Assembly: GCF_003149085.1 (NCBI RefSeq)
Contig: NZ_QGDT01000001.1
Coordinates: 496,001-560,000, forward strand
Reading direction: 5' to 3'
Length of the DNA stretch: 64,000 bases
Origin: Dyadobacter jejuensis
Lineage (GTDB): Bacteria > Bacteroidota > Bacteroidia > Cytophagales > Spirosomataceae
Translations under genes and position numbers: made by a program
In this document: positions 1 to 64,000 of the stretch, piece by piece
Position numbering within the stretch: the first letter of the stretch is position 1
How the letters are laid out: the number at the start of each line of letters is the position of its first letter
The notes under the pieces: model-generated
The model's database searches: none
The model's input: the letters and a program-made list of their open reading frames with translations, nothing else
What the model was told of the DNA's origin: nothing

Positions 1-1
1 G

Positions 2-400
2 GAGGTACGTGCTCCGGTGGCCGATGGGGGCGGGTTAATTAACCCAGGTGTGCAAGCCGATGGCACCCCCAATACCATACGTGCTCGAGCCAATGACTAC
101 AGTGGTTATTATTATTGGGGCAATGCATCGAGAAATCCGTCGGCCCTCACCGTCTACGATGCTAGTTACGTAAAACTACGGGAGGCTGCACTTTCGTATC
201 GGATCCCTCAAAAGGTCCTTGGAAAAGCCATTCAGAACGTTACTTTCTCGGTGGTCGGGCGAAATTTATGGATCATCCATAAGAATGTTCCCTTTGCCGA
301 TCCTGAATCCGGTTTAGGTGCAGGCAACGCCCAGGGGTATTTGTCGGGTTCTTACCCTACCGTTAAGAACTTAGGTTTCAAATTGCAGCTCGATTTTTAG
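2..400 (+). CDS. SusC/RagA-type TonB-dependent outer-membrane receptor, C-terminal end (partial)
   Basis: This reading frame is open from the first bases of the window, so it is the 3' end of a longer gene; a GTG at 17 is internal. The roughly 132 residues are the last strands of a TonB-dependent beta-barrel. The motifs YDASYVKLREAALSY and VVGRNLWIIHKN and the terminal phenylalanine match the C-termini of SusC/RagA proteins, and the second, complete SusC in this window (50351-53521) ends with the same motifs. The SusD-like gene starts 27 bases downstream, as usual for a SusC-SusD pair. Such receptors import oligosaccharides or other large nutrients across the outer membrane with energy from TonB. 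The substrate cannot be told from this fragment. Confidence 0.93.
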   Translation, partial: EVRAPVADGGGLINPGVQADGTPNTIRARANDYSGYYYWGNASRNPSALTVYDASYVKLREAALSYRIPQKVLGKAIQNVTFSVVGRNLWIIHKNVPFADPESGLGAGNAQGYLSGSYPTVKNLGFKLQLDF

Positions 401-427
401 TCCCAACATTTTCAACCGATGTCAATC

Positions 428-1867
428 ATGAAAAAGTTACTATATATACTGACTCTAGCGGTGGTATGGGCGTGTACCGATAATTTCGAGGCAATCAATA
501 CCGATCAAAAGAATCCGGCTACCGTAACGGGTGAGTCTTTGTTCAATAATGCTACCGAAAGGTATCATCATATTTTGAATAATGCCGACGTCAATACCAA
601 TGTCTTTAGGCTTTATGCCCAGTATTGGGCCCAGACCACCTATCCCGAGGAAAGCCAGTACCAACAGATACAGCGGAAAATTCCTGATAATTGGTTTGAA
701 CGCTGCTATAGAGACGCCCTAAAGGACCTGAGTGAGGCTGAAAGAATTATCGGATCCGAAGCTGCCAATGCACTGACGGCTCCCGTGAAAAAGAACAAGC
801 TGGCCATTATTCATATTACTCAGGTGCAGATTTTTGCCAATTTGGTCGATTTGTTTGGGAATATTCCCTACAGTGAAGCCTTGGATTTTGGCAATCCCAA
901 TCCAAAGTACGACGATGCGAAGACAGTTTACTACGAACTCATCGCCCAGCTCGACCAGGCCATTGTGGACATGGACGTCGATGCCGCCGGTTTCGATGCC
1001 AATAGCGATTTGGTACATCAGGGAAATATGAATATGTGGTGGAAAACTGCCCATTCCTTAAAACTTCGAATGGCCATGCGGCTGGCTGATACTGATCCTG
1101 CTAAGGCCAAGGCCATGGCCGAAGAGGCCGTGCGGGCTGGGGTGTTTAGCTCGGTTGCCGAAAACCTTTCGGTAGAATATACCAGTAATGCCCCTTACAC
1201 CTATCCCGCTTATGAAGACTTGGTCCTAAGTGGTAGGAGCGATTATATTGCGGCCAATACGATTGTCGATAAAATGAATGCCCTCAACGATCCCCGTCGG
1301 CCCTATTACTTTCAAGAGAACTTGGGGGCTGGGGTCTTTAAAGGGGGAATTTATGGTTCTGGCAATGCATTCTCCTCCTTTTCTTCGCCAGGCAAATTCA
1401 TGTATACTGCCAACAGCCCTGGAATCAGCTTCTGCTATTCGGAGGTGCTTTTCTTGATGGCCGAGGCTGCCGCCAGAGGTATGGACGTAGGCGGCACGGC
1501 CGCTCAGTATTATGAACAGGGTGTTACGGCCTCTATCTTGGAATGGGGAGGAACTACAGAGGACGCTTTGGCTTATTTGAGCCAGCCAGAAGTAGCCTAT
1601 GCCACAGCCTCAGGAAATTGGAAGCAAAAAATTGGCATCCAAAAATGGTTGGCCCTCTATAATAACGGTTTGGAGGGATGGACTACGTGGAGGCTTCTCG
1701 ATTTTGAGTTGTTTAATATCCCAGCAGGGCTGACCCGTGCCGATATTCCGCTGCGTGTCGTATATCCCGTTAATGAGGCGACCCTCAATGGCGCAAATAT
1801 GAATGCAGCAGCCTCGGCCATGGGTGGCGATAAGGTTCAAACGCCCATATTCTGGGATATGCAGTAA
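428..1867 (+). CDS. SusD/RagB-like nutrient-binding lipoprotein
   Basis: Surface lipoprotein that forms the lid over its SusC barrel and captures substrate outside the cell. The N-terminus MKKLLYILTLAVVWAC is a lipoprotein signal peptide with the lipidated cysteine at residue 16, followed by DNFEAINTDQKNP, typical of the SusD-like_2 family. About 479 residues is normal length. The helical TPR-like scaffold is recognisable from segments such as NMWWKTAHSLKLRMAMRLA and FLMAEAAARG. An alternative ATG lies three codons upstream at 419; 428 gives the better signal peptide. It follows the SusC fragment by 27 bases and is followed by a terminator hairpin, so the pair ends an operon. No enzyme gene lies beside it to indicate the substrate. 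Confidence 0.93.
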   Translation: MKKLLYILTLAVVWACTDNFEAINTDQKNPATVTGESLFNNATERYHHILNNADVNTNVFRLYAQYWAQTTYPEESQYQQIQRKIPDNWFERCYRDALKDLSEAERIIGSEAANALTAPVKKNKLAIIHITQVQIFANLVDLFGNIPYSEALDFGNPNPKYDDAKTVYYELIAQLDQAIVDMDVDAAGFDANSDLVHQGNMNMWWKTAHSLKLRMAMRLADTDPAKAKAMAEEAVRAGVFSSVAENLSVEYTSNAPYTYPAYEDLVLSGRSDYIAANTIVDKMNALNDPRRPYYFQENLGAGVFKGGIYGSGNAFSSFSSPGKFMYTANSPGISFCYSEVLFLMAEAAARGMDVGGTAAQYYEQGVTASILEWGGTTEDALAYLSQPEVAYATASGNWKQKIGIQKWLALYNNGLEGWTTWRLLDFELFNIPAGLTRADIPLRVVYPVNEATLNGANMNAAASAMGGDKVQTPIFWDMQ

Positions 1868-1900
1868 AGTAGAATGGAGGAGGCTCCACCCCCTCGCCCT

Positions 1901-1938
1901 AATCCGGATGCTACTGAAGTGTCCGGATTCTTTCGTTT
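1901..1938 (+). terminator. Rho-independent terminator after susD
   Basis: Perfect 8-bp inverted repeat AATCCGGA (1901-1908) / TCCGGATT (1922-1929) followed by a T-rich tail CTTTCGTTT. It lies 34 bases after the SusD stop codon and would end the SusC-SusD transcript. The rest of the gap up to 2120 is AT-rich and shows no gene. Confidence 0.65.
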
Positions 1939-2120
1939 ATCGTATACCTGCTTTTTTATTTGATAACACTGAATTTACCATTTGGTAATATTTCATTCTT
2001 ATGTTTAAGGATGCTTATTTACTGTCGAATTTATTTGTATTTAATGGGTTATTATACAAGTATTTAATGGATTACTGTGTAATTTAGGCGGACAGCGTAT
2101 TCAATTAAATTCGTAGTAGA

Positions 2121-2735
2121 ATGGTATGGTATGAAGAAGAAGTAAAGCGAATCGAAGGCCTACAGGAAACCTTCGATTATTTGCCAGAAACCGTATTTTA
2201 TGGAAGTTCTAGTATTACCCTATGGAGCAGCCTATATACGGATATGGCCTCATTAAAGCCGATCAATCTGGGTTTTGGAGGTTCTACATTGGCGGCTTGC
2301 TCCTGGTATTTTCAACGGGTCATAGAACCCGTTAAAAGTATGCAGCGTCTGGTGTTATACGCCGGAGATAATGATCTGGGAGATGGGCGCAACCCTGAGG
2401 AAGTGTATCTGTTTTATTCTCAGTTGATCTACCATCTTCGCGAAAAATTTGGCGATATACCTTGTTATTTTATCAGTATCAAGCCGAGTTTTCAACGTTG
2501 GGAAATCATCGGGCGAATCAAGACGGCTAATCGGCTCATTCGTCAAGAAACAACCAAAGACCCTCATCAACATTTTATCGACATATATCCCGATATGCTC
2601 AACGATCAAGGTGTTCCGTCTCGAAAACTTTTTGAACCCGACGGCCTGCATATTAGCGCCGAAGGTTATGTAATATGGAAGAAAGCCGTACAAGAGGCGA
2701 TCCTCGAGGCGGAAAGTTTACAACACGTCATATAA
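2121..2735 (+). CDS. SGNH/GDSL-family hydrolase (cytosolic esterase)
   Basis: A 204-residue SGNH-fold hydrolase. The family blocks are visible: the nucleophile region YGSSSITLW near residues 27-35 (probably S30), GFGGS (G54 of the oxyanion hole), AGDND near residues 81-85 with N84, and DGLH at 174-177 giving catalytic Asp and His. The family cleaves acyl or acetyl esters from lipids, sugars or peptidoglycan. There is no signal peptide or membrane segment, so it should act in the cytoplasm. A second hydrolase starts 23 bases downstream on the same strand, suggesting a two-gene operon. The substrate is unknown. Confidence 0.85.
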   Translation: MVWYEEEVKRIEGLQETFDYLPETVFYGSSSITLWSSLYTDMASLKPINLGFGGSTLAACSWYFQRVIEPVKSMQRLVLYAGDNDLGDGRNPEEVYLFYSQLIYHLREKFGDIPCYFISIKPSFQRWEIIGRIKTANRLIRQETTKDPHQHFIDIYPDMLNDQGVPSRKLFEPDGLHISAEGYVIWKKAVQEAILEAESLQHVI

Positions 2736-2758
2736 ACCCTCAGAATTGTCCATTAGTT

Positions 2759-3484
2759 ATGGAGAGAGCCTATCACAAATGGTTTAGCACTTCCCTCCAA
2801 CGGTCCATGGAGCTGTTAGTATTTGGAAATAAAGGACTACCCGTTGTCTTTTTCCCTACTCGGTCGGCACATTTTTATGACCTCGAGAATTGGCGTATTA
2901 TAGAGGCCATGCGGGATAAAATAGAAGGAGGTTACTTACAGGTATTTTGTGTGGATAGTATCGATTGTGAGAGCTTTTATTCTTCTTCCCCGCCTCCCGA
3001 TCGTATACGCAGACATATTCAATACGAAAAATATATCATTCAGGAAGTTATTCCATTCATCAAGCGACAGAATACCCACCCGCAGTTGGGGGTAGCGGGT
3101 TGTAGTTTGGGGAGCTATCACGCGGTTAATATTGCCCTCAAGCACCCTACTTTATTTCATAAGGTATTGGGAATGAGCGGGAGGTACGATCTCACCAAAC
3201 CCCTGCCTTTTTTTGCCGATCTGATGAATGGCTATTTTGATGATAATGTATATTTTAATATGCCTAACCAGTACGTCCCAGGCATTACCGACTCGCAGCT
3301 GATCCGACAAATCAGCCAAATCGATATTACGATTGTCATCGGAAGAGAAGATGCCTTTCTGGCCGATAATCAGCAACTTAGCGATGCTTTAAATAAAATA
3401 AATGTCCCACATAAATTGTTTGTCTGGGAGGAAGAAGCCCATCGACCGAGGTATTGGCGAGAAATGGTAAAAATATATTTATGA
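2759..3484 (+). CDS. alpha/beta-hydrolase, putative esterase (PF00756-like)
   Basis: A 241-residue alpha/beta-hydrolase of the esterase D type. The nucleophile elbow GCSLGS places the catalytic serine at residue 116; GREDAFL supplies the likely acid and the EEEAHRPRYW segment the histidine. The open frame extends upstream to 2675, inside the SGNH gene, but the ATG at 2759 (MERAYHKW) matches the usual start of the family and avoids a 61-base overlap. No signal peptide is seen. It probably shares a transcript with the SGNH hydrolase, so the two may remove different acyl groups from one substrate; that is inference. Confidence 0.82.
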   Translation: MERAYHKWFSTSLQRSMELLVFGNKGLPVVFFPTRSAHFYDLENWRIIEAMRDKIEGGYLQVFCVDSIDCESFYSSSPPPDRIRRHIQYEKYIIQEVIPFIKRQNTHPQLGVAGCSLGSYHAVNIALKHPTLFHKVLGMSGRYDLTKPLPFFADLMNGYFDDNVYFNMPNQYVPGITDSQLIRQISQIDITIVIGREDAFLADNQQLSDALNKINVPHKLFVWEEEAHRPRYWREMVKIYL

Positions 3485-3599
3485 CCTTTTAATCGACTTT
3501 GTCCAAACCTCTTACGCTTTTCTCACGTTCATAGGGGGAGGGTCTCTCGGGCTTGGTAGAGCAGGTAGCCTAGTCCAAAGAACCCGACTTTAATTAAAA

Positions 3600-4394
3600 A
3601 TGAAGAAATCGATGAACAAAAACCGAAGAGAATTTATGGAAAAGGCGTTGAAGGCAGGAGGGATAGGGATGTTAGCTTCAACCCATACCTTAGCACAGGA
3701 TGAAAACCCTCAGATGGCACGTCCTAAGGTGCTTTTTTTCGATGTAAACGAGACTTTACTCGACCTTAATGATATAAAAAAGAGTGTGGGTAAGGCTTTG
3801 CAGGGGAAGACCGAATTATTACCCCTGTGGTTTACCACCATGCTACAGTATTCTTTGGTAGAAACGGTGGGCAATCGGTACCACGATTTTGGTACTATAG
3901 GCGCCGCCGCCTTACAGATGGTTGCGGCCAATCAGGGGATCGCACTTTCCGACGCTCAAGCCAAGGAGGCCATTAAGCCCATCCTAAGCTTGTCGCCTTA
4001 CCCGGAAGTTAAGGCGGCATTAGAGGCATTGAAAATTGCTGGGTATACTTTGGTTTCCTTGACCAACTCGTCGAGCAAGGGCGTTGAGGCCCAGCTGTCT
4101 CATGCAGGTCTTAGCCACGTGTTCGATAAGCAACTGAGTATAGAAGAGATAGGGAAGTATAAACCCCATGCAGATGTATACAACTGGGCTGCTCGCAAAA
4201 TGGGCGTAGCTCCAAGCGACTGCTTGCTCGTGGCTGCCCATGGCTGGGATGTCGCCGGCGCCTTATGGGCGGGGTGGAGAGCCGCTTTTGTAAGCCGGCC
4301 AGGCCAGCAGATATATCCGTTGGCACCAGCCACTGAGATTACCGCCCCCAACCTAAAAGAAATTGCTCATGCGTTAATCAGCCTGCCCAAATAA
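3600..4394 (+). CDS. HAD-superfamily haloacid dehalogenase type II-like hydrolase with Tat-like leader
   Basis: A 264-residue protein of the L-2-haloacid dehalogenase (type II) branch of the HAD superfamily. Motif I is FFDVNETLLDL with nucleophile D48; motif II SLTNSS is at 153-158; the lysine motif YKPHADVY carries K188; VAAHGWDVAG at 211-220 is the usual motif of this branch. The family hydrolyses carbon-halogen bonds of short 2-haloacids, although many members have other or unknown substrates. Unusually, it begins with KNRREFMEKALKAGGIGMLA, a Tat-like leader, whereas characterised type II dehalogenases are cytosolic. No halo-compound transporter or dehydrogenase is adjacent. A terminator follows. 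Confidence 0.82.
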   Translation: MKKSMNKNRREFMEKALKAGGIGMLASTHTLAQDENPQMARPKVLFFDVNETLLDLNDIKKSVGKALQGKTELLPLWFTTMLQYSLVETVGNRYHDFGTIGAAALQMVAANQGIALSDAQAKEAIKPILSLSPYPEVKAALEALKIAGYTLVSLTNSSSKGVEAQLSHAGLSHVFDKQLSIEEIGKYKPHADVYNWAARKMGVAPSDCLLVAAHGWDVAGALWAGWRAAFVSRPGQQIYPLAPATEITAPNLKEIAHALISLPK

Positions 4395-4435
4395 AAGGCA
4401 AGGCAACTTAAAGCCCAAGTTGCTGGCGAGATGGC

Positions 4436-4484
4436 ACCATGGCCCCAAGACTGTACCTCCATACGGCTTGGGGCCATGGTTTTT
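4436..4484 (+). terminator. Strong rho-independent terminator
   Basis: Perfect 14-bp inverted repeat ACCATGGCCCCAAG (4436-4449) / CTTGGGGCCATGGT (4467-4480) with a 17-base loop, ending in a run of five T (4480-4484). It lies 42 bases after the dehalogenase-like gene. The remainder of the gap up to 4676 holds no gene. Confidence 0.8.
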
Positions 4485-4676
4485 GCTATTATACCTCGCT
4501 CCAAGCTGTTTCGTATGGTAGGGATATTCTTGCCCTTGCCAGCCCTCTTTCCGAAGTGCGGTATATGGCAGTACTAATAATTTTGGGGTACAACTTAGTA
4601 TACTCTTCTCCCTGTTTTCTTTTAATAGCGCATGTAAGGATAAACGACTGTTTAACATCTTAAAAAGAATAAGCAT

Positions 4677-6050
4677 ATGTATAGCTTTAATATAAATAGG
4701 CGAAATTTTTTGCAGGGAGCTACGGCAGCCTTGGCCCTGTCTACCTTTGGAGCCCAGGGAATGGACTTAATCAACCCAGCCAAGCCCTTTAGAGTGGGGC
4801 TGATTGGTACGGGATGGTATGGTAAAAGTGACCTGTTTCGGCTCATTCAAGTGGCGCCGGTGGAGGTAATTGCCCTGTGTGATGTCGATAAAAATATATT
4901 GAAAGCGGCTGGTACCCTGGTGGGCCAAAGGCAGAAGTCGGGAAAGGTACCTAAGTTGTATGGGGACTACCAAAAAATGTTACAGGAAAATGAGCTGGAT
5001 ATCGTGCTGATCGGTACGCCCGATCATTGGCACGCCTTACAAACCATAGATGCCGTAAAAGCCGGGGCACATGTATATGTACAAAAGCCCATTAGTGTAG
5101 ATGTGATGGAAGGTGAGGCCATGGTGGCAGCGGCCAGGAAATATAAAAAGGTAGTGCAGGTAGGGACCCAACGTAAAAGTACGCCGCACCTGATCGATGC
5201 CAAAAAGAATATTGTAGATGCGGGCCTTTTGGGGAAGGTGTCGCATGTAGAAATGTGCTGTTATTTTCATATGCGAAATGGAGCCAACCCACCCCTAGAG
5301 CCAGTGCCTGATTATTTGGATTATGAGCGCTGGACGGGTCCAGCCCCATTACGACCTTACGATGGCCTCCCACATATCAGGTGGTGGAGGGCATTTATGG
5401 AATATGGCAATGGTATTACTGGCGATATGTGTGTGCATATGCTCGATACAGTACGTTGGATGCTGGACTTGGGATGGCCTCAGAAGATCAGCTCTACCGG
5501 TGGAATATACATGAACTCCGATGCGAAATCCAATATTTCGGACACCCAGTCGGCCATCTTCGAATATGATAATCTAAACTGTATATGGCAGCACCGGAGC
5601 TGGGGTACACCCAATAATCCGGCTTACCCCTGGTCTTTTACCTTGTATGGGGAAAAAGGTACCCTTTGGGGGAGTACAATGGCCTACGATTTTATTCCAC
5701 AAGGAAAAGGGGAGAAGATCCATAAAGATGTGGTATATGAAAGGGAAAAATATCCGGAAGACCTCAAAGAGGAGCGAATAGAACTCAATGCGGCCCCAGC
5801 AACACGTTTGCATATGTTGGACTTTTTGAATGCCATCGAAAAAAGCAGTCGGCCCATTGCCGATATCGAAGAAGGGCATATTTCTACGGCAAGTTGTATT
5901 TTGGCCAATTTGGCGATGCAATTGGGCAGGCCGTTGGCATACGACCCTGTCAAAAAAGAAGTCACAGGCGACAGGGAAGCTACTGCCTTGCTGGCTCGGG
6001 CGTATCGAGAAGGGTACGAACATCCCGACTACCGCCAGCTGGGGGGCTAG
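4677..6050 (+). CDS. Gfo/Idh/MocA-family oxidoreductase with Tat signal
   Basis: NAD(P)-dependent oxidoreductase of the glucose-fructose oxidoreductase family, 457 residues. The N-terminus NRRNFLQGATAALALSTFG is a twin-arginine export signal, so it is probably exported folded with its nucleotide. The Rossmann motif VGLIGTGWYG is at residues 40-49, GTPDHWHAL follows the second half-fold, and VQKPIS carries the conserved Lys (K137) of the EKP motif. GDMCVHMLDTVRWML in the C-terminal half supplies the usual active-site histidine region. Secreted members in Bacteroidota oxidise, epimerise or hydrolyse sugars or inositols; the exact substrate cannot be told. It has its own terminator and appears monocistronic. 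Confidence 0.9.
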   Translation: MYSFNINRRNFLQGATAALALSTFGAQGMDLINPAKPFRVGLIGTGWYGKSDLFRLIQVAPVEVIALCDVDKNILKAAGTLVGQRQKSGKVPKLYGDYQKMLQENELDIVLIGTPDHWHALQTIDAVKAGAHVYVQKPISVDVMEGEAMVAAARKYKKVVQVGTQRKSTPHLIDAKKNIVDAGLLGKVSHVEMCCYFHMRNGANPPLEPVPDYLDYERWTGPAPLRPYDGLPHIRWWRAFMEYGNGITGDMCVHMLDTVRWMLDLGWPQKISSTGGIYMNSDAKSNISDTQSAIFEYDNLNCIWQHRSWGTPNNPAYPWSFTLYGEKGTLWGSTMAYDFIPQGKGEKIHKDVVYEREKYPEDLKEERIELNAAPATRLHMLDFLNAIEKSSRPIADIEEGHISTASCILANLAMQLGRPLAYDPVKKEVTGDREATALLARAYREGYEHPDYRQLGG

Positions 6051-6073
6051 GTCCTTTTTTTGCAAAGTTAATC

Positions 6074-6109
6074 ACAGCAATATCCTCAGGGTATTGCTGT
6101 TTTATTTTT
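6074..6109 (+). terminator. Rho-independent terminator after the Gfo/Idh/MocA gene
   Basis: Inverted repeat ACAGCAATATCC / GGGTATTGCTGT (6074-6085 and 6089-6100, one U-G pair, 3-base loop) followed by TTTTATTTTTG. It starts 24 bases after the stop codon. Confidence 0.85.
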
Positions 6110-6301
6110 GGCATACCCTTTGATGCCCAACAAGGTGGTGGCCGTCTGTAGTATTGGGATCCTAAAAATAGGCTAACTGCCAAACAAGCCCTTTTAATCA
6201 CCAATACCTGCAACAATTTTGCCCAAAAAATCGTATATTAATGGTAACCGTTTTCGGCTAAGGAAACCGGTGTCAACAATAAACTTTAAAACGGAATAGA
6301 C

Positions 6302-6877
6302 ATGAAAAACTGGAATTTCAAAATAAAAAATATCCTATACATAGGGTTATTGGGAATATTACTCACGGCCTGTAGCCAGGCCTTACAGGTAAGCTATGAC
6401 TACGACTCGTCGGTCAATTTGAAGCAATTCAAAACCTTTAAGGTAGAGGCTGAGTTGAATATGGAACAGGATCCATTGCTCGGCAGTGAACTCAATCGCC
6501 GGCGGTTGCAGGATGCCGTCGTAGAGGTAATGCTATCGAAGGGATATACCCAAGTAGCAGATACTCCTGAAATTACCGTGCGGTTTATGACGGACGTAAA
6601 GGACAGGCAACAGGTTCGCTCCAATAATATGTACTCTCCATATATGTGGTGGTACGGAGGTGGAAATAACATCTCTACCTACAACTATCAGGAAAGTCGT
6701 TTTATCCTAAATATATACCAGAATACCAGCGATAGGATGATATGGCAAGGTTGGGCTTCGGGAAAGGTGAAGGCGCCTACCAAGAAGGAGGATCGCCAGA
6801 CGATGGTTAAAAACACCATAGCCGATATCCTGCGAACCTTCCCTGAGGCTACTTTGGATACCTATAGTAGGAATTAA
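6302..6877 (+). CDS. DUF4136-family lipoprotein
   Basis: A 191-residue lipoprotein with signal ILYIGLLGILLTAC and lipidated cysteine at residue 24. The mature part matches DUF4136: an early YDYDSSVNLKQFKTFKV segment, then LNRRRLQDAVVEVMLSKGY and a late IWQGWASGKV. These proteins are anchored in the envelope of many Bacteroidota and Proteobacteria; no biochemical function is established. It stands alone between two terminators. I cannot assign a role from context. Confidence 0.85.
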   Translation: MKNWNFKIKNILYIGLLGILLTACSQALQVSYDYDSSVNLKQFKTFKVEAELNMEQDPLLGSELNRRRLQDAVVEVMLSKGYTQVADTPEITVRFMTDVKDRQQVRSNNMYSPYMWWYGGGNNISTYNYQESRFILNIYQNTSDRMIWQGWASGKVKAPTKKEDRQTMVKNTIADILRTFPEATLDTYSRN

Positions 6878-6898
6878 GAAACCTATTTGTAAATTGTG

Positions 6899-6925
6899 GG
6901 GTGCTCATGTGGGCACCCTTTTTTT
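6899..6925 (+). terminator. Rho-independent terminator after the DUF4136 gene
   Basis: GGGTGC (6899-6904) / GCACCC (6913-6918) with an 8-base loop and a run of seven T (6919-6925). Confidence 0.85.
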
Positions 6926-7041
6926 ATATTTCTCGTTAGCCTACCTCAATAGGCGGTCAGGGACCCGAGGTGGGGGGGGATTAGCATGGTTGAAAATGGT
7001 TGCCCCCATTTAAAAGAAAAGGTATACTGAAACTGAAGCGG

Positions 7042-7049
7042 TATTTTTG
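7042..7049 (+). promoter_or_regulatory. Candidate Bacteroidota -7 element upstream of uvrA
   Basis: TATTTTTG matches the TAnnTTTG consensus and lies 58 bases before the uvrA start. I do not see a clear TTG at the -33 position, so this is only a candidate. Confidence 0.35.
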
Positions 7050-7107
7050 TCGTTCTATTTGAGCTGTTTAAAGTAAATCCAGCAATACCATAAACACTGT
7101 TGAAATT

Positions 7108-9960
7108 TTGAATTCATTGAATGGCCTAGAAGTGGATAGCCGAGACCTAATAGAAGTTCAAGGCGCCAGGGAGCATAATCTAAAAAATATTGATCTGGAG
7201 ATTCCCAGAAATAAGTTGGTGGTGGTCACCGGTATTAGCGGAAGTGGAAAGTCTTCCTTGGCGTTCGATACCATTTATGCCGAAGGGCAGCGTCGATACA
7301 TGGAGAGTTTTTCTGCTTATGCCCGTGGCTTTATAGGAGAAATGGAACGCCCCGATGTCGATAAGATCAGCGGCCTCTCGCCGGTGATCAGCATCGAGCA
7401 GAAAACGACCTCTCGAAACCCTCGTTCTACCGTAGGAACGGTTACTGAAATTTATGACTTTTTACGACTACTTTTTGCCCGTGCAGGGGTGGCTTACTCC
7501 TATGTGACCGGCCGGAAGATGGTGAAACAGTCGCAGGATCAGATCGTCAATCAATTGATGACCCAGTTTCTTAATAAGAAAACGATTATTCTGGCGCCGG
7601 CCGTCAAGGGAAGGAAGGGGCATTATCGAGAATTATTCGTACAAATAGCCCGACTAGGCTATAATAAAGTGAGAATAGATGGGGAGGTGCAGGATATAAA
7701 ACCCAAAATGCAATTGGATCGCTATAAGGTCCACGACATCGAAATAGTGATCGATAGGGTGGTTCCTAAGTCGGAGAAAGACGACCCCCAGTCGCGGTAT
7801 CGGGTGAGCCAGTCGGTGGCTACGGCCATCAAGCAAGGGAAAGGAGCGCTGATGGTACTGGATGAAAAAGGCAATACCTTCTATTTCTCTCAAAACCTGA
7901 TGGATCCCGAATCGGGAATTAGCTACGATGACCCCGCCCCCAATGCTTTTTCTTTCAACTCACCCTATGGCTGGTGCCCCACCTGCCAGGGCCTTGGCGT
8001 AGTCGATGATATTACCGAAGACTCCGTGATGCCCGACAAGTCCTTGTCGATCGCTAAGGGGGGGATAGCCCCGATGGGAGAATACCGCCAGGCATGGATC
8101 TTCAAGCAAATGGAGGTCCTGCTAAAGAAATATAAAGTTACCTTATCGACCCCACTAGCGAAATTTCCGGAGGAGGCCATCAAACTTGTACTCTACGGCA
8201 GTGACGAGCCAGTTCCTGTGCCTTCCAAAAAATACCCCGGTACCGAATGGGATACCAAATTTGAAGGGATTATTAATTTCCTTAAAAAACAGCAGGAGTC
8301 GGGCAATGAAAAGATTCAGGATTGGTTGAAAGATTTTATGATGATCAAAACCTGTCCAGATTGTTCGGGGAAACGACTTCGGACCGAGTCCCTACACTTT
8401 AAGGTAGACGGCAAGGACATCTCCGAATTGTCGGAGATGGATGTTTTGGATTTGTCAAAATGGTTGGTAGGCCTAGAAGAACGCCTCGAGGACCGTCAGC
8501 AGCTCATTGCCGCTGAGGTTCTGAAGGAGATACGGAAGCGAGTAGGATTTTTACTGGATGTAGGGCTCGACTACCTGACCCTGAACCGGTCCCTACGTAC
8601 ACTTTCGGGAGGGGAGGCCCAAAGGATCCGCCTGGCTACGCAGATAGGTACCCAGCTTACGGGGGTCTTGTACATCATGGACGAGCCTAGTATAGGCTTG
8701 CATCAGAGGGATAATGTAAGGCTGATCAACTCCCTAAAGAACTTGCGCGACTTAGGCAACACGGTATTGGTGGTGGAACACGACAAGGATATGATGCTGG
8801 CATCGGACTATATCGTCGATATAGGGCCTGGAGCGGGTCGGCATGGGGGAAGTATTGTAGGAGCCGGAACTCCCGAAGTATTTGTAAAAAATGGGACCAT
8901 TACCGCCGATTACTTAAGTGGTAGGCAGCAGGTAGAGGTGCCCACAAAACGTCGTAAGGGCAACGGCCTGACTTTAAGCCTGAAGGGCTGTACGGGGCAT
9001 AACCTCAAAAATGTTCAGATAAACCTTCCCTTAGGCACCATGATCACCGTATCGGGAGTAAGTGGTAGTGGCAAGTCCTCCCTAATTCATGAAACGCTGT
9101 TTCCTTTACTCAATCAGCACTTCTACAAATCGCGCCGAGAGCCTCTCCCCTATAAGAGTATTGAAGGCCTAGAGCATATTGATAAGGTGATAGAGGTGGA
9201 CCAGTCGCCCATAGGGCGTACACCACGGTCCAACCCGGCTACTTATACGAATATGTTTACCGATATTCGGTCTCTTTTTGCGGAATTACCCGAGTCGAAA
9301 ATCAGAGGTTATAAGCCGGGGAGGTTCTCCTTTAACGTAAAAGGGGGGCGCTGCGAAGACTGTGAAGGGGCCGGTAGGAAACGGATTGAAATGGATTTCT
9401 TGCCCGATGTGCATATCGACTGCGAAACTTGTAAAGGCAAGCGTTTTAACCGTGAAACATTAGAGGTCCGCTTTAAGGGTAAGTCGGTGGCCGATATTTT
9501 AGATATGACCGTAGAAACGGCCTTGTCGTTTTTCGAAAATCAACCCCGGATTTTAAGGAGGGTGCAAACGCTTTTCGATGTGGGGTTGGGTTATATCACC
9601 TTAGGGCAGCATGCTACGACGCTCTCGGGAGGAGAGGCCCAAAGGGTGAAGCTTGCGGAAGAGCTTTCTAAGCGCGATACAGGTAAGACCCTTTATATCC
9701 TCGACGAACCCACTACCGGGCTACATTTTCAGGATATCAAACATCTGTTGCTGGTCTTGCAAAAATTGGTAGAAAAGGGAAATACCGTTCTAGTGATTGA
9801 GCATAATATGGATGTGATCAAAGTGGCCGATTATGTGGTCGACATGGGCCCCGAAGGGGGAGGCCAAGGAGGCAAGGTGGTGGCTGCGGGTACCCCCGAG
9901 AAGGTGGCCAAGGTGAAGGCCAGTCATACCGGACATTTTCTAAAAACAGAATTGCAATGA
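7108..9960 (+). CDS. uvrA: UvrABC excinuclease subunit A
   Basis: DNA damage-recognition ATPase of nucleotide excision repair, which loads UvrB on lesions; 950 residues is full length. It has two ABC ATPase modules: Walker A GISGSGKSS near residue 43 and GVSGSGKSS in the second half, each with an SGGEAQR signature (SGGEAQRIRLATQIG and SGGEAQRVKLAEEL). Cysteine pairs of the zinc modules are visible at CPTC, CPDC and CEDC...CETC. The start is a TTG at 7108; no ATG nearby gives a natural N-terminus, and residues DLIEVQGAREHNLKNI begin the conserved part. An 11-bp sequence shared with the TetR-linked operator sites lies at 7091-7101, just upstream. Confidence 0.97.
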   Translation: MNSLNGLEVDSRDLIEVQGAREHNLKNIDLEIPRNKLVVVTGISGSGKSSLAFDTIYAEGQRRYMESFSAYARGFIGEMERPDVDKISGLSPVISIEQKTTSRNPRSTVGTVTEIYDFLRLLFARAGVAYSYVTGRKMVKQSQDQIVNQLMTQFLNKKTIILAPAVKGRKGHYRELFVQIARLGYNKVRIDGEVQDIKPKMQLDRYKVHDIEIVIDRVVPKSEKDDPQSRYRVSQSVATAIKQGKGALMVLDEKGNTFYFSQNLMDPESGISYDDPAPNAFSFNSPYGWCPTCQGLGVVDDITEDSVMPDKSLSIAKGGIAPMGEYRQAWIFKQMEVLLKKYKVTLSTPLAKFPEEAIKLVLYGSDEPVPVPSKKYPGTEWDTKFEGIINFLKKQQESGNEKIQDWLKDFMMIKTCPDCSGKRLRTESLHFKVDGKDISELSEMDVLDLSKWLVGLEERLEDRQQLIAAEVLKEIRKRVGFLLDVGLDYLTLNRSLRTLSGGEAQRIRLATQIGTQLTGVLYIMDEPSIGLHQRDNVRLINSLKNLRDLGNTVLVVEHDKDMMLASDYIVDIGPGAGRHGGSIVGAGTPEVFVKNGTITADYLSGRQQVEVPTKRRKGNGLTLSLKGCTGHNLKNVQINLPLGTMITVSGVSGSGKSSLIHETLFPLLNQHFYKSRREPLPYKSIEGLEHIDKVIEVDQSPIGRTPRSNPATYTNMFTDIRSLFAELPESKIRGYKPGRFSFNVKGGRCEDCEGAGRKRIEMDFLPDVHIDCETCKGKRFNRETLEVRFKGKSVADILDMTVETALSFFENQPRILRRVQTLFDVGLGYITLGQHATTLSGGEAQRVKLAEELSKRDTGKTLYILDEPTTGLHFQDIKHLLLVLQKLVEKGNTVLVIEHNMDVIKVADYVVDMGPEGGGQGGKVVAAGTPEKVAKVKASHTGHFLKTELQ

Positions 9961-10000
9961 AATAGTGTCAATCTGGGGGCTTATTAGTCCCTGGATGATA

Positions 10001-10582
10001 TTAAACTTGCTCACCAAGGTTGAAGCATCGCCGGCAACGTGCCTGATACAGGTCTGTTTCGCCCAAAAGGATGCGGTCGTCGGAGGGCGATAGCCGATAG
10101 GAGTGCGAAGCTACTTCGCCACATACCATACAAATAGCGTGGACTTTGGTGACGTATTCGGCTATGGCCATGAGTGGAGGCATGTTCCCGAATGGCTTTC
10201 CCAAATAATCCATGTCGAGCCCGGCTACGATGACCCTACGGCCCTCGTTGGCCAGCTGGTCGCATACGGCTACCACCGACTCGTCAAAAAACTGGGCTTC
10301 GTCTAACCCCACAACCTCACTGTTGCCAACATGCTCTAAGATGGTGGTGGCGCTGTCTACGGGCATAGAGGCCACCGAATTATCGTTATGAGAGACAATG
10401 TTCTGCTGGTGGTAGCGTTTATCCATCGCGGGTTTAAAGATCATTATTCTTTGTCGGGCAATTTTGGCACGGTTTAATCGCCGAATTAGCTCTTCGGTTT
10501 TTCCGGAGAACATGGAACCACAAATTACTTCTATCCATCCCGTTTTTGGGTTTTGTCTTTTATGCGAGGGTTCTATAAACAT
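10001..10582 (-). CDS. tdk: Thymidine kinase
   Basis: Type II thymidine kinase that phosphorylates thymidine for salvage; 193 residues, normal length. Walker A is GSMFSGKT at residues 22-29, the DEAQFF motif with catalytic E95 is at 94-99, and four zinc cysteines are at 151, 154, 183 and 186. It converges on uvrA with a 40-base gap and is divergent from the conserved gene at 10680; the 97-base gap between them should carry both promoters. Confidence 0.97.
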   Translation of the reverse strand: MFIEPSHKRQNPKTGWIEVICGSMFSGKTEELIRRLNRAKIARQRIMIFKPAMDKRYHQQNIVSHNDNSVASMPVDSATTILEHVGNSEVVGLDEAQFFDESVVAVCDQLANEGRRVIVAGLDMDYLGKPFGNMPPLMAIAEYVTKVHAICMVCGEVASHSYRLSPSDDRILLGETDLYQARCRRCFNLGEQV

Positions 10583-10679
10583 CTTTCAGGTGCGAAGGCC
10601 AAGGAGGCGGCTAATTTTTTAATATCTTTACAAATCAAGCACAATTTTTAAAACAATCTGTAAAAAATTCTGATTCGTT

Positions 10680-11786
10680 ATGTCGAATGGTTTGAATTCA
10701 AATGCTATCCAACAGTATGCCACTGGTTTTGCCACTTTGGTGCTTAATGAGGCGTATGATGCTAAAAATATAATATCAGGAGGAGATTTACTGAAACTTA
10801 CTCCCGTGAGGCAGGTTAATTTAGGAGTGCTTAATCGCCTTTTTGAAACCTGGAAAGGCAACGCCGAGTCGTTTAGAAGTGCGTACTTCGACTTTGAAAA
10901 TGAGTCGGTCAAACAGGCGCTTAGCAGCTTTATGAATACCGTTTCCCAGCATATCGCCGTGAAAAGGGCGGATCTGGAGCCTCTGCTTGTCGCTTCTACC
11001 ATAGAATCCTTGGAGCTATTGCTGGTTCCCGCCAAATACTTTAAGGAGAAAATTATTACCCGCGCCGACGAAGGATTTAGCTATGCGGTGTCCGAACAAC
11101 TTTTTAAGTATACCCATATTCATAAAGCTGTAGCCGAAAAATTGGCGCATCAGTTAGCGGCTAGCGGCCAAACTTCCGTAAAGGTGTCGGAGGCCATCAG
11201 CTGGCTCGACGGCGCTTTGGAAGCCAAGGAGGAGGCGTTGGAAGGCTATGTCTCGCAGTTTAGTGAAATACGGAATCTCAATTTATCCGATTTTCAACAG
11301 GAAAAAGAAGAGCAAGCAGCGGCGATGCCGGAGATTAAGGAAGGTACGTCTTTTTTTGACTCCGCATTAAAGGATATAGAATCTGCTCCAGTGGCAGTAC
11401 CCAAAGAACGGAATGTAGCCGTGCTTTCTGAAATCGTATCCAAGGCTAACCATACTTCAACCCCTATGGAGCGCGAATCGCTCAATAGCCGGTTTAAAGT
11501 CGATATTCCCAAGCCTGCCCAAGAGCATTCCTATGGGCATGTGTCGGCGCGGGTCGACAGTATTGCCGGGTCCATCCCTTTAGGTCAAAGGTTTATGTTT
11601 GTCAATCAGCTTTTTAATAAGAACAGCGAACATTTCGATAAGGCAATATATGAACTAGATAGCGTCAAGAGTTTCGATGAAGCGAAGGACCTTATCTGGC
11701 ATCGGTATGCCTCTAAGTATGCCTGGGACGTCAATGGGGAAGCTGTAACTACTTTGTTGAGTATCGTAAAACGGAAGTTTCAATAG
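10680..11786 (+). CDS. Conserved Bacteroidota protein of unknown function
   Basis: A 368-residue soluble protein that I cannot assign a function. It has no signal peptide or membrane helix. Residues 1-240 are predicted mostly helical, with a charged acidic stretch (QQEKEEQAAAMPEIKEG) before a linker. The C-terminal 80 residues carry a pattern I recognise from other Bacteroidota proteins: SLNSRF, then DSIAGSIPLGQRFMFVNQLF, then ELDSVKSFDEAKDLI. It lies between tdk (divergent) and the PorV/PorQ-like gene, separated from the latter by a 15-bp stem hairpin. It may be a structural or adaptor protein; this is a guess. Confidence 0.75.
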   Translation: MSNGLNSNAIQQYATGFATLVLNEAYDAKNIISGGDLLKLTPVRQVNLGVLNRLFETWKGNAESFRSAYFDFENESVKQALSSFMNTVSQHIAVKRADLEPLLVASTIESLELLLVPAKYFKEKIITRADEGFSYAVSEQLFKYTHIHKAVAEKLAHQLAASGQTSVKVSEAISWLDGALEAKEEALEGYVSQFSEIRNLNLSDFQQEKEEQAAAMPEIKEGTSFFDSALKDIESAPVAVPKERNVAVLSEIVSKANHTSTPMERESLNSRFKVDIPKPAQEHSYGHVSARVDSIAGSIPLGQRFMFVNQLFNKNSEHFDKAIYELDSVKSFDEAKDLIWHRYASKYAWDVNGEAVTTLLSIVKRKFQ

Positions 11787-11817
11787 TCCAAACGGATCGG
11801 TGCTATTATCTCAGTTG

Positions 11818-11868
11818 CTAGGACCTATTCCTCCCATATTTTTTGTATATTTAAGGAGTAGGTCCTAG
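11818..11868. repeat. Long inverted repeat in an intergenic gap
   Basis: Arms CTAGGACCTATTCCT (11818-11832) and AGGAGTAGGTCCTAG (11854-11868) pair over 15 bp with one G-U pair; the 21-base loop is AT-rich. No T-run follows on either strand, so it may be a weak terminator for the 368-residue gene or a structure in the leader of the next one. Confidence 0.6.
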
Positions 11869-11905
11869 GAGCATAAGTCCAAAAAACCTATCCCATTTAT
11901 AGAGG

Positions 11906-11912
11906 AAGGAGG
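11906..11912 (+). promoter_or_regulatory. Strong Shine-Dalgarno that fixes the start of the PorV/PorQ-like gene
   Basis: AAGGAGG lies 7 bases before ATG 11920. The alternative GTG at 11914 is only one base from it and cannot be served by it. Such a perfect ribosome-binding site is unusual for Bacteroidota. Confidence 0.7.
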
Positions 11913-11919
11913 TGTGGCT

Positions 11920-12804
11920 ATGAGATGTAAGCGCCGTTTAGTAGGGCTGAAATGGTTATGGGTGTTTGGGCTCGTAGGAGGACTTGATTATTCGGGCTCG
12001 GTCCTTTTCGCTCAGGGTGAGCCCTTCGTGATGGGAGCACGTGCCTGGGGCTTAGGAAATGCAACGGTGACCCTATCCGATCCTTATGCTATAGGCAGCA
12101 ACGTAGCGGGAATTGCTACCATAACCGATCCCTTGATTTTTAGTAGCGTCGATACTTATTATTCCATTCCTGGTATTCATACCCTTACTTTTGGTGGCGT
12201 CCTGCCGATCGGTACCGACCGGGCAGGAGGTTTTACGATCTGTCGATTTGGCGATCAGCTTTACAACGAGGTGCATCTGGGAATAGGGGTAGGGCATAAG
12301 CTCGACTGGGCCAGCTTAGGCGTGAAAGTTAATTACCTACAAGTGGCCTATAACCTTCCATCTTGGGTAAGCAGCCAGCAGGCCGTTTCTGTGGAGCTAG
12401 GAGGGATCATTGAACTTTCGAATCAGCTATGCCTTGGCGCCCATATTTATAATCTATTGCAGGGCTCCTTTTCGGGAGCCGTTGGGAGTCGGTTACCCAC
12501 TGTTCTTAAGCTAGGTGGCCGCTATAGGCCCATAGAGGAGCTGTCATTAGTCTCTGAGATCAATAAGAACAGCACCCACCCTTTGGTTTTTAAAGTAGGC
12601 TTAGACTATCGGGTTTTTAAGGTTCTGAGCCTGCGCACCGGACTGTCGTCGGGCCCCATGACCCAGCATTTTGGAGCGGGTTTTAGGCTGGAAGCATTTC
12701 GGTTCGACTATGCCGTACATAGCCATCCGCACCTAGGATGGTCCCAGCACTTGTCATTGGGCTACCTTTTTATACGTCCTACGCCCGAGGATGGAACCCA
12801 ATAG
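11920..12804 (+). CDS. PorV/PorQ-like outer-membrane beta-barrel protein
   Basis: A 294-residue putative outer-membrane protein. The opening MGARAWGLGNATVTLSDPYAIGSNVAGIA matches the start of PorV/PorQ-type barrels (a glycine-rich GLG...N.A pattern like that of FadL-type channels), and alternating hydrophobic strands continue to the end, for example YRPIEELSLVSEI and FGAGFRLEAFRFDYAVH. The signal peptide follows a basic MRCKRRLVGLK head and probably ends at VLFAQG. PorV and PorQ work in type IX secretion as shuttle or attachment proteins, but similar barrels do other jobs, so a T9SS role is only possible. The ORF ends three bases before the convergent HMG-CoA lyase gene, leaving no room for a terminator. 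Confidence 0.68.
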   Translation: MRCKRRLVGLKWLWVFGLVGGLDYSGSVLFAQGEPFVMGARAWGLGNATVTLSDPYAIGSNVAGIATITDPLIFSSVDTYYSIPGIHTLTFGGVLPIGTDRAGGFTICRFGDQLYNEVHLGIGVGHKLDWASLGVKVNYLQVAYNLPSWVSSQQAVSVELGGIIELSNQLCLGAHIYNLLQGSFSGAVGSRLPTVLKLGGRYRPIEELSLVSEINKNSTHPLVFKVGLDYRVFKVLSLRTGLSSGPMTQHFGAGFRLEAFRFDYAVHSHPHLGWSQHLSLGYLFIRPTPEDGTQ

Positions 12805-12807
12805 GGC

Positions 12808-13659
12808 CTAAACTCCTTGCATGAGGGTCGAAAACTGTGCCTTACATGTTTCGAGCAAATCGAGATCTAAATTAAGTAATTCTCCTTCGTCCTGGCCAAA
12901 CTGGATAAGCCGCTCGGTGGGCATATTTCCCACGAGGTCGTCTTGCGCCATGGGGCAGCCTCCATAACCTAAAAGGGCCCCATCGAAACGCCGGCATCCG
13001 GCCTGATATGCGGCAGTGACCTTAGGCTTCCATTCTTCCGGTTTAGTATGGAAATGCGCCCCAAACTCTATTTCGGGATAGGTACCAATAAGTTCTGTAA
13101 AAAGAGCCGCTATAGCGTCGGGTTGGGCCAGGCCTACGGTGTCCGATAGGGAGAAGGTTCGGATATTGAATCCAGAAAGCTTTTGCACCCATTCCCCTAC
13201 GATAGTCGGGCTCCATGGGTCTCCATACGGATTGCCGAAACCCATGGAGATATACACGACTAACTCTTTGCCGTGTTCCATACATAACGTGCTTATTTCT
13301 TTTAACCTTACAACCGATTGTTCCATAGAGGCGTTCGTGTTGCGAATCTGAAAGGTATCGGAAATTGAAAAAGGGTAGCCAATAGCATGTATTTTTTCGA
13401 TGCTACAAGCCTGGGCAGCACCTCTGGCATTGGCTACTATGGCAAGCAAGCGGGTGTTGGACTTAGCGAGGTCTAGGCCCTCGACGACCAGCGCCGTGTC
13501 ACTTACTTGAGGCATGGCCTTGGGCGATACAAAGCTGCCGAAATCGAGGGTGTCGAAACCTACCTGAAGCAAACGGTTCAAATAGTCGATTTTGTCTTTG
13601 GTGGCAATAAAGGCGTTAAGGCCCTGCCATGCGTCTCGGGGGCATTCTATCAGTTTCAT
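12808..13659 (-). CDS. Hydroxymethylglutaryl-CoA lyase
   Basis: Cleaves 3-hydroxy-3-methylglutaryl-CoA into acetyl-CoA and acetoacetate, the last step of leucine breakdown. The 283 residues form the HMGL-like TIM barrel: the early LIECPRDAWQGL replaces the common EVGPRDGLQ, the SLSDTVGLAQP strand and GAHFHTKPEEW supply the metal-binding histidines, and the lid region reads GCPMAQDDLVGNMPTE, equivalent to GCPFAKGASGNVATED. In that lid the catalytic cysteine is kept (GCPMA). Bacteroidota members commonly look like this. No leucine pathway genes are adjacent. Confidence 0.88.
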   Translation of the reverse strand: MKLIECPRDAWQGLNAFIATKDKIDYLNRLLQVGFDTLDFGSFVSPKAMPQVSDTALVVEGLDLAKSNTRLLAIVANARGAAQACSIEKIHAIGYPFSISDTFQIRNTNASMEQSVVRLKEISTLCMEHGKELVVYISMGFGNPYGDPWSPTIVGEWVQKLSGFNIRTFSLSDTVGLAQPDAIAALFTELIGTYPEIEFGAHFHTKPEEWKPKVTAAYQAGCRRFDGALLGYGGCPMAQDDLVGNMPTERLIQFGQDEGELLNLDLDLLETCKAQFSTLMQGV

Positions 13660-13742
13660 AGGCGTGTCTGTTTAAGGAGCATACTGAAATCGAGATAGCC
13701 TGCTCCTAAGCAATATACATAAATGACATCTTACTGACTAGT

Positions 13743-14282
13743 TTATGGTAGCTTTTGACTGGCCTTTATTTGGTAGTGCAGCTGTACAAGTCCACTTTCG
13801 AAGGCTTTGCTCGAGAGTAGTTGGAGTCCTTCATAGGGTCGCGGCTCCTTAAACAAGGGAGTGCCTGCCCCCAAAAGCACGGGGATAATCGAGAGGATGA
13901 TTTCCTCGACAAGCCCTTCTTTGAGGAGTAGATGGACGATTTCGGCACCGCCGTCACAGAAAATATCCTTACCAGGTTTGTTTTTCAATTCGTTGACTAA
14001 GCTAGAGATATCACCGGTGTAGAACTGAATACGCCCCACACTGGGTCGAGCCTGGCGTGTAATTACGTAGCTGTCTTTGTCGGCATGCGGATATTCGGCA
14101 TGCCTGAGAACCCATTCATACGTCTTGCGACCGAGAATGACGGTGTCAATTCCATCAATAAATGCACCATAGCCATAGTCTTCCCCTTCTCGCTGTACCG
14201 TCGACAAAAAACTGAGGTCGTCATTGGGCTGGGCAATATAGCCGTCTACGCTCGTTGCAATGTAAAGGATTAGTTTTTTCAT
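13743..14282 (-). CDS. Dihydrofolate reductase/RibD C-terminal-family reductase
   Basis: A 179-residue stand-alone RibD C-terminal domain protein, a fold related to dihydrofolate reductase. Typical features are LILYIATSVDGYIA at the start, VILGRKTYEW for nucleotide binding and DIFCDGGAEIVHLLLKEGLV plus SIIPVLLGAGTPLF in the second half. Family members are NADPH-dependent reductases with mostly unknown substrates. It is too divergent to call folA. It is on the same strand as HMG-CoA lyase (83-base gap) and the signalling genes but seems functionally independent. Confidence 0.88.
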   Translation of the reverse strand: MKKLILYIATSVDGYIAQPNDDLSFLSTVQREGEDYGYGAFIDGIDTVILGRKTYEWVLRHAEYPHADKDSYVITRQARPSVGRIQFYTGDISSLVNELKNKPGKDIFCDGGAEIVHLLLKEGLVEEIILSIIPVLLGAGTPLFKEPRPYEGLQLLSSKAFESGLVQLHYQIKASQKLP

Positions 14283-14362
14283 TTTCTTTTTTCTTACAAT
14301 ATATGCAAACCCTTGCGGGTACTACCTATTGGTCTGTCTTCGTAAACGGCTATATTTAGGCA

Positions 14363-14779
14363 CTAATTTAGTACAATTTTACTGCTTATTTTTTGCTTTA
14401 CCACTTCCATATGTTCCAGCGTGAGGGGCTTGGTTAGAAAATCGAGGACGAGTGGATTTTTTTTGGCCCGGTCCAAATCCTGCTGGTCGATAGAGGAGGA
14501 AGTAATGACGATCCAGGTATTCTCTTTCTGGCGGTGTCCCTCCAAAGAACTTAACAAGTCCCATCCGTTATAAACGGGCATGTTGAGGTCCAGGAATAAG
14601 AGAACATTGGTATTTTTGTCTATATCTGAGATGATGTATTGCGAGGCTACTTTCCCGCTTTCGAAGACTAATGGGTCACTGTCCAAGTTACTTTTTTTCA
14701 AAAGCCTTTTTAATAGCATTACAAATATAGGGTCGTCTTCGACCATCATGACGCTTAGTTGGGTTGGTAGGTTACTCAT
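14363..14779 (-). CDS. Single-domain response regulator
   Basis: A 138-residue CheY-like receiver with no output domain. The acidic pocket is E14-D15-D16, the phosphorylation site D64 (FLDLNMP), the switch T93 (VITSS) and the conserved K117 (LTKPL). It overlaps the end of the REC-PAS gene by 8 bases, so the two are translationally coupled. It probably receives phosphate from the large kinase of the same cassette and acts by protein contact. Confidence 0.93.
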   Translation of the reverse strand: MSNLPTQLSVMMVEDDPIFVMLLKRLLKKSNLDSDPLVFESGKVASQYIISDIDKNTNVLLFLDLNMPVYNGWDLLSSLEGHRQKENTWIVITSSSIDQQDLDRAKKNPLVLDFLTKPLTLEHMEVVKQKISSKIVLN

Positions 14780-15791
14780 GTAAGTTGTTTCTTATTGATT
14801 TAGATTTTTTTACAATACTATTGATTACTTCATCTATCTCTGTGGCGGCATTGAAAAGATGATTCAAAATTTCTTTATGTTCTGGCCCTTCGAGTTCATC
14901 CTCTTTGAGTAGGTCAACAAGCCCCATAAGTCGGGCCACGGGGGCTCTTAGGATATGAGACTGAAGCCAGGCAATTTCCTTGAGCTGGTTGTTTTGTTCT
15001 TGAATGGCATTCATCTGATTGAACTTTTCGGTCACATCCGTGGCCAGTACGATTTCGGCCGGAATGCCATTAAAATCGATCTTACTTCCACTCGTTTCTA
15101 CCTGAATGACCGTACCATCTTTTTTTAGGTGACGGTAGGTATCCTTGCATTGGTGCGACTGTAACATCCGAGTTTTGGCCAATAATCCTTTTAGGACAGG
15201 GAGGTCGTCGAGGGAAAAGAGTTTGGGCAGCGCCATAGACAAAAATTCGTCCTCCGAATAACCATAATGCCGAATGGCCGCCTCGTTGACGTCTAGGAAT
15301 CGGAGGGTGTTCAGGTCGAAAACCCACATAGGAGCTGGACTTAGGTGGAACAACTCCATATACCGTTTTTTAGATATCCTTAAGGAATTTAAAAACTTAT
15401 CCCTTTGGATGGCATATAAGATGCTCTTATAGAGAATAAGGGCGTTGATAGTGTCTTTTAAAAGGAAATCAGAAACCCCCATAGATAAGGAACTGGTAGC
15501 GAAATTTAAATCGGCATAGCCCGTTAAAATAATAATAGGGATGGTCTGACTTATCTCCTTAGCGGCCACCAGCAGGCTTTCCTTATCGATATCGGGAAGG
15601 GTAAGGTCCAGTAAGATAAGGTCAAAATCTCTTTTGTCGGGAGAAATCAACTGCCGAGCTTCAGCGAAAGTTTGTATATGCAATAAAATAGGATTTAATA
15701 TATACTCATGCAAATAATCGTCTACGAGATAATAGTCGCCGGGATTATCCTCAATGATTAATATACGGTAAGCCGTCTTGTCCAGATTCAT
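14772..15791 (-). CDS. REC-PAS protein with a histidine-kinase dimerisation region but no ATPase domain
   Basis: A 339-residue signalling protein. Residues 1-125 are a receiver (E14-D15, phosphorylation site D62 in LLDLTLPD, T90, K112). Residues 145-260 are a PAS domain starting LFHLSPAPMWVFDL. Residues 265-335 resemble the dimerisation helices of a histidine kinase, with WLQSHILRAPVARLMGL placing a candidate phospho-accepting H279, yet the protein ends there and no HATPase domain follows. It could act as a phosphotransfer intermediate or dimerisation partner for the kinase at 15924-19808, 132 bases upstream. The start at 15791 is an ATG and gives an intact receiver. Confidence 0.88.
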   Translation of the reverse strand: MNLDKTAYRILIIEDNPGDYYLVDDYLHEYILNPILLHIQTFAEARQLISPDKRDFDLILLDLTLPDIDKESLLVAAKEISQTIPIIILTGYADLNFATSSLSMGVSDFLLKDTINALILYKSILYAIQRDKFLNSLRISKKRYMELFHLSPAPMWVFDLNTLRFLDVNEAAIRHYGYSEDEFLSMALPKLFSLDDLPVLKGLLAKTRMLQSHQCKDTYRHLKKDGTVIQVETSGSKIDFNGIPAEIVLATDVTEKFNQMNAIQEQNNQLKEIAWLQSHILRAPVARLMGLVDLLKEDELEGPEHKEILNHLFNAATEIDEVINSIVKKSKSIRNNLHE

Positions 15792-15923
15792 TTTAAAGCG
15801 TTTTCAGGTCGAGTATCCAGTTTTAAAAATTTTTGCTCTTTAGGTAGGGGTTAACTCTTTATTTTTTTACCAAAAAAATGAGCGCGCAGCCGAAAATCCA
15901 TGGATTAAGATTAAGGGCCTTTC

Positions 15924-18900
15924 TTATGGCTTCTGAATGGTAAAATAAAAGGTGCTGCCTCGGTTTACTACTGATTCTACCCATATTTTACCATTTAAAT
16001 TTTCAACTATTTTTTTTACGATGGTCAGCCCAATTCCTGTACTATTAATGTTAATATTTTTATTTAACTTTTGAAAGAATAGGAATATTTTATCCAAATT
16101 CTGCGGCGCAATACCAATCCCATTGTCCTCGATAGCAAATTCCCAGAAAGTAGCTTCGTCTTTTACCCTGATCCGGATTTCGGGGGGCTGGGTGTCCCGC
16201 TGGTATTTGATGCTGTTGTCTAACAAATTGTGCAAGATTTGAACAATAGGCGCCTTATAGGCCATTATGACGGGAAGATTCTCAGCGATAATTAGCACCG
16301 ATTTGTCTTCCATCCATTGCTTTCTGAGTTGTTTATAATTATCGATCAATTGGTTTAAGTTCACGGGCTCTCTTACGAGCTCCATGCGTCCGATCCGAGC
16401 GTACTCCAGTAGGTCGAGGATGATTTGCCGCATGCGGGAAGCGCCATCGGTAGCAAAATATATGTATCTTTTGGCCTGGTCGTCGAGTCGATCGGCATAT
16501 TTTTTCTCGAGTTGGAAAAGAAAAGAACTGATCATACGCAGGGGCTCTTGTAGGTCGTGAGAAGCCATATAAGCAAATTGCTCCAGATCGGTATTGGACT
16601 GTTCCAGTTCCTTGGTATACTTAGCGAGGTCGGCATTGAGCTTTTGAAGGGTCTCCTCGTGATCCTTTCGATAGGTAATGTCGGTCATAGCGCCCACGAT
16701 TCGCGTGGGCTGTCCAGTATTATCCCTGCTAATGACCCCCCGTTCAATAATCAAAGCATAGTTTCCATCGGCTTTCTTGAAACGGTATTCAAATAAGATT
16801 TTGTTAGTTTCTGATGATTGTAGTGTATTGGTAAAAGACTGAACAATAGTCTCTTTGTCGTCGGGATGGATGTTTTGATGCCATGTGGCTATGGTGGTAT
16901 GGTCGGGAATATGGTCGTATCCAAAAGCACTTTTAAGTCCTCCTCCCCAATATACGGCATTGGTCTCGAGGTCCCAGTCCCAAATAGCGTCGTTGGTAGC
17001 TTCTGCTGCCTTTTCGAAGCGTTCCATACTTTCTTGTAAAGCCCTTTCCGAAAGGATACGGTCGGTAATATCCCTCGAATTGGCCACGAAGCCCTTCACC
17101 GCTGGCTCGTCGAGCATATTGGTGATTACCGTTTCAATCCAGCGCCATTGCCTTCGATGGTCTTGGAACCGGAAGGGATCGAGCTTGATGGTTTTGACAT
17201 GAAATAATTGTTGGAACGACTGTAGGGCTTGCGGCCGGTCCTGAGGATGTATAAAATCGAAGGCATTTTTGCCGAGAAAAAAGGAGGGAGAAATTCCTAA
17301 TATTTGGTACGAAGTGGGGCTTACATACAGGTAATTTCCGGAACTATTCAGGATGGAGATCATGTCATTTCCATTCTGCACCAATGCTTTAAATCTTTGT
17401 TCACTCTGTCGGAGCTGTAATTCGGCGTTCTTTTTTTCGGTAGCATCCCTAGCAACACAGTAATACAATTGGTCGGTGGTGTTCCAGATAACCGACCACT
17501 CCATGGGTACTAGGCCGCCGTCCTTCCTAACAATATTATTTTCAAAATGCCGGACCAGTTGACCTGCCTTCGCGTCTATGGCTACTTGAAGGGTTTTCGC
17601 TTGGTCGGCTTCATTTACAAACTGAATATAACCCTTTGCCGATAGCTCCTCGGGGCTGTATCCCCAAGTCTTAAGACTAGCGGAACTTACTTTTACGTAT
17701 CTACCTTCGGAATCGACCGTGCAGATCACGTCCATAGAAGTAGATAGGATCTTGTCGAGTTCTTCTTTGGTTCGCTCTACTTGTTTTTTACCTTGAATCT
17801 CTGCTGTGATATCTTTGGAGTAACAAGCTACGGCCACGAAGTGATGATCCTCATCCAGAATAGGGCTAAATGACAGAAGACGCGATTCTTTTTGCTGGGT
17901 CTCTTGGTTGGTCTGTTGATCGAGTATTCGAAAGGGCTTTCCTAGCCTAGCTTGTTGCAAATATTGATTCCATTTTTGGGCCACAGGGGGTTTGAAAAGC
18001 TCGGAAACTAAGACGTCTCCTTCTTGAATCACTACTCCGGTAAGGGAATGGACCTTCTGGGCGAATGCTCGATTATAAGCGATAACAGCGCCTTGGGTAT
18101 CCATCGACCATATCAAATCCTCGGTGCTATTGATCAGGGCGTCTGAATTTTTACGAACCCTTTGTATTTCTAGGGATTGCAGATGTTCCTGGGTTACGTC
18201 GGTCACCGTAGAAATCATCAGGTTCTGTTCGTATAAAGGTATATTTTTTGCATTAATATATTTGGTCTCTCCTGCTTGGGTCGTTATACGAACCTTTTGC
18301 CAGTGCATTCTTTTTGGATCGCCACTCTGGATCGCCTCGATAATGACCTGGCGCATTTGCTGGCGATAAGCCGAGTCTGGATATATATTTTTGAAGAAAC
18401 TGTCCAGGTCCGTTAGGTGGTCTTTGGGCCAGCCATATATTTTTGAAAACGGCTCATTGGACATTTTTACTTGTCCGGTGTCTATATCATTGACGGCAAT
18501 TCCGAGGGGTAGATTTTGTAATATGGTTTCTATTAGTTGGTTCCTGCTTCTCAACTCCTTAGCTAGGGACGTCTCTCTTTCAGTTAACGATTGTTTATCG
18601 GTTATGTCGATGACCACCGTGTCGCAAACAACACTACCGTCGTCGAGGAGCATGGGTTGGCCGATGACTTCGTGCCACCGTCTTTTACCATCGGGGTGTT
18701 GGTAAGGCCATTTTCCTTGCCAGGTTATCAGTCGGTCGACCGATTCTTTGAGGCTGCTTTTGATAGGGTGCTCCGAGGAATAACCCGCCCATAGCAAAGC
18801 GATATTGGCAGTTAGCAGCTCGGGAGAGACTCCCCATAACGCGTACGCTCCATCGCTAACTACTTCCAGCGCCTCGTTGCCGTTAGGAGAAATCTTATAA

Positions 18901-19808
18901 CGGAAAACTGCCCCAGGAATATTGTTCGTGAGTAGCTTAAGTTGATGAGCTTCTGTTTTGTTGATGGTAACGTCCGTAAAGGTGCCCACCACCGTCACGG
19001 GTTGCCGGTCGTCGGTCCATTCTGCGACTGTTCCTTTGATCTGCATCCATACCTCGGTTCCATCCTTATGATACATTCGGCATTCCAAATCGTAAAATGC
19101 ATGCTTCCCACTCAAGCATGCTTCGACTTTGGCCTGCACTTGGTGTTTGTCGTGGGGGTGTACCAGGTTGTCCCAAGTCTTCATTGAAGCGGGATGTACC
19201 TCTTCCTGGTTATATCCTAGAATGCCCACCCATGGGTCATCGAAAATAGTATACCCTGTAGCGATGTCCCACTCGAAAGTGCCCAGCCTGGTGGTTTTAA
19301 GTTGTTGGTTCTTCCGGGCGATTTGACGTGATATCTGTCGATTACACTCTTGTTCGTAACCTAATCGTGCAGCTCCCACAATCAGTTCTTCTGCTTGCTT
19401 TATAAGCGTTAGTAAGCCTTCTTTTTGTATTTTGCTTAGGTTATAGGATGCATTAGTTTCAACAAAAAGAATGCCTAAAATCTGTCCAGAAGGAGCCATA
19501 ATAGCCTTTCCCAACGCGTATGCTTGGGAAGGCTGTGGGGCCTTGTTGGGAATGGCCACCATGTTGCTAATGATGGTATCGGGCTTATTGGCAGCATATT
19601 CAAAAAGTTCGGCTGCCGCTATAGTGAAATGATTGTTAAAGCATCTTAATGTTCTCTGGTGAATTTGCAGGGCCAGTTGTGTACTCGCTCCCTCAAATAG
19701 CAGCGATAGGAGCTTTAGAATATGATCGAAATAGTCGTCGCTGATGGCTTGGCATACTGACCTCCAGTCGCTTATCTTAGTAGGGTCGAAGGGGTCAGTC
19801 TGCTTCAT
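15924..19808 (-). CDS. Soluble multi-PAS sensor histidine kinase
   Basis: A 1294-residue kinase with no membrane segment, so it senses internal cues. Residues 1-170 look like a GAF domain; then come about seven PAS modules starting near residues 175, 290, 425, 550, 680, 805 and 935, several followed by PAC-type endings such as VVGTFTDVT and IVGAMTDIT. A coiled linker (LNADLAKYTKELEQSN) leads to HisKA with FAYMASHDLQEPLR carrying the phospho-accepting His, then HATPase with N box ILHNLLDNSIKY, G1 DNGIGIAP and G2 STGIGL. The arrangement resembles phytochrome-like kinases of Bacteroidota. It is upstream of the REC-PAS protein and response regulator, which are its likely partners. Confidence 0.93.
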   Translation of the reverse strand: MKQTDPFDPTKISDWRSVCQAISDDYFDHILKLLSLLFEGASTQLALQIHQRTLRCFNNHFTIAAAELFEYAANKPDTIISNMVAIPNKAPQPSQAYALGKAIMAPSGQILGILFVETNASYNLSKIQKEGLLTLIKQAEELIVGAARLGYEQECNRQISRQIARKNQQLKTTRLGTFEWDIATGYTIFDDPWVGILGYNQEEVHPASMKTWDNLVHPHDKHQVQAKVEACLSGKHAFYDLECRMYHKDGTEVWMQIKGTVAEWTDDRQPVTVVGTFTDVTINKTEAHQLKLLTNNIPGAVFRYKISPNGNEALEVVSDGAYALWGVSPELLTANIALLWAGYSSEHPIKSSLKESVDRLITWQGKWPYQHPDGKRRWHEVIGQPMLLDDGSVVCDTVVIDITDKQSLTERETSLAKELRSRNQLIETILQNLPLGIAVNDIDTGQVKMSNEPFSKIYGWPKDHLTDLDSFFKNIYPDSAYRQQMRQVIIEAIQSGDPKRMHWQKVRITTQAGETKYINAKNIPLYEQNLMISTVTDVTQEHLQSLEIQRVRKNSDALINSTEDLIWSMDTQGAVIAYNRAFAQKVHSLTGVVIQEGDVLVSELFKPPVAQKWNQYLQQARLGKPFRILDQQTNQETQQKESRLLSFSPILDEDHHFVAVACYSKDITAEIQGKKQVERTKEELDKILSTSMDVICTVDSEGRYVKVSSASLKTWGYSPEELSAKGYIQFVNEADQAKTLQVAIDAKAGQLVRHFENNIVRKDGGLVPMEWSVIWNTTDQLYYCVARDATEKKNAELQLRQSEQRFKALVQNGNDMISILNSSGNYLYVSPTSYQILGISPSFFLGKNAFDFIHPQDRPQALQSFQQLFHVKTIKLDPFRFQDHRRQWRWIETVITNMLDEPAVKGFVANSRDITDRILSERALQESMERFEKAAEATNDAIWDWDLETNAVYWGGGLKSAFGYDHIPDHTTIATWHQNIHPDDKETIVQSFTNTLQSSETNKILFEYRFKKADGNYALIIERGVISRDNTGQPTRIVGAMTDITYRKDHEETLQKLNADLAKYTKELEQSNTDLEQFAYMASHDLQEPLRMISSFLFQLEKKYADRLDDQAKRYIYFATDGASRMRQIILDLLEYARIGRMELVREPVNLNQLIDNYKQLRKQWMEDKSVLIIAENLPVIMAYKAPIVQILHNLLDNSIKYQRDTQPPEIRIRVKDEATFWEFAIEDNGIGIAPQNLDKIFLFFQKLNKNININSTGIGLTIVKKIVENLNGKIWVESVVNRGSTFYFTIQKP

Positions 19809-20195
19809 AACGGTTTTACTAAACTGTTAGGTGGTTTGTATACGTAAAGTACACTTTTGTCTGATCGAGTCATTAGGACTATTATATCTATGTAGGTAAA
19901 TAGCCTTAAAATTTTTCGAAGGAATAATGTATAAATAAATCAAATTTCTTTGAAACAACCCAATAGTAACTAGGGATTTTCATCCTAAGTATCGATTTAT
20001 TTATAGTTAGGCTGGTTGAGTTTGGCTATATTCCTTAGTTCCGTATCGAAGATATGCTATATCTCAAGCACGATTGAGATAGGAAAGTAGTGGATGCATT
20101 AGTATGGGAATGGGGTTAGGAAAGATAATAGGTATCCCATTTATGAGGCTTTAAAAGCATGTGTTCCCATGGGCTAGTGCGTAGCGTGGGATAAG
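19809..20195. other. Gene-poor AT-rich gap
   Basis: About 390 bases between the kinase start and the hairpin after the epimerase gene. No reading frame looks coding. The part nearest 19809 should hold the promoter of the signalling cassette, but I see no convincing TAnnTTTG on the minus strand. Confidence 0.5.
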
Positions 20196-20236
20196 GACAT
20201 TCCCCATCAAAAAAAGAAATTTTAATGGGGAATGTC
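20196..20236 (-). terminator. Hairpin after the epimerase gene
   Basis: Perfect 12-bp inverted repeat GACATTCCCCAT (20196-20207) / ATGGGGAATGTC (20225-20236). It lies 21 bases after the minus-strand epimerase stop. No T-run follows, so termination efficiency is uncertain. Confidence 0.55.
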
Positions 20237-20257
20237 TGATTATAAACGATTTTAGGC

Positions 20258-21319
20258 TTATTTTAGGATTGGAGCCAGGCTATCTTCATTTTCTTTGAGC
20301 CAGGCGGTGATCTCTTCTACAATCTGTCGGATGCCGATCTGCGGTTTCCATCCCGTAAGGGCGGTTACCTTACTATTATCGGTAATATAGAGGCGAATAT
20401 CGGCGGTCCGGTTTTCGGGTACTACCTTGATGGGGATAGTCTTTCCGGTAACCTCTTGGCAAATTTTGGTGAGCTCCTGTAGTGAAGCACTGCTTTCAAG
20501 TCCACCACCCGCATTTAATATTTCTCCATTTACCTGGTCCATATGATGGAGCTGCCAATCTACAAGGCGGTATAGGTCGGCCACGTGGAGCATGTCGCGC
20601 AATTGCTTGCCCGTTCCGCCGTACCCGAAGTACCCGAGCTGTTGGTCAAAATAGTGTTTGGCAATCCAAAGTACCATTACGCCCTGGTCTACCTTGCCCA
20701 TTTGCCAAGGGCCAGTGATAACCCCGCAACGGTTAATGACCGTGCGTAAGTTATAGAACTCGTTGTATTCTTGTATGATCAGTTCTGAAGCGAGCTTGGT
20801 AGTTCCGTATAAAGAACGTGCTCCGGTCAGGGGGAAGTCTTCGGCAATACCTTTGGAGGATACGCCTGGCACAGGCTGGTCGTCGCTCAGCGCAAAGCGG
20901 GTCTCTTCTTCTAAAAAATTAAGGCCTTCAATCGTTTTGATAGGATATACTCGGCTGGTCGACAAAAAGATAAAGTCGGCCTTATGCTTAAGGGCATAGT
21001 TGAGGCAATTTACAGTCCCTACTAGATTGGTGTTGATCAGGTAGTCGGGAGTGCCATCAAGACCAGCCAAAACAGATGGTTCAGCAGATGCTTCGATCAC
21101 GGAGTCGACGGCGGGGAAGGCGTCAAAATCCTCCTTGTTTCGAATGTCTCCATGCACAAATTCAACTCCTGCCGATTTAAGACGGCTAAGGTTTAGTTCG
21201 GAGCCTCGACGTTTTAGATTGTCCAGGGCGTAGATTTGGTAGTGTGGGTAGTTGTGCTTTAAGGAAATGGCCAGTGCCGATCCGACAAAGCCAGCTCCTC
21301 CGGTGATGAGTATTTTCAT
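20258..21319 (-). CDS. NAD-dependent nucleotide-sugar epimerase/dehydratase
   Basis: Extended short-chain dehydrogenase, 353 residues. The NAD-binding motif ITGGAGFVGS is at residues 4-13, and the catalytic pair is in SLYGTTKLASE (YxxxK). Segments EASAEPSVLAG, LSTSRVYPI and INRCGVITGPWQMGKVDQG resemble CDP-paratose/CDP-tyvelose 2-epimerases more than UDP-glucose 4-epimerases. Such enzymes make activated sugars for O-antigen or other surface glycans. No glycosyltransferases are adjacent, so the exact substrate is open. A good Bacteroidota promoter precedes it. Confidence 0.85.
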   Translation of the reverse strand: MKILITGGAGFVGSALAISLKHNYPHYQIYALDNLKRRGSELNLSRLKSAGVEFVHGDIRNKEDFDAFPAVDSVIEASAEPSVLAGLDGTPDYLINTNLVGTVNCLNYALKHKADFIFLSTSRVYPIKTIEGLNFLEEETRFALSDDQPVPGVSSKGIAEDFPLTGARSLYGTTKLASELIIQEYNEFYNLRTVINRCGVITGPWQMGKVDQGVMVLWIAKHYFDQQLGYFGYGGTGKQLRDMLHVADLYRLVDWQLHHMDQVNGEILNAGGGLESSASLQELTKICQEVTGKTIPIKVVPENRTADIRLYITDNSKVTALTGWKPQIGIRQIVEEITAWLKENEDSLAPILK

Positions 21320-21355
21320 GGATCTGCTATCGAAGTTAGTTGCAATATATTAGGA

Positions 21356-21385
21356 CAAATTTAGGGCCATATTTCTGAAGCCAAA
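21356..21385 (-). promoter_or_regulatory. Bacteroidota-type promoter of the epimerase gene
   Basis: On the minus strand a TTTG (21382-21385) is followed after 18 bases by TAAATTTG (21356-21363), matching the -33 TTTG and -7 TAnnTTTG elements of Bacteroidota sigma factor. The -7 box is 36 bases from the start codon. Confidence 0.5.
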
Positions 21386-21594
21386 ACATTTTCTTTTACA
21401 ACCTTTTTTGTGCCCATTCGGTCGTCGTAGTACAAGGCAAGAGATATCGATGGTACCTAGATTCAGATATTGGAAGATAGATTAGAATTTTGGCCAAGAA
21501 TAATTAAAGATAAGTCACTTTAAAATACAAGCAAATTTTGTTATTTGCCACAAAAAACCAGAACCTAACGTAGCTAAGATAAAAAACCTAACCC

Positions 21595-22320
21595 ATGCGT
21601 ATTATTACCCTATTAGTCCTGGCTACCTTTTGGCTTTCAAAGGCTTATGGACAGACGGCTCCAAAAGGGGAGAAGGGCCCCTTCGCCCAAGCGGAAGAGC
21701 CTGTAAAAGCCTACAAAGAGGCCACCCGTTACTCCCAAAACCTTTACAACGGACGCATTTACTATTGGTACGATTATCGATCCGAAGAGCATCAATTTTT
21801 CCAGGTGCCTGACTGGAGCGTAGGTGGGGTCCATTATGATGGGCAGACTTTCGACAGCATTCAAATCAAATATGATATCTTCAAAGATCAGGTGGTGATA
21901 CACCATTTGAATGGGGATCATATGTTGCTCCAAACCTCTAAAATTGACCGTTTCAGGGTGCATGATCATACCTTTCTACACCTGACTTCGGGTAAGGACC
22001 TTCCTGCCTTTATGCCCACGGGTTTTTATGACCAGCGGTATACTGGCCCCACAGCCTTGCTAATTCGTAGAAAAAAAGATAGACAAGAGAAAATAGTGGA
22101 TAAGCGGGTGATTAGTCTTTACCCTATCAAAGATGCGTATTATGTTAAAATAGGAGGGGAATATCACCAGGTACGTTCCAAAAAATCGGTGCTGAGGCTC
22201 TTCCCTGGCGAAGAGAGAGCCATGAGAAGGGCCCTACGTGCCAACCAAATTCAGTACAGGAAAGATCGGGAAGAGGGGATTTTATTGATGATTAAAAACT
22301 ACGATTCAAAAGCAATATGA
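21595..22320 (+). CDS. Secreted protein of unknown function, first gene of a TonB-receptor operon
   Basis: A 241-residue exported protein whose signal peptide is MRIITLLVLATFWLSKAYGQ. The mature part has a repeated aromatic pattern, LYNGRIYYWYDY, then FQVPDWSVGGVHYDGQTFDSI, IKYDIFKDQVVIHH and FLHL, which I recognise as a widespread Bacteroidota family without a known activity; it is predicted to be mostly beta. The C-terminus is highly basic (KKSVLRLFPGEERAMRRALRANQ). Its stop codon overlaps the start of the TonB receptor by four bases (ATGA), so the two are translationally coupled and probably work together at the outer membrane. Confidence 0.75.
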   Translation: MRIITLLVLATFWLSKAYGQTAPKGEKGPFAQAEEPVKAYKEATRYSQNLYNGRIYYWYDYRSEEHQFFQVPDWSVGGVHYDGQTFDSIQIKYDIFKDQVVIHHLNGDHMLLQTSKIDRFRVHDHTFLHLTSGKDLPAFMPTGFYDQRYTGPTALLIRRKKDRQEKIVDKRVISLYPIKDAYYVKIGGEYHQVRSKKSVLRLFPGEERAMRRALRANQIQYRKDREEGILLMIKNYDSKAI

Positions 22321-25085
22321 GCCTAAAAAATCTACTCTTTTTCTTTTTATTGGGCATGCTTGTCACCCCGGTATGGGCCCAGAACAACGGCGACAGGCGC
22401 ATCAGTATGCAGCTGGATTCGGCCTCTTTTAGTGTATTCGTAGATCAAATCGAACGGAATTCCGACTATTTGGTATATTATGACCCAGCCGACTTTGTGG
22501 GTATAGCCATGGACGTAAAATTAGAATCGCTTACCGTCCCAGAACTGCTTGATCAGGTATTTAGAGGGTCGGAATTTTCCTATGGTATCGATGATCGAAA
22601 TCGAATTTTTATTACCAAAGGGACCAAGATTATTACCCAGTTACAGCCTGGGATTTTCGACCCAGACCGTCCTAGCGACAATACTGGAGCGGTATATGAA
22701 TCTCCTGAAAATGAGATGAAGGAAAAACTCCTTTCAACCGCCGAAAGTAAATTGCATGAACTGGGTGTGAAGGCCTATAAGGTGAAGCCGGGCAGTGCGA
22801 CCATCACCGGTTATGTGCGGAATGCAGCCAATGGAGAGCCGGTAATCGGTGCTGCGGTCTTTATAGATAAGCCTTCAATAGGTGTCAATACGGATGCTTT
22901 AGGGTTTTATTCTATCAAGGTTCCCAGAGGGCGATTGGTACTAAAAATCAAAAGCTTTGGCATGCGAGAGACTCAGCGCCAAGTGATGCTCTATACCGAT
23001 GGGAAGCTCGACATCGAAATGAGAGAAAGTGTGATCGCCCTTAAAGAGGTGAAAGTAAAGGCTGGAGTGGATAAAAATGTGGTGGGAACCCAGATGGGAC
23101 AGGTTCGGCTGACCATTAAAGACCTAAAACAGGTCCCTACAGTTTTTGGAGAGGCCGATTTGCTACGCTCCGTGCTGACCTTGCCGGGAATAAAGTCGGT
23201 AGGTGAAAACAGTACGGGTCTTAATGTACGTGGAGGCTCAACCGATCAAAACTTGATACAGTTTAATGACGCAGTCATTTACAATCCTTCCCATCTTTTT
23301 GGTTTCTTTTCGGCTTTTAATCCCGACGTGGTTCGCGATGTAGAGCTCTACAAGAGTACCATCCCATCCAAATTTGGGGGGAGGCTGTCGTCGGTGCTCG
23401 ACGTAAACGGCAGAGACGGTAATAAGAAGAAATTTGTGGCCTCCGGCGGGATTGGCATCGTGACTGGTCGGCTTACCCTAGAGGGCCCCATCGTAAAGGA
23501 TAAGACTTCCTTTATCCTAGGTGGGCGTTCTACCTATTCGAATTGGGTGATTCGTGCCCTCGATAATCCCGCTTATAATCAAAGCTCAGGGAATTTTTAT
23601 GACGTTAATTTGCAAGTAACTCACGAGATTAACGAAAAAAATACCCTCGTACTCACAGGCTATCAAAGCAACGACCGCTTTCGCCTTTATGGGGATACCA
23701 CCTATTCTTATCAAAACCAGTTAGGAGCACTCAAATGGAAACATACCTTTGGCCCGAAGCTTTATAGTGAGTTTACTGCCTCCCATAGCAAATATCAATA
23801 TCAAATGAAGGCCTCAGGCTTACCGCTCAATTCCTTCGATTTGAAATTTGATATCAACCAGTCGAATTTCAAAGCCGATTTTAGTTACTTATTGAACGAG
23901 AAACATACCCTTGACTTTGGACTGTCGTCTATCTATTATAAGCTGCACCCTGGGTCGTTTACCCCTCAAGGGGCGCAGTCGCTCATTATCCCCGACGAGC
24001 TAGAGGCAGAGCAAGCCTTGGAAAGTGCGGTATACCTGGAAGATAAATACGAAGTAAGTCCAAAACTATCCCTTACCGCCGGTTTGAGGTTCTCTTTCTT
24101 TCAATATCTCGGACCCAAAACGGTCAATACCTATGTGCCGGGATTACCCATCGATTATTTGTACCAGGATGGTGTGGTGACTTATGGTAAAGGTGAAAAA
24201 ATCAAAAACTACGGTGGACCTGAGATCAGACTTTCGGCTCGGTATAGTCTTTTGGATAACCTCTCGATGAAGGTTAGCTACAATACCCTACGTCAATACA
24301 TCCATTTGTTGACCAACACCATGACGGTCTCCCCAACGGATATATGGAAATTGAGCGATACCTATATTAAGCCCCAGGTCGGCGATCAGCTGTCGGTTGG
24401 GTTATATCGTAACTTTCGAGGCAATAAAATAGAGGTCTCCTTAGAAGGGTATTATAAAAATATCAACAACTTCCTTGATTACAAAGGAGGGGATTCTTTA
24501 ATCATGAATCATAACATCGAGGCGGCCGTAATCAATACCCGTGCGAAGGCCTATGGAGTCGAGTTGTTGGTCAAAAAGGCTACTGGCAAATTTAATGGTT
24601 GGGTAAGCTACACCTACTCCCGCACCTTGCTAAGGGCCATAGATCGCGACTCTCCCGACGCACCCAATAATGGGCAATACTACCCTAGTAATTTCGATAA
24701 ACCCCACGACTTTACGGCCATCACCAACTACCGCTTTTCACATCGGGTTAGCGTATCGTTGAATTTTACGTACAGCACGGGCAGGCCTTATACGCCACCC
24801 GTTGGCAAATACATCGTTGATGGCTCGCAGCGGGTGTACTATGCCGACCGCAACCAATACCGCATTCCCGATTACTATAGAACCGATGTGTCCGTCAATA
24901 TTGAAGGCAATCATAAGGTACGCAAGTTGGCGCACAGTTCCTGGTCCTTATCGGTATACAACTTGCTGGGAAGGCGGAATGCTAGCTCGGTGTACTTTCA
25001 GACCAATCAGGGGCGGGTGAATGGCTACCAACTGTCCATATTTGGACAACCCATTCCCACATTAACATATAATTTCCGGTTTTAA
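22317..25085 (+). CDS. TonB-dependent receptor with STN and carboxypeptidase-like N-terminal domains
   Basis: A 922-residue outer-membrane receptor. After the signal peptide (ends VWAQ) residues 25-100 form an STN/secretin-type domain (LDSASFSVFVDQIERNSDYLVYYDP), usual in receptors that signal to an anti-sigma factor. Residues 165-240 are a carboxypeptidase-D regulatory-like domain (ATITGYVRNAANGEPVIGAAVFI), then a plug (VPTVFGEADLLRSVLTLPGI, NVRGGSTDQNLIQFNDAVIYNPSH) and a barrel ending in NFRF. It is not SusC-like, and no SusD is adjacent; instead a DUF4249 lipoprotein follows at 60 bases. No FecR or ECF sigma gene is in the window. Confidence 0.93.
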   Translation: MSLKNLLFFFLLGMLVTPVWAQNNGDRRISMQLDSASFSVFVDQIERNSDYLVYYDPADFVGIAMDVKLESLTVPELLDQVFRGSEFSYGIDDRNRIFITKGTKIITQLQPGIFDPDRPSDNTGAVYESPENEMKEKLLSTAESKLHELGVKAYKVKPGSATITGYVRNAANGEPVIGAAVFIDKPSIGVNTDALGFYSIKVPRGRLVLKIKSFGMRETQRQVMLYTDGKLDIEMRESVIALKEVKVKAGVDKNVVGTQMGQVRLTIKDLKQVPTVFGEADLLRSVLTLPGIKSVGENSTGLNVRGGSTDQNLIQFNDAVIYNPSHLFGFFSAFNPDVVRDVELYKSTIPSKFGGRLSSVLDVNGRDGNKKKFVASGGIGIVTGRLTLEGPIVKDKTSFILGGRSTYSNWVIRALDNPAYNQSSGNFYDVNLQVTHEINEKNTLVLTGYQSNDRFRLYGDTTYSYQNQLGALKWKHTFGPKLYSEFTASHSKYQYQMKASGLPLNSFDLKFDINQSNFKADFSYLLNEKHTLDFGLSSIYYKLHPGSFTPQGAQSLIIPDELEAEQALESAVYLEDKYEVSPKLSLTAGLRFSFFQYLGPKTVNTYVPGLPIDYLYQDGVVTYGKGEKIKNYGGPEIRLSARYSLLDNLSMKVSYNTLRQYIHLLTNTMTVSPTDIWKLSDTYIKPQVGDQLSVGLYRNFRGNKIEVSLEGYYKNINNFLDYKGGDSLIMNHNIEAAVINTRAKAYGVELLVKKATGKFNGWVSYTYSRTLLRAIDRDSPDAPNNGQYYPSNFDKPHDFTAITNYRFSHRVSVSLNFTYSTGRPYTPPVGKYIVDGSQRVYYADRNQYRIPDYYRTDVSVNIEGNHKVRKLAHSSWSLSVYNLLGRRNASSVYFQTNQGRVNGYQLSIFGQPIPTLTYNFRF

Positions 25086-25144
25086 AGTCAGCATAACATT
25101 GGGACACAATATCTATAAGGCCGTGGCCATTCTTTCGAAATAGT

Positions 25145-26272
25145 ATGAAAAATACCCTAAAATACCAACTAGTACTTTCCTTTATAGCGGGTCTCTTCGT
25201 TTTACAGGCCTGTATTGATCCCTTTTCTCCGCCCGAGGTTAACTCGGACCAGGGTTACCTGGTAGTCGACGGGTTTCTGAACCTGAGTAACGAAGAGAGC
25301 CAGATCACCCTGAGGAAATCTCAGAACGTCAACGATAACACGGTGCCACTACAAGTGACAGGAGCGCAGTTGAAGATTCAAAGCGAAAAAGGCGAGGAAT
25401 ATGATTTTACTGAAACCAGTAATGCCGTATATACGCTTCCCGGCATGCAGTTCGATATCAACGATCGCTATCGGTTAGATATTCTGACCAGTGAAGGAAA
25501 GCATTATCAGTCAGCCTTTGTGAATGCCATCGTTACTCCAGCTATTGACAGTATTAGCTCAAAACTAGATACCCGGCAAAATGCAATGGTATTTAGTGTC
25601 AATACCCACGACGATACTGGTAAAACGCGGTTTTATCGCTGGAAGTTTGAGGATACCTACGAATATAATGCAGCCCTTCTTTCGTCTATTATGGTACAAG
25701 GTGACGAGATCGTCGCTCGACCCGACAATATATATACTTGTTGGCGAAGTGGGAACTCTACCAATATCATCCTGGGGTCGACAATTAAAATAACTAAGGA
25801 TGAGATTAGGGAACTTCCCATTAATACCGTTTATGTTTCTAGCCAAAAGTTACTCATCAAATACTCCATGTTGGTGCGTCAGTATGGGCTTACTAGGGAG
25901 GCTTTTGAGTACTGGACCGAGCTCTCCAAATCTACACAAGGTACTGGTAGCTTGTTCGACCCACAGCCATCGACTGTAACGGGCAACATTCAAAATGTGG
26001 ATGATCCTCAAGAATTGGTATTCGGTTATTTTGGTGCAGTAACGGAGGAGAAAAAACGGATATTTGTTAGTCCAAGGCTGGGCTTTCCCAATACCTGCCA
26101 AGTAGATACGATCCCGATTGCCTGTGGAAATCCTGATATTGATTGTGCTTTCGAAACCCAGAATTTACTGCTCGCCTATATGGACGATGACTTTGTCTTT
26201 TCTGCGGCACCTTCATGCGCCGACTGCAGGACCCAGGGTGGTACCAATGTACGTCCCTCATTTTGGGACTAG
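25145..26272 (+). CDS. DUF4249-family lipoprotein
   Basis: A 375-residue lipoprotein; LSFIAGLFVLQAC puts the lipidated cysteine at residue 23. The opening IDPFSPPEVNSDQGYLVVDGFLN is diagnostic of DUF4249, a family typically encoded directly after TonB receptors in Bacteroidota and thought, by position, to act as a surface partner. The C-terminus has a cysteine-rich tail (CQVDTIPIACGNPDIDCAFE and CADCRTQGG), possibly disulphide-bonded or metal-binding. The role is inferred only from context. Confidence 0.88.
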   Translation: MKNTLKYQLVLSFIAGLFVLQACIDPFSPPEVNSDQGYLVVDGFLNLSNEESQITLRKSQNVNDNTVPLQVTGAQLKIQSEKGEEYDFTETSNAVYTLPGMQFDINDRYRLDILTSEGKHYQSAFVNAIVTPAIDSISSKLDTRQNAMVFSVNTHDDTGKTRFYRWKFEDTYEYNAALLSSIMVQGDEIVARPDNIYTCWRSGNSTNIILGSTIKITKDEIRELPINTVYVSSQKLLIKYSMLVRQYGLTREAFEYWTELSKSTQGTGSLFDPQPSTVTGNIQNVDDPQELVFGYFGAVTEEKKRIFVSPRLGFPNTCQVDTIPIACGNPDIDCAFETQNLLLAYMDDDFVFSAAPSCADCRTQGGTNVRPSFWD

Positions 26273-26330
26273 CATCCCGAAACTGATGATTAAACTGTTG
26301 CTGAAACCTTAGCCAAGGCCTATTAGAATT

Positions 26331-28781
26331 ATGATATCAAGAAAAATAATCAAACGAGTTTTTGGGTTAAACCCACCACGTTGCCCATGGAAAATGAGTC
26401 TTTTATTGATTCAATTTCTACTTTTAACGGCACCCATTTTTGCACAATTTGGGCCCGAAACGGCAATCAAGAATGGTTTGGAACGCTATGGAAAGGTGGC
26501 AGTACAAGAGAAAATTTTTGTGCATCTGGACCGTCCCTTATATCTGGTAGGAGAAACGCTCTGGTTTAAAGCCTACCAGCGCGATGGAACCAGCCATAAA
26601 GCCCTCGATCTTAGCAAGGTGGGTTATTTGGAGATTCTCGATAGGCAGAACACCCCTATGCTGCAGACCAAATTTGCCTTACAAGAAGGTCACGGAAACG
26701 GTAGCCTAGTTTTGCCTTCAACCTTGGGGAGTGGCGTATACACCGTGCGGTGTTATAGCAATTGGATGAAGAATTTTGATCCGGGCTATTTCTTCGAAAC
26801 CAGTATTACGATCCTTAACCCATTTGTTCCCTTTGAGCCTCATCCCGTCGCTGAGAGTCCCATAGCTTACGACCTGCAATTTTTCCCCGAAGGAGGGCAT
26901 TTGGTGGCTGGCCTCGAGAGTACGGTGGCCTTTAGGGCGACCGACACCCAGGGGAGCGGTATTGCCTTTACTGGCCAACTCATCGACGAGCAGCAAAACG
27001 TTGTCGCCGACTTTCGGCCTAGCCAATTCGGAATTGGGGCATTTCGTTTTACTCCCCAGCTGGGTGTCGCTTATTCGGCCATACTAACCGACGCCAATGG
27101 GGAACGTTCACAGTTTACTTTTCCTACAGTCGAATCAAAAGGGGTGGTCATGCACTTAAAAGATAAAGGCGAAACTCTGGAGGTAGAGGTAAGCAAGCAT
27201 ATCGAAACGGCCACCGAAAAGCTGTACCTGATGGTACATACCCGCCATGGGAATGTTCAGGTCCAGTCCATGGAACTGACGAACCGAAACGCCACTTTTG
27301 TCATTCCTAAAGGGTCCCTGAATGAAGGTATTAGCCAGATTACCCTACTCGACGGTTACCGCAAGCCCCTTTGTGAGCGTTTGTATTTTACCTTTCCCAA
27401 AAGTGGCTTGTCGCTGGAAGCGAAAGTGGGTAAGGGTACCTACGGGTCTAGGGAAAAAATAAACCTCGATTTGGCCGCTTCCTTGGGTAACGAACCCATG
27501 GCTCAGGCCGACCTTTCGGTGGCTATCTACCTTACCGACTCCATCCAAACGGAGGATCCTATGGATTTTGCAGCCTACCTCTTACTTACCTCCGACTTGC
27601 ACGGGCAGGTAGAAAACCCCTCATTTTATTTCGATCCTAATAATGAGGGACGCTCCCAGGCTATAGACTATTTGATGCTCACCCATGGCTGGCGTCGGCT
27701 CGATTGGGGCCAAGTATTTGCCGCTCTTCCCCCTAAGTTCGACTTCCTGCCCGAATATCAGGGGCATTTTATTGAAGGGAAATTAGTAGACCGAACTACC
27801 GGATCCCCGGCGCTCCAAAAGGATTTGTATCTGGCAGCTCCTGACTTTCCAGCCAGGCTATATACCACCTACAGCGCAGAGGACGGAGCGGTCAGGTTCG
27901 AAGTCAAGGACTTTTGGGGGCCAAAAGAGCTTACCATTCAGACCGACCTTCGTAAAGACAGTACTTACCGCTTCGAGCTCGAAAGTCCATTTGCCAAGAA
28001 CGTCTCCGCCAAGAAGCTCCCTCTTTTTAGCTTCGACGAGGCCTGGGAGCAAACTTTGCTGAATAGGTCCATCAACATGCAGGCCCGCAATGCCTATATG
28101 CCTGCTTCCTATCGGCAGGGGAAAGTGCCCCAACCCGATACCCTGGCATTCTTCGGTAGGCCCGACGAGCGTTACATTCTTGACGATTACACCCGTTTTC
28201 CTACCATGGAGGAGGTGCTAAGGGAGTATGTGAGAGGAGTGTTGGTGCGGAAAAGACAAAAGTCTTTTCATTTTAAGATGGTAGATGCCCTCGTCCCCGA
28301 CGCCATATATGACTCGGATCCTCTGGTATTGCTAGACGGGATCCCCATTTCGAGTATAGACAAAATCATGGCCTTCGATCCTTTAAAGATCAAGAAAGTG
28401 GAATTAATGAATGCGAAGTATTTCTTGGGTACAATGGCCTTTACCGGAATCGTTAGCTTTTCTACCTATAACCACGACCTCAGTGGCTTTGAGCTAGATC
28501 CTAACGTTCAGGTAATCCCCTATGAAGGCTTACAGGTCGCCAAAGAGTTTTATATGCCCCGGTACGATACCCCTGCAGCCGTCGCAAGTCGCGTTCCTGA
28601 CCTTCGTAATTTGTTGCTGTGGGCTCCCAATATTACCAGCGATGCCCAAGGAACGGCCAGTGTGCCGCTTTATAGTTCCGACCAACCCGGCAAATACCGG
28701 GTGGTGGTTCAGGGGGTGGGACCCGACGGCCATGCGGCCACCAAGTCCTTCTATTTTGAAGTAAAAAAGACCGTATTATAG
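26331..28781 (+). CDS. Large exported protein with macroglobulin-like (MG2) domains and a TonB-plug-like segment
   Basis: An 816-residue exported protein, last of the four-gene operon. The signal peptide MSLLLIQFLLLTAPIFAQ begins at residue 22, so translation may start at 26394 rather than 26331. Residues 55-170 carry the MG2-type opening KIFVHLDRPLYLVGETLWFKAY seen in alpha-2-macroglobulin-like proteins of Bacteroidota. Several more beta-sandwich repeats follow. Near residues 660-710, PLVLLDGIPISSIDKIMAF and then AFTGIVSFSTY resemble a TonB receptor plug, without a barrel. It lacks the thioester motif of true macroglobulins. It probably sits in the periplasm or at the cell surface with the receptor; no function is established. 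Confidence 0.78.
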   Translation: MISRKIIKRVFGLNPPRCPWKMSLLLIQFLLLTAPIFAQFGPETAIKNGLERYGKVAVQEKIFVHLDRPLYLVGETLWFKAYQRDGTSHKALDLSKVGYLEILDRQNTPMLQTKFALQEGHGNGSLVLPSTLGSGVYTVRCYSNWMKNFDPGYFFETSITILNPFVPFEPHPVAESPIAYDLQFFPEGGHLVAGLESTVAFRATDTQGSGIAFTGQLIDEQQNVVADFRPSQFGIGAFRFTPQLGVAYSAILTDANGERSQFTFPTVESKGVVMHLKDKGETLEVEVSKHIETATEKLYLMVHTRHGNVQVQSMELTNRNATFVIPKGSLNEGISQITLLDGYRKPLCERLYFTFPKSGLSLEAKVGKGTYGSREKINLDLAASLGNEPMAQADLSVAIYLTDSIQTEDPMDFAAYLLLTSDLHGQVENPSFYFDPNNEGRSQAIDYLMLTHGWRRLDWGQVFAALPPKFDFLPEYQGHFIEGKLVDRTTGSPALQKDLYLAAPDFPARLYTTYSAEDGAVRFEVKDFWGPKELTIQTDLRKDSTYRFELESPFAKNVSAKKLPLFSFDEAWEQTLLNRSINMQARNAYMPASYRQGKVPQPDTLAFFGRPDERYILDDYTRFPTMEEVLREYVRGVLVRKRQKSFHFKMVDALVPDAIYDSDPLVLLDGIPISSIDKIMAFDPLKIKKVELMNAKYFLGTMAFTGIVSFSTYNHDLSGFELDPNVQVIPYEGLQVAKEFYMPRYDTPAAVASRVPDLRNLLLWAPNITSDAQGTASVPLYSSDQPGKYRVVVQGVGPDGHAATKSFYFEVKKTVL

Positions 28782-28799
28782 TTTCCAAACTCAGTAGTA

Positions 28800-28836
28800 G
28801 GCCCTGTAGCTATGACTCATTATTAGCTGCAGGGCC
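28800..28836. terminator. Hairpin between convergent genes
   Basis: Arms GGCCCTGTAGCT (28800-28811) and AGCTGCAGGGCC (28825-28836) pair over 12 bp with one G-U pair. It is placed to end the four-gene operon and possibly the convergent lrp gene; no long T-run follows. Confidence 0.6.
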
Positions 28837-28863
28837 CTAATGCTTGAGGATACAGGGCTTCTC

Positions 28864-29325
28864 TTAAATATAATACTCGGATGTGTGTTTAATTTCCTTG
28901 AGTACGAATGTACTGTTGAGTACTCCAATATTATCGATCTTCGAAAGCTTGTACTTTACAAAGTCGTGGTAGGCATCCAAGCTCGCCACGTTGATCTTTA
29001 GTAGAAAGTCTACCTGTCCGGCCATATGGTAGCATTCCTGCACCTCTTCCAGATTTTGGACCTCTTGCTCAAACTTTTCTATAAACGCTTCGTTATGATA
29101 ACGCATAGAAACCTGGCAGATGGTAGTTACCGACCTGTTTATGAGTTTCTTGTCGAGTATGGCCACATAGTTTTTAATATATCCCAAGCTCTCCAACCGT
29201 CTGATTCGCTCATACACCGGCGATACCGTAAGGTTTAGTGCCTTGGCTATTTCTTTGGTGGTTTTCTTGGCATCTTTCTGCAAAATCCTCAGGATTTTTG
29301 CGTCTATTCTATCGAGTTGTTCCAT
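28864..29325 (-). CDS. Lrp/AsnC-family transcriptional regulator
   Basis: A 153-residue feast/famine regulator. Residues 1-60 are the winged helix-turn-helix (LDRIDAKILRILQKDAKKTTKEIAKALNLTVSPVYERIRRLESLG) and the rest is the RAM/AsnC ligand domain (GQVDFLLKI). The ATG at 29325 (MEQLDRIDAK) is the usual start; the frame extends 11 codons further without a good start signal. It is divergent from tdh-kbl, so it probably senses an amino acid and controls threonine breakdown. Confidence 0.93.
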   Translation of the reverse strand: MEQLDRIDAKILRILQKDAKKTTKEIAKALNLTVSPVYERIRRLESLGYIKNYVAILDKKLINRSVTTICQVSMRYHNEAFIEKFEQEVQNLEEVQECYHMAGQVDFLLKINVASLDAYHDFVKYKLSKIDNIGVLNSTFVLKEIKHTSEYYI

Positions 29326-29409
29326 AGGAGGAATAATTTTTTCTGTAAAAATATACAAATTGATTCGTTAAAAGTAATTATTGCTGACTTTGAAATATGG
29401 TCTGGTAAT

Positions 29410-29422
29410 ATTTACTGTAAAT
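29410..29422. promoter_or_regulatory. Candidate regulator-binding palindrome between lrp and tdh
   Basis: ATTTACTGTAAAT is a perfect 13-bp palindrome with one central base, located in the 174-base divergent region. It could be a site for the adjacent Lrp-type protein. It is short, so chance cannot be excluded. Confidence 0.35.
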
Positions 29423-29499
29423 AAGGCCTTACCTTGAAGATATTCTCATAATTGGGGAAATTGCAAGATAATTATACTTTTTTACTAGACGGTAATTGT

Positions 29500-30453
29500 A
29501 TGGCAAATGAACATATTTTAGTCATAGGGGCCAATGGTCAGATAGGGTCGGTCCTGGTGGCCTATTTGAGGGATATTTACGGAGAGAGCCACGTTGTTGC
29601 TGGGGATATTCGTATTCCTGAGCAGGAGCAGGGGATTTTCGTTCGGCTCGACGCCACCGATGCCAATGCCCTAGCGGCTGTAGTGGCCCAATATAAAATT
29701 ACGCAGATCTACCATCTGGCGGCTATCCTATCGGCTAATGGCGAAAAGGAGCCTCTAAAGACCTGGGATATCAACATGCAAACCTATTTTAATGTATTGG
29801 AAGTGGCCCGGGAGTATAGAATAGCTAAGGTGTTTTATCCAAGCTCTATCGCAGTATTTGGCAGTGGAATAGAGGGTACAGCGCTTCAGGAAGCCCCTTT
29901 GCATCCCACAACGGTGTATGGCATTAGTAAAGTAGCTGGCGAAAATTGGTCGCAATATTATCATAGTCGATACGGTCTCGATATCCGATCCCTGCGCTTC
30001 CCGGGAATTATCAGCCACCAGTCGGCACCTGGGGGTGGCACTACCGACTATGCGGTAGATATCTACCACCAAGCGGTTAAAGGAATTCCGTTTACCTGCT
30101 TTTTGGCTTCAGATACCCGTTTGCCCATGATTTATATAGACGACGCCATCCATGCGACCGTCAACCTAATGGAAGCCGAAGCCAACAAAATTACGATTCG
30201 AAATAGCTATAATCTGGCTGCTATGAGTTTTTCTCCTAGAGAAATAGCCCATACCATTCGAGAATATTTGCCCAATTTTGAGATTGGTTATCAACCCGAT
30301 TTTCGCCAGTCTATAGCCGATTCCTGGCCCGACGACCTGGACGACACCGCTGCTCGTACCGATTGGGGCTGGAGGCCTGCCTACGATCTGGACAAAACCA
30401 CCAGGGAGATGATCGGTGCGCTCAACCAGAAATACCAAACGGTAAAAGACTAA
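29500..30453 (+). CDS. tdh: L-threonine 3-dehydrogenase, short-chain (epimerase-like) type
   Basis: NAD-dependent enzyme oxidising L-threonine to 2-amino-3-ketobutyrate. It is 317 residues from ATG 29500 (MANEHILVIGANGQIG); the frame opens further at a TTG at 29452, but that would put 16 unrelated residues before the Rossmann fold. The fold carries GANGQIG at 10-16, the catalytic TVYGISK motif and LRFPGIIS. The family members of this SDR type are known from Flavobacterium and Cupriavidus. kbl follows 43 bases later, which makes the assignment firm. Confidence 0.92.
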   Translation: MANEHILVIGANGQIGSVLVAYLRDIYGESHVVAGDIRIPEQEQGIFVRLDATDANALAAVVAQYKITQIYHLAAILSANGEKEPLKTWDINMQTYFNVLEVAREYRIAKVFYPSSIAVFGSGIEGTALQEAPLHPTTVYGISKVAGENWSQYYHSRYGLDIRSLRFPGIISHQSAPGGGTTDYAVDIYHQAVKGIPFTCFLASDTRLPMIYIDDAIHATVNLMEAEANKITIRNSYNLAAMSFSPREIAHTIREYLPNFEIGYQPDFRQSIADSWPDDLDDTAARTDWGWRPAYDLDKTTREMIGALNQKYQTVKD

Positions 30454-30496
30454 GGAAATAGTATATCATATTGACCCATACTAAACACATAAGATC

Positions 30497-31687
30497 ATGT
30501 ACGGAAAATTAGGAAAAGAACTCAGTGAAGAACTTGCCGATATACAACAGGCTGGCCTCTATAAAAAAGAAAGGATTATTACTACGCCTCAGTCAGCAGC
30601 CATCAAGACGGAGGCTGGTGGAGAGGTGCTCAACTTTTGTGCCAACAACTATCTGGGACTGTCCTCGCATCCTGCCGTGATAGAAGCCGGTATTGAAGCC
30701 ATACGCACCCATGGTTTTGGGATGTCGTCGGTACGGTTTATATGCGGTACCCAGGATATTCATAAAGAGTTGGAAAGAAAAACCGCCGAGTTTTTGGGTA
30801 TGGAGGACTGCATCCTTTATGCCGCCGCTTTCGATGCCAATGGCGGATTATTCGAGCCCTTATTGAACGGCGAGGATGCCATTATTTCCGATGAGCTCAA
30901 TCATGCCTCGCTTATCGACGGCATTCGCTTGTGCAAGGCCAAGCGTTTTCGTTACAAACATAACGACCTGGCCGATTTGGAGGCCCAGTTAAAGGCGGCA
31001 CAAGGTAGCCGAAGGGTACTGATCGTTACCGATGGGGTGTTTTCTATGGATGGGACCATCGCTCAGCTCGACAAAATATGTGACCTAGCCGATCAATATG
31101 GTGCCCTGGTGATGATAGACGAATGTCATTCCACCGGTTTTATAGGTGCTACCGGAAGGGGTACCCACGAATACCGTGGCGTAATAGGTCGGGTCGATAT
31201 CATCACGGGTACCTATGGAAAAGCCCTGGGTGGAGCATCGGGAGGTTTTACGGCCGCCAAGAAAGAAATAGTCGAGGTGTTACGCCAGCGTTCGAGGCCT
31301 TACTTGTTTTCCAATACCTTGGCGCCAAGTATCGTTGGAGCTTCCATTAAGGTTCTTGACTTACTGACTTCCTCTACGGCCCTGCGCGATAAGCTGGAAG
31401 GAAATACACAATATTTCCGCAAGGCTATGACCGCCGCTGGGTTCGATATCCTTCCAGGTGAACACCCCATTGTGCCTATTATGCTGTACGATGCCAAGTT
31501 GGCACAGGAGTTTGCCGCCAAGCTTCTCGACGAGGGCATTTACGTCATCGGGTTTTTCTATCCGGTAGTGCCTCAAGGAAAGGCCCGTATTCGGGTACAG
31601 ATTTCCGCTGGGCACGACCAGGAGCATCTTGAAAAAGCCGTGGCAGCCTTTACCAAGGTCGGTAGGGCTTTAAAGGTGATTGATTAA
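30497..31687 (+). CDS. kbl: Glycine C-acetyltransferase (2-amino-3-ketobutyrate CoA ligase)
   Basis: PLP enzyme that cleaves 2-amino-3-ketobutyrate with CoA to glycine and acetyl-CoA, completing threonine breakdown. 396 residues, full length. PLP-lysine K242 is in [14 protein letters not shown], and DECHSTGF carries the cofactor-contacting Asp and His. The alpha-oxoamine synthase family also includes serine palmitoyltransferase and KBL-like BioF, but the position directly after tdh and the N-terminus MYGKLGKEL fit Kbl. A strong terminator follows. Confidence 0.95.
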
Positions 31688-31701
31688 TAGATCGACGGAT
31701 A

Positions 31702-31745
31702 AAAACAGACGGAGGTTGAGGGTTCCCTCAACCTCCGTCTGTTTT
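31702..31745. terminator. Very strong bidirectional terminator
   Basis: Perfect 21-bp inverted repeat (31702-31722 and 31725-31745) with a 2-base centre, starting with AAAA and ending in TTTT. It separates kbl from the convergent SDR gene. Confidence 0.85.
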
Positions 31746-31821
31746 GGTACCAATCAGAAGATACCTTCGTTGGAATAAAAGGGTGTTCACTACCATGGCT
31801 TCGAATGCCTACCAGGTGCCT

Positions 31822-32562
31822 TTAAGCCACGCCCCCATTGAGGCCAATATTTTGAGCAGAAATCCATTTGGCTTCATCGCTGGCCAGAAACACCACGACT
31901 TTGGCAATGTCGGTTGGAGTACCAATTCGGCTAAAGGCCGACATAGAAGCCAAGCGGTCGATCTGTTGCTGGGATTTTCCATCGGTAAAAAGTTCTGTAT
32001 GGGTAGGGCCCGGCGCTACGGAATTGACGTTGATGCCACGGCTTCCTATCTCCTTGGCGAAAACACGGGTTAGCTGTTCTACCGCCGCCTTGGTGGCGAC
32101 ATAAGTGCCATAAGTGGGTAACATCAGCCTAATTACCGTCGTAGAAAAGTTGATGACACTACCGTTGTCGGCGAGTCGTGTGGCGGCTTCGCGAAGGGTG
32201 TTGAAAACCCCCTTTACGTTTACGTCCATCTGGCGCGAGAAATCTTCATCGGTGGTATCTTTGACCAATTTATTGATCAATATTCCTGCATTATTGACCA
32301 GAACGTCGATTTTTCCATATTGAGCGATGGCCCTATCGAATAACCGCTTCACTGCGGCGGCGTCGCTTACATCGGTCTGAACTGCTAGCGCTTCGCCGCC
32401 TTGGGCTATAATCTGCTGGACTACCCGGTCGGCAGCAGCTTGGTCATTCGCAAAGTTTACAATTACCTTGGCTCCGTGGGCGGCCATCTCTTGGGCAACT
32501 TCCGCGCCTATGCCTCTTGAGGCTCCCGTTATGAGTACTACTTTATGGTTTAAGGTGAACAT
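31822..32562 (-). CDS. Short-chain dehydrogenase/reductase (SDR)
   Basis: Classical SDR of 246 residues from ATG 32562 (MFTLNHKVVLITGASRGIG); the frame runs 18 codons further upstream with no sign of coding. TGASRGIG is the NAD(P) motif, VNNAG follows, and YGTYVATKAA supplies the catalytic Tyr and Lys. The AraC-type gene at 32656 is upstream on the same strand and may control it. The substrate is unknown; the sequence is like FabG-type 3-oxoacyl reductases and general ketoreductases. Confidence 0.88.
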   Translation of the reverse strand: MFTLNHKVVLITGASRGIGAEVAQEMAAHGAKVIVNFANDQAAADRVVQQIIAQGGEALAVQTDVSDAAAVKRLFDRAIAQYGKIDVLVNNAGILINKLVKDTTDEDFSRQMDVNVKGVFNTLREAATRLADNGSVINFSTTVIRLMLPTYGTYVATKAAVEQLTRVFAKEIGSRGINVNSVAPGPTHTELFTDGKSQQQIDRLASMSAFSRIGTPTDIAKVVVFLASDEAKWISAQNIGLNGGVA

Positions 32563-32655
32563 CTGTGGGTATTTATAGTTTATAGTTGGTCCTGCAAAGT
32601 TGTTTAATAACGACACATAAGGCCTTGCAAGTACTATAGTAAGGCTTGTAAATAG

Positions 32656-33594
32656 CTAAGAATTTGGCTTGGAGGATTCCTGTTTGCGATATTCCACCGG
32701 ACTTAACCCTGTATGCTTCTTAAAGTGGTTACTAAAATGTGCGGTTTCCAAAAAACCTAACCGGAAGGCTATCTCCTTAATCGTTAGTCGTGGGTTCAGT
32801 AGCATTAGTCTGGCTTCGGTAGTAAGCCTTTCAGCGATCCATTGGCCTATCGCTTTGCCGGTTTTACTCTTTACCACGCTGGACAGATAGTTGGCGTGTA
32901 AGGCCTGCAGGCCGGCATAATCCTGTACCCGATACATTCGATCGACTTTTCCATGGATTAATTCTTGAAAATGTTGCTCCAGATTCTGCTTGAAAGTTTT
33001 CACGATAAGTGAACTGCGGGTACCTTCTATAAGTGGGTGGTAGTCCTGAAAAAAGTACTCCTTTAGTTTAAGCAGCAGAGCCACCATCAGGCTGCCGATA
33101 ATCTTGTTTTTGTAGGTGGCATGGCCCTTGTATTCCCGACGAATCAGTTGGTACAATACTTCCACCTGCTCAAACTGCTCGTCTGACAAGATGCGGGGAG
33201 AAACTGTTTCGGAAAGTAGGAATGAAAAGTCTTTATAGACATCCCTATGCACATATGTTTTTAGGAATGCTTCGCTAAAAGTGATGAGGCAAGTATGCTC
33301 AATCCGATCCCATTCGAAGAGGCGGTAGTTGCCTGGGTTGGTAAAATAAGCCGTATGTGAAGAAACTTCGAATTGCCGATCGTCAATAGTGTATTTTCCC
33401 GAAGCATTTTTGATAAAAAGAAAGCTGAAGTAGTAAGGACGGAAGGGGGCTGACCGGTATGGGAGCTCCTTAAAGGACTCCTCTAAGAAGTGAATCGTGA
33501 AGCCCGATTCGGTTTCTAGGCCCTCCAGAGGAATCCCTTGGTTTCTGTACAGGTCATGGAGGGTTTGCGCGTGTAGATTGTCTTCGGCTGGCAT
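32656..33594 (-). CDS. AraC-family transcriptional regulator
   Basis: A 312-residue regulator. The N-terminal half is a cupin-like sensor (FLFIKNASGKYTIDDRQFEVSSHTAYFTNPG), the C-terminal 100 residues are the two AraC helix-turn-helix motifs (LTIKEIAFRLGFLETAHFSNHFKKHTGLSPVEYR). The frame opens with TTG at 33606, but ATG 33594 is the better start. It lies 93 bases upstream of the SDR gene on the same strand, suggesting that it regulates it. Confidence 0.92.
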   Translation of the reverse strand: MPAEDNLHAQTLHDLYRNQGIPLEGLETESGFTIHFLEESFKELPYRSAPFRPYYFSFLFIKNASGKYTIDDRQFEVSSHTAYFTNPGNYRLFEWDRIEHTCLITFSEAFLKTYVHRDVYKDFSFLLSETVSPRILSDEQFEQVEVLYQLIRREYKGHATYKNKIIGSLMVALLLKLKEYFFQDYHPLIEGTRSSLIVKTFKQNLEQHFQELIHGKVDRMYRVQDYAGLQALHANYLSSVVKSKTGKAIGQWIAERLTTEARLMLLNPRLTIKEIAFRLGFLETAHFSNHFKKHTGLSPVEYRKQESSKPNS

Positions 33595-33878
33595 AGCATC
33601 ATCCAAATGGTGTGCTCAATATACACAATTATTGGGTTCTTCGTCGCTGTGCATTTCTACGCCTAATTTTAGAGGGCTTCAGAGACGGAGTCGTGTTTGG
33701 TTGAACCCGGGTACCAATATCCTGAAGGGATTAGCCTTGAAAAGGTAGTATTTCTAGAATAATTTAATCTGATGGAATAACAAAACAACCGGATTTTAGG
33801 TTATATTTTCAAAAAAACAGAAAGCGATACCTACATGCGTATTGCGGTCTTTCATCACTAACCTAAAAAATTGGATAT

Positions 33879-34424
33879 ATGAGAAATACCAAATGGGTCG
33901 TAGACCCTGCCCATTCAGAAGTACAGTTTAAAATTAAACATCTGGTGATCTCTACCATTACCGGTTCTTTCAAAAATTTTGAGGGTGGAGCAACTTCTGA
34001 CCATGAGGATTTCGAGAACGCTGAAATCCATTTTTCCTTAGATGTCAATAGCATCGATACCAATCAGAGTATGCGGGACACCCACCTCAAGTCGGCCGAT
34101 TTTTTCGACGCCGAGCAGTTTCCGCATATCGAGTTTAAGTCCAATTATTTTCATAAAATTAATAAAGAACAATATAAGCTTAATGGATTTCTGACCTTAA
34201 AAGGTGTGACCAAGCCCATCGAGCTGGATGCCGAATTCGGAGGGTTTGAAGTGGATGAACAAGGGCAGAAGAGAGCGGGTTTCGAGGTAGTGGGCCGTTT
34301 TGGTCGTCAGGAGTTTGGACTGAATTACCTTAAACTCACCGAATCGGGTCGGCTCGTAATTGGGGAGGATGTGAAGTTGGTGGCTAATATTCAGCTAATA
34401 GCCCAAGAGATGGTGTCGGCCTAA
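33879..34424 (+). CDS. YceI-family protein
   Basis: A 181-residue lipocalin-like protein. The start TKWVVDPAHSEVQFKIKHLVISTITGSF and the middle DVNSIDTNQSMRDTHLKSADFFD are diagnostic of YceI, whose members bind polyisoprenoid or other amphiphilic lipids. Many family members are periplasmic, but I see no signal peptide here, so this copy is cytosolic. It appears monocistronic and ends at a bidirectional terminator. Confidence 0.93.
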   Translation: MRNTKWVVDPAHSEVQFKIKHLVISTITGSFKNFEGGATSDHEDFENAEIHFSLDVNSIDTNQSMRDTHLKSADFFDAEQFPHIEFKSNYFHKINKEQYKLNGFLTLKGVTKPIELDAEFGGFEVDEQGQKRAGFEVVGRFGRQEFGLNYLKLTESGRLVIGEDVKLVANIQLIAQEMVSA

Positions 34425-34517
34425 GGAAGCTAGGCCGGCAGGGGTAGTTCCTTCGTCCATACTCAGTAAGCCATATTTAATATTCCCACCCGAATGGTAT
34501 CGTTATTGAGGTAGCTG

Positions 34518-34562
34518 ATTATCAACAAAGGCGCTCCATGTTGGAGCGCCTTTGTTGATAAT
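34518..34562. terminator. Very strong bidirectional terminator between convergent genes
   Basis: Perfect 21-bp inverted repeat (34518-34538 and 34542-34562) with a 3-base loop, containing AAAGGCGCTCC / GGAGCGCCTTT. It ends one base before the stop codon of the minus-strand transglutaminase gene. Confidence 0.8.
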
Positions 34563-35363
34563 TTAGGCGTCTTCTTGTTCCATTTCGACGTAAACATCCA
34601 ACGATTTCAATACACTATTGCCATACTGAGTCACCATGGCGACGTCGGCAGCATCGCGTCCATGCGCAATTTCGATGCGGTAACCTTCTGTCTTTTCCTG
34701 AACGGCGTCGAAAGTATACCATTCTCCTCCAATGAATACATCAAACCAGGCATGAAGATCCATTTCGGGTAATTTGTCGAGATAGCCCACCGTCATACGC
34801 GCTGGGATGCATAGGTTGCGGCAGAGGGCTATGGCCAGATGGGTGAAGTCGCGGCAAACGCCCACCCGGCGGTGAAGTACATCGAATGCCGTAGTGCTAG
34901 AGTCGGTCTGTCCGTATTGATACTTGATATTCTGGTGGATCCACGTCCTGATGGCCTCTACCTGCTGGTAGCCTGGAGTGAGGTTCTGGGTGATTTGTAA
35001 GGCCAGTTGGTTAACATCGTGAAGATCCGACTGGCAATAGCGGCTAGGCAGTATAAAGTGCATGGTCTCATCGGGCAGGTCGCCCACCGGAATAAAGGCG
35101 GGCTCTTGCTCGGGTATTTCTTTGGTGGGAGTTACCTGAGCGTCCACTTCAGTGGTGATCGTAACCTCTCCCACCGGCATGATGGTACGTTGGCAGATAT
35201 TGCCATAAATGTCGATGTATTCGGTAAAGGATACTTCAGGATTGAGGGTAAACCCCTCATGCAGTATGGATTGCCCCTCTTGTCGCCGAGGGCGTAACAT
35301 GGTCGTAATCGTTGTAGGTGTATTGACGTCGTAGACGAATACACTCTTGCCTTTCATTTTCAT
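34563..35363 (-). CDS. Transglutaminase-like (cysteine protease fold) protein
   Basis: A 266-residue protein with a transglutaminase core. The catalytic triad is visible: C170 in GVCRDFTHLA, H204 in DLHAWFDVF and D219 in WYTFDA. The first 100 residues are the beta-sandwich usual for this bacterial family. It has no signal peptide. Such proteins are commonly found beside alpha-E and ATP-grasp genes, but here the neighbours are YceI and a TetR regulator; a second transglutaminase with the alpha-E partner is at 44663. The start may be ATG 35363 or the one two codons later at 35357. Enzyme activity (protease, ligase or transamidase) is unknown. Confidence 0.85.
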   Translation of the reverse strand: MKMKGKSVFVYDVNTPTTITTMLRPRRQEGQSILHEGFTLNPEVSFTEYIDIYGNICQRTIMPVGEVTITTEVDAQVTPTKEIPEQEPAFIPVGDLPDETMHFILPSRYCQSDLHDVNQLALQITQNLTPGYQQVEAIRTWIHQNIKYQYGQTDSSTTAFDVLHRRVGVCRDFTHLAIALCRNLCIPARMTVGYLDKLPEMDLHAWFDVFIGGEWYTFDAVQEKTEGYRIEIAHGRDAADVAMVTQYGNSVLKSLDVYVEMEQEDA

Positions 35364-35510
35364 TTTTCGTTGCGTTAAGTATTTGCTGTATAAGGTATAA
35401 AAAGCTATGCCAGCAAAAAAGACCAGGAGGGGTTTGTGATTTTCTTAATTCTTAATAACTTGATTGACAATGGTTTGGTCTCCTGAATAAATATTCTATG
35501 AATATAATTG

Positions 35511-35533
35511 ATTTAATAAACAGTGTTTAGTAT
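35511..35533 (+). promoter_or_regulatory. Putative TetR operator, copy 1 (upstream of tetR)
   Basis: A 23-bp sequence whose core TAAACAGTGTTTA (35517-35529) is a 13-bp palindrome with one central base. The same 23 bp occur inverted at 36587-36609 with one mismatch. It lies just before the tetR start, so it fits an autoregulatory site. Confidence 0.6.
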
Positions 35534-35558
35534 GTTTGCGCTGTTTATAATGATCGAA

Positions 35559-36176
35559 ATGGGAATATCTGAACGGAAAGAAAGGGAGCGAGAAGAAATG
35601 CGGGCACTCATATTAGAGGCCGCGAAACATTTATTTTTGGAACATGGCTATGCCAAAACCAGCATCCGAGGCATTGCCGACCGGATCGAGTACAGTCCGG
35701 CAACCATTTACCTATATTACAAGGATAAAAAGGAGCTGATGTTGGCCCTGCAGGTAGAAGCCTTTGGGAAAATGAATGCTTCTTTTGGGGAGCTGCTGGC
35801 CATCGCAGATCCCTTCGCACGCCTGCAACGCATGGGAGAGCTTTACATTTCCTTTGCCTTGGAGAATCCGCAGCTATACGACCTGATGTTTATGCTGGAG
35901 GCTCCTATGGAGGCGCTCGAATGTCAGCAAGATAGTTGGCTGAATGGGATGCAATCCTTCGACTTCCTAAAACAAAGCATCTGGGACTGTGTAGAAGCGG
36001 GTTATTTCGAAGAGTCAGCCGATATAGACGCTCTGGCCCTTACGGTATGGAGCTATATGCATGGCTTGGTGAGTCTGTATCTAAAGGGTAGGATGGTTAT
36101 TTTTGGGGAGGATTCTCAGTTAGACCGGTTGCGTGAATCGCAGCGGAATTTTATAGATCTCTTAAGTAAAAAATAG
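35559..36176 (+). CDS. TetR/AcrR-family transcriptional regulator
   Basis: A 205-residue repressor. The N-terminal helix-turn-helix is RALILEAAKHLFLEHGYAKTSIRGIADRIEYSPATIYLYYKDKKELM; the rest is the ligand-binding and dimer domain. The frame is open from a GTG at 35523, but that codon lies inside the palindromic operator at 35511-35533, so ATG 35559 (MGISERKERE) or 35550 is the real start. DUF4260 follows by 7 bases as an operon partner. Its likely targets are itself and the flavoprotein gene at 36638. Confidence 0.9.
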   Translation: MGISERKEREREEMRALILEAAKHLFLEHGYAKTSIRGIADRIEYSPATIYLYYKDKKELMLALQVEAFGKMNASFGELLAIADPFARLQRMGELYISFALENPQLYDLMFMLEAPMEALECQQDSWLNGMQSFDFLKQSIWDCVEAGYFEESADIDALALTVWSYMHGLVSLYLKGRMVIFGEDSQLDRLRESQRNFIDLLSKK

Positions 36177-36183
36177 CGATAAT

Positions 36184-36549
36184 ATGAAGAAGGTTTTACA
36201 ACTAGAAGAAGCGGCTCAATTCCTGTTAGGGGTGTTTTTGTTTTCCAAACTGGAATTTCCATGGTGGTATTTTCCTGCCTTCTTACTACTGCCCGATTTG
36301 AGCATGCTGGGGTATTTGGGCGGTAACCGAATAGGGGCAGGAGTCTATAATTTCTTTCACCATAAGGCGCTGGCTGTGGCGATAGGTGCTGTGGGTATGT
36401 ATATGAGTATGCCTCTTCTCATGTTAGCAGGGATTATTTTGTATGCTCATTCGGCTATGGACAGGGGCTTGGGGTATGGACTGAAATATAGCACTGGCTT
36501 CCAGGATACCCACCTCGGGAAGATAGGGAAGCATGAGTCGCAGGGCTAA
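36184..36549 (+). CDS. DUF4260-family small membrane protein
   Basis: A 121-residue membrane protein with about three or four hydrophobic segments (PWWYFPAFLLLPDLSMLGYL; ALAVAIGAVGMYMSMPLLMLAGIILYAH). The ending AHSAMDRGLGYGLKYSTGFQDTHLG is diagnostic of DUF4260. Function unknown. It starts 7 bases after the tetR stop and ends at a terminator, so the two genes form a small operon. Inner-membrane location is inferred. Confidence 0.85.
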   Translation: MKKVLQLEEAAQFLLGVFLFSKLEFPWWYFPAFLLLPDLSMLGYLGGNRIGAGVYNFFHHKALAVAIGAVGMYMSMPLLMLAGIILYAHSAMDRGLGYGLKYSTGFQDTHLGKIGKHESQG

Positions 36550-36557
36550 AGGGTGGC

Positions 36558-36580
36558 AAAGGCTTTCGAGCCTTTTTTTT
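36558..36580 (+). terminator. Rho-independent terminator with a UUCG loop
   Basis: AAAGGCT (36558-36564) / AGCCTTT (36569-36575) with a TTCG tetraloop and a run of eight T (36573-36580). Textbook terminator for the tetR-DUF4260 operon. Confidence 0.93.
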
Positions 36581-36586
36581 GCCTTG

Positions 36587-36609
36587 ATACTAAACACTGT
36601 TCATTAAAT
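36587..36609 (-). promoter_or_regulatory. Putative TetR operator, copy 2 (upstream of the flavoprotein gene)
   Basis: Read on the minus strand, this is 22/23 identical to the site at 35511-35533; the core is TAAACACTGTTCA on the plus strand. It lies between the terminator and the start at 36638, where a repressor would block the flavoprotein promoter. Confidence 0.6.
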
Positions 36610-36637
36610 ATTGTATGTATATTAAAAATCTAAATTT

Positions 36638-37216
36638 ATGAAAAAAGTACTTATCATCAACGGCCATCCCGACGATCAGAGTTATGGTGCCGCATTGGTA
36701 GAAGCCTACCGAGCTGGAGGGGCAGAGTCTGGTGCTCATGTGAGGGTATTGGCACTTTACGAATTAGAATTTAAGGTTAGCCTGGCCCATGGTTACCGGA
36801 AACGCACCGAGCTGGAGCCCGATCTGCTAGAAGCACAACGGCTGATCCAATGGGCCGATCATTTGGTATGGGTGTTTCCGATATGGTGGGGCAATATGCC
36901 AGCATTATTGAAGGGGTTTATCGATAGGGTGTTCCTTCCTGGCTTTGCCTTTGCTTACCGCGACAACTCGGTATGGTGGGACAAGCTATTGGCCGGCCGA
37001 TCGGCGCATATCATCAATACCCTCGACCAGCCGTATTGGTACTATTGGCTCGTCAACGGGCGGCCTTCCTACCATGCTATGAAGAAAATGACCCTAGAAT
37101 TCTGTGGTATCAAGCCGGTGCGAGTAACCAGCATAGGTCCTATCCGAAAGTCGTCCGTCGGATTTCGGGAGCAATGGCTGCAGAAAATAAATAAAATGGG
37201 GAGACAATTGTACTAA
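36638..37216 (+). CDS. NAD(P)H-dependent oxidoreductase, flavodoxin fold (NQO1/MdaB-like)
   Basis: A 192-residue flavoprotein. The flavodoxin-like motif VLIINGHPDDQSYG at the N-terminus and VWVFPIWWGNMPALLKGFIDRVFLPGFAF identify the quinone reductase/MdaB family, which reduces quinones or electrophilic substrates with two electrons from NAD(P)H. The region HIINTLDQPYWYYWLVNG is aromatic-rich and probably shapes the substrate site. A candidate TetR operator lies directly upstream, so it is probably induced by the TetR ligand, perhaps a quinone or an electrophile (inference). Confidence 0.9.
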   Translation: MKKVLIINGHPDDQSYGAALVEAYRAGGAESGAHVRVLALYELEFKVSLAHGYRKRTELEPDLLEAQRLIQWADHLVWVFPIWWGNMPALLKGFIDRVFLPGFAFAYRDNSVWWDKLLAGRSAHIINTLDQPYWYYWLVNGRPSYHAMKKMTLEFCGIKPVRVTSIGPIRKSSVGFREQWLQKINKMGRQLY

Positions 37217-37310
37217 CCAGGACTATTCCCGTCATTATTATGCTATCGAAGGCCAGTTATGGCAATGGTTCCTTATATTTACGACTTAAAATGCATATAA
37301 AAGCGCCCGG

Positions 37311-38663
37311 ATGAAAATTCTAAAAATCTTGTTGTCTATCCTAGGGATCATCTTGGGGCTCCTATTGGTGATGGTGGCAACGATGGTAACGACCATGGAT
37401 AAAACGCCCTATAAGGACATGCCTTATTATAGCGAATGGAAGGCCAGTATTGCGGCCCAAGAACCCTATTCGGCAGCCAGTCCCGGAGCCCTTCAGGTGG
37501 GATGGGCCAAGGTCAATATCACCCCCGAAGGCCCTATGTCTATGGCTGGGTATGGTAATCGGCATGGTAAGCCATATACAGTCGTTCATGATTCGCTTTT
37601 TATCCGTACCATGGTGATCGACAATGGGGGCGAACAGGTGGCCATAGTAACTGGCGACTTATTGATAATCCCCCCTACGGTTTCCAAGGCTCTGGAAGTC
37701 CGGATGAAAGGCCATAAGATTCCCTATGAGCGGGTGTATTTCGGGGCTACCCATAGTCATAATAGTTTGGGAGGCTGGGGGACTGGAATTTCTGGCTTAT
37801 TTTTCTCGGGTGCCTACGACCAGGCCGTGGTGGATCGGCTAGCCGATGCCGTGCTCGAGTCTATAGACAAGGCCAGCACGCAGCTAGTGCCGTCTGCAAT
37901 CCGCTATTCCGAGGCCATCGATACGGTCGATATCCGCAACCGACTCGTCGGCGAAGAAGGGGGGATCGATCCGGAGGTACGGTCCATCATCGTGGCCCGT
38001 GCCGATGGGCAGCAGGCCATTTTGAGTAGCTATGCCGCTCACTCTACCGTAATTCAGTCCAAAAACATGGTCCTTTCCAGGGATTATCCCGGAGTCTTGG
38101 TCGACTCTTTGGAGCGGGGACATTACGACTTCGCCATGTATATGGCAGGTGCCGTAGGCAGTATGGGACCTATAGAAAAGGGTCGTGACGATTTTGACGA
38201 AATGAAAAATCAGGCCTACGGTGTTCAAAAGGCTATTCTACAGGCCGATACCCTGTCGAGCGCCGATTCCCTGGTGGGTATACGCTCCCTGATGCTACCC
38301 CTGCCGCTTCGGCAGCCCTCTCCCCGCCTGACCATGGGCTTGGTGCTAAGGCCCTGGGCCTTCAAAAAGGCTTTTGGAGCCTTTCCAATATATGTTAAAG
38401 CCCTTAGAATAGGGGGCCTTTTGTTGGTGGGTATGCCTTGTGACTTTTCGGGAGAATTGGTCCCTGGGCTCGATGCCTATGCCAAAACCAAAGGACTTAA
38501 CCTGATGGTAACCAGCTTTAATGGTGGGTATATTGGGTACATCACCCACGACAAATATTTTGATAGAGACTTGTATGAAACCAAGACGATGAGCTGGTAT
38601 GGGCCCTATAACGGAGCCTACCTCCAGGAGGTCATTAAGGATATTATCGATAAGCTGTCCTAA
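37311..38663 (+). CDS. Membrane-anchored ceramidase-like hydrolase (neutral/alkaline ceramidase N-terminal domain)
   Basis: A 450-residue protein with an N-terminal hydrophobic segment (ILLSILGIILGLLLVMVATMV) that should anchor it to the membrane with the enzyme outside. Residues 60-440 match the N-terminal domain of neutral/alkaline non-lysosomal ceramidases: VGWAKVNITPEGPMSMAGYG, GATHSHNS with the zinc-binding histidine, DIRNR, and SSYAAHSTV with a second ligand. It lacks the C-terminal Ig-like domain of full ceramidases (usually 650-750 residues). The substrate could be ceramide or another N-acyl lipid; Bacteroidota commonly make sphingolipids. A hotdog thioesterase follows at 73 bases. 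Confidence 0.8.
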   Translation: MKILKILLSILGIILGLLLVMVATMVTTMDKTPYKDMPYYSEWKASIAAQEPYSAASPGALQVGWAKVNITPEGPMSMAGYGNRHGKPYTVVHDSLFIRTMVIDNGGEQVAIVTGDLLIIPPTVSKALEVRMKGHKIPYERVYFGATHSHNSLGGWGTGISGLFFSGAYDQAVVDRLADAVLESIDKASTQLVPSAIRYSEAIDTVDIRNRLVGEEGGIDPEVRSIIVARADGQQAILSSYAAHSTVIQSKNMVLSRDYPGVLVDSLERGHYDFAMYMAGAVGSMGPIEKGRDDFDEMKNQAYGVQKAILQADTLSSADSLVGIRSLMLPLPLRQPSPRLTMGLVLRPWAFKKAFGAFPIYVKALRIGGLLLVGMPCDFSGELVPGLDAYAKTKGLNLMVTSFNGGYIGYITHDKYFDRDLYETKTMSWYGPYNGAYLQEVIKDIIDKLS

Positions 38664-38736
38664 GAAAAACGGACCAGAAATGCCATTAAAACTCACCTTG
38701 ATGATGAAATTGAGTTAATTAAAACCATTATTAAAT

Positions 38737-39291
38737 ATGCAGGCTCGTTCAGTTCGCCACTCTCAGGCTACCCTTACGGAACTAATGATTCCATCTTATG
38801 CTAACTTTGGCGGGAAAATCCATGGAGGTATACTCCTGTCGCTTATCGATAAGGTAGCCTATTCCTGTGCCTCCCGACACGCCGGCAATTATTGCGTGAC
38901 GGTTTCGGTAGATACGGTCGACTTCCTAGCCCCCGTAGAGGTGGGCGACTTGGTGTCCTTACATGCTTCGGTCAATTATGTAGGCCGTACCTCCATGATT
39001 ATCGGCATTAGGGTAGTGGCAGAGGATGTTCGCAATGGGATACAGCGGCATACCAATACCTCCTACGTTACCATGGTAGCCAAAGGGGAAGATAATAAAC
39101 CGACCGTAGTGCCACCATTGCTCCTAGAGACCGAAGAGGACGGTAGGCGGTATTTGGAAGCGATTAAAAGAAAAGAACTTAAGAATCGTTATAACCTGGA
39201 GTTCGACCGACTCAAGCAAGAGCTTCATATCGATGTCAACAGCTTGCATTTAGAAAATGAACGCTGTGTAGTGGCTTGGGAACAGGACTGA
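38737..39291 (+). CDS. Acyl-CoA thioesterase (hotdog fold)
   Basis: A 184-residue hotdog-fold thioesterase that hydrolyses acyl-CoA. MIPSYANFGGKIHGGILLSLIDKVAYSCASRHAG carries the usual helix and substrate-binding region, and VTVSVDTVDFLAPVEVGDLVSLHASVNYVGRTS is the core hotdog strand set. It resembles the bacterial acyl-CoA hydrolase group (YciA/BACH type). The 3' end adds a helical tail. It may be co-transcribed with the ceramidase-like gene (73-base gap) and the DUF2141 gene (28-base gap). Confidence 0.9.
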   Translation: MQARSVRHSQATLTELMIPSYANFGGKIHGGILLSLIDKVAYSCASRHAGNYCVTVSVDTVDFLAPVEVGDLVSLHASVNYVGRTSMIIGIRVVAEDVRNGIQRHTNTSYVTMVAKGEDNKPTVVPPLLLETEEDGRRYLEAIKRKELKNRYNLEFDRLKQELHIDVNSLHLENERCVVAWEQD

Positions 39292-39319
39292 CCGTAGTAG
39301 GAAAACTAAACGCCAGAAG

Positions 39320-39736
39320 ATGATCGTAGTTTTGTATATGCTTTGGAGCCTCGCGCTCGCTCCATTTTCGGATGAGGCCATACTGAAAGTAAATATTACC
39401 GAAATCCAAAAACAGGAGGGGAAGGTCTGGTTGGCTGTTTACCGGCCCGAGGATCGATTTGGTGAGGACGAGCCAAAGATTTATAAAATTATACCCGTCA
39501 AAGGCCGCTCTCAGGTAGAAGCCGTTTTTAGTCTTAATCCGGGTCGATATGCCGTGGCCGTTTATCATGATCAAAATGATAATGCCGTTTTGGACAAAAA
39601 CTTTTTGGGTATACCCAAAGAGCCTTACGGGTTTAGCAATAATTTTAGACCCCGACTGGCTCCTCCCAAGTTTTCTGATTGTGCCTTTACCTTGCCGGCT
39701 TCAGGAAAGGAAATTATCGTCAGGCTGGCGCCCTAG
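39320..39736 (+). CDS. DUF2141-family exported protein
   Basis: A 138-residue protein. The first 16 residues (MIVVLYMLWSLALAPF) may be a weak signal peptide. The remainder, ILKVNITEIQKQEGKVWLAVYRPEDRF and PGRYAVAVYHDQNDNAVLDKNFLGIPKEPYGFSNN, is the conserved DUF2141 pattern; the DQNDNAVLD segment resembles an EF-hand-like calcium loop. The family is common in Bacteroidota and has no known function. It lies 28 bases after the thioesterase, hence probably in the same operon. Confidence 0.88.
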   Translation: MIVVLYMLWSLALAPFSDEAILKVNITEIQKQEGKVWLAVYRPEDRFGEDEPKIYKIIPVKGRSQVEAVFSLNPGRYAVAVYHDQNDNAVLDKNFLGIPKEPYGFSNNFRPRLAPPKFSDCAFTLPASGKEIIVRLAP

Positions 39737-39801
39737 TGAGGCTCTGCTGGGGTCAGGCAAAGGTCCTGACGTAGAATTTCACTACCAATTCCAAATTTCT
39801 G

Positions 39802-39809
39802 TACCTTTG
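39802..39809 (+). promoter_or_regulatory. Candidate Bacteroidota -7 element just before the ABC exporter gene
   Basis: TACCTTTG matches TAnnTTTG and lies only 4 bases before ATG 39814, so a transcript started from it would be leaderless or nearly so. A TTTC 21 bases upstream (39777-39780) is a possible imperfect -33 element. Confidence 0.4.
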
Positions 39810-39813
39810 CCGC

Positions 39814-41649
39814 ATGAAAACTTATTGGCGTCTGCTGAACTATGCCCGTCCTTTACGGAATTTTATAGCCCCCTTTTTTATTACCTCCCTATTGGCTTCA
39901 GCCTTAGGGATCGTTTATTTTACGTTGCTCATCCCCTTGTTGGATGTTCTTTTCAACCAAGTAGGCTCCGACCAGGCCTCTGCCGTATTGCAGTTTCCGA
40001 GTTTTAGCTTCTCGACGGATTGGCCCAAGCAGCTATTTAATTTTTATTTCCAAAGCTATCTTCAGGAAAAGGGCCGCATTGGTGCCTTGCAGTTCGTATG
40101 TATACTGATTGTCGGTGCGGTGTTTTTATCGAATATATTTCGGTATCTGTCGGCTCGATTTCTAGAAAATTTTAAGGTAAACATGGTGTCCAGGTTGCGT
40201 CAGTCGGTTTTTGACAATGCCGTTGATTTGCACCTGGGTTTTTTCTCGAGCCAGCGCAAGGGCAATCTGATATCTCGGGTGGTGACGGACGTACAGGAAG
40301 TAGAGAATTCTATCGCCAATACCTTCTCTGCCGCCTTTAAGGAGCTGTTTACCCTCATTATTTATCTTATTGCGCTATTTAGTATTTCCGTACAGCTGAC
40401 CCTCTTCGCTTTTGTGATTATCCCTGTAACCGGCACCTTCATTGCCTTTATGGTTAAACAAATGCGTAAGGATGCCCGCGATGGACAAAATCGTTTGAGT
40501 GGGTTGATTAGCCTGATGGATGAGGCCTTTGGAGGCATGCGGGTCGTAAAGGGCTTTAATGCTGAGGGTTTTATCAAGGAGAAATTTAGCATAGAAAATC
40601 TGGCCTATAAAAAGGCCATCCGTTCTATGGCCTTTAAGCGAGAAATGTCATCGCCTTTTTCTGAATTTATGGGGGTTACCGTGGTGGCCATTATCTTGCT
40701 ATATGGCGGTACTTTGGTGCTGACCAACCAGTCGTCGTTTGCCGCCTCGGAATTTATCACATACATTGCCATTTTTTCGCAGGTGATGCGGCCGGCTAAA
40801 GAGATATCTAATGCCTTCAGTAATACCCAGCGCGGTTTGGCCTCGGGCGAAAGGGTGTTGGAATTGGTGGATACTCAGAATGCAATTCAAGAGAGTCCCG
40901 ATGCGGTTAGTCTCAAAGGATTTGAGCAATCCATAGTATTCGATGGGGTGTCTTTCGAATATGAGCCTGGCCTGACCGTGCTTAACAACCTGAATTTCGA
41001 AATTAAAAAGGGTAAAACAGTGGCTCTGGTTGGTTCTTCTGGCGGAGGAAAGTCTACCATTGCCGACTTGGTTCCTAGGTTCTACGACCCCGTTCAGGGG
41101 AGTATTCGCATCGATGGGCACGACTTACGGGCTATCTCTACGGCTTCTTTACGCCAACAGATGGGGATTGTTACCCAGGAGTCGATACTCTTTAACGACA
41201 GCATTTATAATAATATCCTTTTTGGGGCGCAAGCTACCGAAGAAGAGGTAGTGGCCGCAGCCAAAATTGCGAACGCCCATGAGTTTATATGCGAACAGCC
41301 CGATGGCTACCAGACCACCATTGGGGATAGGGGGAGTAAGCTTTCGGGTGGGCAGCGGCAGCGTATCAGTATAGCCCGGGCTATACTTCGAAATCCCTCC
41401 ATTCTTATTTTGGATGAGGCGACTTCGGCTCTGGATACCGAGTCGGAAAGGTTGGTGCAGGACGCCCTCACGCATTTAATGAAACATAGGACCGTGTTGG
41501 TAATCGCCCACAGGCTTAGTACCATTCAGCATGCCGATGAGATATTGGTCGTGAACCAAGGGCAAATTGTGGAGCGGGGTACGCATGCCGATCTGCTAGA
41601 GAACGATCATGGTTTCTATAAGAGGCTTACCCTCATGCAAGGAATGTAG
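39814..41649 (+). CDS. ABC exporter, permease fused to ATPase (MsbA-like)
   Basis: A 611-residue half-transporter. The first 330 residues hold six predicted membrane helices (the first near FIAPFFITSLLASALGIVYF). The ATPase domain has Walker A VGSSGGGKST, signature LSGGQRQR, Walker B LILDEATSALD and the H-loop VIAHRLST. The family exports lipids such as lipid A core, or drugs and peptides, and forms homodimers. Single copy with lipid genes upstream makes a lipid flippase role plausible, but the substrate cannot be proven. A candidate near-leaderless promoter precedes it. Confidence 0.92.
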   Translation: MKTYWRLLNYARPLRNFIAPFFITSLLASALGIVYFTLLIPLLDVLFNQVGSDQASAVLQFPSFSFSTDWPKQLFNFYFQSYLQEKGRIGALQFVCILIVGAVFLSNIFRYLSARFLENFKVNMVSRLRQSVFDNAVDLHLGFFSSQRKGNLISRVVTDVQEVENSIANTFSAAFKELFTLIIYLIALFSISVQLTLFAFVIIPVTGTFIAFMVKQMRKDARDGQNRLSGLISLMDEAFGGMRVVKGFNAEGFIKEKFSIENLAYKKAIRSMAFKREMSSPFSEFMGVTVVAIILLYGGTLVLTNQSSFAASEFITYIAIFSQVMRPAKEISNAFSNTQRGLASGERVLELVDTQNAIQESPDAVSLKGFEQSIVFDGVSFEYEPGLTVLNNLNFEIKKGKTVALVGSSGGGKSTIADLVPRFYDPVQGSIRIDGHDLRAISTASLRQQMGIVTQESILFNDSIYNNILFGAQATEEEVVAAAKIANAHEFICEQPDGYQTTIGDRGSKLSGGQRQRISIARAILRNPSILILDEATSALDTESERLVQDALTHLMKHRTVLVIAHRLSTIQHADEILVVNQGQIVERGTHADLLENDHGFYKRLTLMQGM

Positions 41650-41685
41650 CTAGCTGGCCCAGCTATTGCTATGCGTTGGAATATA

Positions 41686-41715
41686 AAGGTGCCATCTCCA
41701 GAAAGATGGCACCTT
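41686..41715. terminator. Bidirectional hairpin between convergent genes
   Basis: Perfect 12-bp stem AAGGTGCCATCT (41686-41697) / AGATGGCACCTT (41704-41715) with a 6-base loop, between the ABC exporter and the minus-strand DUF853 gene. No long T-run. Confidence 0.65.
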
Positions 41716-41733
41716 ATGTAAATAGGGGGGAGC

Positions 41734-43287
41734 TTAAAACCCGAAAAGGCCTCCCGTTTTTTTACGGCTTGTGGTCGTTTTGCCAAAAAGCATTCCGAAT
41801 ATGCCCCTCACCACTTCTCGGCCAATCTGCTTGGCTAAGGGGGAGGACAGGGCCTCGCTGATCATACTAGGTTCTTCTTTTATCTTTCTAGCCGGCTTGG
41901 TGCTTGTTTTTTCTTCCTCCTCCGCTTGGGCCACTCTTTCCATTCGTTTGGTAAGGATTTCGTAGGCACTTTCGGGGTCTACCGGGTCTTTGTATTTTTG
42001 GTACAAGTCCGACGCATTAAATTGCCTCTCGTAGTCGGCTTGGGGCATGGGGCCCATGATAGACCTCGGTGGAGTGAGGTGGGTAGCGGCCACTTCGGTG
42101 GGTATTCCCTTTTCGTTGAGTACCGTTACCAGGGCCTGGCCAATTCCCAGCGTGGTGAGCACTTCATCGATCGTATAGTAGTCGGATCGGGGGTAGGTCT
42201 TTACCGTTTGTCGTAGGGCGTCGGCGTCTTGCGGGGTAAAGGAGCGCAGCACATGCTGGACCCTGTTACCCAGCTGAGACAGTACTGCCGCCGGAATGTC
42301 TTGGGACATTTGGGTGCAGAAAAATATACCTACCCCTTTAGAGCGGATAAGGCGCACCACCTGCTCTATCTGCTCCTGAAAAGCCTTGGGAGCATCTTTG
42401 AAAAGTAAATGTGCTTCATCTAAGAAAAACACCAATTTAGGCTTGTCGAGGTCGCCTGCCTCGGGGAGTTTGCTGTATAGCTCGGCCAATAGGCTTAGCA
42501 TAAAAGTAGAGAACAAGGCGGGCTTGTCCTGAACATCCGACACATTGAGTAGGCTAATTACCCCTTGTCCGTCGACCTTATTGATGAGGTCGTCGATATC
42601 GAAAGAAGTTTCTCCAAAAATCGAGTTTACCCCTTGTTGTTCCAGAGCCACTATTTTCCGTAAGATGGTGCCAGCTGTAGAGGAAGAAATGGAGCCATAA
42701 TCGGCCTTGATTTCTTTGGCTCCTTCCCCTTCCGACAGATAATTCAGAACCTTTTTGAGGTCATTAAGGTCGACCATTGGAAGGCCTTTGTCGTCGGCAT
42801 ATTTAAAGAGTATGGACAGCACACCAGACTGGGTGTCGTTAAGATCGAATATTTTTGATAGCAATACCGGGCCAAATTCTAGAATGGTGGCGCGCATTTG
42901 GGAGCCTAGCTTTCCGCTGAGGGAATAAAGCTCTACGGGAAAACCTTTGGGGACGAAGTCGATTCCTAGTGCTTTGGCGCGCTCTTCGAGTGCCGCGTTG
43001 GTTTTCCCAGGCTGGGCTATGCCCGACAAATCGCCCTTGATGTCGGACATAAATACCGGTACACCGGCTGCCGAAAGCTGCTCGGCAAATACTTGCAAGG
43101 TTCGGGTTTTTCCGGAACCTGTAGCTCCAGCAATGAGCCCGTGGCGGTTCATCATTTTTAAGGGAAGGTTTACGGAGGCTTCCCGGATGATTTCCCCTTC
43201 TAAAATGGCCGATCCTAGATGGATGGTAGGCTTATTGGTCTGATAGGATTTTTGGATGGAGGCGGTAAATTGTTCTCTTTTTGACAC
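41734..43287 (-). CDS. DUF853-family HerA-like ATPase
   Basis: A 517-residue P-loop ATPase of the DUF853/HerA-like type, found widely and with no established function; proposed to pump nucleic acid or remodel complexes. Walker A GATGSGKTRT is at residues 54-63, the Walker B strand is KLVFFLDEAH, followed by FFCTQMSQDIP (sensor) and LGNRVQHVLRSFTPQD. The charged tail (EEEEKTSTKPARKIKEEPS) leads to a glycine-rich end. The start is GTG at 43287. It is upstream of, and divergent from, the alpha-E gene. Confidence 0.85.
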   Translation of the reverse strand: MSKREQFTASIQKSYQTNKPTIHLGSAILEGEIIREASVNLPLKMMNRHGLIAGATGSGKTRTLQVFAEQLSAAGVPVFMSDIKGDLSGIAQPGKTNAALEERAKALGIDFVPKGFPVELYSLSGKLGSQMRATILEFGPVLLSKIFDLNDTQSGVLSILFKYADDKGLPMVDLNDLKKVLNYLSEGEGAKEIKADYGSISSSTAGTILRKIVALEQQGVNSIFGETSFDIDDLINKVDGQGVISLLNVSDVQDKPALFSTFMLSLLAELYSKLPEAGDLDKPKLVFFLDEAHLLFKDAPKAFQEQIEQVVRLIRSKGVGIFFCTQMSQDIPAAVLSQLGNRVQHVLRSFTPQDADALRQTVKTYPRSDYYTIDEVLTTLGIGQALVTVLNEKGIPTEVAATHLTPPRSIMGPMPQADYERQFNASDLYQKYKDPVDPESAYEILTKRMERVAQAEEEEKTSTKPARKIKEEPSMISEALSSPLAKQIGREVVRGIFGMLFGKTTTSRKKTGGLFGF

Positions 43288-43595
43288 GTCGTTTTGCGTT
43301 TATTCAGTAACTAACCTGATGATGAATAGCAATGGATTGTAGATTGACTTTCAATTTTACGAAAAAGAATCGTAAGATGTTGTACCTTTTGTGAGTCAAC
43401 AGTGAAGGGATGTCCATTTTTGCCACTTTATTGCTGTTTGCTATGTCTTATTTTGTCTTTATATTATTCTAAAGTTACCTGGTATTTTTAATATATGTCG
43501 GCAATTTCTTGTAAATGCAAAATATTGTTATGTATTTTGATTGTATTGCAGTACTAAAATTTTGTTCTTCTTTGTAATTAATAACTGTAGCGTAT
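43288..43595. other. AT-rich divergent intergenic region
   Basis: 308 bases between two divergent genes, AT-rich and without any coding sign. It must carry both promoters. TATTTTG at 43533-43539 with an upstream TTG resembles a -7 box with one base missing; I do not call it a promoter. Confidence 0.5.
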
Positions 43596-44600
43596 ATGTT
43601 AAGTCGTGTTGCCAATTCCATTTACTGGATGAATCGTTATATGGAGCGTGTGGAGAATTATACCCGTTTCGTAGGAGTTAATTTTAATTTGGCCCTCGAC
43701 TTGCCACCCGACATAGATGAGCAATGGGAGCCCTTATTGATTGCCACTGCCGATCATTATTTGTTTTATAAATATTACGAAAAGCCTACGAAGGAAGATG
43801 TCATTCATTTTATGACCTTCGATAAGCGTAATCCCAATTCCATATTAAGTTGCCTATATCAGGCAAGGGAGAATGCGCGGACGGTAAGGGAGGCCATTTC
43901 AAAGGAAATGTGGGAGAGCATCAATGCCTTCTATTTGAGGATGAAGGGTACCTCGCCTGACGATTTTCGTAATATGGATCATATGCAGTCCTACTTCGTC
44001 GATATCCGCAAGAATTGCCATTTGTTTCATGGGGTAGTCGACTCGTCGATCACACGCAATGAAGCCTGGCATTTCGGAAGGCTGGGACGGTATGTGGAGC
44101 GGGCCGACAAATGCTCCCGATTTCTGGATGTTAAATATTTTACATTAGAGCAGGACTCAAGCACCTCAGGGACCACCTTAGACTTGATGCTGTGGATGGC
44201 GGTTTTGAAGTCGGTAAGTGCCTATAATATGTATCGACAAACCCACAGAGCCCTTACTCCTATGAATATCGTAGCCTTTTTGATTTTGGATAAACTGTTT
44301 CCTAGGTCAATAGCCTATTCTGTTCGACAGGCTGAGCTGTCTTTATATGCCATTGCGGGATCTATTCCAGAGCGTGGACATACCAACTTGGCCGAAAGAG
44401 CGGTGAGTAAGCTACGTAGCCAATTGGAATTTACCGATGTCGACGACGTATTTAAGCAAGGGTTGCACCAATTTTTGGATACCTTCCAAGTGTCTAATAA
44501 TGAGATCGATACCTCGATTTTTGATTTGTATTTCGGCCTGGAAACAGAAGAAGCGCACCACAAATTAGAAGATATAACCATGGGGCAGTGGATGAAATAG
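43596..44600 (+). CDS. Alpha-E domain protein (PF04168)
   Basis: A 334-residue all-helical protein of the alpha-E family. The start MLSRVANSIYWMNRYMERVENYTRFV is diagnostic, and AWHFGRLGRYVERADKCSRFLDVKYFTL closes the core. In other bacteria it is encoded with a circularly permuted ATP-grasp ligase and a transglutaminase, a set predicted to make or process peptide bonds. Here the transglutaminase follows at 62 bases, but no ATP-grasp is in the window. Cytosolic, with no catalytic motif of its own. Its partner role is inferred from context. Confidence 0.92.
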   Translation: MLSRVANSIYWMNRYMERVENYTRFVGVNFNLALDLPPDIDEQWEPLLIATADHYLFYKYYEKPTKEDVIHFMTFDKRNPNSILSCLYQARENARTVREAISKEMWESINAFYLRMKGTSPDDFRNMDHMQSYFVDIRKNCHLFHGVVDSSITRNEAWHFGRLGRYVERADKCSRFLDVKYFTLEQDSSTSGTTLDLMLWMAVLKSVSAYNMYRQTHRALTPMNIVAFLILDKLFPRSIAYSVRQAELSLYAIAGSIPERGHTNLAERAVSKLRSQLEFTDVDDVFKQGLHQFLDTFQVSNNEIDTSIFDLYFGLETEEAHHKLEDITMGQWMK

Positions 44601-44662
44601 TGGATATGGGGCAATTATTGCTTAAGATTATGGGTTAAATAATAATATTAGCCATCGTCCCT

Positions 44663-45508
44663 ATGAACCTTTACGTTCGACATACCCTGCAGTACAGTTA
44701 TTCCAACGCCGTGGCCCTGGAGCCACAAACGTTGTATTTGTATCCCAAGTCTTATCCGCATCAAATGCTGTTGGAGTATGATCTGCAGATAGACCCTTTG
44801 CCTAGCAAAGTGGTGAGAAACGTGGATGCCGAGGGGAATGTACAGCAAATGGCTTATTTTTCGGATAATCGGGTACACCAGCTTTCGGTGGTGGCCACTA
44901 TGGTAGTGTCCTCTAAACCCTTCAATGTCTTCGACTTTGTACATTATCCTTTTAATACCAAAAACCTGTCGTTTCTCTATGAAGATAGGATTTATAAATA
45001 TTTAGCTCCTTATCTGTCACGCATGGATGTTACCGACGCCGTGGCTGCCTTTGCGAACCAAGTCGCTCAGGATGCGCAGTGGCGTACGGTGCCCTTTCTG
45101 GTCAATTTAAGTAAATATATTCATCAGAACTTTGTGTATTCCCAAAGGACTTTTGGAGATGCCCTTCCTCCTCACTATACGCTACTACAGCAAGCGGGAT
45201 CGTGTAGAGACTTTGCGAGGCTTTATATTGCCTGTTGCCGAAGCATGGGGATTGCCGCTAGGTTTGTGAGTGGCTATTTATACGGCAACCCCATGCAAGC
45301 CCACGAGCTACATGCCTGGGTAGAGGTGTTCCTGCCTGGGGCTGGCTGGAGGGGATTTGATCCTACAGAAGGAAAGGCCATGGTCAATAATCATATTTGT
45401 ATGGGTGCCTCGGCCGATTATGATCAGCTAGCACCTGTAATGGGCTCTTTTAAAGGAGTTACCGATTCGTCTTTATACACCTATGTAGACATACGCCTAC
45501 AGCAATAG
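44663..45508 (+). CDS. Transglutaminase-family protein, alpha-E partner
   Basis: A 281-residue protein of the bacterial transglutaminase family that accompanies alpha-E genes. The N-terminal beta domain starts LYVRHTLQYSYSNAVALEPQTLYLYP; the catalytic C181 is in GSCRDFARLYIACCR, H217 in ELHAWVEVF and D233 in GFDPTEG. It has no signal peptide. The family is predicted to hydrolyse or form peptide or isopeptide bonds. It probably shares a transcript with the alpha-E gene. It is a clear paralogue in fold, not in close sequence, of the protein at 34563-35363. Confidence 0.9.
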   Translation: MNLYVRHTLQYSYSNAVALEPQTLYLYPKSYPHQMLLEYDLQIDPLPSKVVRNVDAEGNVQQMAYFSDNRVHQLSVVATMVVSSKPFNVFDFVHYPFNTKNLSFLYEDRIYKYLAPYLSRMDVTDAVAAFANQVAQDAQWRTVPFLVNLSKYIHQNFVYSQRTFGDALPPHYTLLQQAGSCRDFARLYIACCRSMGIAARFVSGYLYGNPMQAHELHAWVEVFLPGAGWRGFDPTEGKAMVNNHICMGASADYDQLAPVMGSFKGVTDSSLYTYVDIRLQQ

Positions 45509-45575
45509 TGCATGCCATTGAATCATTTTATTCTTTACATCAAATAAAAAAAACGTCATAGCGAAGGAATTTTAG

Positions 45576-45583
45576 TACTTTTG
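45576..45583 (+). promoter_or_regulatory. Candidate -7 element of the glmM-type gene
   Basis: TACTTTTG matches TAnnTTTG and ends 28 bases before the GTG start at 45612. No clear -33 TTG is seen. Confidence 0.4.
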
Positions 45584-45611
45584 TCGGGAAAATTAAAGCG
45601 TAAAAAGCACC

Positions 45612-47015
45612 GTGACGTTAATCAAATCTATCTCAGGGATAAGAGGAATTGTGGGAGGGAAGACTGGCGAAGCCTTGACTCCGATCGATATTGTTAAATT
45701 TGCTGCGGCCTATGGAACTTGGCTGCGACGTACCAATCCTGATAATTTAAAGGTAATTATAGGTCGTGATGCACGGTTGTCGGGTCCTATGGTGAGCTCC
45801 CTCGTAGCAGGAACCTTACAAGGGGTTGGGCTACATGTGGTGGACCTGGGCCTTTCTACTACTCCGACGGTAGAGCTGGCGGTGGTGATGGAGCAGGCCG
45901 CTGGGGGGATAATCCTTACGGCCAGTCACAACCCCATACAGTGGAACGCCCTCAAGCTGCTGAATCATCATGGAGAGTTTATTTCGGAGGCCGATGGTGC
46001 CGAAATACTCCGTATCGCTGAAGAGGAAGATTTTATATTCGTAGATGTTAAGAAATTAGGGTCTTATCAACAGGATGATACCTTTATCCAAAAACATATA
46101 GACCATGTACTAGGGTTGGCTTTGGTCGATAAAGAGGCCATTCAGAAGGCTCACTTTAAGATCGTAGTCGATGCCGTTAACTCAACGGGGGGCATTGCCG
46201 TGCCCATGCTTTTGGAAGCCTTAGGTGTGGACAGCGATCATATCAAACTGATTAACTGTGAGCCGACGGGTAATTTTGCCCATAATCCAGAACCACTTCC
46301 CGAGCATTTGCGGGAGATTAGCCAGGAACTCGAAAATGGCTCCTATAACCTCGGTATCGTTGTGGACCCCGATGTAGACCGTCTGGCCTTGATCTGTGAA
46401 GATGGCTCTCCCTTTGGAGAGGAGTATACCTTAGTGGCAGTAGCCGACTACGTACTCAAAAACAAGGTTGGGAATACGGTTTCTAACTTATCGTCGACAG
46501 CGGCCCTTCGCGATGTTACCCTCAAAGCTGGAGGGGCTTATTTCGCTTCTGCCGTAGGGGAGGTCAATGTAGTGAATGCCATGAAGGCCAATGAGGCCAT
46601 TATTGGAGGAGAAGGTAATGGTGGGGTGATCTACCCTGAAAGCCATTATGGACGCGATGCCTTGGTGGGTATTGCCTTGTTTTTAACTTCCCTGGCTAAG
46701 TTTGGGAAATCGGCTTCGGTACTACGCAAGTCCTTTCCAGGATATTATATTTCAAAGAATAAAATTGAGCTGACCGAGGAAATCGATGTAGATTATATCC
46801 TTTCTAGAATTCAGTCTAAATACGCCAAACAACCGATCAATACGATTGATGGGGTGCGCATAGAGTTTGATAGGGAATGGGTACATCTTCGAAAGTCGAA
46901 CACAGAACCTATTATCCGCATCTACTCCGAGTCCGAAACGCATACCACTGCGGCAGGTTTGGCCAATAAAATCATCTTGGACATCAAGGAAATTATCTCT
47001 GAACCGAGCAATTAA
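45612..47015 (+). CDS. glmM: Phosphoglucosamine mutase (alpha-D-phosphohexomutase)
   Basis: A 467-residue alpha-D-phosphohexomutase. The catalytic phosphoserine is S105 in LTASHNPIQWN, the metal site is DPDVDRL, the sugar-binding loop is GEGNGGVIYPESHYGRD, and the phosphate-binding loop is RKSNTEPIIRIY. GlmM converts glucosamine-6-phosphate to glucosamine-1-phosphate for peptidoglycan and LPS. Sequence alone does not separate GlmM from phosphomannomutase types, but N-terminal LIKSISGIRGIVGG and the length fit the Bacteroidota GlmM group. The start is GTG. Confidence 0.88.
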   Translation: MTLIKSISGIRGIVGGKTGEALTPIDIVKFAAAYGTWLRRTNPDNLKVIIGRDARLSGPMVSSLVAGTLQGVGLHVVDLGLSTTPTVELAVVMEQAAGGIILTASHNPIQWNALKLLNHHGEFISEADGAEILRIAEEEDFIFVDVKKLGSYQQDDTFIQKHIDHVLGLALVDKEAIQKAHFKIVVDAVNSTGGIAVPMLLEALGVDSDHIKLINCEPTGNFAHNPEPLPEHLREISQELENGSYNLGIVVDPDVDRLALICEDGSPFGEEYTLVAVADYVLKNKVGNTVSNLSSTAALRDVTLKAGGAYFASAVGEVNVVNAMKANEAIIGGEGNGGVIYPESHYGRDALVGIALFLTSLAKFGKSASVLRKSFPGYYISKNKIELTEEIDVDYILSRIQSKYAKQPINTIDGVRIEFDREWVHLRKSNTEPIIRIYSESETHTTAAGLANKIILDIKEIISEPSN

Positions 47016-47052
47016 GCTGCTGGGAGTTGCTGTTTTTCCCTACCTATTAGGT

Positions 47053-47090
47053 AACAGATGAGGCATTCGTGTTTCATCTGTTTTGTTTTT
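47053..47090 (+). terminator. Rho-independent terminator after the mutase gene
   Basis: Stem AACAGATGA (47053-47061) / TCATCTGTT (47074-47082), loop of 12 bases, then TTGTTTTT (47083-47090). Confidence 0.8.
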
Positions 47091-47125
47091 AATGTATTAC
47101 TTTTTTTTAACATAGATCATCGTCT

Positions 47126-48256
47126 ATGAATGCTTATTTCGATAATGCCGCTACCACGCCTCTGGACCCTGAAGTACTAGAAGCCATGATTCCGATCATG
47201 AAGGAGCAATTTGGTAATCCTAGTTCTATACATGCCTATGGTCGTAAGGCTCGGTCGGTCATAGAACGGGCCAGGAAGTCGGTGGCTGGTTTGTTAAATG
47301 CCGCTCCCGCCGAAATTTTCTTTACTTCTGGAGGCACCGAGGCCGACAATACCGCCATTATTTCGAGTATAGCCACCTTCGGCCTAAAGCATGCCATCAC
47401 TAGCAAGCTCGAGCATCATGCCGTATTGCATACCTTAGAGTATCTGGCCAAAGTCGGGCAGATCACCCTGGACTATGTGCAGACCGATGCCGACGGTCGG
47501 GTGGACTTACAACATTTGGATAGTTTGCTGACAGGTCGGTCACAGACCTTGGTTTCGCTAATGCATGGGAACAACGAGTTGGGGAATTTGCTCGATCTGG
47601 ATGCCGTTGGGGATATTTGTGCAGCACATAAGGCCATCTTTCATTGCGATACCGTACAAACCATGGGTCATTATCGGCACGACTTGCAGGCTATCAAGAC
47701 GCATTTTGTAGTAGGCTCGGCTCATAAATTTCACGGACCTAAGGGTATTGGCTTTTTATATATGAGTCCCGATGCCAAGATCAGTCCGTATATTCATGGT
47801 GGAGCCCAAGAGCGGAATATGCGTGGAGGAACCGAAAATGTATATGGAATCGTGGGTATGGCTAAGGCCTTGGAAATAGCCTATCGCGATATGGATGCTC
47901 ATCGTCAGCATATAGAAGGACTTAAGGCGAGAATGATGGCCCAGTTAAAGGATCAGATTCCTGGGGTCTGGTTCAATGGTCTCTCCGAACATTTGGACCA
48001 AAGCCTGTACACCGTGTTAAGTGTAAGCTTGCCGGAGTCCGATATTAGCGATATGTTGTTGTTTAACCTAGATATCGACGGGATAGCCGTTTCGGGAGGA
48101 AGTGCCTGTTCGAGTGGAACCGACGTGGGGTCTCACGTATTAAATGAGCTATACCCCGGTTCTCAAAGGGCTAATGTACGTTTTTCTTTCAGTAAATATA
48201 ATACAGAAGAAGAGGTCGATTTTGCAGTTCAGAAATTAGCCCTATTATATCCTTAA
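47126..48256 (+). CDS. Cysteine desulfurase (IscS/NifS type)
   Basis: PLP enzyme that takes sulphur from cysteine for Fe-S clusters or thiolated tRNA; 376 residues. The opening AYFDNAATTPLDPEVLEAM is family-diagnostic. GSAHKFHGPKG carries the PLP lysine and SGGSACSSGT the catalytic cysteine in its loop, the group I type of IscS and NifS. No iscU or other assembly gene is adjacent. It may serve tRNA thiolation; the exact partner is unknown. Confidence 0.92.
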   Translation: MNAYFDNAATTPLDPEVLEAMIPIMKEQFGNPSSIHAYGRKARSVIERARKSVAGLLNAAPAEIFFTSGGTEADNTAIISSIATFGLKHAITSKLEHHAVLHTLEYLAKVGQITLDYVQTDADGRVDLQHLDSLLTGRSQTLVSLMHGNNELGNLLDLDAVGDICAAHKAIFHCDTVQTMGHYRHDLQAIKTHFVVGSAHKFHGPKGIGFLYMSPDAKISPYIHGGAQERNMRGGTENVYGIVGMAKALEIAYRDMDAHRQHIEGLKARMMAQLKDQIPGVWFNGLSEHLDQSLYTVLSVSLPESDISDMLLFNLDIDGIAVSGGSACSSGTDVGSHVLNELYPGSQRANVRFSFSKYNTEEEVDFAVQKLALLYP

Positions 48257-48260
48257 ATGC

Positions 48261-48308
48261 AAAATGCCCCAAGGGTGGAGCTTATCATCCACACCTTTGG
48301 GGCATTTT
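48261..48308. terminator. Bidirectional terminator between convergent genes
   Basis: AAAATGCCCCAA (48261-48272) / TTGGGGCATTTT (48297-48308), extended inside by GGTGGA / TCCACACC with small irregularities. The A-rich and T-rich flanks would let it act for both the cysteine desulfurase and the minus-strand lipoprotein gene. Confidence 0.8.
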
Positions 48309-48331
48309 ATGGCTTTGAGCAGGGGGCTACT

Positions 48332-48814
48332 CTAAAGTGCTTTTACCTGAGAGTATCTGGTAAAGCCTACTCCCTTATAGCTGCCGGTCCAGGTAAGTGG
48401 CACCAGCTGGCCAGCTGCTGGGGCTGTCACTCCCAAATCGGTCCAGCTTTTGGTTAGGGAAACCATGCCGTCGGCATCGGAGGTAACTTCACCTAGGCTT
48501 GCTCCCCCTTTAATAGCGACCGAAATGGTGATTCCGGCCACGGGAATGGAGTCGATGCCAATGTCTTTGTTGAGGATATTGGTTTTGTCGAGTTCCAAGA
48601 GCCGTGCTGAAAGCTTGAGCTCGGAAGCACTGGCCGCATAGCCTACTGCAGGTTGCTTTTCAATAGGGTAGCCGAAGTCGGCTCCTATAATGTCGACCAA
48701 TAAAGGAGCGACGGTGTTATCAACCCAAGGATCTTCGGCTTTGCACGAAAAAAGCAATACTACCGGTACGATAGCCATTATGGCCAGTTTAATATATCTT
48801 TTGAATCGGATCAT
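48332..48814 (-). CDS. Small lipoprotein at the end of the SusC-SusD operon
   Basis: A 160-residue lipoprotein. The signal peptide VVLLFSC places the lipidated cysteine at residue 24, followed by KAEDPWVD, a lysine and acid pattern like the surface-export signal of Bacteroidota lipoproteins. The mature protein looks beta-rich and ends with a repeat-free domain. It starts 30 bases after the SusD stop and so is likely a third component of the complex, such as an accessory binding lipoprotein. I do not recognise a named family. Confidence 0.75.
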   Translation of the reverse strand: MIRFKRYIKLAIMAIVPVVLLFSCKAEDPWVDNTVAPLLVDIIGADFGYPIEKQPAVGYAASASELKLSARLLELDKTNILNKDIGIDSIPVAGITISVAIKGGASLGEVTSDADGMVSLTKSWTDLGVTAPAAGQLVPLTWTGSYKGVGFTRYSQVKAL

Positions 48815-48844
48815 GATCGTGATTTTTAAGTGAATAGAATGGCG

Positions 48845-50314
48845 TTATTCGGCCCACCATAATTTTGTTTTCATGTCGTCGGAGCCACCTAATAGCTGAA
48901 TACCTGCCTCCAAATTGATTTTGTTCAAAGAGTATTCATTGGTAGAGTAGGTGAAACGAGTAGGACGAATTCCGTCGTTATTGAATACGGCTCGGGAGTC
49001 GGCAGGCGGGAAGACGGGATAGCCCGTACGGCGCCATTCGGTCCAGGCCTCAATGCCTTGGCCGAAAAGAGATACCCATTTTTGCTCCATGATGTTTTCC
49101 TTACTAACAGGGCCTAGATTGGCTAAAAAGGCTGCCGAGGGAGTCAGTCCATATTGGTCGAAGGATGCCGCTACGGCGTCTTGGAAATAGGCTTCGGCAT
49201 CACCGTCAATGTCTCCATCCAAGGCTGCTTCGGCCAGTATAAAGAGCAATTCGCTGTAGGTCATGATCACCTCTGGGGCTGTTGCCGCAGTGAAGTAATC
49301 GCCAACTGTAGAGCTAGTGGCCAGGTAGTTGGTGGCAATGGCGTCGGGTAGCCCGTTGGCATGGCCTTGGTAAACCCCTTCCGAATTAGGATTGGCAAAA
49401 ACTGTGATACGCTCGTCTTCCATATCGTTGAGCTTGTCAGCAAATGTTTTGCTGATATTCCAGTCGGTTCTGCTGTCCTGTATCATCACCTGGTTCCACT
49501 CATTATTGCTAGGCAAAACGGCGCTGCAATTGAGCTGGGTATTGTCGGCATTGGATTCGAAAATGGGGAAGGTGGTAGGATTGTCCAAAATTTCCTTGAA
49601 GATGGCACGAGATTCGGTAGGTTTCTTCGCAGCCTGGCGGTTGGCAATGCGAAGTCTCAAGGAATTGGTGAATTTCTTCCACTTTAAGATATCCCCGTTA
49701 TACAAGATATCCCCTGCAATGGCGGGCCCGGAGGGCGTTAGCAATTCGTTCGCCATTTTGAGGTCGTTCAACAAACCCGCATAGATCGCCTCCATATCGT
49801 CGTATTTGGGGCTGTAGATGGGCTCCTCAGCAGTTCCCTTTATGGCTTCTGAGTAGGGGATGGGCCCGTACATGTCGGTGAGTAACATAAACACCCATGA
49901 GCGCATCGTTAAGGCCACCCCAGCGTAATTGGTATTGGGAGTAGTGCCATCTGCCTTCGATAGGTCATAGATGCGTTGGTAATTGACTTGAGCATCGTTA
50001 TAAAAGCCCTTCCAGTTATTGTTGGTCAGCGATACCGATACCAGATAGTTATCCCCTTCATTGGAAAGGATGTTACGGGTAAGGTGCTGAATGTACAACT
50101 CCGCTGCGTCAATATTGATTCTCTCGAATCGGGTACGGCTTCCCCAATACCGATCTACCGAGGCTTCTAAGGCGGTAGTGAGTAGATATTGTGCCTTAAC
50201 CAAAGTAGGGCTGTTGGGGTTTGAGTTTATCTCGTCGAAATCATTGGTACAACTATTCGCTATCAGTAGGGCCATCAGGCCCATTAGTAGGGATCTATAG
50301 GTGATCTTTTTCAT
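48845..50314 (-). CDS. SusD/RagB-like nutrient-binding lipoprotein
   Basis: A 489-residue SusD-like_2 lipoprotein; LLMGLMALLIANSC puts the lipidated cysteine at residue 22, followed by TNDFDEINSNPNSPT. The TPR-like core is indicated by ILKWKKFTNSLRLRIANR and ELLFILAEAALDGD, and the end has the GxEAWTEWRRTGYP motif of the family. It follows its SusC by 36 bases and forms the surface lid of that transporter. Confidence 0.94.
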   Translation of the reverse strand: MKKITYRSLLMGLMALLIANSCTNDFDEINSNPNSPTLVKAQYLLTTALEASVDRYWGSRTRFERINIDAAELYIQHLTRNILSNEGDNYLVSVSLTNNNWKGFYNDAQVNYQRIYDLSKADGTTPNTNYAGVALTMRSWVFMLLTDMYGPIPYSEAIKGTAEEPIYSPKYDDMEAIYAGLLNDLKMANELLTPSGPAIAGDILYNGDILKWKKFTNSLRLRIANRQAAKKPTESRAIFKEILDNPTTFPIFESNADNTQLNCSAVLPSNNEWNQVMIQDSRTDWNISKTFADKLNDMEDERITVFANPNSEGVYQGHANGLPDAIATNYLATSSTVGDYFTAATAPEVIMTYSELLFILAEAALDGDIDGDAEAYFQDAVAASFDQYGLTPSAAFLANLGPVSKENIMEQKWVSLFGQGIEAWTEWRRTGYPVFPPADSRAVFNNDGIRPTRFTYSTNEYSLNKINLEAGIQLLGGSDDMKTKLWWAE

Positions 50315-50350
50315 AAGTTTCAGATTAAAGTGATTGGCTATCTTAGCCTA

Positions 50351-53300
50351 TTAGAAAGAAAAACTGAGGTTCACTCCGATACTTCTGGAGCTAGGAAGCT
50401 GTCCATACCCGAAGCCTTGGGCGTTTCCACCTTTCGAATCGAACTCAGGGTCCACATGTGGCGTATTCTTGAATATCATCCATACGTTTCTTCCTACTAG
50501 GGACAATTTGGCCGACTCAAAAAATGTTTTCTTGAGCAAAAACATCGGCAAGCTGTACCCTAAAGAGAGTTCTCTCAGTTTTACATAGCTAGCGTCAAAA
50601 ATAGCCGCTTCGTGGTTGGTTCTTGGGTTGTTATAACCATAGAACTCCTTGGCCGGGATGATGACGTCGTTGGGGATATAGTTTCCATCGGGGCCTAGTT
50701 GTACCCCGTCGCCTATCACCCCTTCTTCTCTACCCACGCCAGTCTCGGCATACTGGCCCGTCCAACGGCCGGTAGCGGTTCCTTCGTCGAAGATTACTCC
50801 GCCCATTCTCACGTCTATCAATGACGATAAGGTGATGCCTTTGTAGGTGAATACGTTGGTAAGTCCTCCCGTCCACTTAGGTTGGATATTTCCTAAATTA
50901 ATGGTTCCGCTGGCCAATTGAGGTAGCCCATCCTTGTAAACAATCTCTCCTTCGGGGGAGCGTTCCCATCCTTTTCCATAGAAAGTACCATAGGCCTCAT
51001 TGACCCGTGCTTCAGAGGTCATCCCTCTTTGGGTGGTGATGGTGTAGGTAGTCAATCCTTCTGCCAAAGAAAGTACCTTGTTTTTGTTTTTGGCAAAGTT
51101 CAGGCTGACATCCCAAGAGAAGCCATTGCTGAGCTTGATGGGGTTGGCATTGACCATGATTTCAATCCCTTTATTCGATACAGCCCCGGCATTAAGTACG
51201 CGAGAGTCGTATCCACTCGACTTAGAGATCTCTACAGCCAAAATCTGATCCCTGGTTTTTTGTTCGTAATAGGTGAAGTCTAATCCGATTTTACCTTTAA
51301 ACAAACGGATATCTGCACCTAATTCCAAACCGGTGGTGATTTCCGGCTTCAGCCCTGAGTTGGGGATCTTAACGGCTTCAGCGAACTTGGTAAGCTGGCC
51401 GTTCCAGGATCCGCTGGCGGTGAAAGTTTGTTGCAAGGCATAGGGCGTTGCGTCGTTACCCACTTGGGCGAGGCTGGCTCTTAACTTACCAAAGCTTAAC
51501 ACACTGCTCTGTATGTTCAGTAGGTCGGTTACTACCGCACTTACGGAGGCAGAAGGGTAGAAGAACGAGCGGTTGTTGCTCGGCAGGGTGCTCGACCAGT
51601 CATTGCGGGCCGTCAGATCCAAAAAGAGCATATTCTTCCATCCTAGTTGGGAGGCAGCAAACAGACTTTGAACCTTCGATTTGGTGATCTCACTCTCTAT
51701 CGTGTTTGAGCTCGCCACGGAATTGGCGGCGTTGTACACCCCGTCTACTACCAGTTCGTTAACATAGAAGTAGTTACGCTTGGAGTAGTTGGTGCGCTGT
51801 ACTCCACCACCTTGTAGGTTAAGAGAGAAGTCGGAGCTGATGTCCTTGTTGAAGGTCAAGATAAAGTCGCTGTTGGTCTCTTGGTTTCTTAACACCTCTT
51901 CGCTGTACTTTCCAGGGGTCGTGTTGCCATTACGGGTCCTTTCGAAATTGGCCACGTTGATCCGGGTGTCAGACCATACATCGGTTCCTGATCGTAACAT
52001 CAGGCTAAGCGAAGGCAATATTTGATAGTTAAAGGATAAATTCCCTAAGAGGCGATCCTTCTCATTAGCATTGGGCAGATGGTCTTGGATATAGAATGGG
52101 TTAGTAAAATATTTATGCTGCCAGTTTGGGGGCTCCGTGTCTCCTTCTTTTTGGATGTGAATGTCGGCATAGTCTTCGTAGTTTCTTAACTGATCCCAGT
52201 TTAGCTGGCGGTGGGCCCAAATAAACTCCGAACCCGAAGTGTAGCCGCGGTTGTCGGCACCCGACTTAATGTATTCGGCCGATAGGGCTACACTCAGTTT
52301 ACTGGTAAGGTTATAACCTGAGTTGATTTTAAAGTTGTAACGGTGGTAGTCGTTATTATGGGCAATGCCTTTTTGGTTGGTATGGCCGAGGCCTAGGCGG
52401 AAGTACCCGTTATCGTTTCCACCCGATAGGGCTACACTGTTAGAAATGGTGCGTCCAGTATCCCAAAATTGTTCCCAGTTGTCTGGTTCTGGGACGAGTG
52501 CATACACCCCTTCACCAGTTTGCCAGTCTCTTACCAGCCGACCATCCATGGGAGCTCCCCAGCTTTCGTCGGTTCCTTGGGTACCCGTCAGAGGGGCATT
52601 GGGACCATAGGCGGCTCTGTACTGCTCTACTTGTAAGGGATCCGAAAAGCCAGAGCTCCATCCATCGGAGTACCAGGTTCTGTATCCATCTCCTCCACCA
52701 TAGGTGTTTTGGAAATTAGGTTTGATCCAAGGCCTTTCAAAGGTAACGTTGGAGTTGACCGACACGCCGATCCCTTTCGTTCCTTGTCCCGTTTTGGTAG
52801 TGATCAGGATCACCCCATTGGCCGCTCTAGATCCGTACAGGGCCGCAGCGTTAGGTCCTTTTAGTACCGATACATCCTTGATATTGTCGGGATTGACTTC
52901 CGACATCCCTCCACCAAATCGATTCTCGGCGGCCGAAGAGGTACTTTGTTGCATAGGGACCCCATCGATTACGATCAGGGGCTGGTTATTGCCCGAGATG
53001 GAGCCGGCCCCACGTATTTGTACCGTGGAGCCACTTCCGGGACCACCGTTTGACTGTATCCTTACACCGGCGATTTTACCGGATAGGGCGTTGGTTACGT
53101 TCGTTGAGCGAGATTCGGTCAAGCTACTTCCTTTGACCTCCTGAACGGTATATCCTAAGGCTTTCCTTTCCCTTTCTATACCAAAGGCGGTTACTACCAC
53201 CTCAGCCAGTTGCCGAGTGTCGGCAATGAGGCGTATGTCAAATTTGGACTTGTTGCCTACTGGAATCTCTTGAATTAGGAATCCGACATATGAAACCACC

Positions 53301-53521
53301 AAGGTTCCTTCGGTAGTCCCTTCAGTCGGTATCACGAAGCTGAATTTTCCGTCAGCGTCGGCATTGGTACCGATGTTGGTACCCTTATAGATCACAGATG
53401 CCCCTGCTAGGCCTAGGCCATCGTCATTGGCCGTAATGGTCCCACTGATCTCCCGCGTTTGGGCCTTGGCCAACGTCGAAAAAATACAGACCCATACAAC
53501 TAGGTGTAAAATTTTGCGCAT
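50351..53521 (-). CDS. SusC/RagA-type TonB-dependent receptor
   Basis: Complete SusC-type outer-membrane importer, 1056 residues. After the signal peptide (ends AKAQ) the carboxypeptidase-D regulatory-like domain is at residues 23-100 (REISGTITANDDGLGLAGASVIYKG), then the plug with LIVIDGVPM and NAAALYGSRAANGVILITTK near residue 225, then a long barrel ending in SFSF. It is 136 bases downstream of a flavin amine oxidase gene on the same strand and followed by SusD and a lipoprotein. The link to an amine oxidase suggests peptide or amino-acid derivatives as cargo rather than glycans; this is inference. Confidence 0.95.
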   Translation of the reverse strand: MRKILHLVVWVCIFSTLAKAQTREISGTITANDDGLGLAGASVIYKGTNIGTNADADGKFSFVIPTEGTTEGTLVVSYVGFLIQEIPVGNKSKFDIRLIADTRQLAEVVVTAFGIERERKALGYTVQEVKGSSLTESRSTNVTNALSGKIAGVRIQSNGGPGSGSTVQIRGAGSISGNNQPLIVIDGVPMQQSTSSAAENRFGGGMSEVNPDNIKDVSVLKGPNAAALYGSRAANGVILITTKTGQGTKGIGVSVNSNVTFERPWIKPNFQNTYGGGDGYRTWYSDGWSSGFSDPLQVEQYRAAYGPNAPLTGTQGTDESWGAPMDGRLVRDWQTGEGVYALVPEPDNWEQFWDTGRTISNSVALSGGNDNGYFRLGLGHTNQKGIAHNNDYHRYNFKINSGYNLTSKLSVALSAEYIKSGADNRGYTSGSEFIWAHRQLNWDQLRNYEDYADIHIQKEGDTEPPNWQHKYFTNPFYIQDHLPNANEKDRLLGNLSFNYQILPSLSLMLRSGTDVWSDTRINVANFERTRNGNTTPGKYSEEVLRNQETNSDFILTFNKDISSDFSLNLQGGGVQRTNYSKRNYFYVNELVVDGVYNAANSVASSNTIESEITKSKVQSLFAASQLGWKNMLFLDLTARNDWSSTLPSNNRSFFYPSASVSAVVTDLLNIQSSVLSFGKLRASLAQVGNDATPYALQQTFTASGSWNGQLTKFAEAVKIPNSGLKPEITTGLELGADIRLFKGKIGLDFTYYEQKTRDQILAVEISKSSGYDSRVLNAGAVSNKGIEIMVNANPIKLSNGFSWDVSLNFAKNKNKVLSLAEGLTTYTITTQRGMTSEARVNEAYGTFYGKGWERSPEGEIVYKDGLPQLASGTINLGNIQPKWTGGLTNVFTYKGITLSSLIDVRMGGVIFDEGTATGRWTGQYAETGVGREEGVIGDGVQLGPDGNYIPNDVIIPAKEFYGYNNPRTNHEAAIFDASYVKLRELSLGYSLPMFLLKKTFFESAKLSLVGRNVWMIFKNTPHVDPEFDSKGGNAQGFGYGQLPSSRSIGVNLSFSF

Positions 53522-53657
53522 AATATATAGGTTTGGATAAGTTAATTAATCAAAGATTATTGGTTTAAAAAAAGGAGTCTTATGCTGTATCGATACCGAC
53601 CAATAGCTCCTTTTAATACTTCGTTAGAGCGACGTTTAAAACGATCTTAGGACCTCA

Positions 53658-54920
53658 TTAAAGGAGCCTGCCCAAGGCGAAGATCGGATTAACGGCAAGG
53701 TCACCGTTGACGGTGTTTGCTGCCATTTCCCCAAAAGAAGCACCATGCTTATACCCGTGTCCTGAGCCTCCACCCATTACCCAGAGGTTGTCTACTCCGG
53801 GATGCTTGTCGAGGATAAATTCCCGGTCGGGGGTTTCGGTATATTGGCATACCCGCTGCTCGAGGATGGGTCTTCCGGTTAGCTTGGGGAATCGAGATGC
53901 CACTATTTTCTTGGCATGGTCCATCTCGTCTAGAGTTACATAACGTTGGTAAGTATCGAACTTGTCGGTAATAATGTCGTTTCGGATATCCCAAGCCACT
54001 TTAAAGCCTCGATATTCGCATCCAGGCATTCCGTAAGCCCCAAATTCCTTGTCGCGGTTAAACCAGGTTGGTAGGGTATTCTCCATCAAGTCGGAAGCAC
54101 CGGCTGGAGAGGCTATAAAGAATGCAGCTTGTCGGGTGACGATGAGTTTTTTGGTGAGTTCAGGGAATAGCCTGACCAACCAAGGCCCACAGGCAAATAC
54201 GAAACCGTCGGCCTCTATGGTGGTATTGTCCGCCAATAGGATAGAAGTGGCTTTTCCGCCTTTAATGTTTTCTTTCTTTACTTGCTGCTGGACGAATTTC
54301 CCCCCTTCTTTGACAAATAAATCGCGGACGGCCTCACAACCCTGACGGGCTTTTAAGAAGCCGGCGGTAGGGTCGAAGAACACCTCTTCCAAATCGTCCG
54401 TTTTTACGCCTGTCCATCGCTTACCCGCTTCACTGGGTGTGAGCATTTCCACGTCAATTCCTGCCTTTTTATACATGGGTAAAGAGGCCTTTAAACCCGG
54501 ATCGTTACCATTCTTATAAAGGGCCATCAATCCATTTTGATAGAGTATTTTCTTGCCCATTTTGGCCTCGTTTTCTTTCCAAAGCTCTAGGGATCTTAGC
54601 ACCATATCGAAATAATGCTGCTTTTCCCCATATAGGGCTCTGATGAGGCGCGTCTCTCCTCCCGAGCTGGCTTGGTTATTCCCAGGGCCGAACTGGTCGA
54701 CGAGGGTAACGTCATACCCTTTACGTAACAAATGCAGGGCGGTCCAGCCTCCAAAGGCTCCCGCTCCAATGACAACTAGTTTTCCACTTTTGGCATTCGA
54801 ACGATTTTGGGTCTGCGCTTTAATGGTTCCGGATGGTAATAGACTCCCAAGGGCCGTTGCGGCAGCTCCTTGAACACCATATTTAAGTAATTGTCGTCTG
54901 TTTAGACCTTTGTCTTCCAT
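53658..54920 (-). CDS. FAD-dependent amine oxidase, N-methyltryptophan/sarcosine oxidase-like, with Tat signal
   Basis: A 420-residue flavoenzyme of the sarcosine/N-methyl-L-tryptophan oxidase group, which oxidises N-methyl or secondary amino acids with oxygen to the amine, formaldehyde and hydrogen peroxide. The N-terminal LNRRQLLKYGVQGAAATALGSL is a Tat signal, so the enzyme should be exported. The FAD motif IGAGAFGGW is at residues 51-59, followed by ASSGGETRLIRALYG; the C-terminal VCQYTETPDREFILD and WVMGGGSGHGYKHG are family motifs. It is the first gene of a probable operon with SusC, SusD and a lipoprotein. Confidence 0.88.
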   Translation of the reverse strand: MEDKGLNRRQLLKYGVQGAAATALGSLLPSGTIKAQTQNRSNAKSGKLVVIGAGAFGGWTALHLLRKGYDVTLVDQFGPGNNQASSGGETRLIRALYGEKQHYFDMVLRSLELWKENEAKMGKKILYQNGLMALYKNGNDPGLKASLPMYKKAGIDVEMLTPSEAGKRWTGVKTDDLEEVFFDPTAGFLKARQGCEAVRDLFVKEGGKFVQQQVKKENIKGGKATSILLADNTTIEADGFVFACGPWLVRLFPELTKKLIVTRQAAFFIASPAGASDLMENTLPTWFNRDKEFGAYGMPGCEYRGFKVAWDIRNDIITDKFDTYQRYVTLDEMDHAKKIVASRFPKLTGRPILEQRVCQYTETPDREFILDKHPGVDNLWVMGGGSGHGYKHGASFGEMAANTVNGDLAVNPIFALGRLL

Positions 54921-56162
54921 TTAAATTTTGTTTAGTGGTTATTTTTCTTAAGATTTCAGGGTGATAGCTGAATGGGTATTTTGATATTTGTTTTGGCTAC
55001 TACTTGGATACTAAAAATTCCAAGTAAGCACCAATATTTTATGGTTTGAACACAAAGCTTCTCCGTTCAGATAATTGGTCATTATCTGTCAAAGAGCTAT
55101 TGTTTTACGAGAGGCCCTATGGACCAGAAAAAAGAATTCTTGGAGCCGCCTAGGCAGCTTAATTTTTCGTGTTTCTGGAAAAGTTAAATTTTATGGATTT
55201 TGGTTAATCTTGCTTATGCAATAGGTTCCCATGGACCACTTTCGGTGGCCTAGAGAAACAATCTCGGATACAGCGTGGTGCGGCGTAACTATATCCTTTC
55301 TTGATGTTTGTATTTCAAATATACCGAATATGTGATTATTAGCAATATAAAAGATCAGAAAAATAGATATTTGTACAATATTAATTTGTTGTTCCTGATA
55401 TTTTCAATATAATATTGCAATAGTCCATAATTTACAGAAAGGTCATTCGGCAAGCGGCCATAACTTTTAACCGACGGGGGGCAATTGTTTTTGTTCAAGA
55501 CTTAGTGCGTTTATAATCACCATATTGAATGAATACAAAATAAATGGCAATAAGCAAATGGACGGTATGATTGGTAAATAATGCGAAAAGAGGGAGGATG
55601 GTAGTCGTGGAATGACTGGCTTGGTGTTGGCTAGTATCCATATATAAAAATCCTCAACAAGGGATATATGTTATCCTTGATGAGGAATGGTGTTTCTGCA
55701 TTTCTGATTCTTAATAACCTAAAGAGGATGCGTTCTTTTGCAATTAACCCAATAAAATCCAAATCTTAAGCCGAAGGTAAAGGGAGTATTTTTTTAAGAT
55801 GATGATTACTCCGATTCCATTGCATTATTATCTCATATATGTTTCTCGGCTTTGCTATCGAAGAGTTGGCCGACTTTGGTGCCGGTGCATGGGGATCGGT
55901 TGGTGCTTCGCAGGAAATACTATAAGAACGACGTGAGAAGGTCCACACCTGTCGGTGAGCTCGTGAATGAGTCGAGGTAAGTCACAAAAAAGAAAGGATC
56001 ATCGCCTAAAGGCATTTCGCTGGTGAACCAGGCCACCTATTTTCGCTCTGCGAAATGGGCTCTGGCCTTTGTATAGGGAGATCCCACCACTGTTTTAGTT
56101 GATGACCTGGATGGTCATGAAGCTTCTTTCAAACCCTAGTTCGAAATTGAGATGTGGGACTT
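54921..56162. other. Long gene-poor region
   Basis: About 1.24 kb with no convincing gene. The part 54921-55640 is AT-rich and lacks long frames. A minus-strand terminator lies at 55646-55686. From about 55800 to 56160 composition becomes more coding-like: one plus-strand frame runs from 55798 with a single stop near 55977-55979 to about 56080, giving fragments such as PVHGDRLVLRRKYYKNDV and SLVNQATYFRSAKWALAFV, and another encodes MFLGFAIEELADFGAGAW. I see no homology I can name. It may be a decayed gene or untranslated RNA. Confidence 0.5.
55646..55686 (-). terminator. Minus-strand rho-independent terminator
   Basis: Arms TCCTCAACAAGG and CCTTGATGAGGA (about 55651-55662 and 55675-55686) pair with one mismatch, and on the minus strand the stem is followed by TTTTTATATA. 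The nearest annotated minus-strand gene ends 477 bases upstream at 56163. Confidence 0.6.
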
Positions 56163-56744
56163 TTATTCGCTTCTGTGCCATCTATTGGCAATGGTCAATG
56201 AATAGTCTAAAAACTTCTGGGCCGATTTTTCGTAAAAGGCGTTGCCCAAACTGGTCCCATCGTCGGCGAGTTGGTTGTGCGTCTCGTGCGATTCCAAAAT
56301 TAGAGGGGAGATTACCGAATGCTGATTCAGAAAGCTGATCAATTTTCCCAGCACCGTGCCTATTTCCGTACAAGGCCTCCTTCCACCACGGCCTCGGGAT
56401 ACACCTGCTAGGGCGAAAACCTTGTTATCGAATAGATAGGAGAAGTCTTTTTGCCCCAACTGATGCAGGGCATTGATCAGCTCTCCGCTGGTGATCCAGT
56501 TATATTCAGGAATTACAAAGATCACTAACTCGGCTTCCTTCCATATATCTATGAGGTTCGATTGAAATTGGGTAAGCGCGCTGGCCTTCAAGCTCGACCT
56601 TCCTACCATGGGGATGTCGATCTCCTCAAAGTTGGCTACCCGTATCCGATGCTCGGTATTAGCCAGGCTCTTGGCCATATATTTGGCTACTTTTAAGGAG
56701 TTGCTCCCTTGGCGGGGCGAGGTCGAAATGATGGCTATCTTCAT
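56163..56744 (-). CDS. NADPH-dependent FMN reductase-like flavoprotein
   Basis: A 193-residue flavodoxin-fold enzyme. IAIISTSPRQGSNSLKVAKYM is the FMN phosphate-binding start, and VIFVIPEYNWITSGELINALHQLG matches the NADPH-dependent FMN reductase family (flavin contact P-E-Y-N). These enzymes reduce FMN, quinones or azo compounds. It is downstream of hemH with a 45-base gap and may be the last gene of the arginine/haem transcript. The substrate is unknown. Confidence 0.9.
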   Translation of the reverse strand: MKIAIISTSPRQGSNSLKVAKYMAKSLANTEHRIRVANFEEIDIPMVGRSSLKASALTQFQSNLIDIWKEAELVIFVIPEYNWITSGELINALHQLGQKDFSYLFDNKVFALAGVSRGRGGRRPCTEIGTVLGKLISFLNQHSVISPLILESHETHNQLADDGTSLGNAFYEKSAQKFLDYSLTIANRWHRSE

Positions 56745-56789
56745 GATTAAATCGATTTTTAGTGTGTTGAAGTATAAGGCTGCGTTATT

Positions 56790-57854
56790 TTACGCATTTT
56801 CTACCAAGTCTACCAGGGTTTCTATCCAGATATCGCTATCGTTTAGGCTTTCTACCAGTTGCCAATGCTCGCCTCCATTTTCTTCGAAAAGCTCCTTGTA
56901 CTCGTCACCTACCTCTATGGTAGTTTCTAGGCAGTCGGCTACAAACGATGGGGAGAAGGCCAGAACACTCTTGACACCTTTGGCAGTTAATTGAGGGATA
57001 ATCTCGTCGGTGTAGGGCTTGATCCATGGGGTCTTGCCCAGTCGCGACTGAAAGCAGGTGGTATACTCGCCTTCTTTTAACCCGAGTCCTTTTGCCAACA
57101 AACGGGTGGTCTCGAAACACTGCGCCCTATAGCAATGCTGGTTGCGATGGTTGAGCACGTCGCAGCAGCTTCCAAACTGGCACTGCTCATTGGTAACGTC
57201 GCCCTTGGTAATTTGCCGCTCTGGTAGGCCATGGTAGCTAAATACCACATGGTCGTACTTCCTTTGGGCCATGTATTTTTTGCCGAGGTTTACGAAGCCC
57301 TCAATAAACTTGGGGTGGTCCAAGAAGCGGTTCACGAAGCGTAGCTCAGGGAGTACCTCCCAGTCTTTGATGGTCTCCATCACCAATTTATATACCGATC
57401 CCGTAGAGGCAGATGCATATTGGGGGAAAAATGGGATTACAATGATATCGGTAAAACATTCCTTCCGTAGCTCCGTAAGCGCCGATTCTATACTCGGACT
57501 TTGGTAACGCATGGCTAGTTTAACTACAAAGCGTTCGCCTAAGGCCTTTTGAAGCTTTTCTTCTACCGAATAGCCATAGATTTTGAGGGGTGATCCTTCA
57601 GGTAACCAGAGTTCCTTGTATACTTTTGCCGACTTGGGCGCTCTGAAAGGGGCAATGATCAGGTTAATCAACAGCCATCTGTTCAGATAAGGAATGTCTA
57701 TCACACGCTCGTCCATCAGGAATTCGCGTAGGTACTTCCGTACGTCGGGTACCGAAGGACTGTCGGGTGTACCCAGGTTAACGATCAATACACCCGTTTT
57801 ACGAATGGAGGGGATATTTTTTAGTTCTGAAGTTTCTTGAGAATCGAGCATCAT
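56790..57854 (-). CDS. hemH: Ferrochelatase
   Basis: Inserts iron into protoporphyrin to make haem; 354 residues. TGVLIVNLGTPDSP is the N-terminal signature and FSYHGLPERQITKGD carries the catalytic histidine. A cysteine-rich stretch follows (CQFGSCCD, then CYRAQC), as usual in this phylum; whether it binds metal is unknown. The frame runs 11 codons further upstream, but ATG 57854 (MMLDSQETSE) fits better. It begins 72 bases after the carbamoyltransferase gene, so the two may be co-transcribed, although their pathways differ. Confidence 0.94.
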   Translation of the reverse strand: MMLDSQETSELKNIPSIRKTGVLIVNLGTPDSPSVPDVRKYLREFLMDERVIDIPYLNRWLLINLIIAPFRAPKSAKVYKELWLPEGSPLKIYGYSVEEKLQKALGERFVVKLAMRYQSPSIESALTELRKECFTDIIVIPFFPQYASASTGSVYKLVMETIKDWEVLPELRFVNRFLDHPKFIEGFVNLGKKYMAQRKYDHVVFSYHGLPERQITKGDVTNEQCQFGSCCDVLNHRNQHCYRAQCFETTRLLAKGLGLKEGEYTTCFQSRLGKTPWIKPYTDEIIPQLTAKGVKSVLAFSPSFVADCLETTIEVGDEYKELFEENGGEHWQLVESLNDSDIWIETLVDLVENA

Positions 57855-57926
57855 AATTTCATAATAGAGGACATTTTTTATGCCCAAATTGGTACATGGT
57901 TGGGTTGGAGCGAATGAAGAAACCCG

Positions 57927-58877
57927 TTATTTCATTCCAAGGAGAATCTCTCTTAAGGCAGCCTGAGCAGCCCATTCCCTGTTGGCGGCTTGTTCGATGA
58001 CCAAGGAGTGTGGGCCGTCGAGCACCTCGTCGGCCACTTTCATGTTGCGACGCAGGGGCAGGCAATGCATAAACTTACCATTATCGGTGAGGCTCATCTT
58101 GTCGTTGGTGATCATCCAGCTTGGGTCGCTGCTCAGCACCTGCCCATAGTGCTCGTAGGACGACCAATTTTTTCCGTAAACGAAGTCGGCACCTTCTAGG
58201 GCTTTATCCTGGTCATAGATCACCTGGCCCTTACCCACAAAATCGGGCGAAAGGTCATACCCTTTCGGATGGGTGACGACCAGTTCAACCTCGGCATGGT
58301 TCATCCATTCGCAGAACGAATTGGCCACCGCCTGGGGTAGAGGTTTGAAATGAGGAAGCCAGGTAAGCACCACTTTGGGTCTTTCCTTGAGCTTGAATTC
58401 TTCGATGGTGATGCAGTCGGCCAAGGATTGTAATGGGTGGCGTGTGGCCGATTCCAAGTTAATTATGGGTACACCAGCATATTTTTTGAACTGTTGAAAA
58501 ACAATTTCCTGATAATCCTTCTCCCGGTCCGACAGGGAGGCAAACGAACGGATCCCGATGATGTCGCAATAGCTACCAATAACGGCGGCGGCTTCTTTGA
58601 CATGCTCGGCTTTGTCGCCATTCATGATTACCCCCTCTTCCATCTCCAGGCCCCAGCCGTCTTGCCCTACGTTCATCACGATGACGTTAAGGCCAAGGTT
58701 TTGCGCCGCTTTCTGGGTGCTTATCCTGGTACGTAGGCTCGAATTGAAAAATAACAGACCGATGGTCTTGTTTTTTCCCATTTCCTGATCGCCAAATGGA
58801 TTTCTTTTGGCAACAATGCCACTAGTGATCAGCTGACTCAGGTCTGGAACGTCTTGGAAGGATAAAAAATGTTTCAT
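57927..58877 (-). CDS. argF': N-succinylornithine carbamoyltransferase (SOTCase)
   Basis: Transfers carbamoyl from carbamoyl phosphate to N-succinylornithine in the Bacteroidota arginine pathway; 316 residues. The carbamoyl-phosphate motif is NSSLRTRIS at residues 45-53 and HCLPLRRN near the end. Against the N-acetylornithine enzyme of Xanthomonas, the segment DGDTEEH reads NGDKAEH here, so the specificity position (Glu92 there, Pro90 in Bacteroides fragilis) is Ala90. Published work shows that E92A, among other replacements, turns the acetylornithine enzyme into a succinylornithine enzyme. It follows argD by 162 bases with a hairpin between. Confidence 0.9.
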   Translation of the reverse strand: MKHFLSFQDVPDLSQLITSGIVAKRNPFGDQEMGKNKTIGLLFFNSSLRTRISTQKAAQNLGLNVIVMNVGQDGWGLEMEEGVIMNGDKAEHVKEAAAVIGSYCDIIGIRSFASLSDREKDYQEIVFQQFKKYAGVPIINLESATRHPLQSLADCITIEEFKLKERPKVVLTWLPHFKPLPQAVANSFCEWMNHAEVELVVTHPKGYDLSPDFVGKGQVIYDQDKALEGADFVYGKNWSSYEHYGQVLSSDPSWMITNDKMSLTDNGKFMHCLPLRRNMKVADEVLDGPHSLVIEQAANREWAAQAALREILLGMK

Positions 58878-58989
58878 TTATTAGGTATCGTATTTTACGA
58901 CGGTTAAGGTCTTTTTATAGGTTTTTGGCTTTGGGATGTATATAGTACAATTTTTGGTCCTATACAGTTGCCCAAGTCCTCGATTTTTA

Positions 58990-59034
58990 ATTGGCCTCTT
59001 AGGAGGAGTATCAGGAGATTCCTAAGAGGCCAAT
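58990..59034. repeat. Intercistronic hairpin between argD and argF'
   Basis: Perfect 15-bp inverted repeat ATTGGCCTCTTAGGA (58990-59004) / TCCTAAGAGGCCAAT (59020-59034), ending 5 bases after the argD stop (minus strand). No T-run follows, so it is not a classic terminator; it may control mRNA processing or stability. Confidence 0.65.
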
Positions 59035-59039
59035 CGATG

Positions 59040-60194
59040 TTAAGCCTCTTTTAGAGCCGGTTGGTGAAATGCCTTCAGGCAATCGGCATAGGCGGCTAAA
59101 AATAGGTCGGCCTCTTTTTGGCTTAGGGCCAAAGAAGGGAGGAGCCGTAACGTATGGGCTCCAGCTACTCCGGTAAATATTTTATGCTCGAACAAAAGTT
59201 TGTTTCTGAATTCTTTGACGGGAAATTCGAACTCTATACCGATCATAAGTCCCCGACCTCTGAGGTCCTTATATCCGCCCAATTTGCGTATTCCTTCGAA
59301 GAGATAGTCTCCCATTTTTGCGGCATTTTCTATCAGACCTTCATTTTTTATAATGTCCAAAACTGCAATACCTGCCGAACAAGCTAGGTGATTCCCTCCA
59401 AAAGTGGTTCCCAGTAAGCCGAAGCTCGCTTTGAATTTAGGCGAAATCAGCACGCCAGCTATGGGGAAACCATTGCCCATTCCTTTGGCCATGGTCATCA
59501 TATCGGGAGCGATACCGCTAAACTGGTGGGAGAAGAATTTTCCGGTACGGCCATAGCCACACTGTACGCTGTCGAGGATGAGTACGGCGCCCGTTTCATC
59601 ACATCGGCGACGGAGGGCCTGTAGAAACTCCGTGGTACATACCTGTATGCCGCCCACTCCTTGGATACCTTCTACAATTACGGCCGCTACCTCGTCAGTA
59701 ATGCCTGTCTCTAGCGCTTCTACGTCGTTGAAGGGTAGAAAATGGACATGTTCTTTGTAGTTGACTGGCGCCACAATGGAGGGGTTGTCGGTTACGGCAA
59801 CGGCTCCAGCGGTACGTCCATGAAAGGATTTGGTAAAAGATACCACTTTGGTTCGGCCCGTATGAAAGGAGGCGAGCTTCAGGGCATTTTCATTGGCCTC
59901 TGCTCCCGAATTGCATAGGAAAAGCTTGTAGTCGGGGTATCCCGATAGCTTCCCAAGCTTTTGGGCCAGCTCCTCTTGGAGGGGTATTTGTACCGAATTA
60001 GAATAAAAACTAATGGCAGAGAGTTGTTGGGTGAGCCGAGCTACATAGTCGGGATGGCAATGGCCTACCGATATTACGGCGTGCCCGCCATAAAGGTCGA
60101 GGTATTCTACGCCATTTTTATCCCATAGGTAGCTTCCGTGAGCCTTTACAGGCTCAATATCGTACAGGGGATATACTTCAAATAAGTGTGACAT
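59040..60194 (-). CDS. argD: Acylornithine aminotransferase
   Basis: PLP transaminase converting N-acyl-glutamate semialdehyde to N-acyl-ornithine (probably succinylated here); 384 residues. SHLFEVYPLYDIEPVKAHGSYLWD and LYGGHAVISVGHCHP are typical starts, TMAKGMGNGFPIAG carries the PLP lysine and DSVQCGYGRTGKFF the neighbouring Asp. It is 24 bases after argC and clearly in the same operon. It may also serve in lysine synthesis. Confidence 0.94.
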   Translation of the reverse strand: MSHLFEVYPLYDIEPVKAHGSYLWDKNGVEYLDLYGGHAVISVGHCHPDYVARLTQQLSAISFYSNSVQIPLQEELAQKLGKLSGYPDYKLFLCNSGAEANENALKLASFHTGRTKVVSFTKSFHGRTAGAVAVTDNPSIVAPVNYKEHVHFLPFNDVEALETGITDEVAAVIVEGIQGVGGIQVCTTEFLQALRRRCDETGAVLILDSVQCGYGRTGKFFSHQFSGIAPDMMTMAKGMGNGFPIAGVLISPKFKASFGLLGTTFGGNHLACSAGIAVLDIIKNEGLIENAAKMGDYLFEGIRKLGGYKDLRGRGLMIGIEFEFPVKEFRNKLLFEHKIFTGVAGAHTLRLLPSLALSQKEADLFLAAYADCLKAFHQPALKEA

Positions 60195-60218
60195 AATATT
60201 GCCGAGTTTAAAGGATGG

Positions 60219-61205
60219 TTAAAAAGAGGGGGCTTTTAGACGTAAGCCTGCATCCTCCGCTAAACCAAACATAAGGTTCATATTTTGAACAGCCTGTCCC
60301 GATGCTCCTTTGGTAAGGTTGTCGATGATGCTGGTAATGAGCAATTGTCCATCGTGCAGTTCGAGATGCAGTAGACACTTGTTGGTATTGACCACCTGCT
60401 TGAGGTCGATCGGAGTTTCACTCACATGAGTAAAAGGATGCGTAGCGTAGTATTGCTGGTACAAATTGTACGCCTCCTCTAAGGTTCCCGAGAAACTGGT
60501 GTAAACATTGGCCATAATGCCCCTGGTAAAGTCGCCTCGATAGGGTACAAAATGGATGCCCTTGTCGAAGCTGGGCTGTGCGCTGGTCCACACCATCCTG
60601 ATCTCCTTAAGGTGTTGGTGGGTAAATGCCTTATAAATAGACATGTTATTATTGCGCCATGAGAAGTGCGTGGTGGGGCTTAGTGCTTGTCCGGCACCCG
60701 TACTGCCCGTAATGGCACTCACATGTACGTCTCCAGCTAAGCGGTGGTGATGGGCCAAGGGGAGGATGGCCAGCTCGATACTGGTGGCGAAGCAACCCGG
60801 ATTGGCAATTTTACTACTTTGCTGAATGGCGTCACGTTGTAGCTCGGGAGAGCCATAGGTGAAGCCGAAGGATTCGTCACGAAAATCGGTGCTGAGGTCG
60901 ATGATCTTGATCGACTCAGGAACCTGATATTGATCCAGAAACTTCTTAGATTCTCCATGACCCGAGCATAGGAAAATGGCCTGAAGCAACTTTTGGCTGA
61001 GTAATTCTTCTAGGTTTTCACCAGAAAAAATCAAGTCCGTGTCTCCTAGTAAATCCGTATGGGTAGCATATACGGGTTTCCCTGCCTGGCTTTTGCTATG
61101 GGCGAAGGCGATGGTCACCTGGGGGTGATGGATCAATATTCTTAGTAACTCACCGCCGGTATAGCCCGCTGCCCCTATAATGCCAATATTTATTTTGGTA
61201 CTCAT
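60219..61205 (-). CDS. argC: N-acetyl(succinyl)-gamma-glutamyl-phosphate reductase
   Basis: NADPH-dependent reductase making N-acyl-glutamate semialdehyde; 328 residues. INIGIIGAAGYTGGELLRIL is the Rossmann start and NPGCFATSIELAILPL has the catalytic cysteine; HLKEIRMVW supplies the histidine. ATG 61205 (MSTKINIG) is chosen over an upstream TTG at 61211. A perfect 17-bp hairpin ends 16 bases upstream of this start. It is followed by argD at 24 bases. Confidence 0.95.
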   Translation of the reverse strand: MSTKINIGIIGAAGYTGGELLRILIHHPQVTIAFAHSKSQAGKPVYATHTDLLGDTDLIFSGENLEELLSQKLLQAIFLCSGHGESKKFLDQYQVPESIKIIDLSTDFRDESFGFTYGSPELQRDAIQQSSKIANPGCFATSIELAILPLAHHHRLAGDVHVSAITGSTGAGQALSPTTHFSWRNNNMSIYKAFTHQHLKEIRMVWTSAQPSFDKGIHFVPYRGDFTRGIMANVYTSFSGTLEEAYNLYQQYYATHPFTHVSETPIDLKQVVNTNKCLLHLELHDGQLLITSIIDNLTKGASGQAVQNMNLMFGLAEDAGLRLKAPSF

Positions 61206-61221
61206 ATTCAATTTTTCCTTT

Positions 61222-61266
61222 GGAGACGCCTCAGGCAGGGGATAACACGCTGCCTGAGGCGTCTCC
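61222..61266. repeat. Perfect 17-bp hairpin in the argC leader
   Basis: GGAGACGCCTCAGGCAG (61222-61238) and CTGCCTGAGGCGTCTCC (61250-61266) are exact reverse complements with an 11-base loop. It lies in the argG-argC gap, on the minus strand ending just before the AAAGGA-like ribosome-binding region of argC. No T-run follows. Confidence 0.75.
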
Positions 61267-61329
61267 GGTGATGATAGGATGCAAGAGCTGGGATTTTGCT
61301 CCAGTTTGCTTTTTTGCTGTAATGAAGGC

Positions 61330-62529
61330 TTACTCTGCCGATTCAGTCACTTGTTGGTAGATCATCGACTGGTTAGAAGCTACCTTTGAAAAGCCTCTTA
61401 CGTCGTCGCCTGTCCAGGCGTTGTTCATCTCTCCATAGCTACCAAACTTGGCCGACATCAGGTCATAGGGCGACTCGATGCCTTCGATATGGAAACGGTA
61501 AGGGGCCAGATGTACATGAACGGTACCACTCACATGCGCCTGGGTGTCGGTTAGGAAGGTCTCGATGTTGCGCATTACCGGCTCCACAAACTGTCCCTTG
61601 TGCAGCATGGTACCGTACGAATTGGCGAGTTGTTCTTTCCAGTAGAGCTGCTGCTCGGAAAGGACGTGTTTTTCGAGGGTATGATGCGCCTTAATGATAA
61701 TAAGTGGTGCGGCGGCTTCAAAACCTACCCGTCCTTTAATCCCAATGATGGTGTCGCCCACATGGATGTCGCGTCCAATTCCAAAAGGCTGGGCAATGGC
61801 CGTCAGTGCCTGAATCACCTCCACGGGGGTGTCATATGCTTTACCATTGAGTGCCTTAAGTTCTCCTTCTACGAATTCTAGGCTGATGGTCTCCGGCGTC
61901 GATTTGGTGACCTGAGTAGGCCAAGCCTCCTCGGGAAGGTATTGGCTTGAGGTGAGGGTCTCTTTCCCACCTACAGAGGTTCCCCAAAGGCCTTTATTGA
62001 TGCTATAGGCGGCTTTGGTCCACTCGCGACCGACCCCTTTTTTGGTAAGGTATTCTATCTCTGCCTCTCTGGATAGCTTCAGGTCACGGATGGGGGTGAT
62101 AATTTCGGCTTCGGGGATGATGATCCGGAAGGCCATGTCGAAGCGCACTTGGTCGTTACCGGCTCCAGTACTTCCGTGGGCAATGGCATTTGCGCCAATT
62201 TCCTTAGCATATTCTGCTACCGCTACGGCCTGGAACATCCGCTCGGCACTTACCGAGAGCGGATAGGTATTGTTCTTTAATACGTTTCCGAATATAAGGT
62301 ATTTGATGCAGTCGTCGTAGTAAGACTGAGTCTTGACGATGGTAGCATGTTTTTTTACACCGAGTGCATATGCGTTGGCTTCAATAGTCTGTAGTTCGTC
62401 CGCCGAAAAGCCTCCTGTATCGACAAGGACTGAGTATATTTCATAGCCTCTATCTTCGGCAAGGTACTTAACACAAAACGAGGTATCTAATCCTCCACTA
62501 AACGCTAGAACTACTTTTGGCTTTGACAT
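61330..62529 (-). CDS. argG: Argininosuccinate synthase
   Basis: Joins citrulline and aspartate with ATP to make argininosuccinate; 399 residues from ATG 62529. The P-loop AFSGGLDTSF is at residues 9-18, and the NAIAHGSTGAGNDQVRF segment binds substrate. The frame extends 31 codons upstream without coding character. It follows the GNAT gene by 137 bases and precedes argC by 124 bases, forming an arginine operon. The enzyme acts at the citrulline stage, after removal of the acyl group. Confidence 0.96.
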   Translation of the reverse strand: MSKPKVVLAFSGGLDTSFCVKYLAEDRGYEIYSVLVDTGGFSADELQTIEANAYALGVKKHATIVKTQSYYDDCIKYLIFGNVLKNNTYPLSVSAERMFQAVAVAEYAKEIGANAIAHGSTGAGNDQVRFDMAFRIIIPEAEIITPIRDLKLSREAEIEYLTKKGVGREWTKAAYSINKGLWGTSVGGKETLTSSQYLPEEAWPTQVTKSTPETISLEFVEGELKALNGKAYDTPVEVIQALTAIAQPFGIGRDIHVGDTIIGIKGRVGFEAAAPLIIIKAHHTLEKHVLSEQQLYWKEQLANSYGTMLHKGQFVEPVMRNIETFLTDTQAHVSGTVHVHLAPYRFHIEGIESPYDLMSAKFGSYGEMNNAWTGDDVRGFSKVASNQSMIYQQVTESAE

Positions 62530-62666
62530 TATGGGTATATATATGAGGTTTAAAGTTTTAATTCTAAAGTACAAAGTAACGAAAAAATACCTCGCAACAG
62601 GCTTATAATGGCGGCCGGGCAAGGTATTCCAAGATATTTAAATCTGATTTTTTTACAGACAAGTAC

Positions 62667-63374
62667 TTAATGTACGAGTATGGCCCCGGCATTTTTCTTT
62701 TTTGCGCGTTCTTCCCTACGCAACAGAATCCTTTGCTTGATGCGCATCCAACGCTCATACAAGCCCGACTCTTTTATGAAATCCCAGGAATTGCTTTCTT
62801 TTACCACGGTATTTTTTTTATGATCATCAGGGTTGTACATCATTCCGGTGCATAGGCAATGTTTTTTGCCGGTACGCGTCAACACGTCATAGTTCACGCA
62901 GCTAGCGCAGCCTTTCCAAAAAGATTCGTCGGCGGGCAGTTCGCTGAAAGTTACGGGTTCATAACCTAAGTCCGAGTTGATCTTCATCACGGGTAGGCTG
63001 GTGGTAATCCCTATGATTTTGGCATTGGGGTATTTTCTACGCGACAAATCGAAAGCCTTTTCTTTGATAGCCTTGGCCATGCCACTATTACGAAAGTTGG
63101 GGTGTACGATCAGTCCAGAGTTGGCTACGAACTTGCCGTGTTCCCAGGTTTCGATATAACAAAATCCTACCCATTCGCCCTCTATGGTCGTGGCAATAAT
63201 AGCCTTACCTTCCACCATCTTCTCCATGATATAAACAGGGGAGCGTTTGGCGATGCCAGTGCCCCGTTTTTTGGCACTTTCTTCCATTTCGGCGCATATC
63301 ACCTCGGCGTAGGAAAGATGGTCTTCACTGGCAGTTTGAACGATATACTTTTGAACTACTTCGGTATTTTTCAT
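62667..63374 (-). CDS. GNAT-family acyltransferase of the arginine operon
   Basis: A 235-residue GNAT protein, first gene of the arginine operon. The acyl-CoA binding loop is VHPNFRNSGMAKAIKEKAF (key R95 and G98). After the core come four cysteines, C156 and C159 (KGCASC) and C173 and C175 (KKHCLC), a possible metal site not seen in ordinary acetyltransferases, and a basic tail. The enzyme that begins the succinylated arginine route must transfer an acyl group from CoA to glutamate; this protein is the best candidate by position. A role as N-succinylglutamate or N-acetylglutamate synthase is inferred. Confidence 0.8.
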   Translation of the reverse strand: MKNTEVVQKYIVQTASEDHLSYAEVICAEMEESAKKRGTGIAKRSPVYIMEKMVEGKAIIATTIEGEWVGFCYIETWEHGKFVANSGLIVHPNFRNSGMAKAIKEKAFDLSRRKYPNAKIIGITTSLPVMKINSDLGYEPVTFSELPADESFWKGCASCVNYDVLTRTGKKHCLCTGMMYNPDDHKKNTVVKESNSWDFIKESGLYERWMRIKQRILLRREERAKKKNAGAILVH

Positions 63375-63738
63375 GAATGATTATTCTGATAAGAATCGGA
63401 ACAAAATTAAATAACCCCAGAACGGAAACGATGGGACGTTGGTAATGAAATTGTAATGCTTTGGGGGGAGAACATTTGCCACGTAGGCAAAATAATATCA
63501 TGCGGTCCGGCAGGACCTAAATCGGAATGGTGTAGTATGAAAAACAGTAAGTATGCCGTTGTTATTCATTGACTTGTTGTCGTGTAAGAAGTTGCAAATT
63601 TTGCACAAATATTATTTACTACAAAGGAACAGATCAATTATTTTTCTGGTTCAGATTTTATAAGAAAATTGCAGATAAACCGAATTGACCATTTCCCGGA
63701 AGATAAGACGTATTTATGGAAGAATGGTAACCCGATGT
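63375..63738. other. Divergent promoter region between the arginine operon and aat
   Basis: 364 bases with no gene. The minus-strand promoter of the GNAT gene lies at 63402-63409. A short 13-bp palindrome TGCAAATTTTGCA is at 63593-63605, but chance occurrence is likely in AT-rich DNA. Confidence 0.5.
63402..63409 (-). promoter_or_regulatory. Candidate -7 element of the arginine operon
   Basis: On the minus strand TAATTTTG matches TAnnTTTG and is 27 bases before the GNAT start. The -33 position has a partial TTTC. It fits the first gene of an operon. Confidence 0.4.
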
Positions 63739-64000
63739 ATGGAAAATGAGCAAACTTTTTTTGATGTAGAGGATCTTTTAAATGGCTATGTGAATGGCAT
63801 ATTTCCTATGGCCGATGCCGATGGCACCATCCATTGGTATGCTCCTGACCCTCGAGCCATCATACCTATTGAGCAATATAAACCTTCCCGGTCCTTACGA
63901 CCCATTCTTAACAAAAGGGTATTCGATATTAGGATCAACACCGCTTTTGAGGCGGTCATGAGGGGCTGTGCTTTGCCCCGACAGCATAACGACGACGAAG
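63739..64000 (+). CDS. aat: Leucyl/phenylalanyl-tRNA-protein transferase (partial, 5' end)
   Basis: Adds Leu or Phe from aminoacyl-tRNA to N-terminal Arg or Lys of proteins, marking them for degradation by ClpAP/S (N-end rule). The first 87 codons are in the window; the rest lies beyond 64000. YVNGIFPMAD followed by IHWYAPDPRAIIP is the family signature (YxxGxFPM, WxxPxxR). ATG 63739 is chosen; an in-frame ATG at 63724 would add five residues. Confidence 0.92.
   Translation, partial: MENEQTFFDVEDLLNGYVNGIFPMADADGTIHWYAPDPRAIIPIEQYKPSRSLRPILNKRVFDIRINTAFEAVMRGCALPRQHNDDE

Follow-up and report, generated by a model that had tools for sequence, protein, structure and literature searches.

Paired predicted operators in a pump-less version of a Bacteroidota TetR-RND efflux regulon in Dyadobacter jejuensis

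The window, a stretch of 64,000 nucleotides of Dyadobacter jejuensis DNA, carries two nearly identical inverted sites that flank a tetR gene and a gene for a DUF4260 membrane protein. The two sites very probably serve as operators for the TetR protein, whose gene lies between them at 35559-36176. From the sites themselves, their conservation, the overlap of one of them with a promoter, the gene content of the locus and the absence of an orthologous outer-membrane factor, we consider a coherent account likely: the encoded TetR would bind and repress at both sites, a ligand would release it from both, and the locus would descend from a pump regulon whose pump has been lost.

Paired sites and the genes around them

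The segment 35511-35533 (ATTTAATAAACAGTGTTTAGTAT) and the reverse complement of 36587-36609 (ATTTAATGAACAGTGTTTAGTAT) are identical at 22 of 23 positions, and a looser inverted similarity extends over 46 nt at 74% (35488-35533 / 36587-36632). Between 34500 and 38000 the top inverted 23-mer match is this score of 22, against top scores of 16 to 19 in 60 dinucleotide shuffles. A recount confirmed the inverted 23-bp pair put forward in the preliminary description, and the palindromic nature that it gave to the core is borne out except for the central base (TAAACA-G-TGTTTA). Its placement of the sites also stands, with site 1 at the tetR promoter and site 2 before the flavoprotein gene, ending 28 bases 5' of it. 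The terminator that it drew beside site 2 fared less well, as terminator-like matches are not above shuffles in the region (3 against a mean of 2.3) and the hairpin folds no better than shuffles do (z -0.72).

The exact core TRAACASTGTTYA has two copies in the 5.76-Mb genome, both at the tetR locus, and the reversed control pattern has none. With one mismatch allowed, TAAACAGTGTTTA finds 7 matches in the whole genome against 8 for the control, so that genome-wide rarity alone is a modest argument. Across 20 genomes the exact core occurs at 49 places against 19 for the control; since it does not exceed the control in some of them (2 against 2 in G139, 2 against 4 in G003), the case for operators rests on position beside tetR and not on rarity alone. 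Shortly upstream of uvrA, at 7091-7103, lies a one-mismatch copy of the core. It was rejected as an operator and is probably a chance match, because it is not conserved: the best matches in the 160 nt upstream of uvrA have 4 or 5 mismatches in 11 relatives.

The core of site 1 overlaps a predicted tetR promoter of the Bacteroidota type. A -7 element of the form TAnnTTTG has been described for Bacteroides and Flavobacterium, and a TTTG motif near -33 for B. fragilis (PMC7366714). In a profile of 82 loci the -7 positions are T in 100%, A in 87%, T in 100%, T in 100%, T in 78% and G in 60%, and in their core-aligned consensus, TRAACASTGTTYAKTATATTTG, the operator runs directly into the -7 element. 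Judged against the consensus, site 2 has a weak promoter. A scan for sigma-70-type promoters, which was not built for Bacteroidota, gave 4 matches in the region against a shuffle mean of 3.9. The gene starts at 35559, 36184 and 36638 hold, the first being preferred over the 35523 of the ORF caller because in several relatives the site is followed by an identical ATGGGN stretch with which tetR begins.

The TetR protein carries a TetR_N domain (PF00440, 54.3 bits, cut-off 24), and its helix-turn-helix region, of the type SIRxIAxxIEYSPATIYLYYKDK, is kept in nearly all orthologues, the search pattern missing it in one locus (L189). The closest solved sequence to the flavoprotein is 3lcm/4f8y (E 4.8e-29), named putative oxidoreductase or NADPH quinone oxidoreductase, and NQO2 matches at about 6e-14; with the Flavodoxin_2 assignment in Pfam, the earlier label 'NQO1/MdaB-like' is acceptable for the fold. 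The features of the locus are collected in Table 1.

Table 1. Features of the tetR locus, in positions of the window
Feature	Position	Strand	Remarks
TTG, possible -33 promoter element of tetR	35508..35510	+	Proposed from sequence; weak
Operator site 1 (predicted)	35511..35533	+	Core TAAACAGTGTTTA at 35517-35529; core upstream of tetR in 74/76 loci
-7 promoter element TATGTTTG (TAnnTTTG)	35531..35538	+	Overlaps the 3' edge of site 1
TetR-family regulator	35559..36176	+	PF00440 N-terminal, PF13305 C-terminal domain
DUF4260 protein (PF14079)	36184..36549	+	152.9 bits, cut-off 27; invariant D38, H59, H89, D93; model mean pLDDT 87.7
Terminator-like hairpin and T run	36558..36582 (hairpin 36558-36575)	+	Between DUF4260 and site 2; not significant against shuffles
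Operator site 2 (predicted)	36587..36609	-	Core TAAACACTGTTCA at 36591-36603 (+ strand); precedes the flavoprotein gene; second site in 65/74 loci
Flavodoxin_2 NAD(P)H oxidoreductase, quinone-reductase-like	36638..37216	+	PF02525, 131.4 bits, cut-off 27
Alkaline-ceramidase-like protein (PF04734)	37311..38663	+	Next gene after the flavoprotein, same strand

Conservation of the sites and content of the regulon

In the family, 165 of 200 genomes have TetR matches at E<=1e-20, in a sample that includes Larkinella and Spirosoma, two genera placed by NCBI in Cytophagales. Counting the window, 84 tetR loci were mapped, and eight that had been found through the motif (L180-L187) were left out of the recount. 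The remaining 76 consist of 40 listed TetR matches, mostly from the top of the list, four loci reached through DUF4260, 31 further TetR matches and the window; they do not amount to 76 independent events, as many are close relatives. Loci with DUF4260 and without tetR (L143-L147) were excluded from the tetR counts, as was L198.

Site 1 is exact in 66 of these motif-independent loci, differs at one position in 8 and at four in 2, which places the core upstream of tetR at no more than one mismatch in 74 of 76. The second site, assessed in the 74 loci with a recognised target gene, has no mismatch in 51, one in 14 and two or more in 9, so that 65 of 74 carry the core at this threshold before the next target gene. 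Shuffles of all 84 and 82 regions gave 0.225 and 0.235 expected loci at the same threshold. Seven of the nine failing second sites belong to loci with DUF4260, DUF3995 or 4HBT cargo, and 7 of the 23 DUF4260-bearing loci are without a second site at one mismatch. The two loci without site 1 (L189, L190) each have an exact core before the gene of the outer membrane efflux protein (OEP), and no target gene was recognised in L113, a 6-kb contig, or in L195.

The sites extend beyond the family. Among 395 genomes sampled from the phylum, 41 have a TetR match at E<=1e-25, and of the best-matching 27 readable loci, 17 have the core at no more than one mismatch upstream of tetR, 17 have it within the 120 nt that follow the gene and 12 have it at both places, against expectations of 0.09 and 0.01. 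A genus-wide scan with a long pattern and three mismatches found matches in 45 of 48 genomes; as the control pattern also matched in many of them, the places beside tetR alone were used. A palindromic site that overlaps a promoter is thus conserved at TetR orthologues, an observation that concerns its presence and not its binding. The motif, whose absence beside orthologous tetR genes was to count against the preliminary description, is found there.

Of the 76 loci, 70 carry an OEP gene downstream of tetR, accompanied by an HlyD-type adaptor gene in 69 and, within the stretch examined, by an ACR_tran (RND) gene in 57, the three identities having been set on one example each. The second site is found at no more than one mismatch in 61 of the 70 OEP-bearing loci. 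Other genes appear as cargo at varying positions: DUF4260 in 23 loci, DUF3995 in 19, the flavoprotein in 16 and a 4HBT thioesterase in 12. The frequency of OEP (70/76), set against those of DUF4260 (23/76) and the flavoprotein (16/76), argues for a TetR-RND pump regulon in which detoxification-like genes are optional cargo. The earlier model of a TetR circuit acting on tetR, DUF4260 and the flavoprotein is supported by the conservation of the sites, and it had overlooked the pump regulon. The quinone-like ligand of that model, whose sole support is the presence of the flavoprotein, becomes only one possibility since the regulon mainly serves an efflux pump.

One could go further and see in TetR a dedicated sensor of quinones (electrophiles), with quinone defence through the flavoprotein as its main job. 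In the six pump-less loci that bear the flavoprotein, the second site is placed at or just before the quinone-reductase-like gene, and the nearest solved relative of this enzyme is an NADPH quinone oxidoreductase. Yet the flavoprotein occurs in 16 of 76 tetR loci against 70 of 76 for the outer membrane efflux gene, so that quinone defence cannot be the common job, and we regard this reading as unlikely. Nor does the enzyme by itself single out quinones, for its relatives reduce nitro compounds too. Azoreductases and quinone oxidoreductases are moreover counted as one FMN-dependent superfamily (title of PMC4051601).

A further question is which protein occupies the sites. Another regulator, for example a TetR paralogue, might bind them in place of the TetR whose gene they flank: the genome of the window was counted as having a second TetR match at E<=1e-20, and G184 and G213 have paralogous TetR loci that share the core. 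The exact core, however, is found nowhere else in the genome of the window, and from genus to genus the sites accompany this tetR, which leaves such a binder very improbable. To see in the pair the remnant of a mobile element or a chance inverted repeat, devoid of regulatory role, is scarcely credible, for although the 46-nt similarity is longer than a short operator needs, the same core recurs at the same places in 74/76 and 65/74 loci, and in other families, and the 22/23 pair was never reached in 60 shuffles. Operators of the TetR encoded at the locus thus remain the preferred reading.

Probable loss of the pump, and related systems

As operators, the two sites would allow a simple circuit. 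A TetR dimer on site 1 would cover the spacer of the tetR-DUF4260 promoter and block it, and a dimer on site 2 would block the flavoprotein promoter. A toxic small molecule bound by the C-terminal domain of TetR would make the repressor leave both sites, whereupon tetR-DUF4260 and the flavoprotein would be made together. The ancestor of this circuit was probably the widespread Bacteroidota TetR-RND efflux regulon, its second site driving the pump operon; in the lineage of the window, loss of the pump genes would have left detoxification-like genes under the old switch.

No OEP was recognised in 8 of the 84 loci, namely L113 and L195, without recognised target, and six loci with the flavoprotein. 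These six (the window, G139, G178, G213, G201 and G206) have the flavoprotein and a ceramidase-like gene instead of OEP, the alkaline-ceramidase-like gene being present in 6 of 6. On the TetR tree the window and G139 form one pair (100/100) and the other four pump-less loci another clade (100/100); the pump-less loci need at least two changes on this tree, read with a midpoint root and long-branch warnings. No efflux genes were recognised beside tetR in the window locus, and an OEP query at E<=1e-20 found no match in the genome of the window (G000) or in its sister G139. The same query gave matches of 30-34% in the other four pump-less genomes and of 70-76% in two pump-bearing sisters. The test of pump loss used the outer-membrane factor alone, and other RND pumps may serve the cell. 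As pump-bearing loci surround both pump-less groups, loss is the simpler direction, and we infer that in the lineage of the window the pump genes were lost and the switch was retained.

Paralogous TetR genes at L151 (G184:C14) and L152 (G213:C1) each have two exact core copies beside them, and an OEP gene with 31% identity to the query lies near both loci. Pump regulons that share an operator type in this way could be subject to cross-talk.

Among open-licence papers, no publication was found on this TetR, its Bacteroidota operator or the TetR-DUF4260 pair. The nearest system in the literature is BmeR5-bmeABC5 of Bacteroides fragilis, where BmeR5 is described as binding the bmeR5-bmeC5 intergenic region and repressing the bmeABC5 RND pump operon (PMC4790292). 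As in the regulon described here, a proposed TetR regulator stands beside an RND pump operon in the same phylum; unlike the BmeR5 locus, the window is without pump genes and has DUF4260 and the flavoprotein instead, the likeness being drawn from the published description of the system. AcrR/AcrAB and CmeR/CmeABC are presented in the same source as TetR-family local repressors and their RND efflux genes (PMC4790292). In a PDB sequence search, the window TetR is weakly related to AcrR (2qop) and TtgR (2xdn), at E ~1e-6, and other TetR proteins (3cjd, 7w2o) rank higher. TtgR is likewise a TetR-family local repressor of RND efflux genes, and pump-operon repressors such as AcrR and TtgR usually sense varied toxic compounds. 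In arrangement, the regulon differs from the AcrR, TtgR and CmeR systems by its pair of promoters, each with a single operator, and by its optional cargo.

The spelling of the site has a parallel farther away. The core TGAACASTGTTCA fits TGAAC-N3-GTTCA, the form of the sites predicted for BioQ, which regulates biotin genes in actinobacteria and is of the TetR type (PMC3398298). BioQ belongs to another phylum and acts on other genes, and is compared here through the spelling of its sites; this spelling argues that the operator type is shared by regulators other than those of pumps. An exact core match in the text of PMC3398298 is a primer and not an operator, and the other papers with the core spelling are unrelated by title.

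DUF4260 and the significance of the locus

Of the 395 genomes sampled from the phylum, 80 contain DUF4260, and 22 records place it on plasmids of, among others, staphylococci, haloarchaea and Gemmobacter. One DUF4260 gene, on a plasmid of Staphylococcus cohnii, lies beside a VraH-family gene (L322, 4001-4345). In viral contigs, none of 14 pattern-matching stretches was confirmed as DUF4260. Among the 80 loci of the named scan, which are the best 80 of at least 584 confirmed stretches and may omit genomes near that of the window, the present TetR adjoins DUF4260 in one. Outside the family, a Crp-type regulator stands immediately upstream of DUF4260 in 9 of 80 loci (13 matches in 12 loci overall). 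A conserved gene of about 250 amino acids does so in 29 of 80 (e.g. L292, Maribacter), and two more neighbours are frequent; we take these three to be cyclase-family, GNAT and YjbR-like proteins. The contexts of DUF4260 elsewhere point to no single function.

Residues D38, H59, H89 and D93 are invariant in 70 sequences and also in 10 that include Bacillota, a haloarchaeon and Gemmobacter, the residues invariant in both alignments including E8, D38, Y55, N56, H59, H89, D93 and R94. The AlphaFold model (mean pLDDT 87.7, pTM 0.80) consists of helices throughout, and D38, H59, H89 and D93 lie within them or beside them. No solved relative was found at E<=1 by profile search or at E<=0.001 by Foldseek, and a further structure comparison gave one match, with Z 3.1 over 57 residues, an outcome that speaks for neither a new fold nor a known one. 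In the literature on membrane enzymes of azoxy biosynthesis, to which Ady6 and VlmO belong, weak homology to DUF4260/PF14079 is mentioned for Ady6 (PMC9379638). VlmO is described as a membrane-bound N-N-forming enzyme with the essential residues D51, H82, H110 and D114, which probably bind iron (PMC11705231). DUF4260 has the same D, H, H, D order and the HxxxD motif; the spacings differ (31/28/4 in VlmO, 21/30/4 in DUF4260), and the residues are matched by their order to a VlmO known here by description. This VlmO-like order, the HxxxD motif and the position of the residues in or beside helices of the model make a metal site plausible. A bolder proposal would make DUF4260 a small membrane-bound metalloenzyme of the VlmO kind: the flavoprotein would reduce nitro, azo or quinone-imine toxicants to hydroxylamine-like products, DUF4260 would process these at the membrane by N-O or N-N chemistry, and enzymatic detoxification would have replaced the pump under the same repressor. 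We hold this scenario to be distinctly unlikely.

The locus offers a concrete, predicted operator of a TetR-RND efflux regulon with occurrences in several families of Bacteroidota. It also provides a natural case where pump genes were seemingly lost at least twice, with the regulator, both operators and the flavoprotein staying linked, and a lead on the function of DUF4260 through a residue pattern held in common with a membrane enzyme that makes N-N bonds. The system of the window is a pump-less version of a known regulon type, and the role of DUF4260 in it is the more interesting point.
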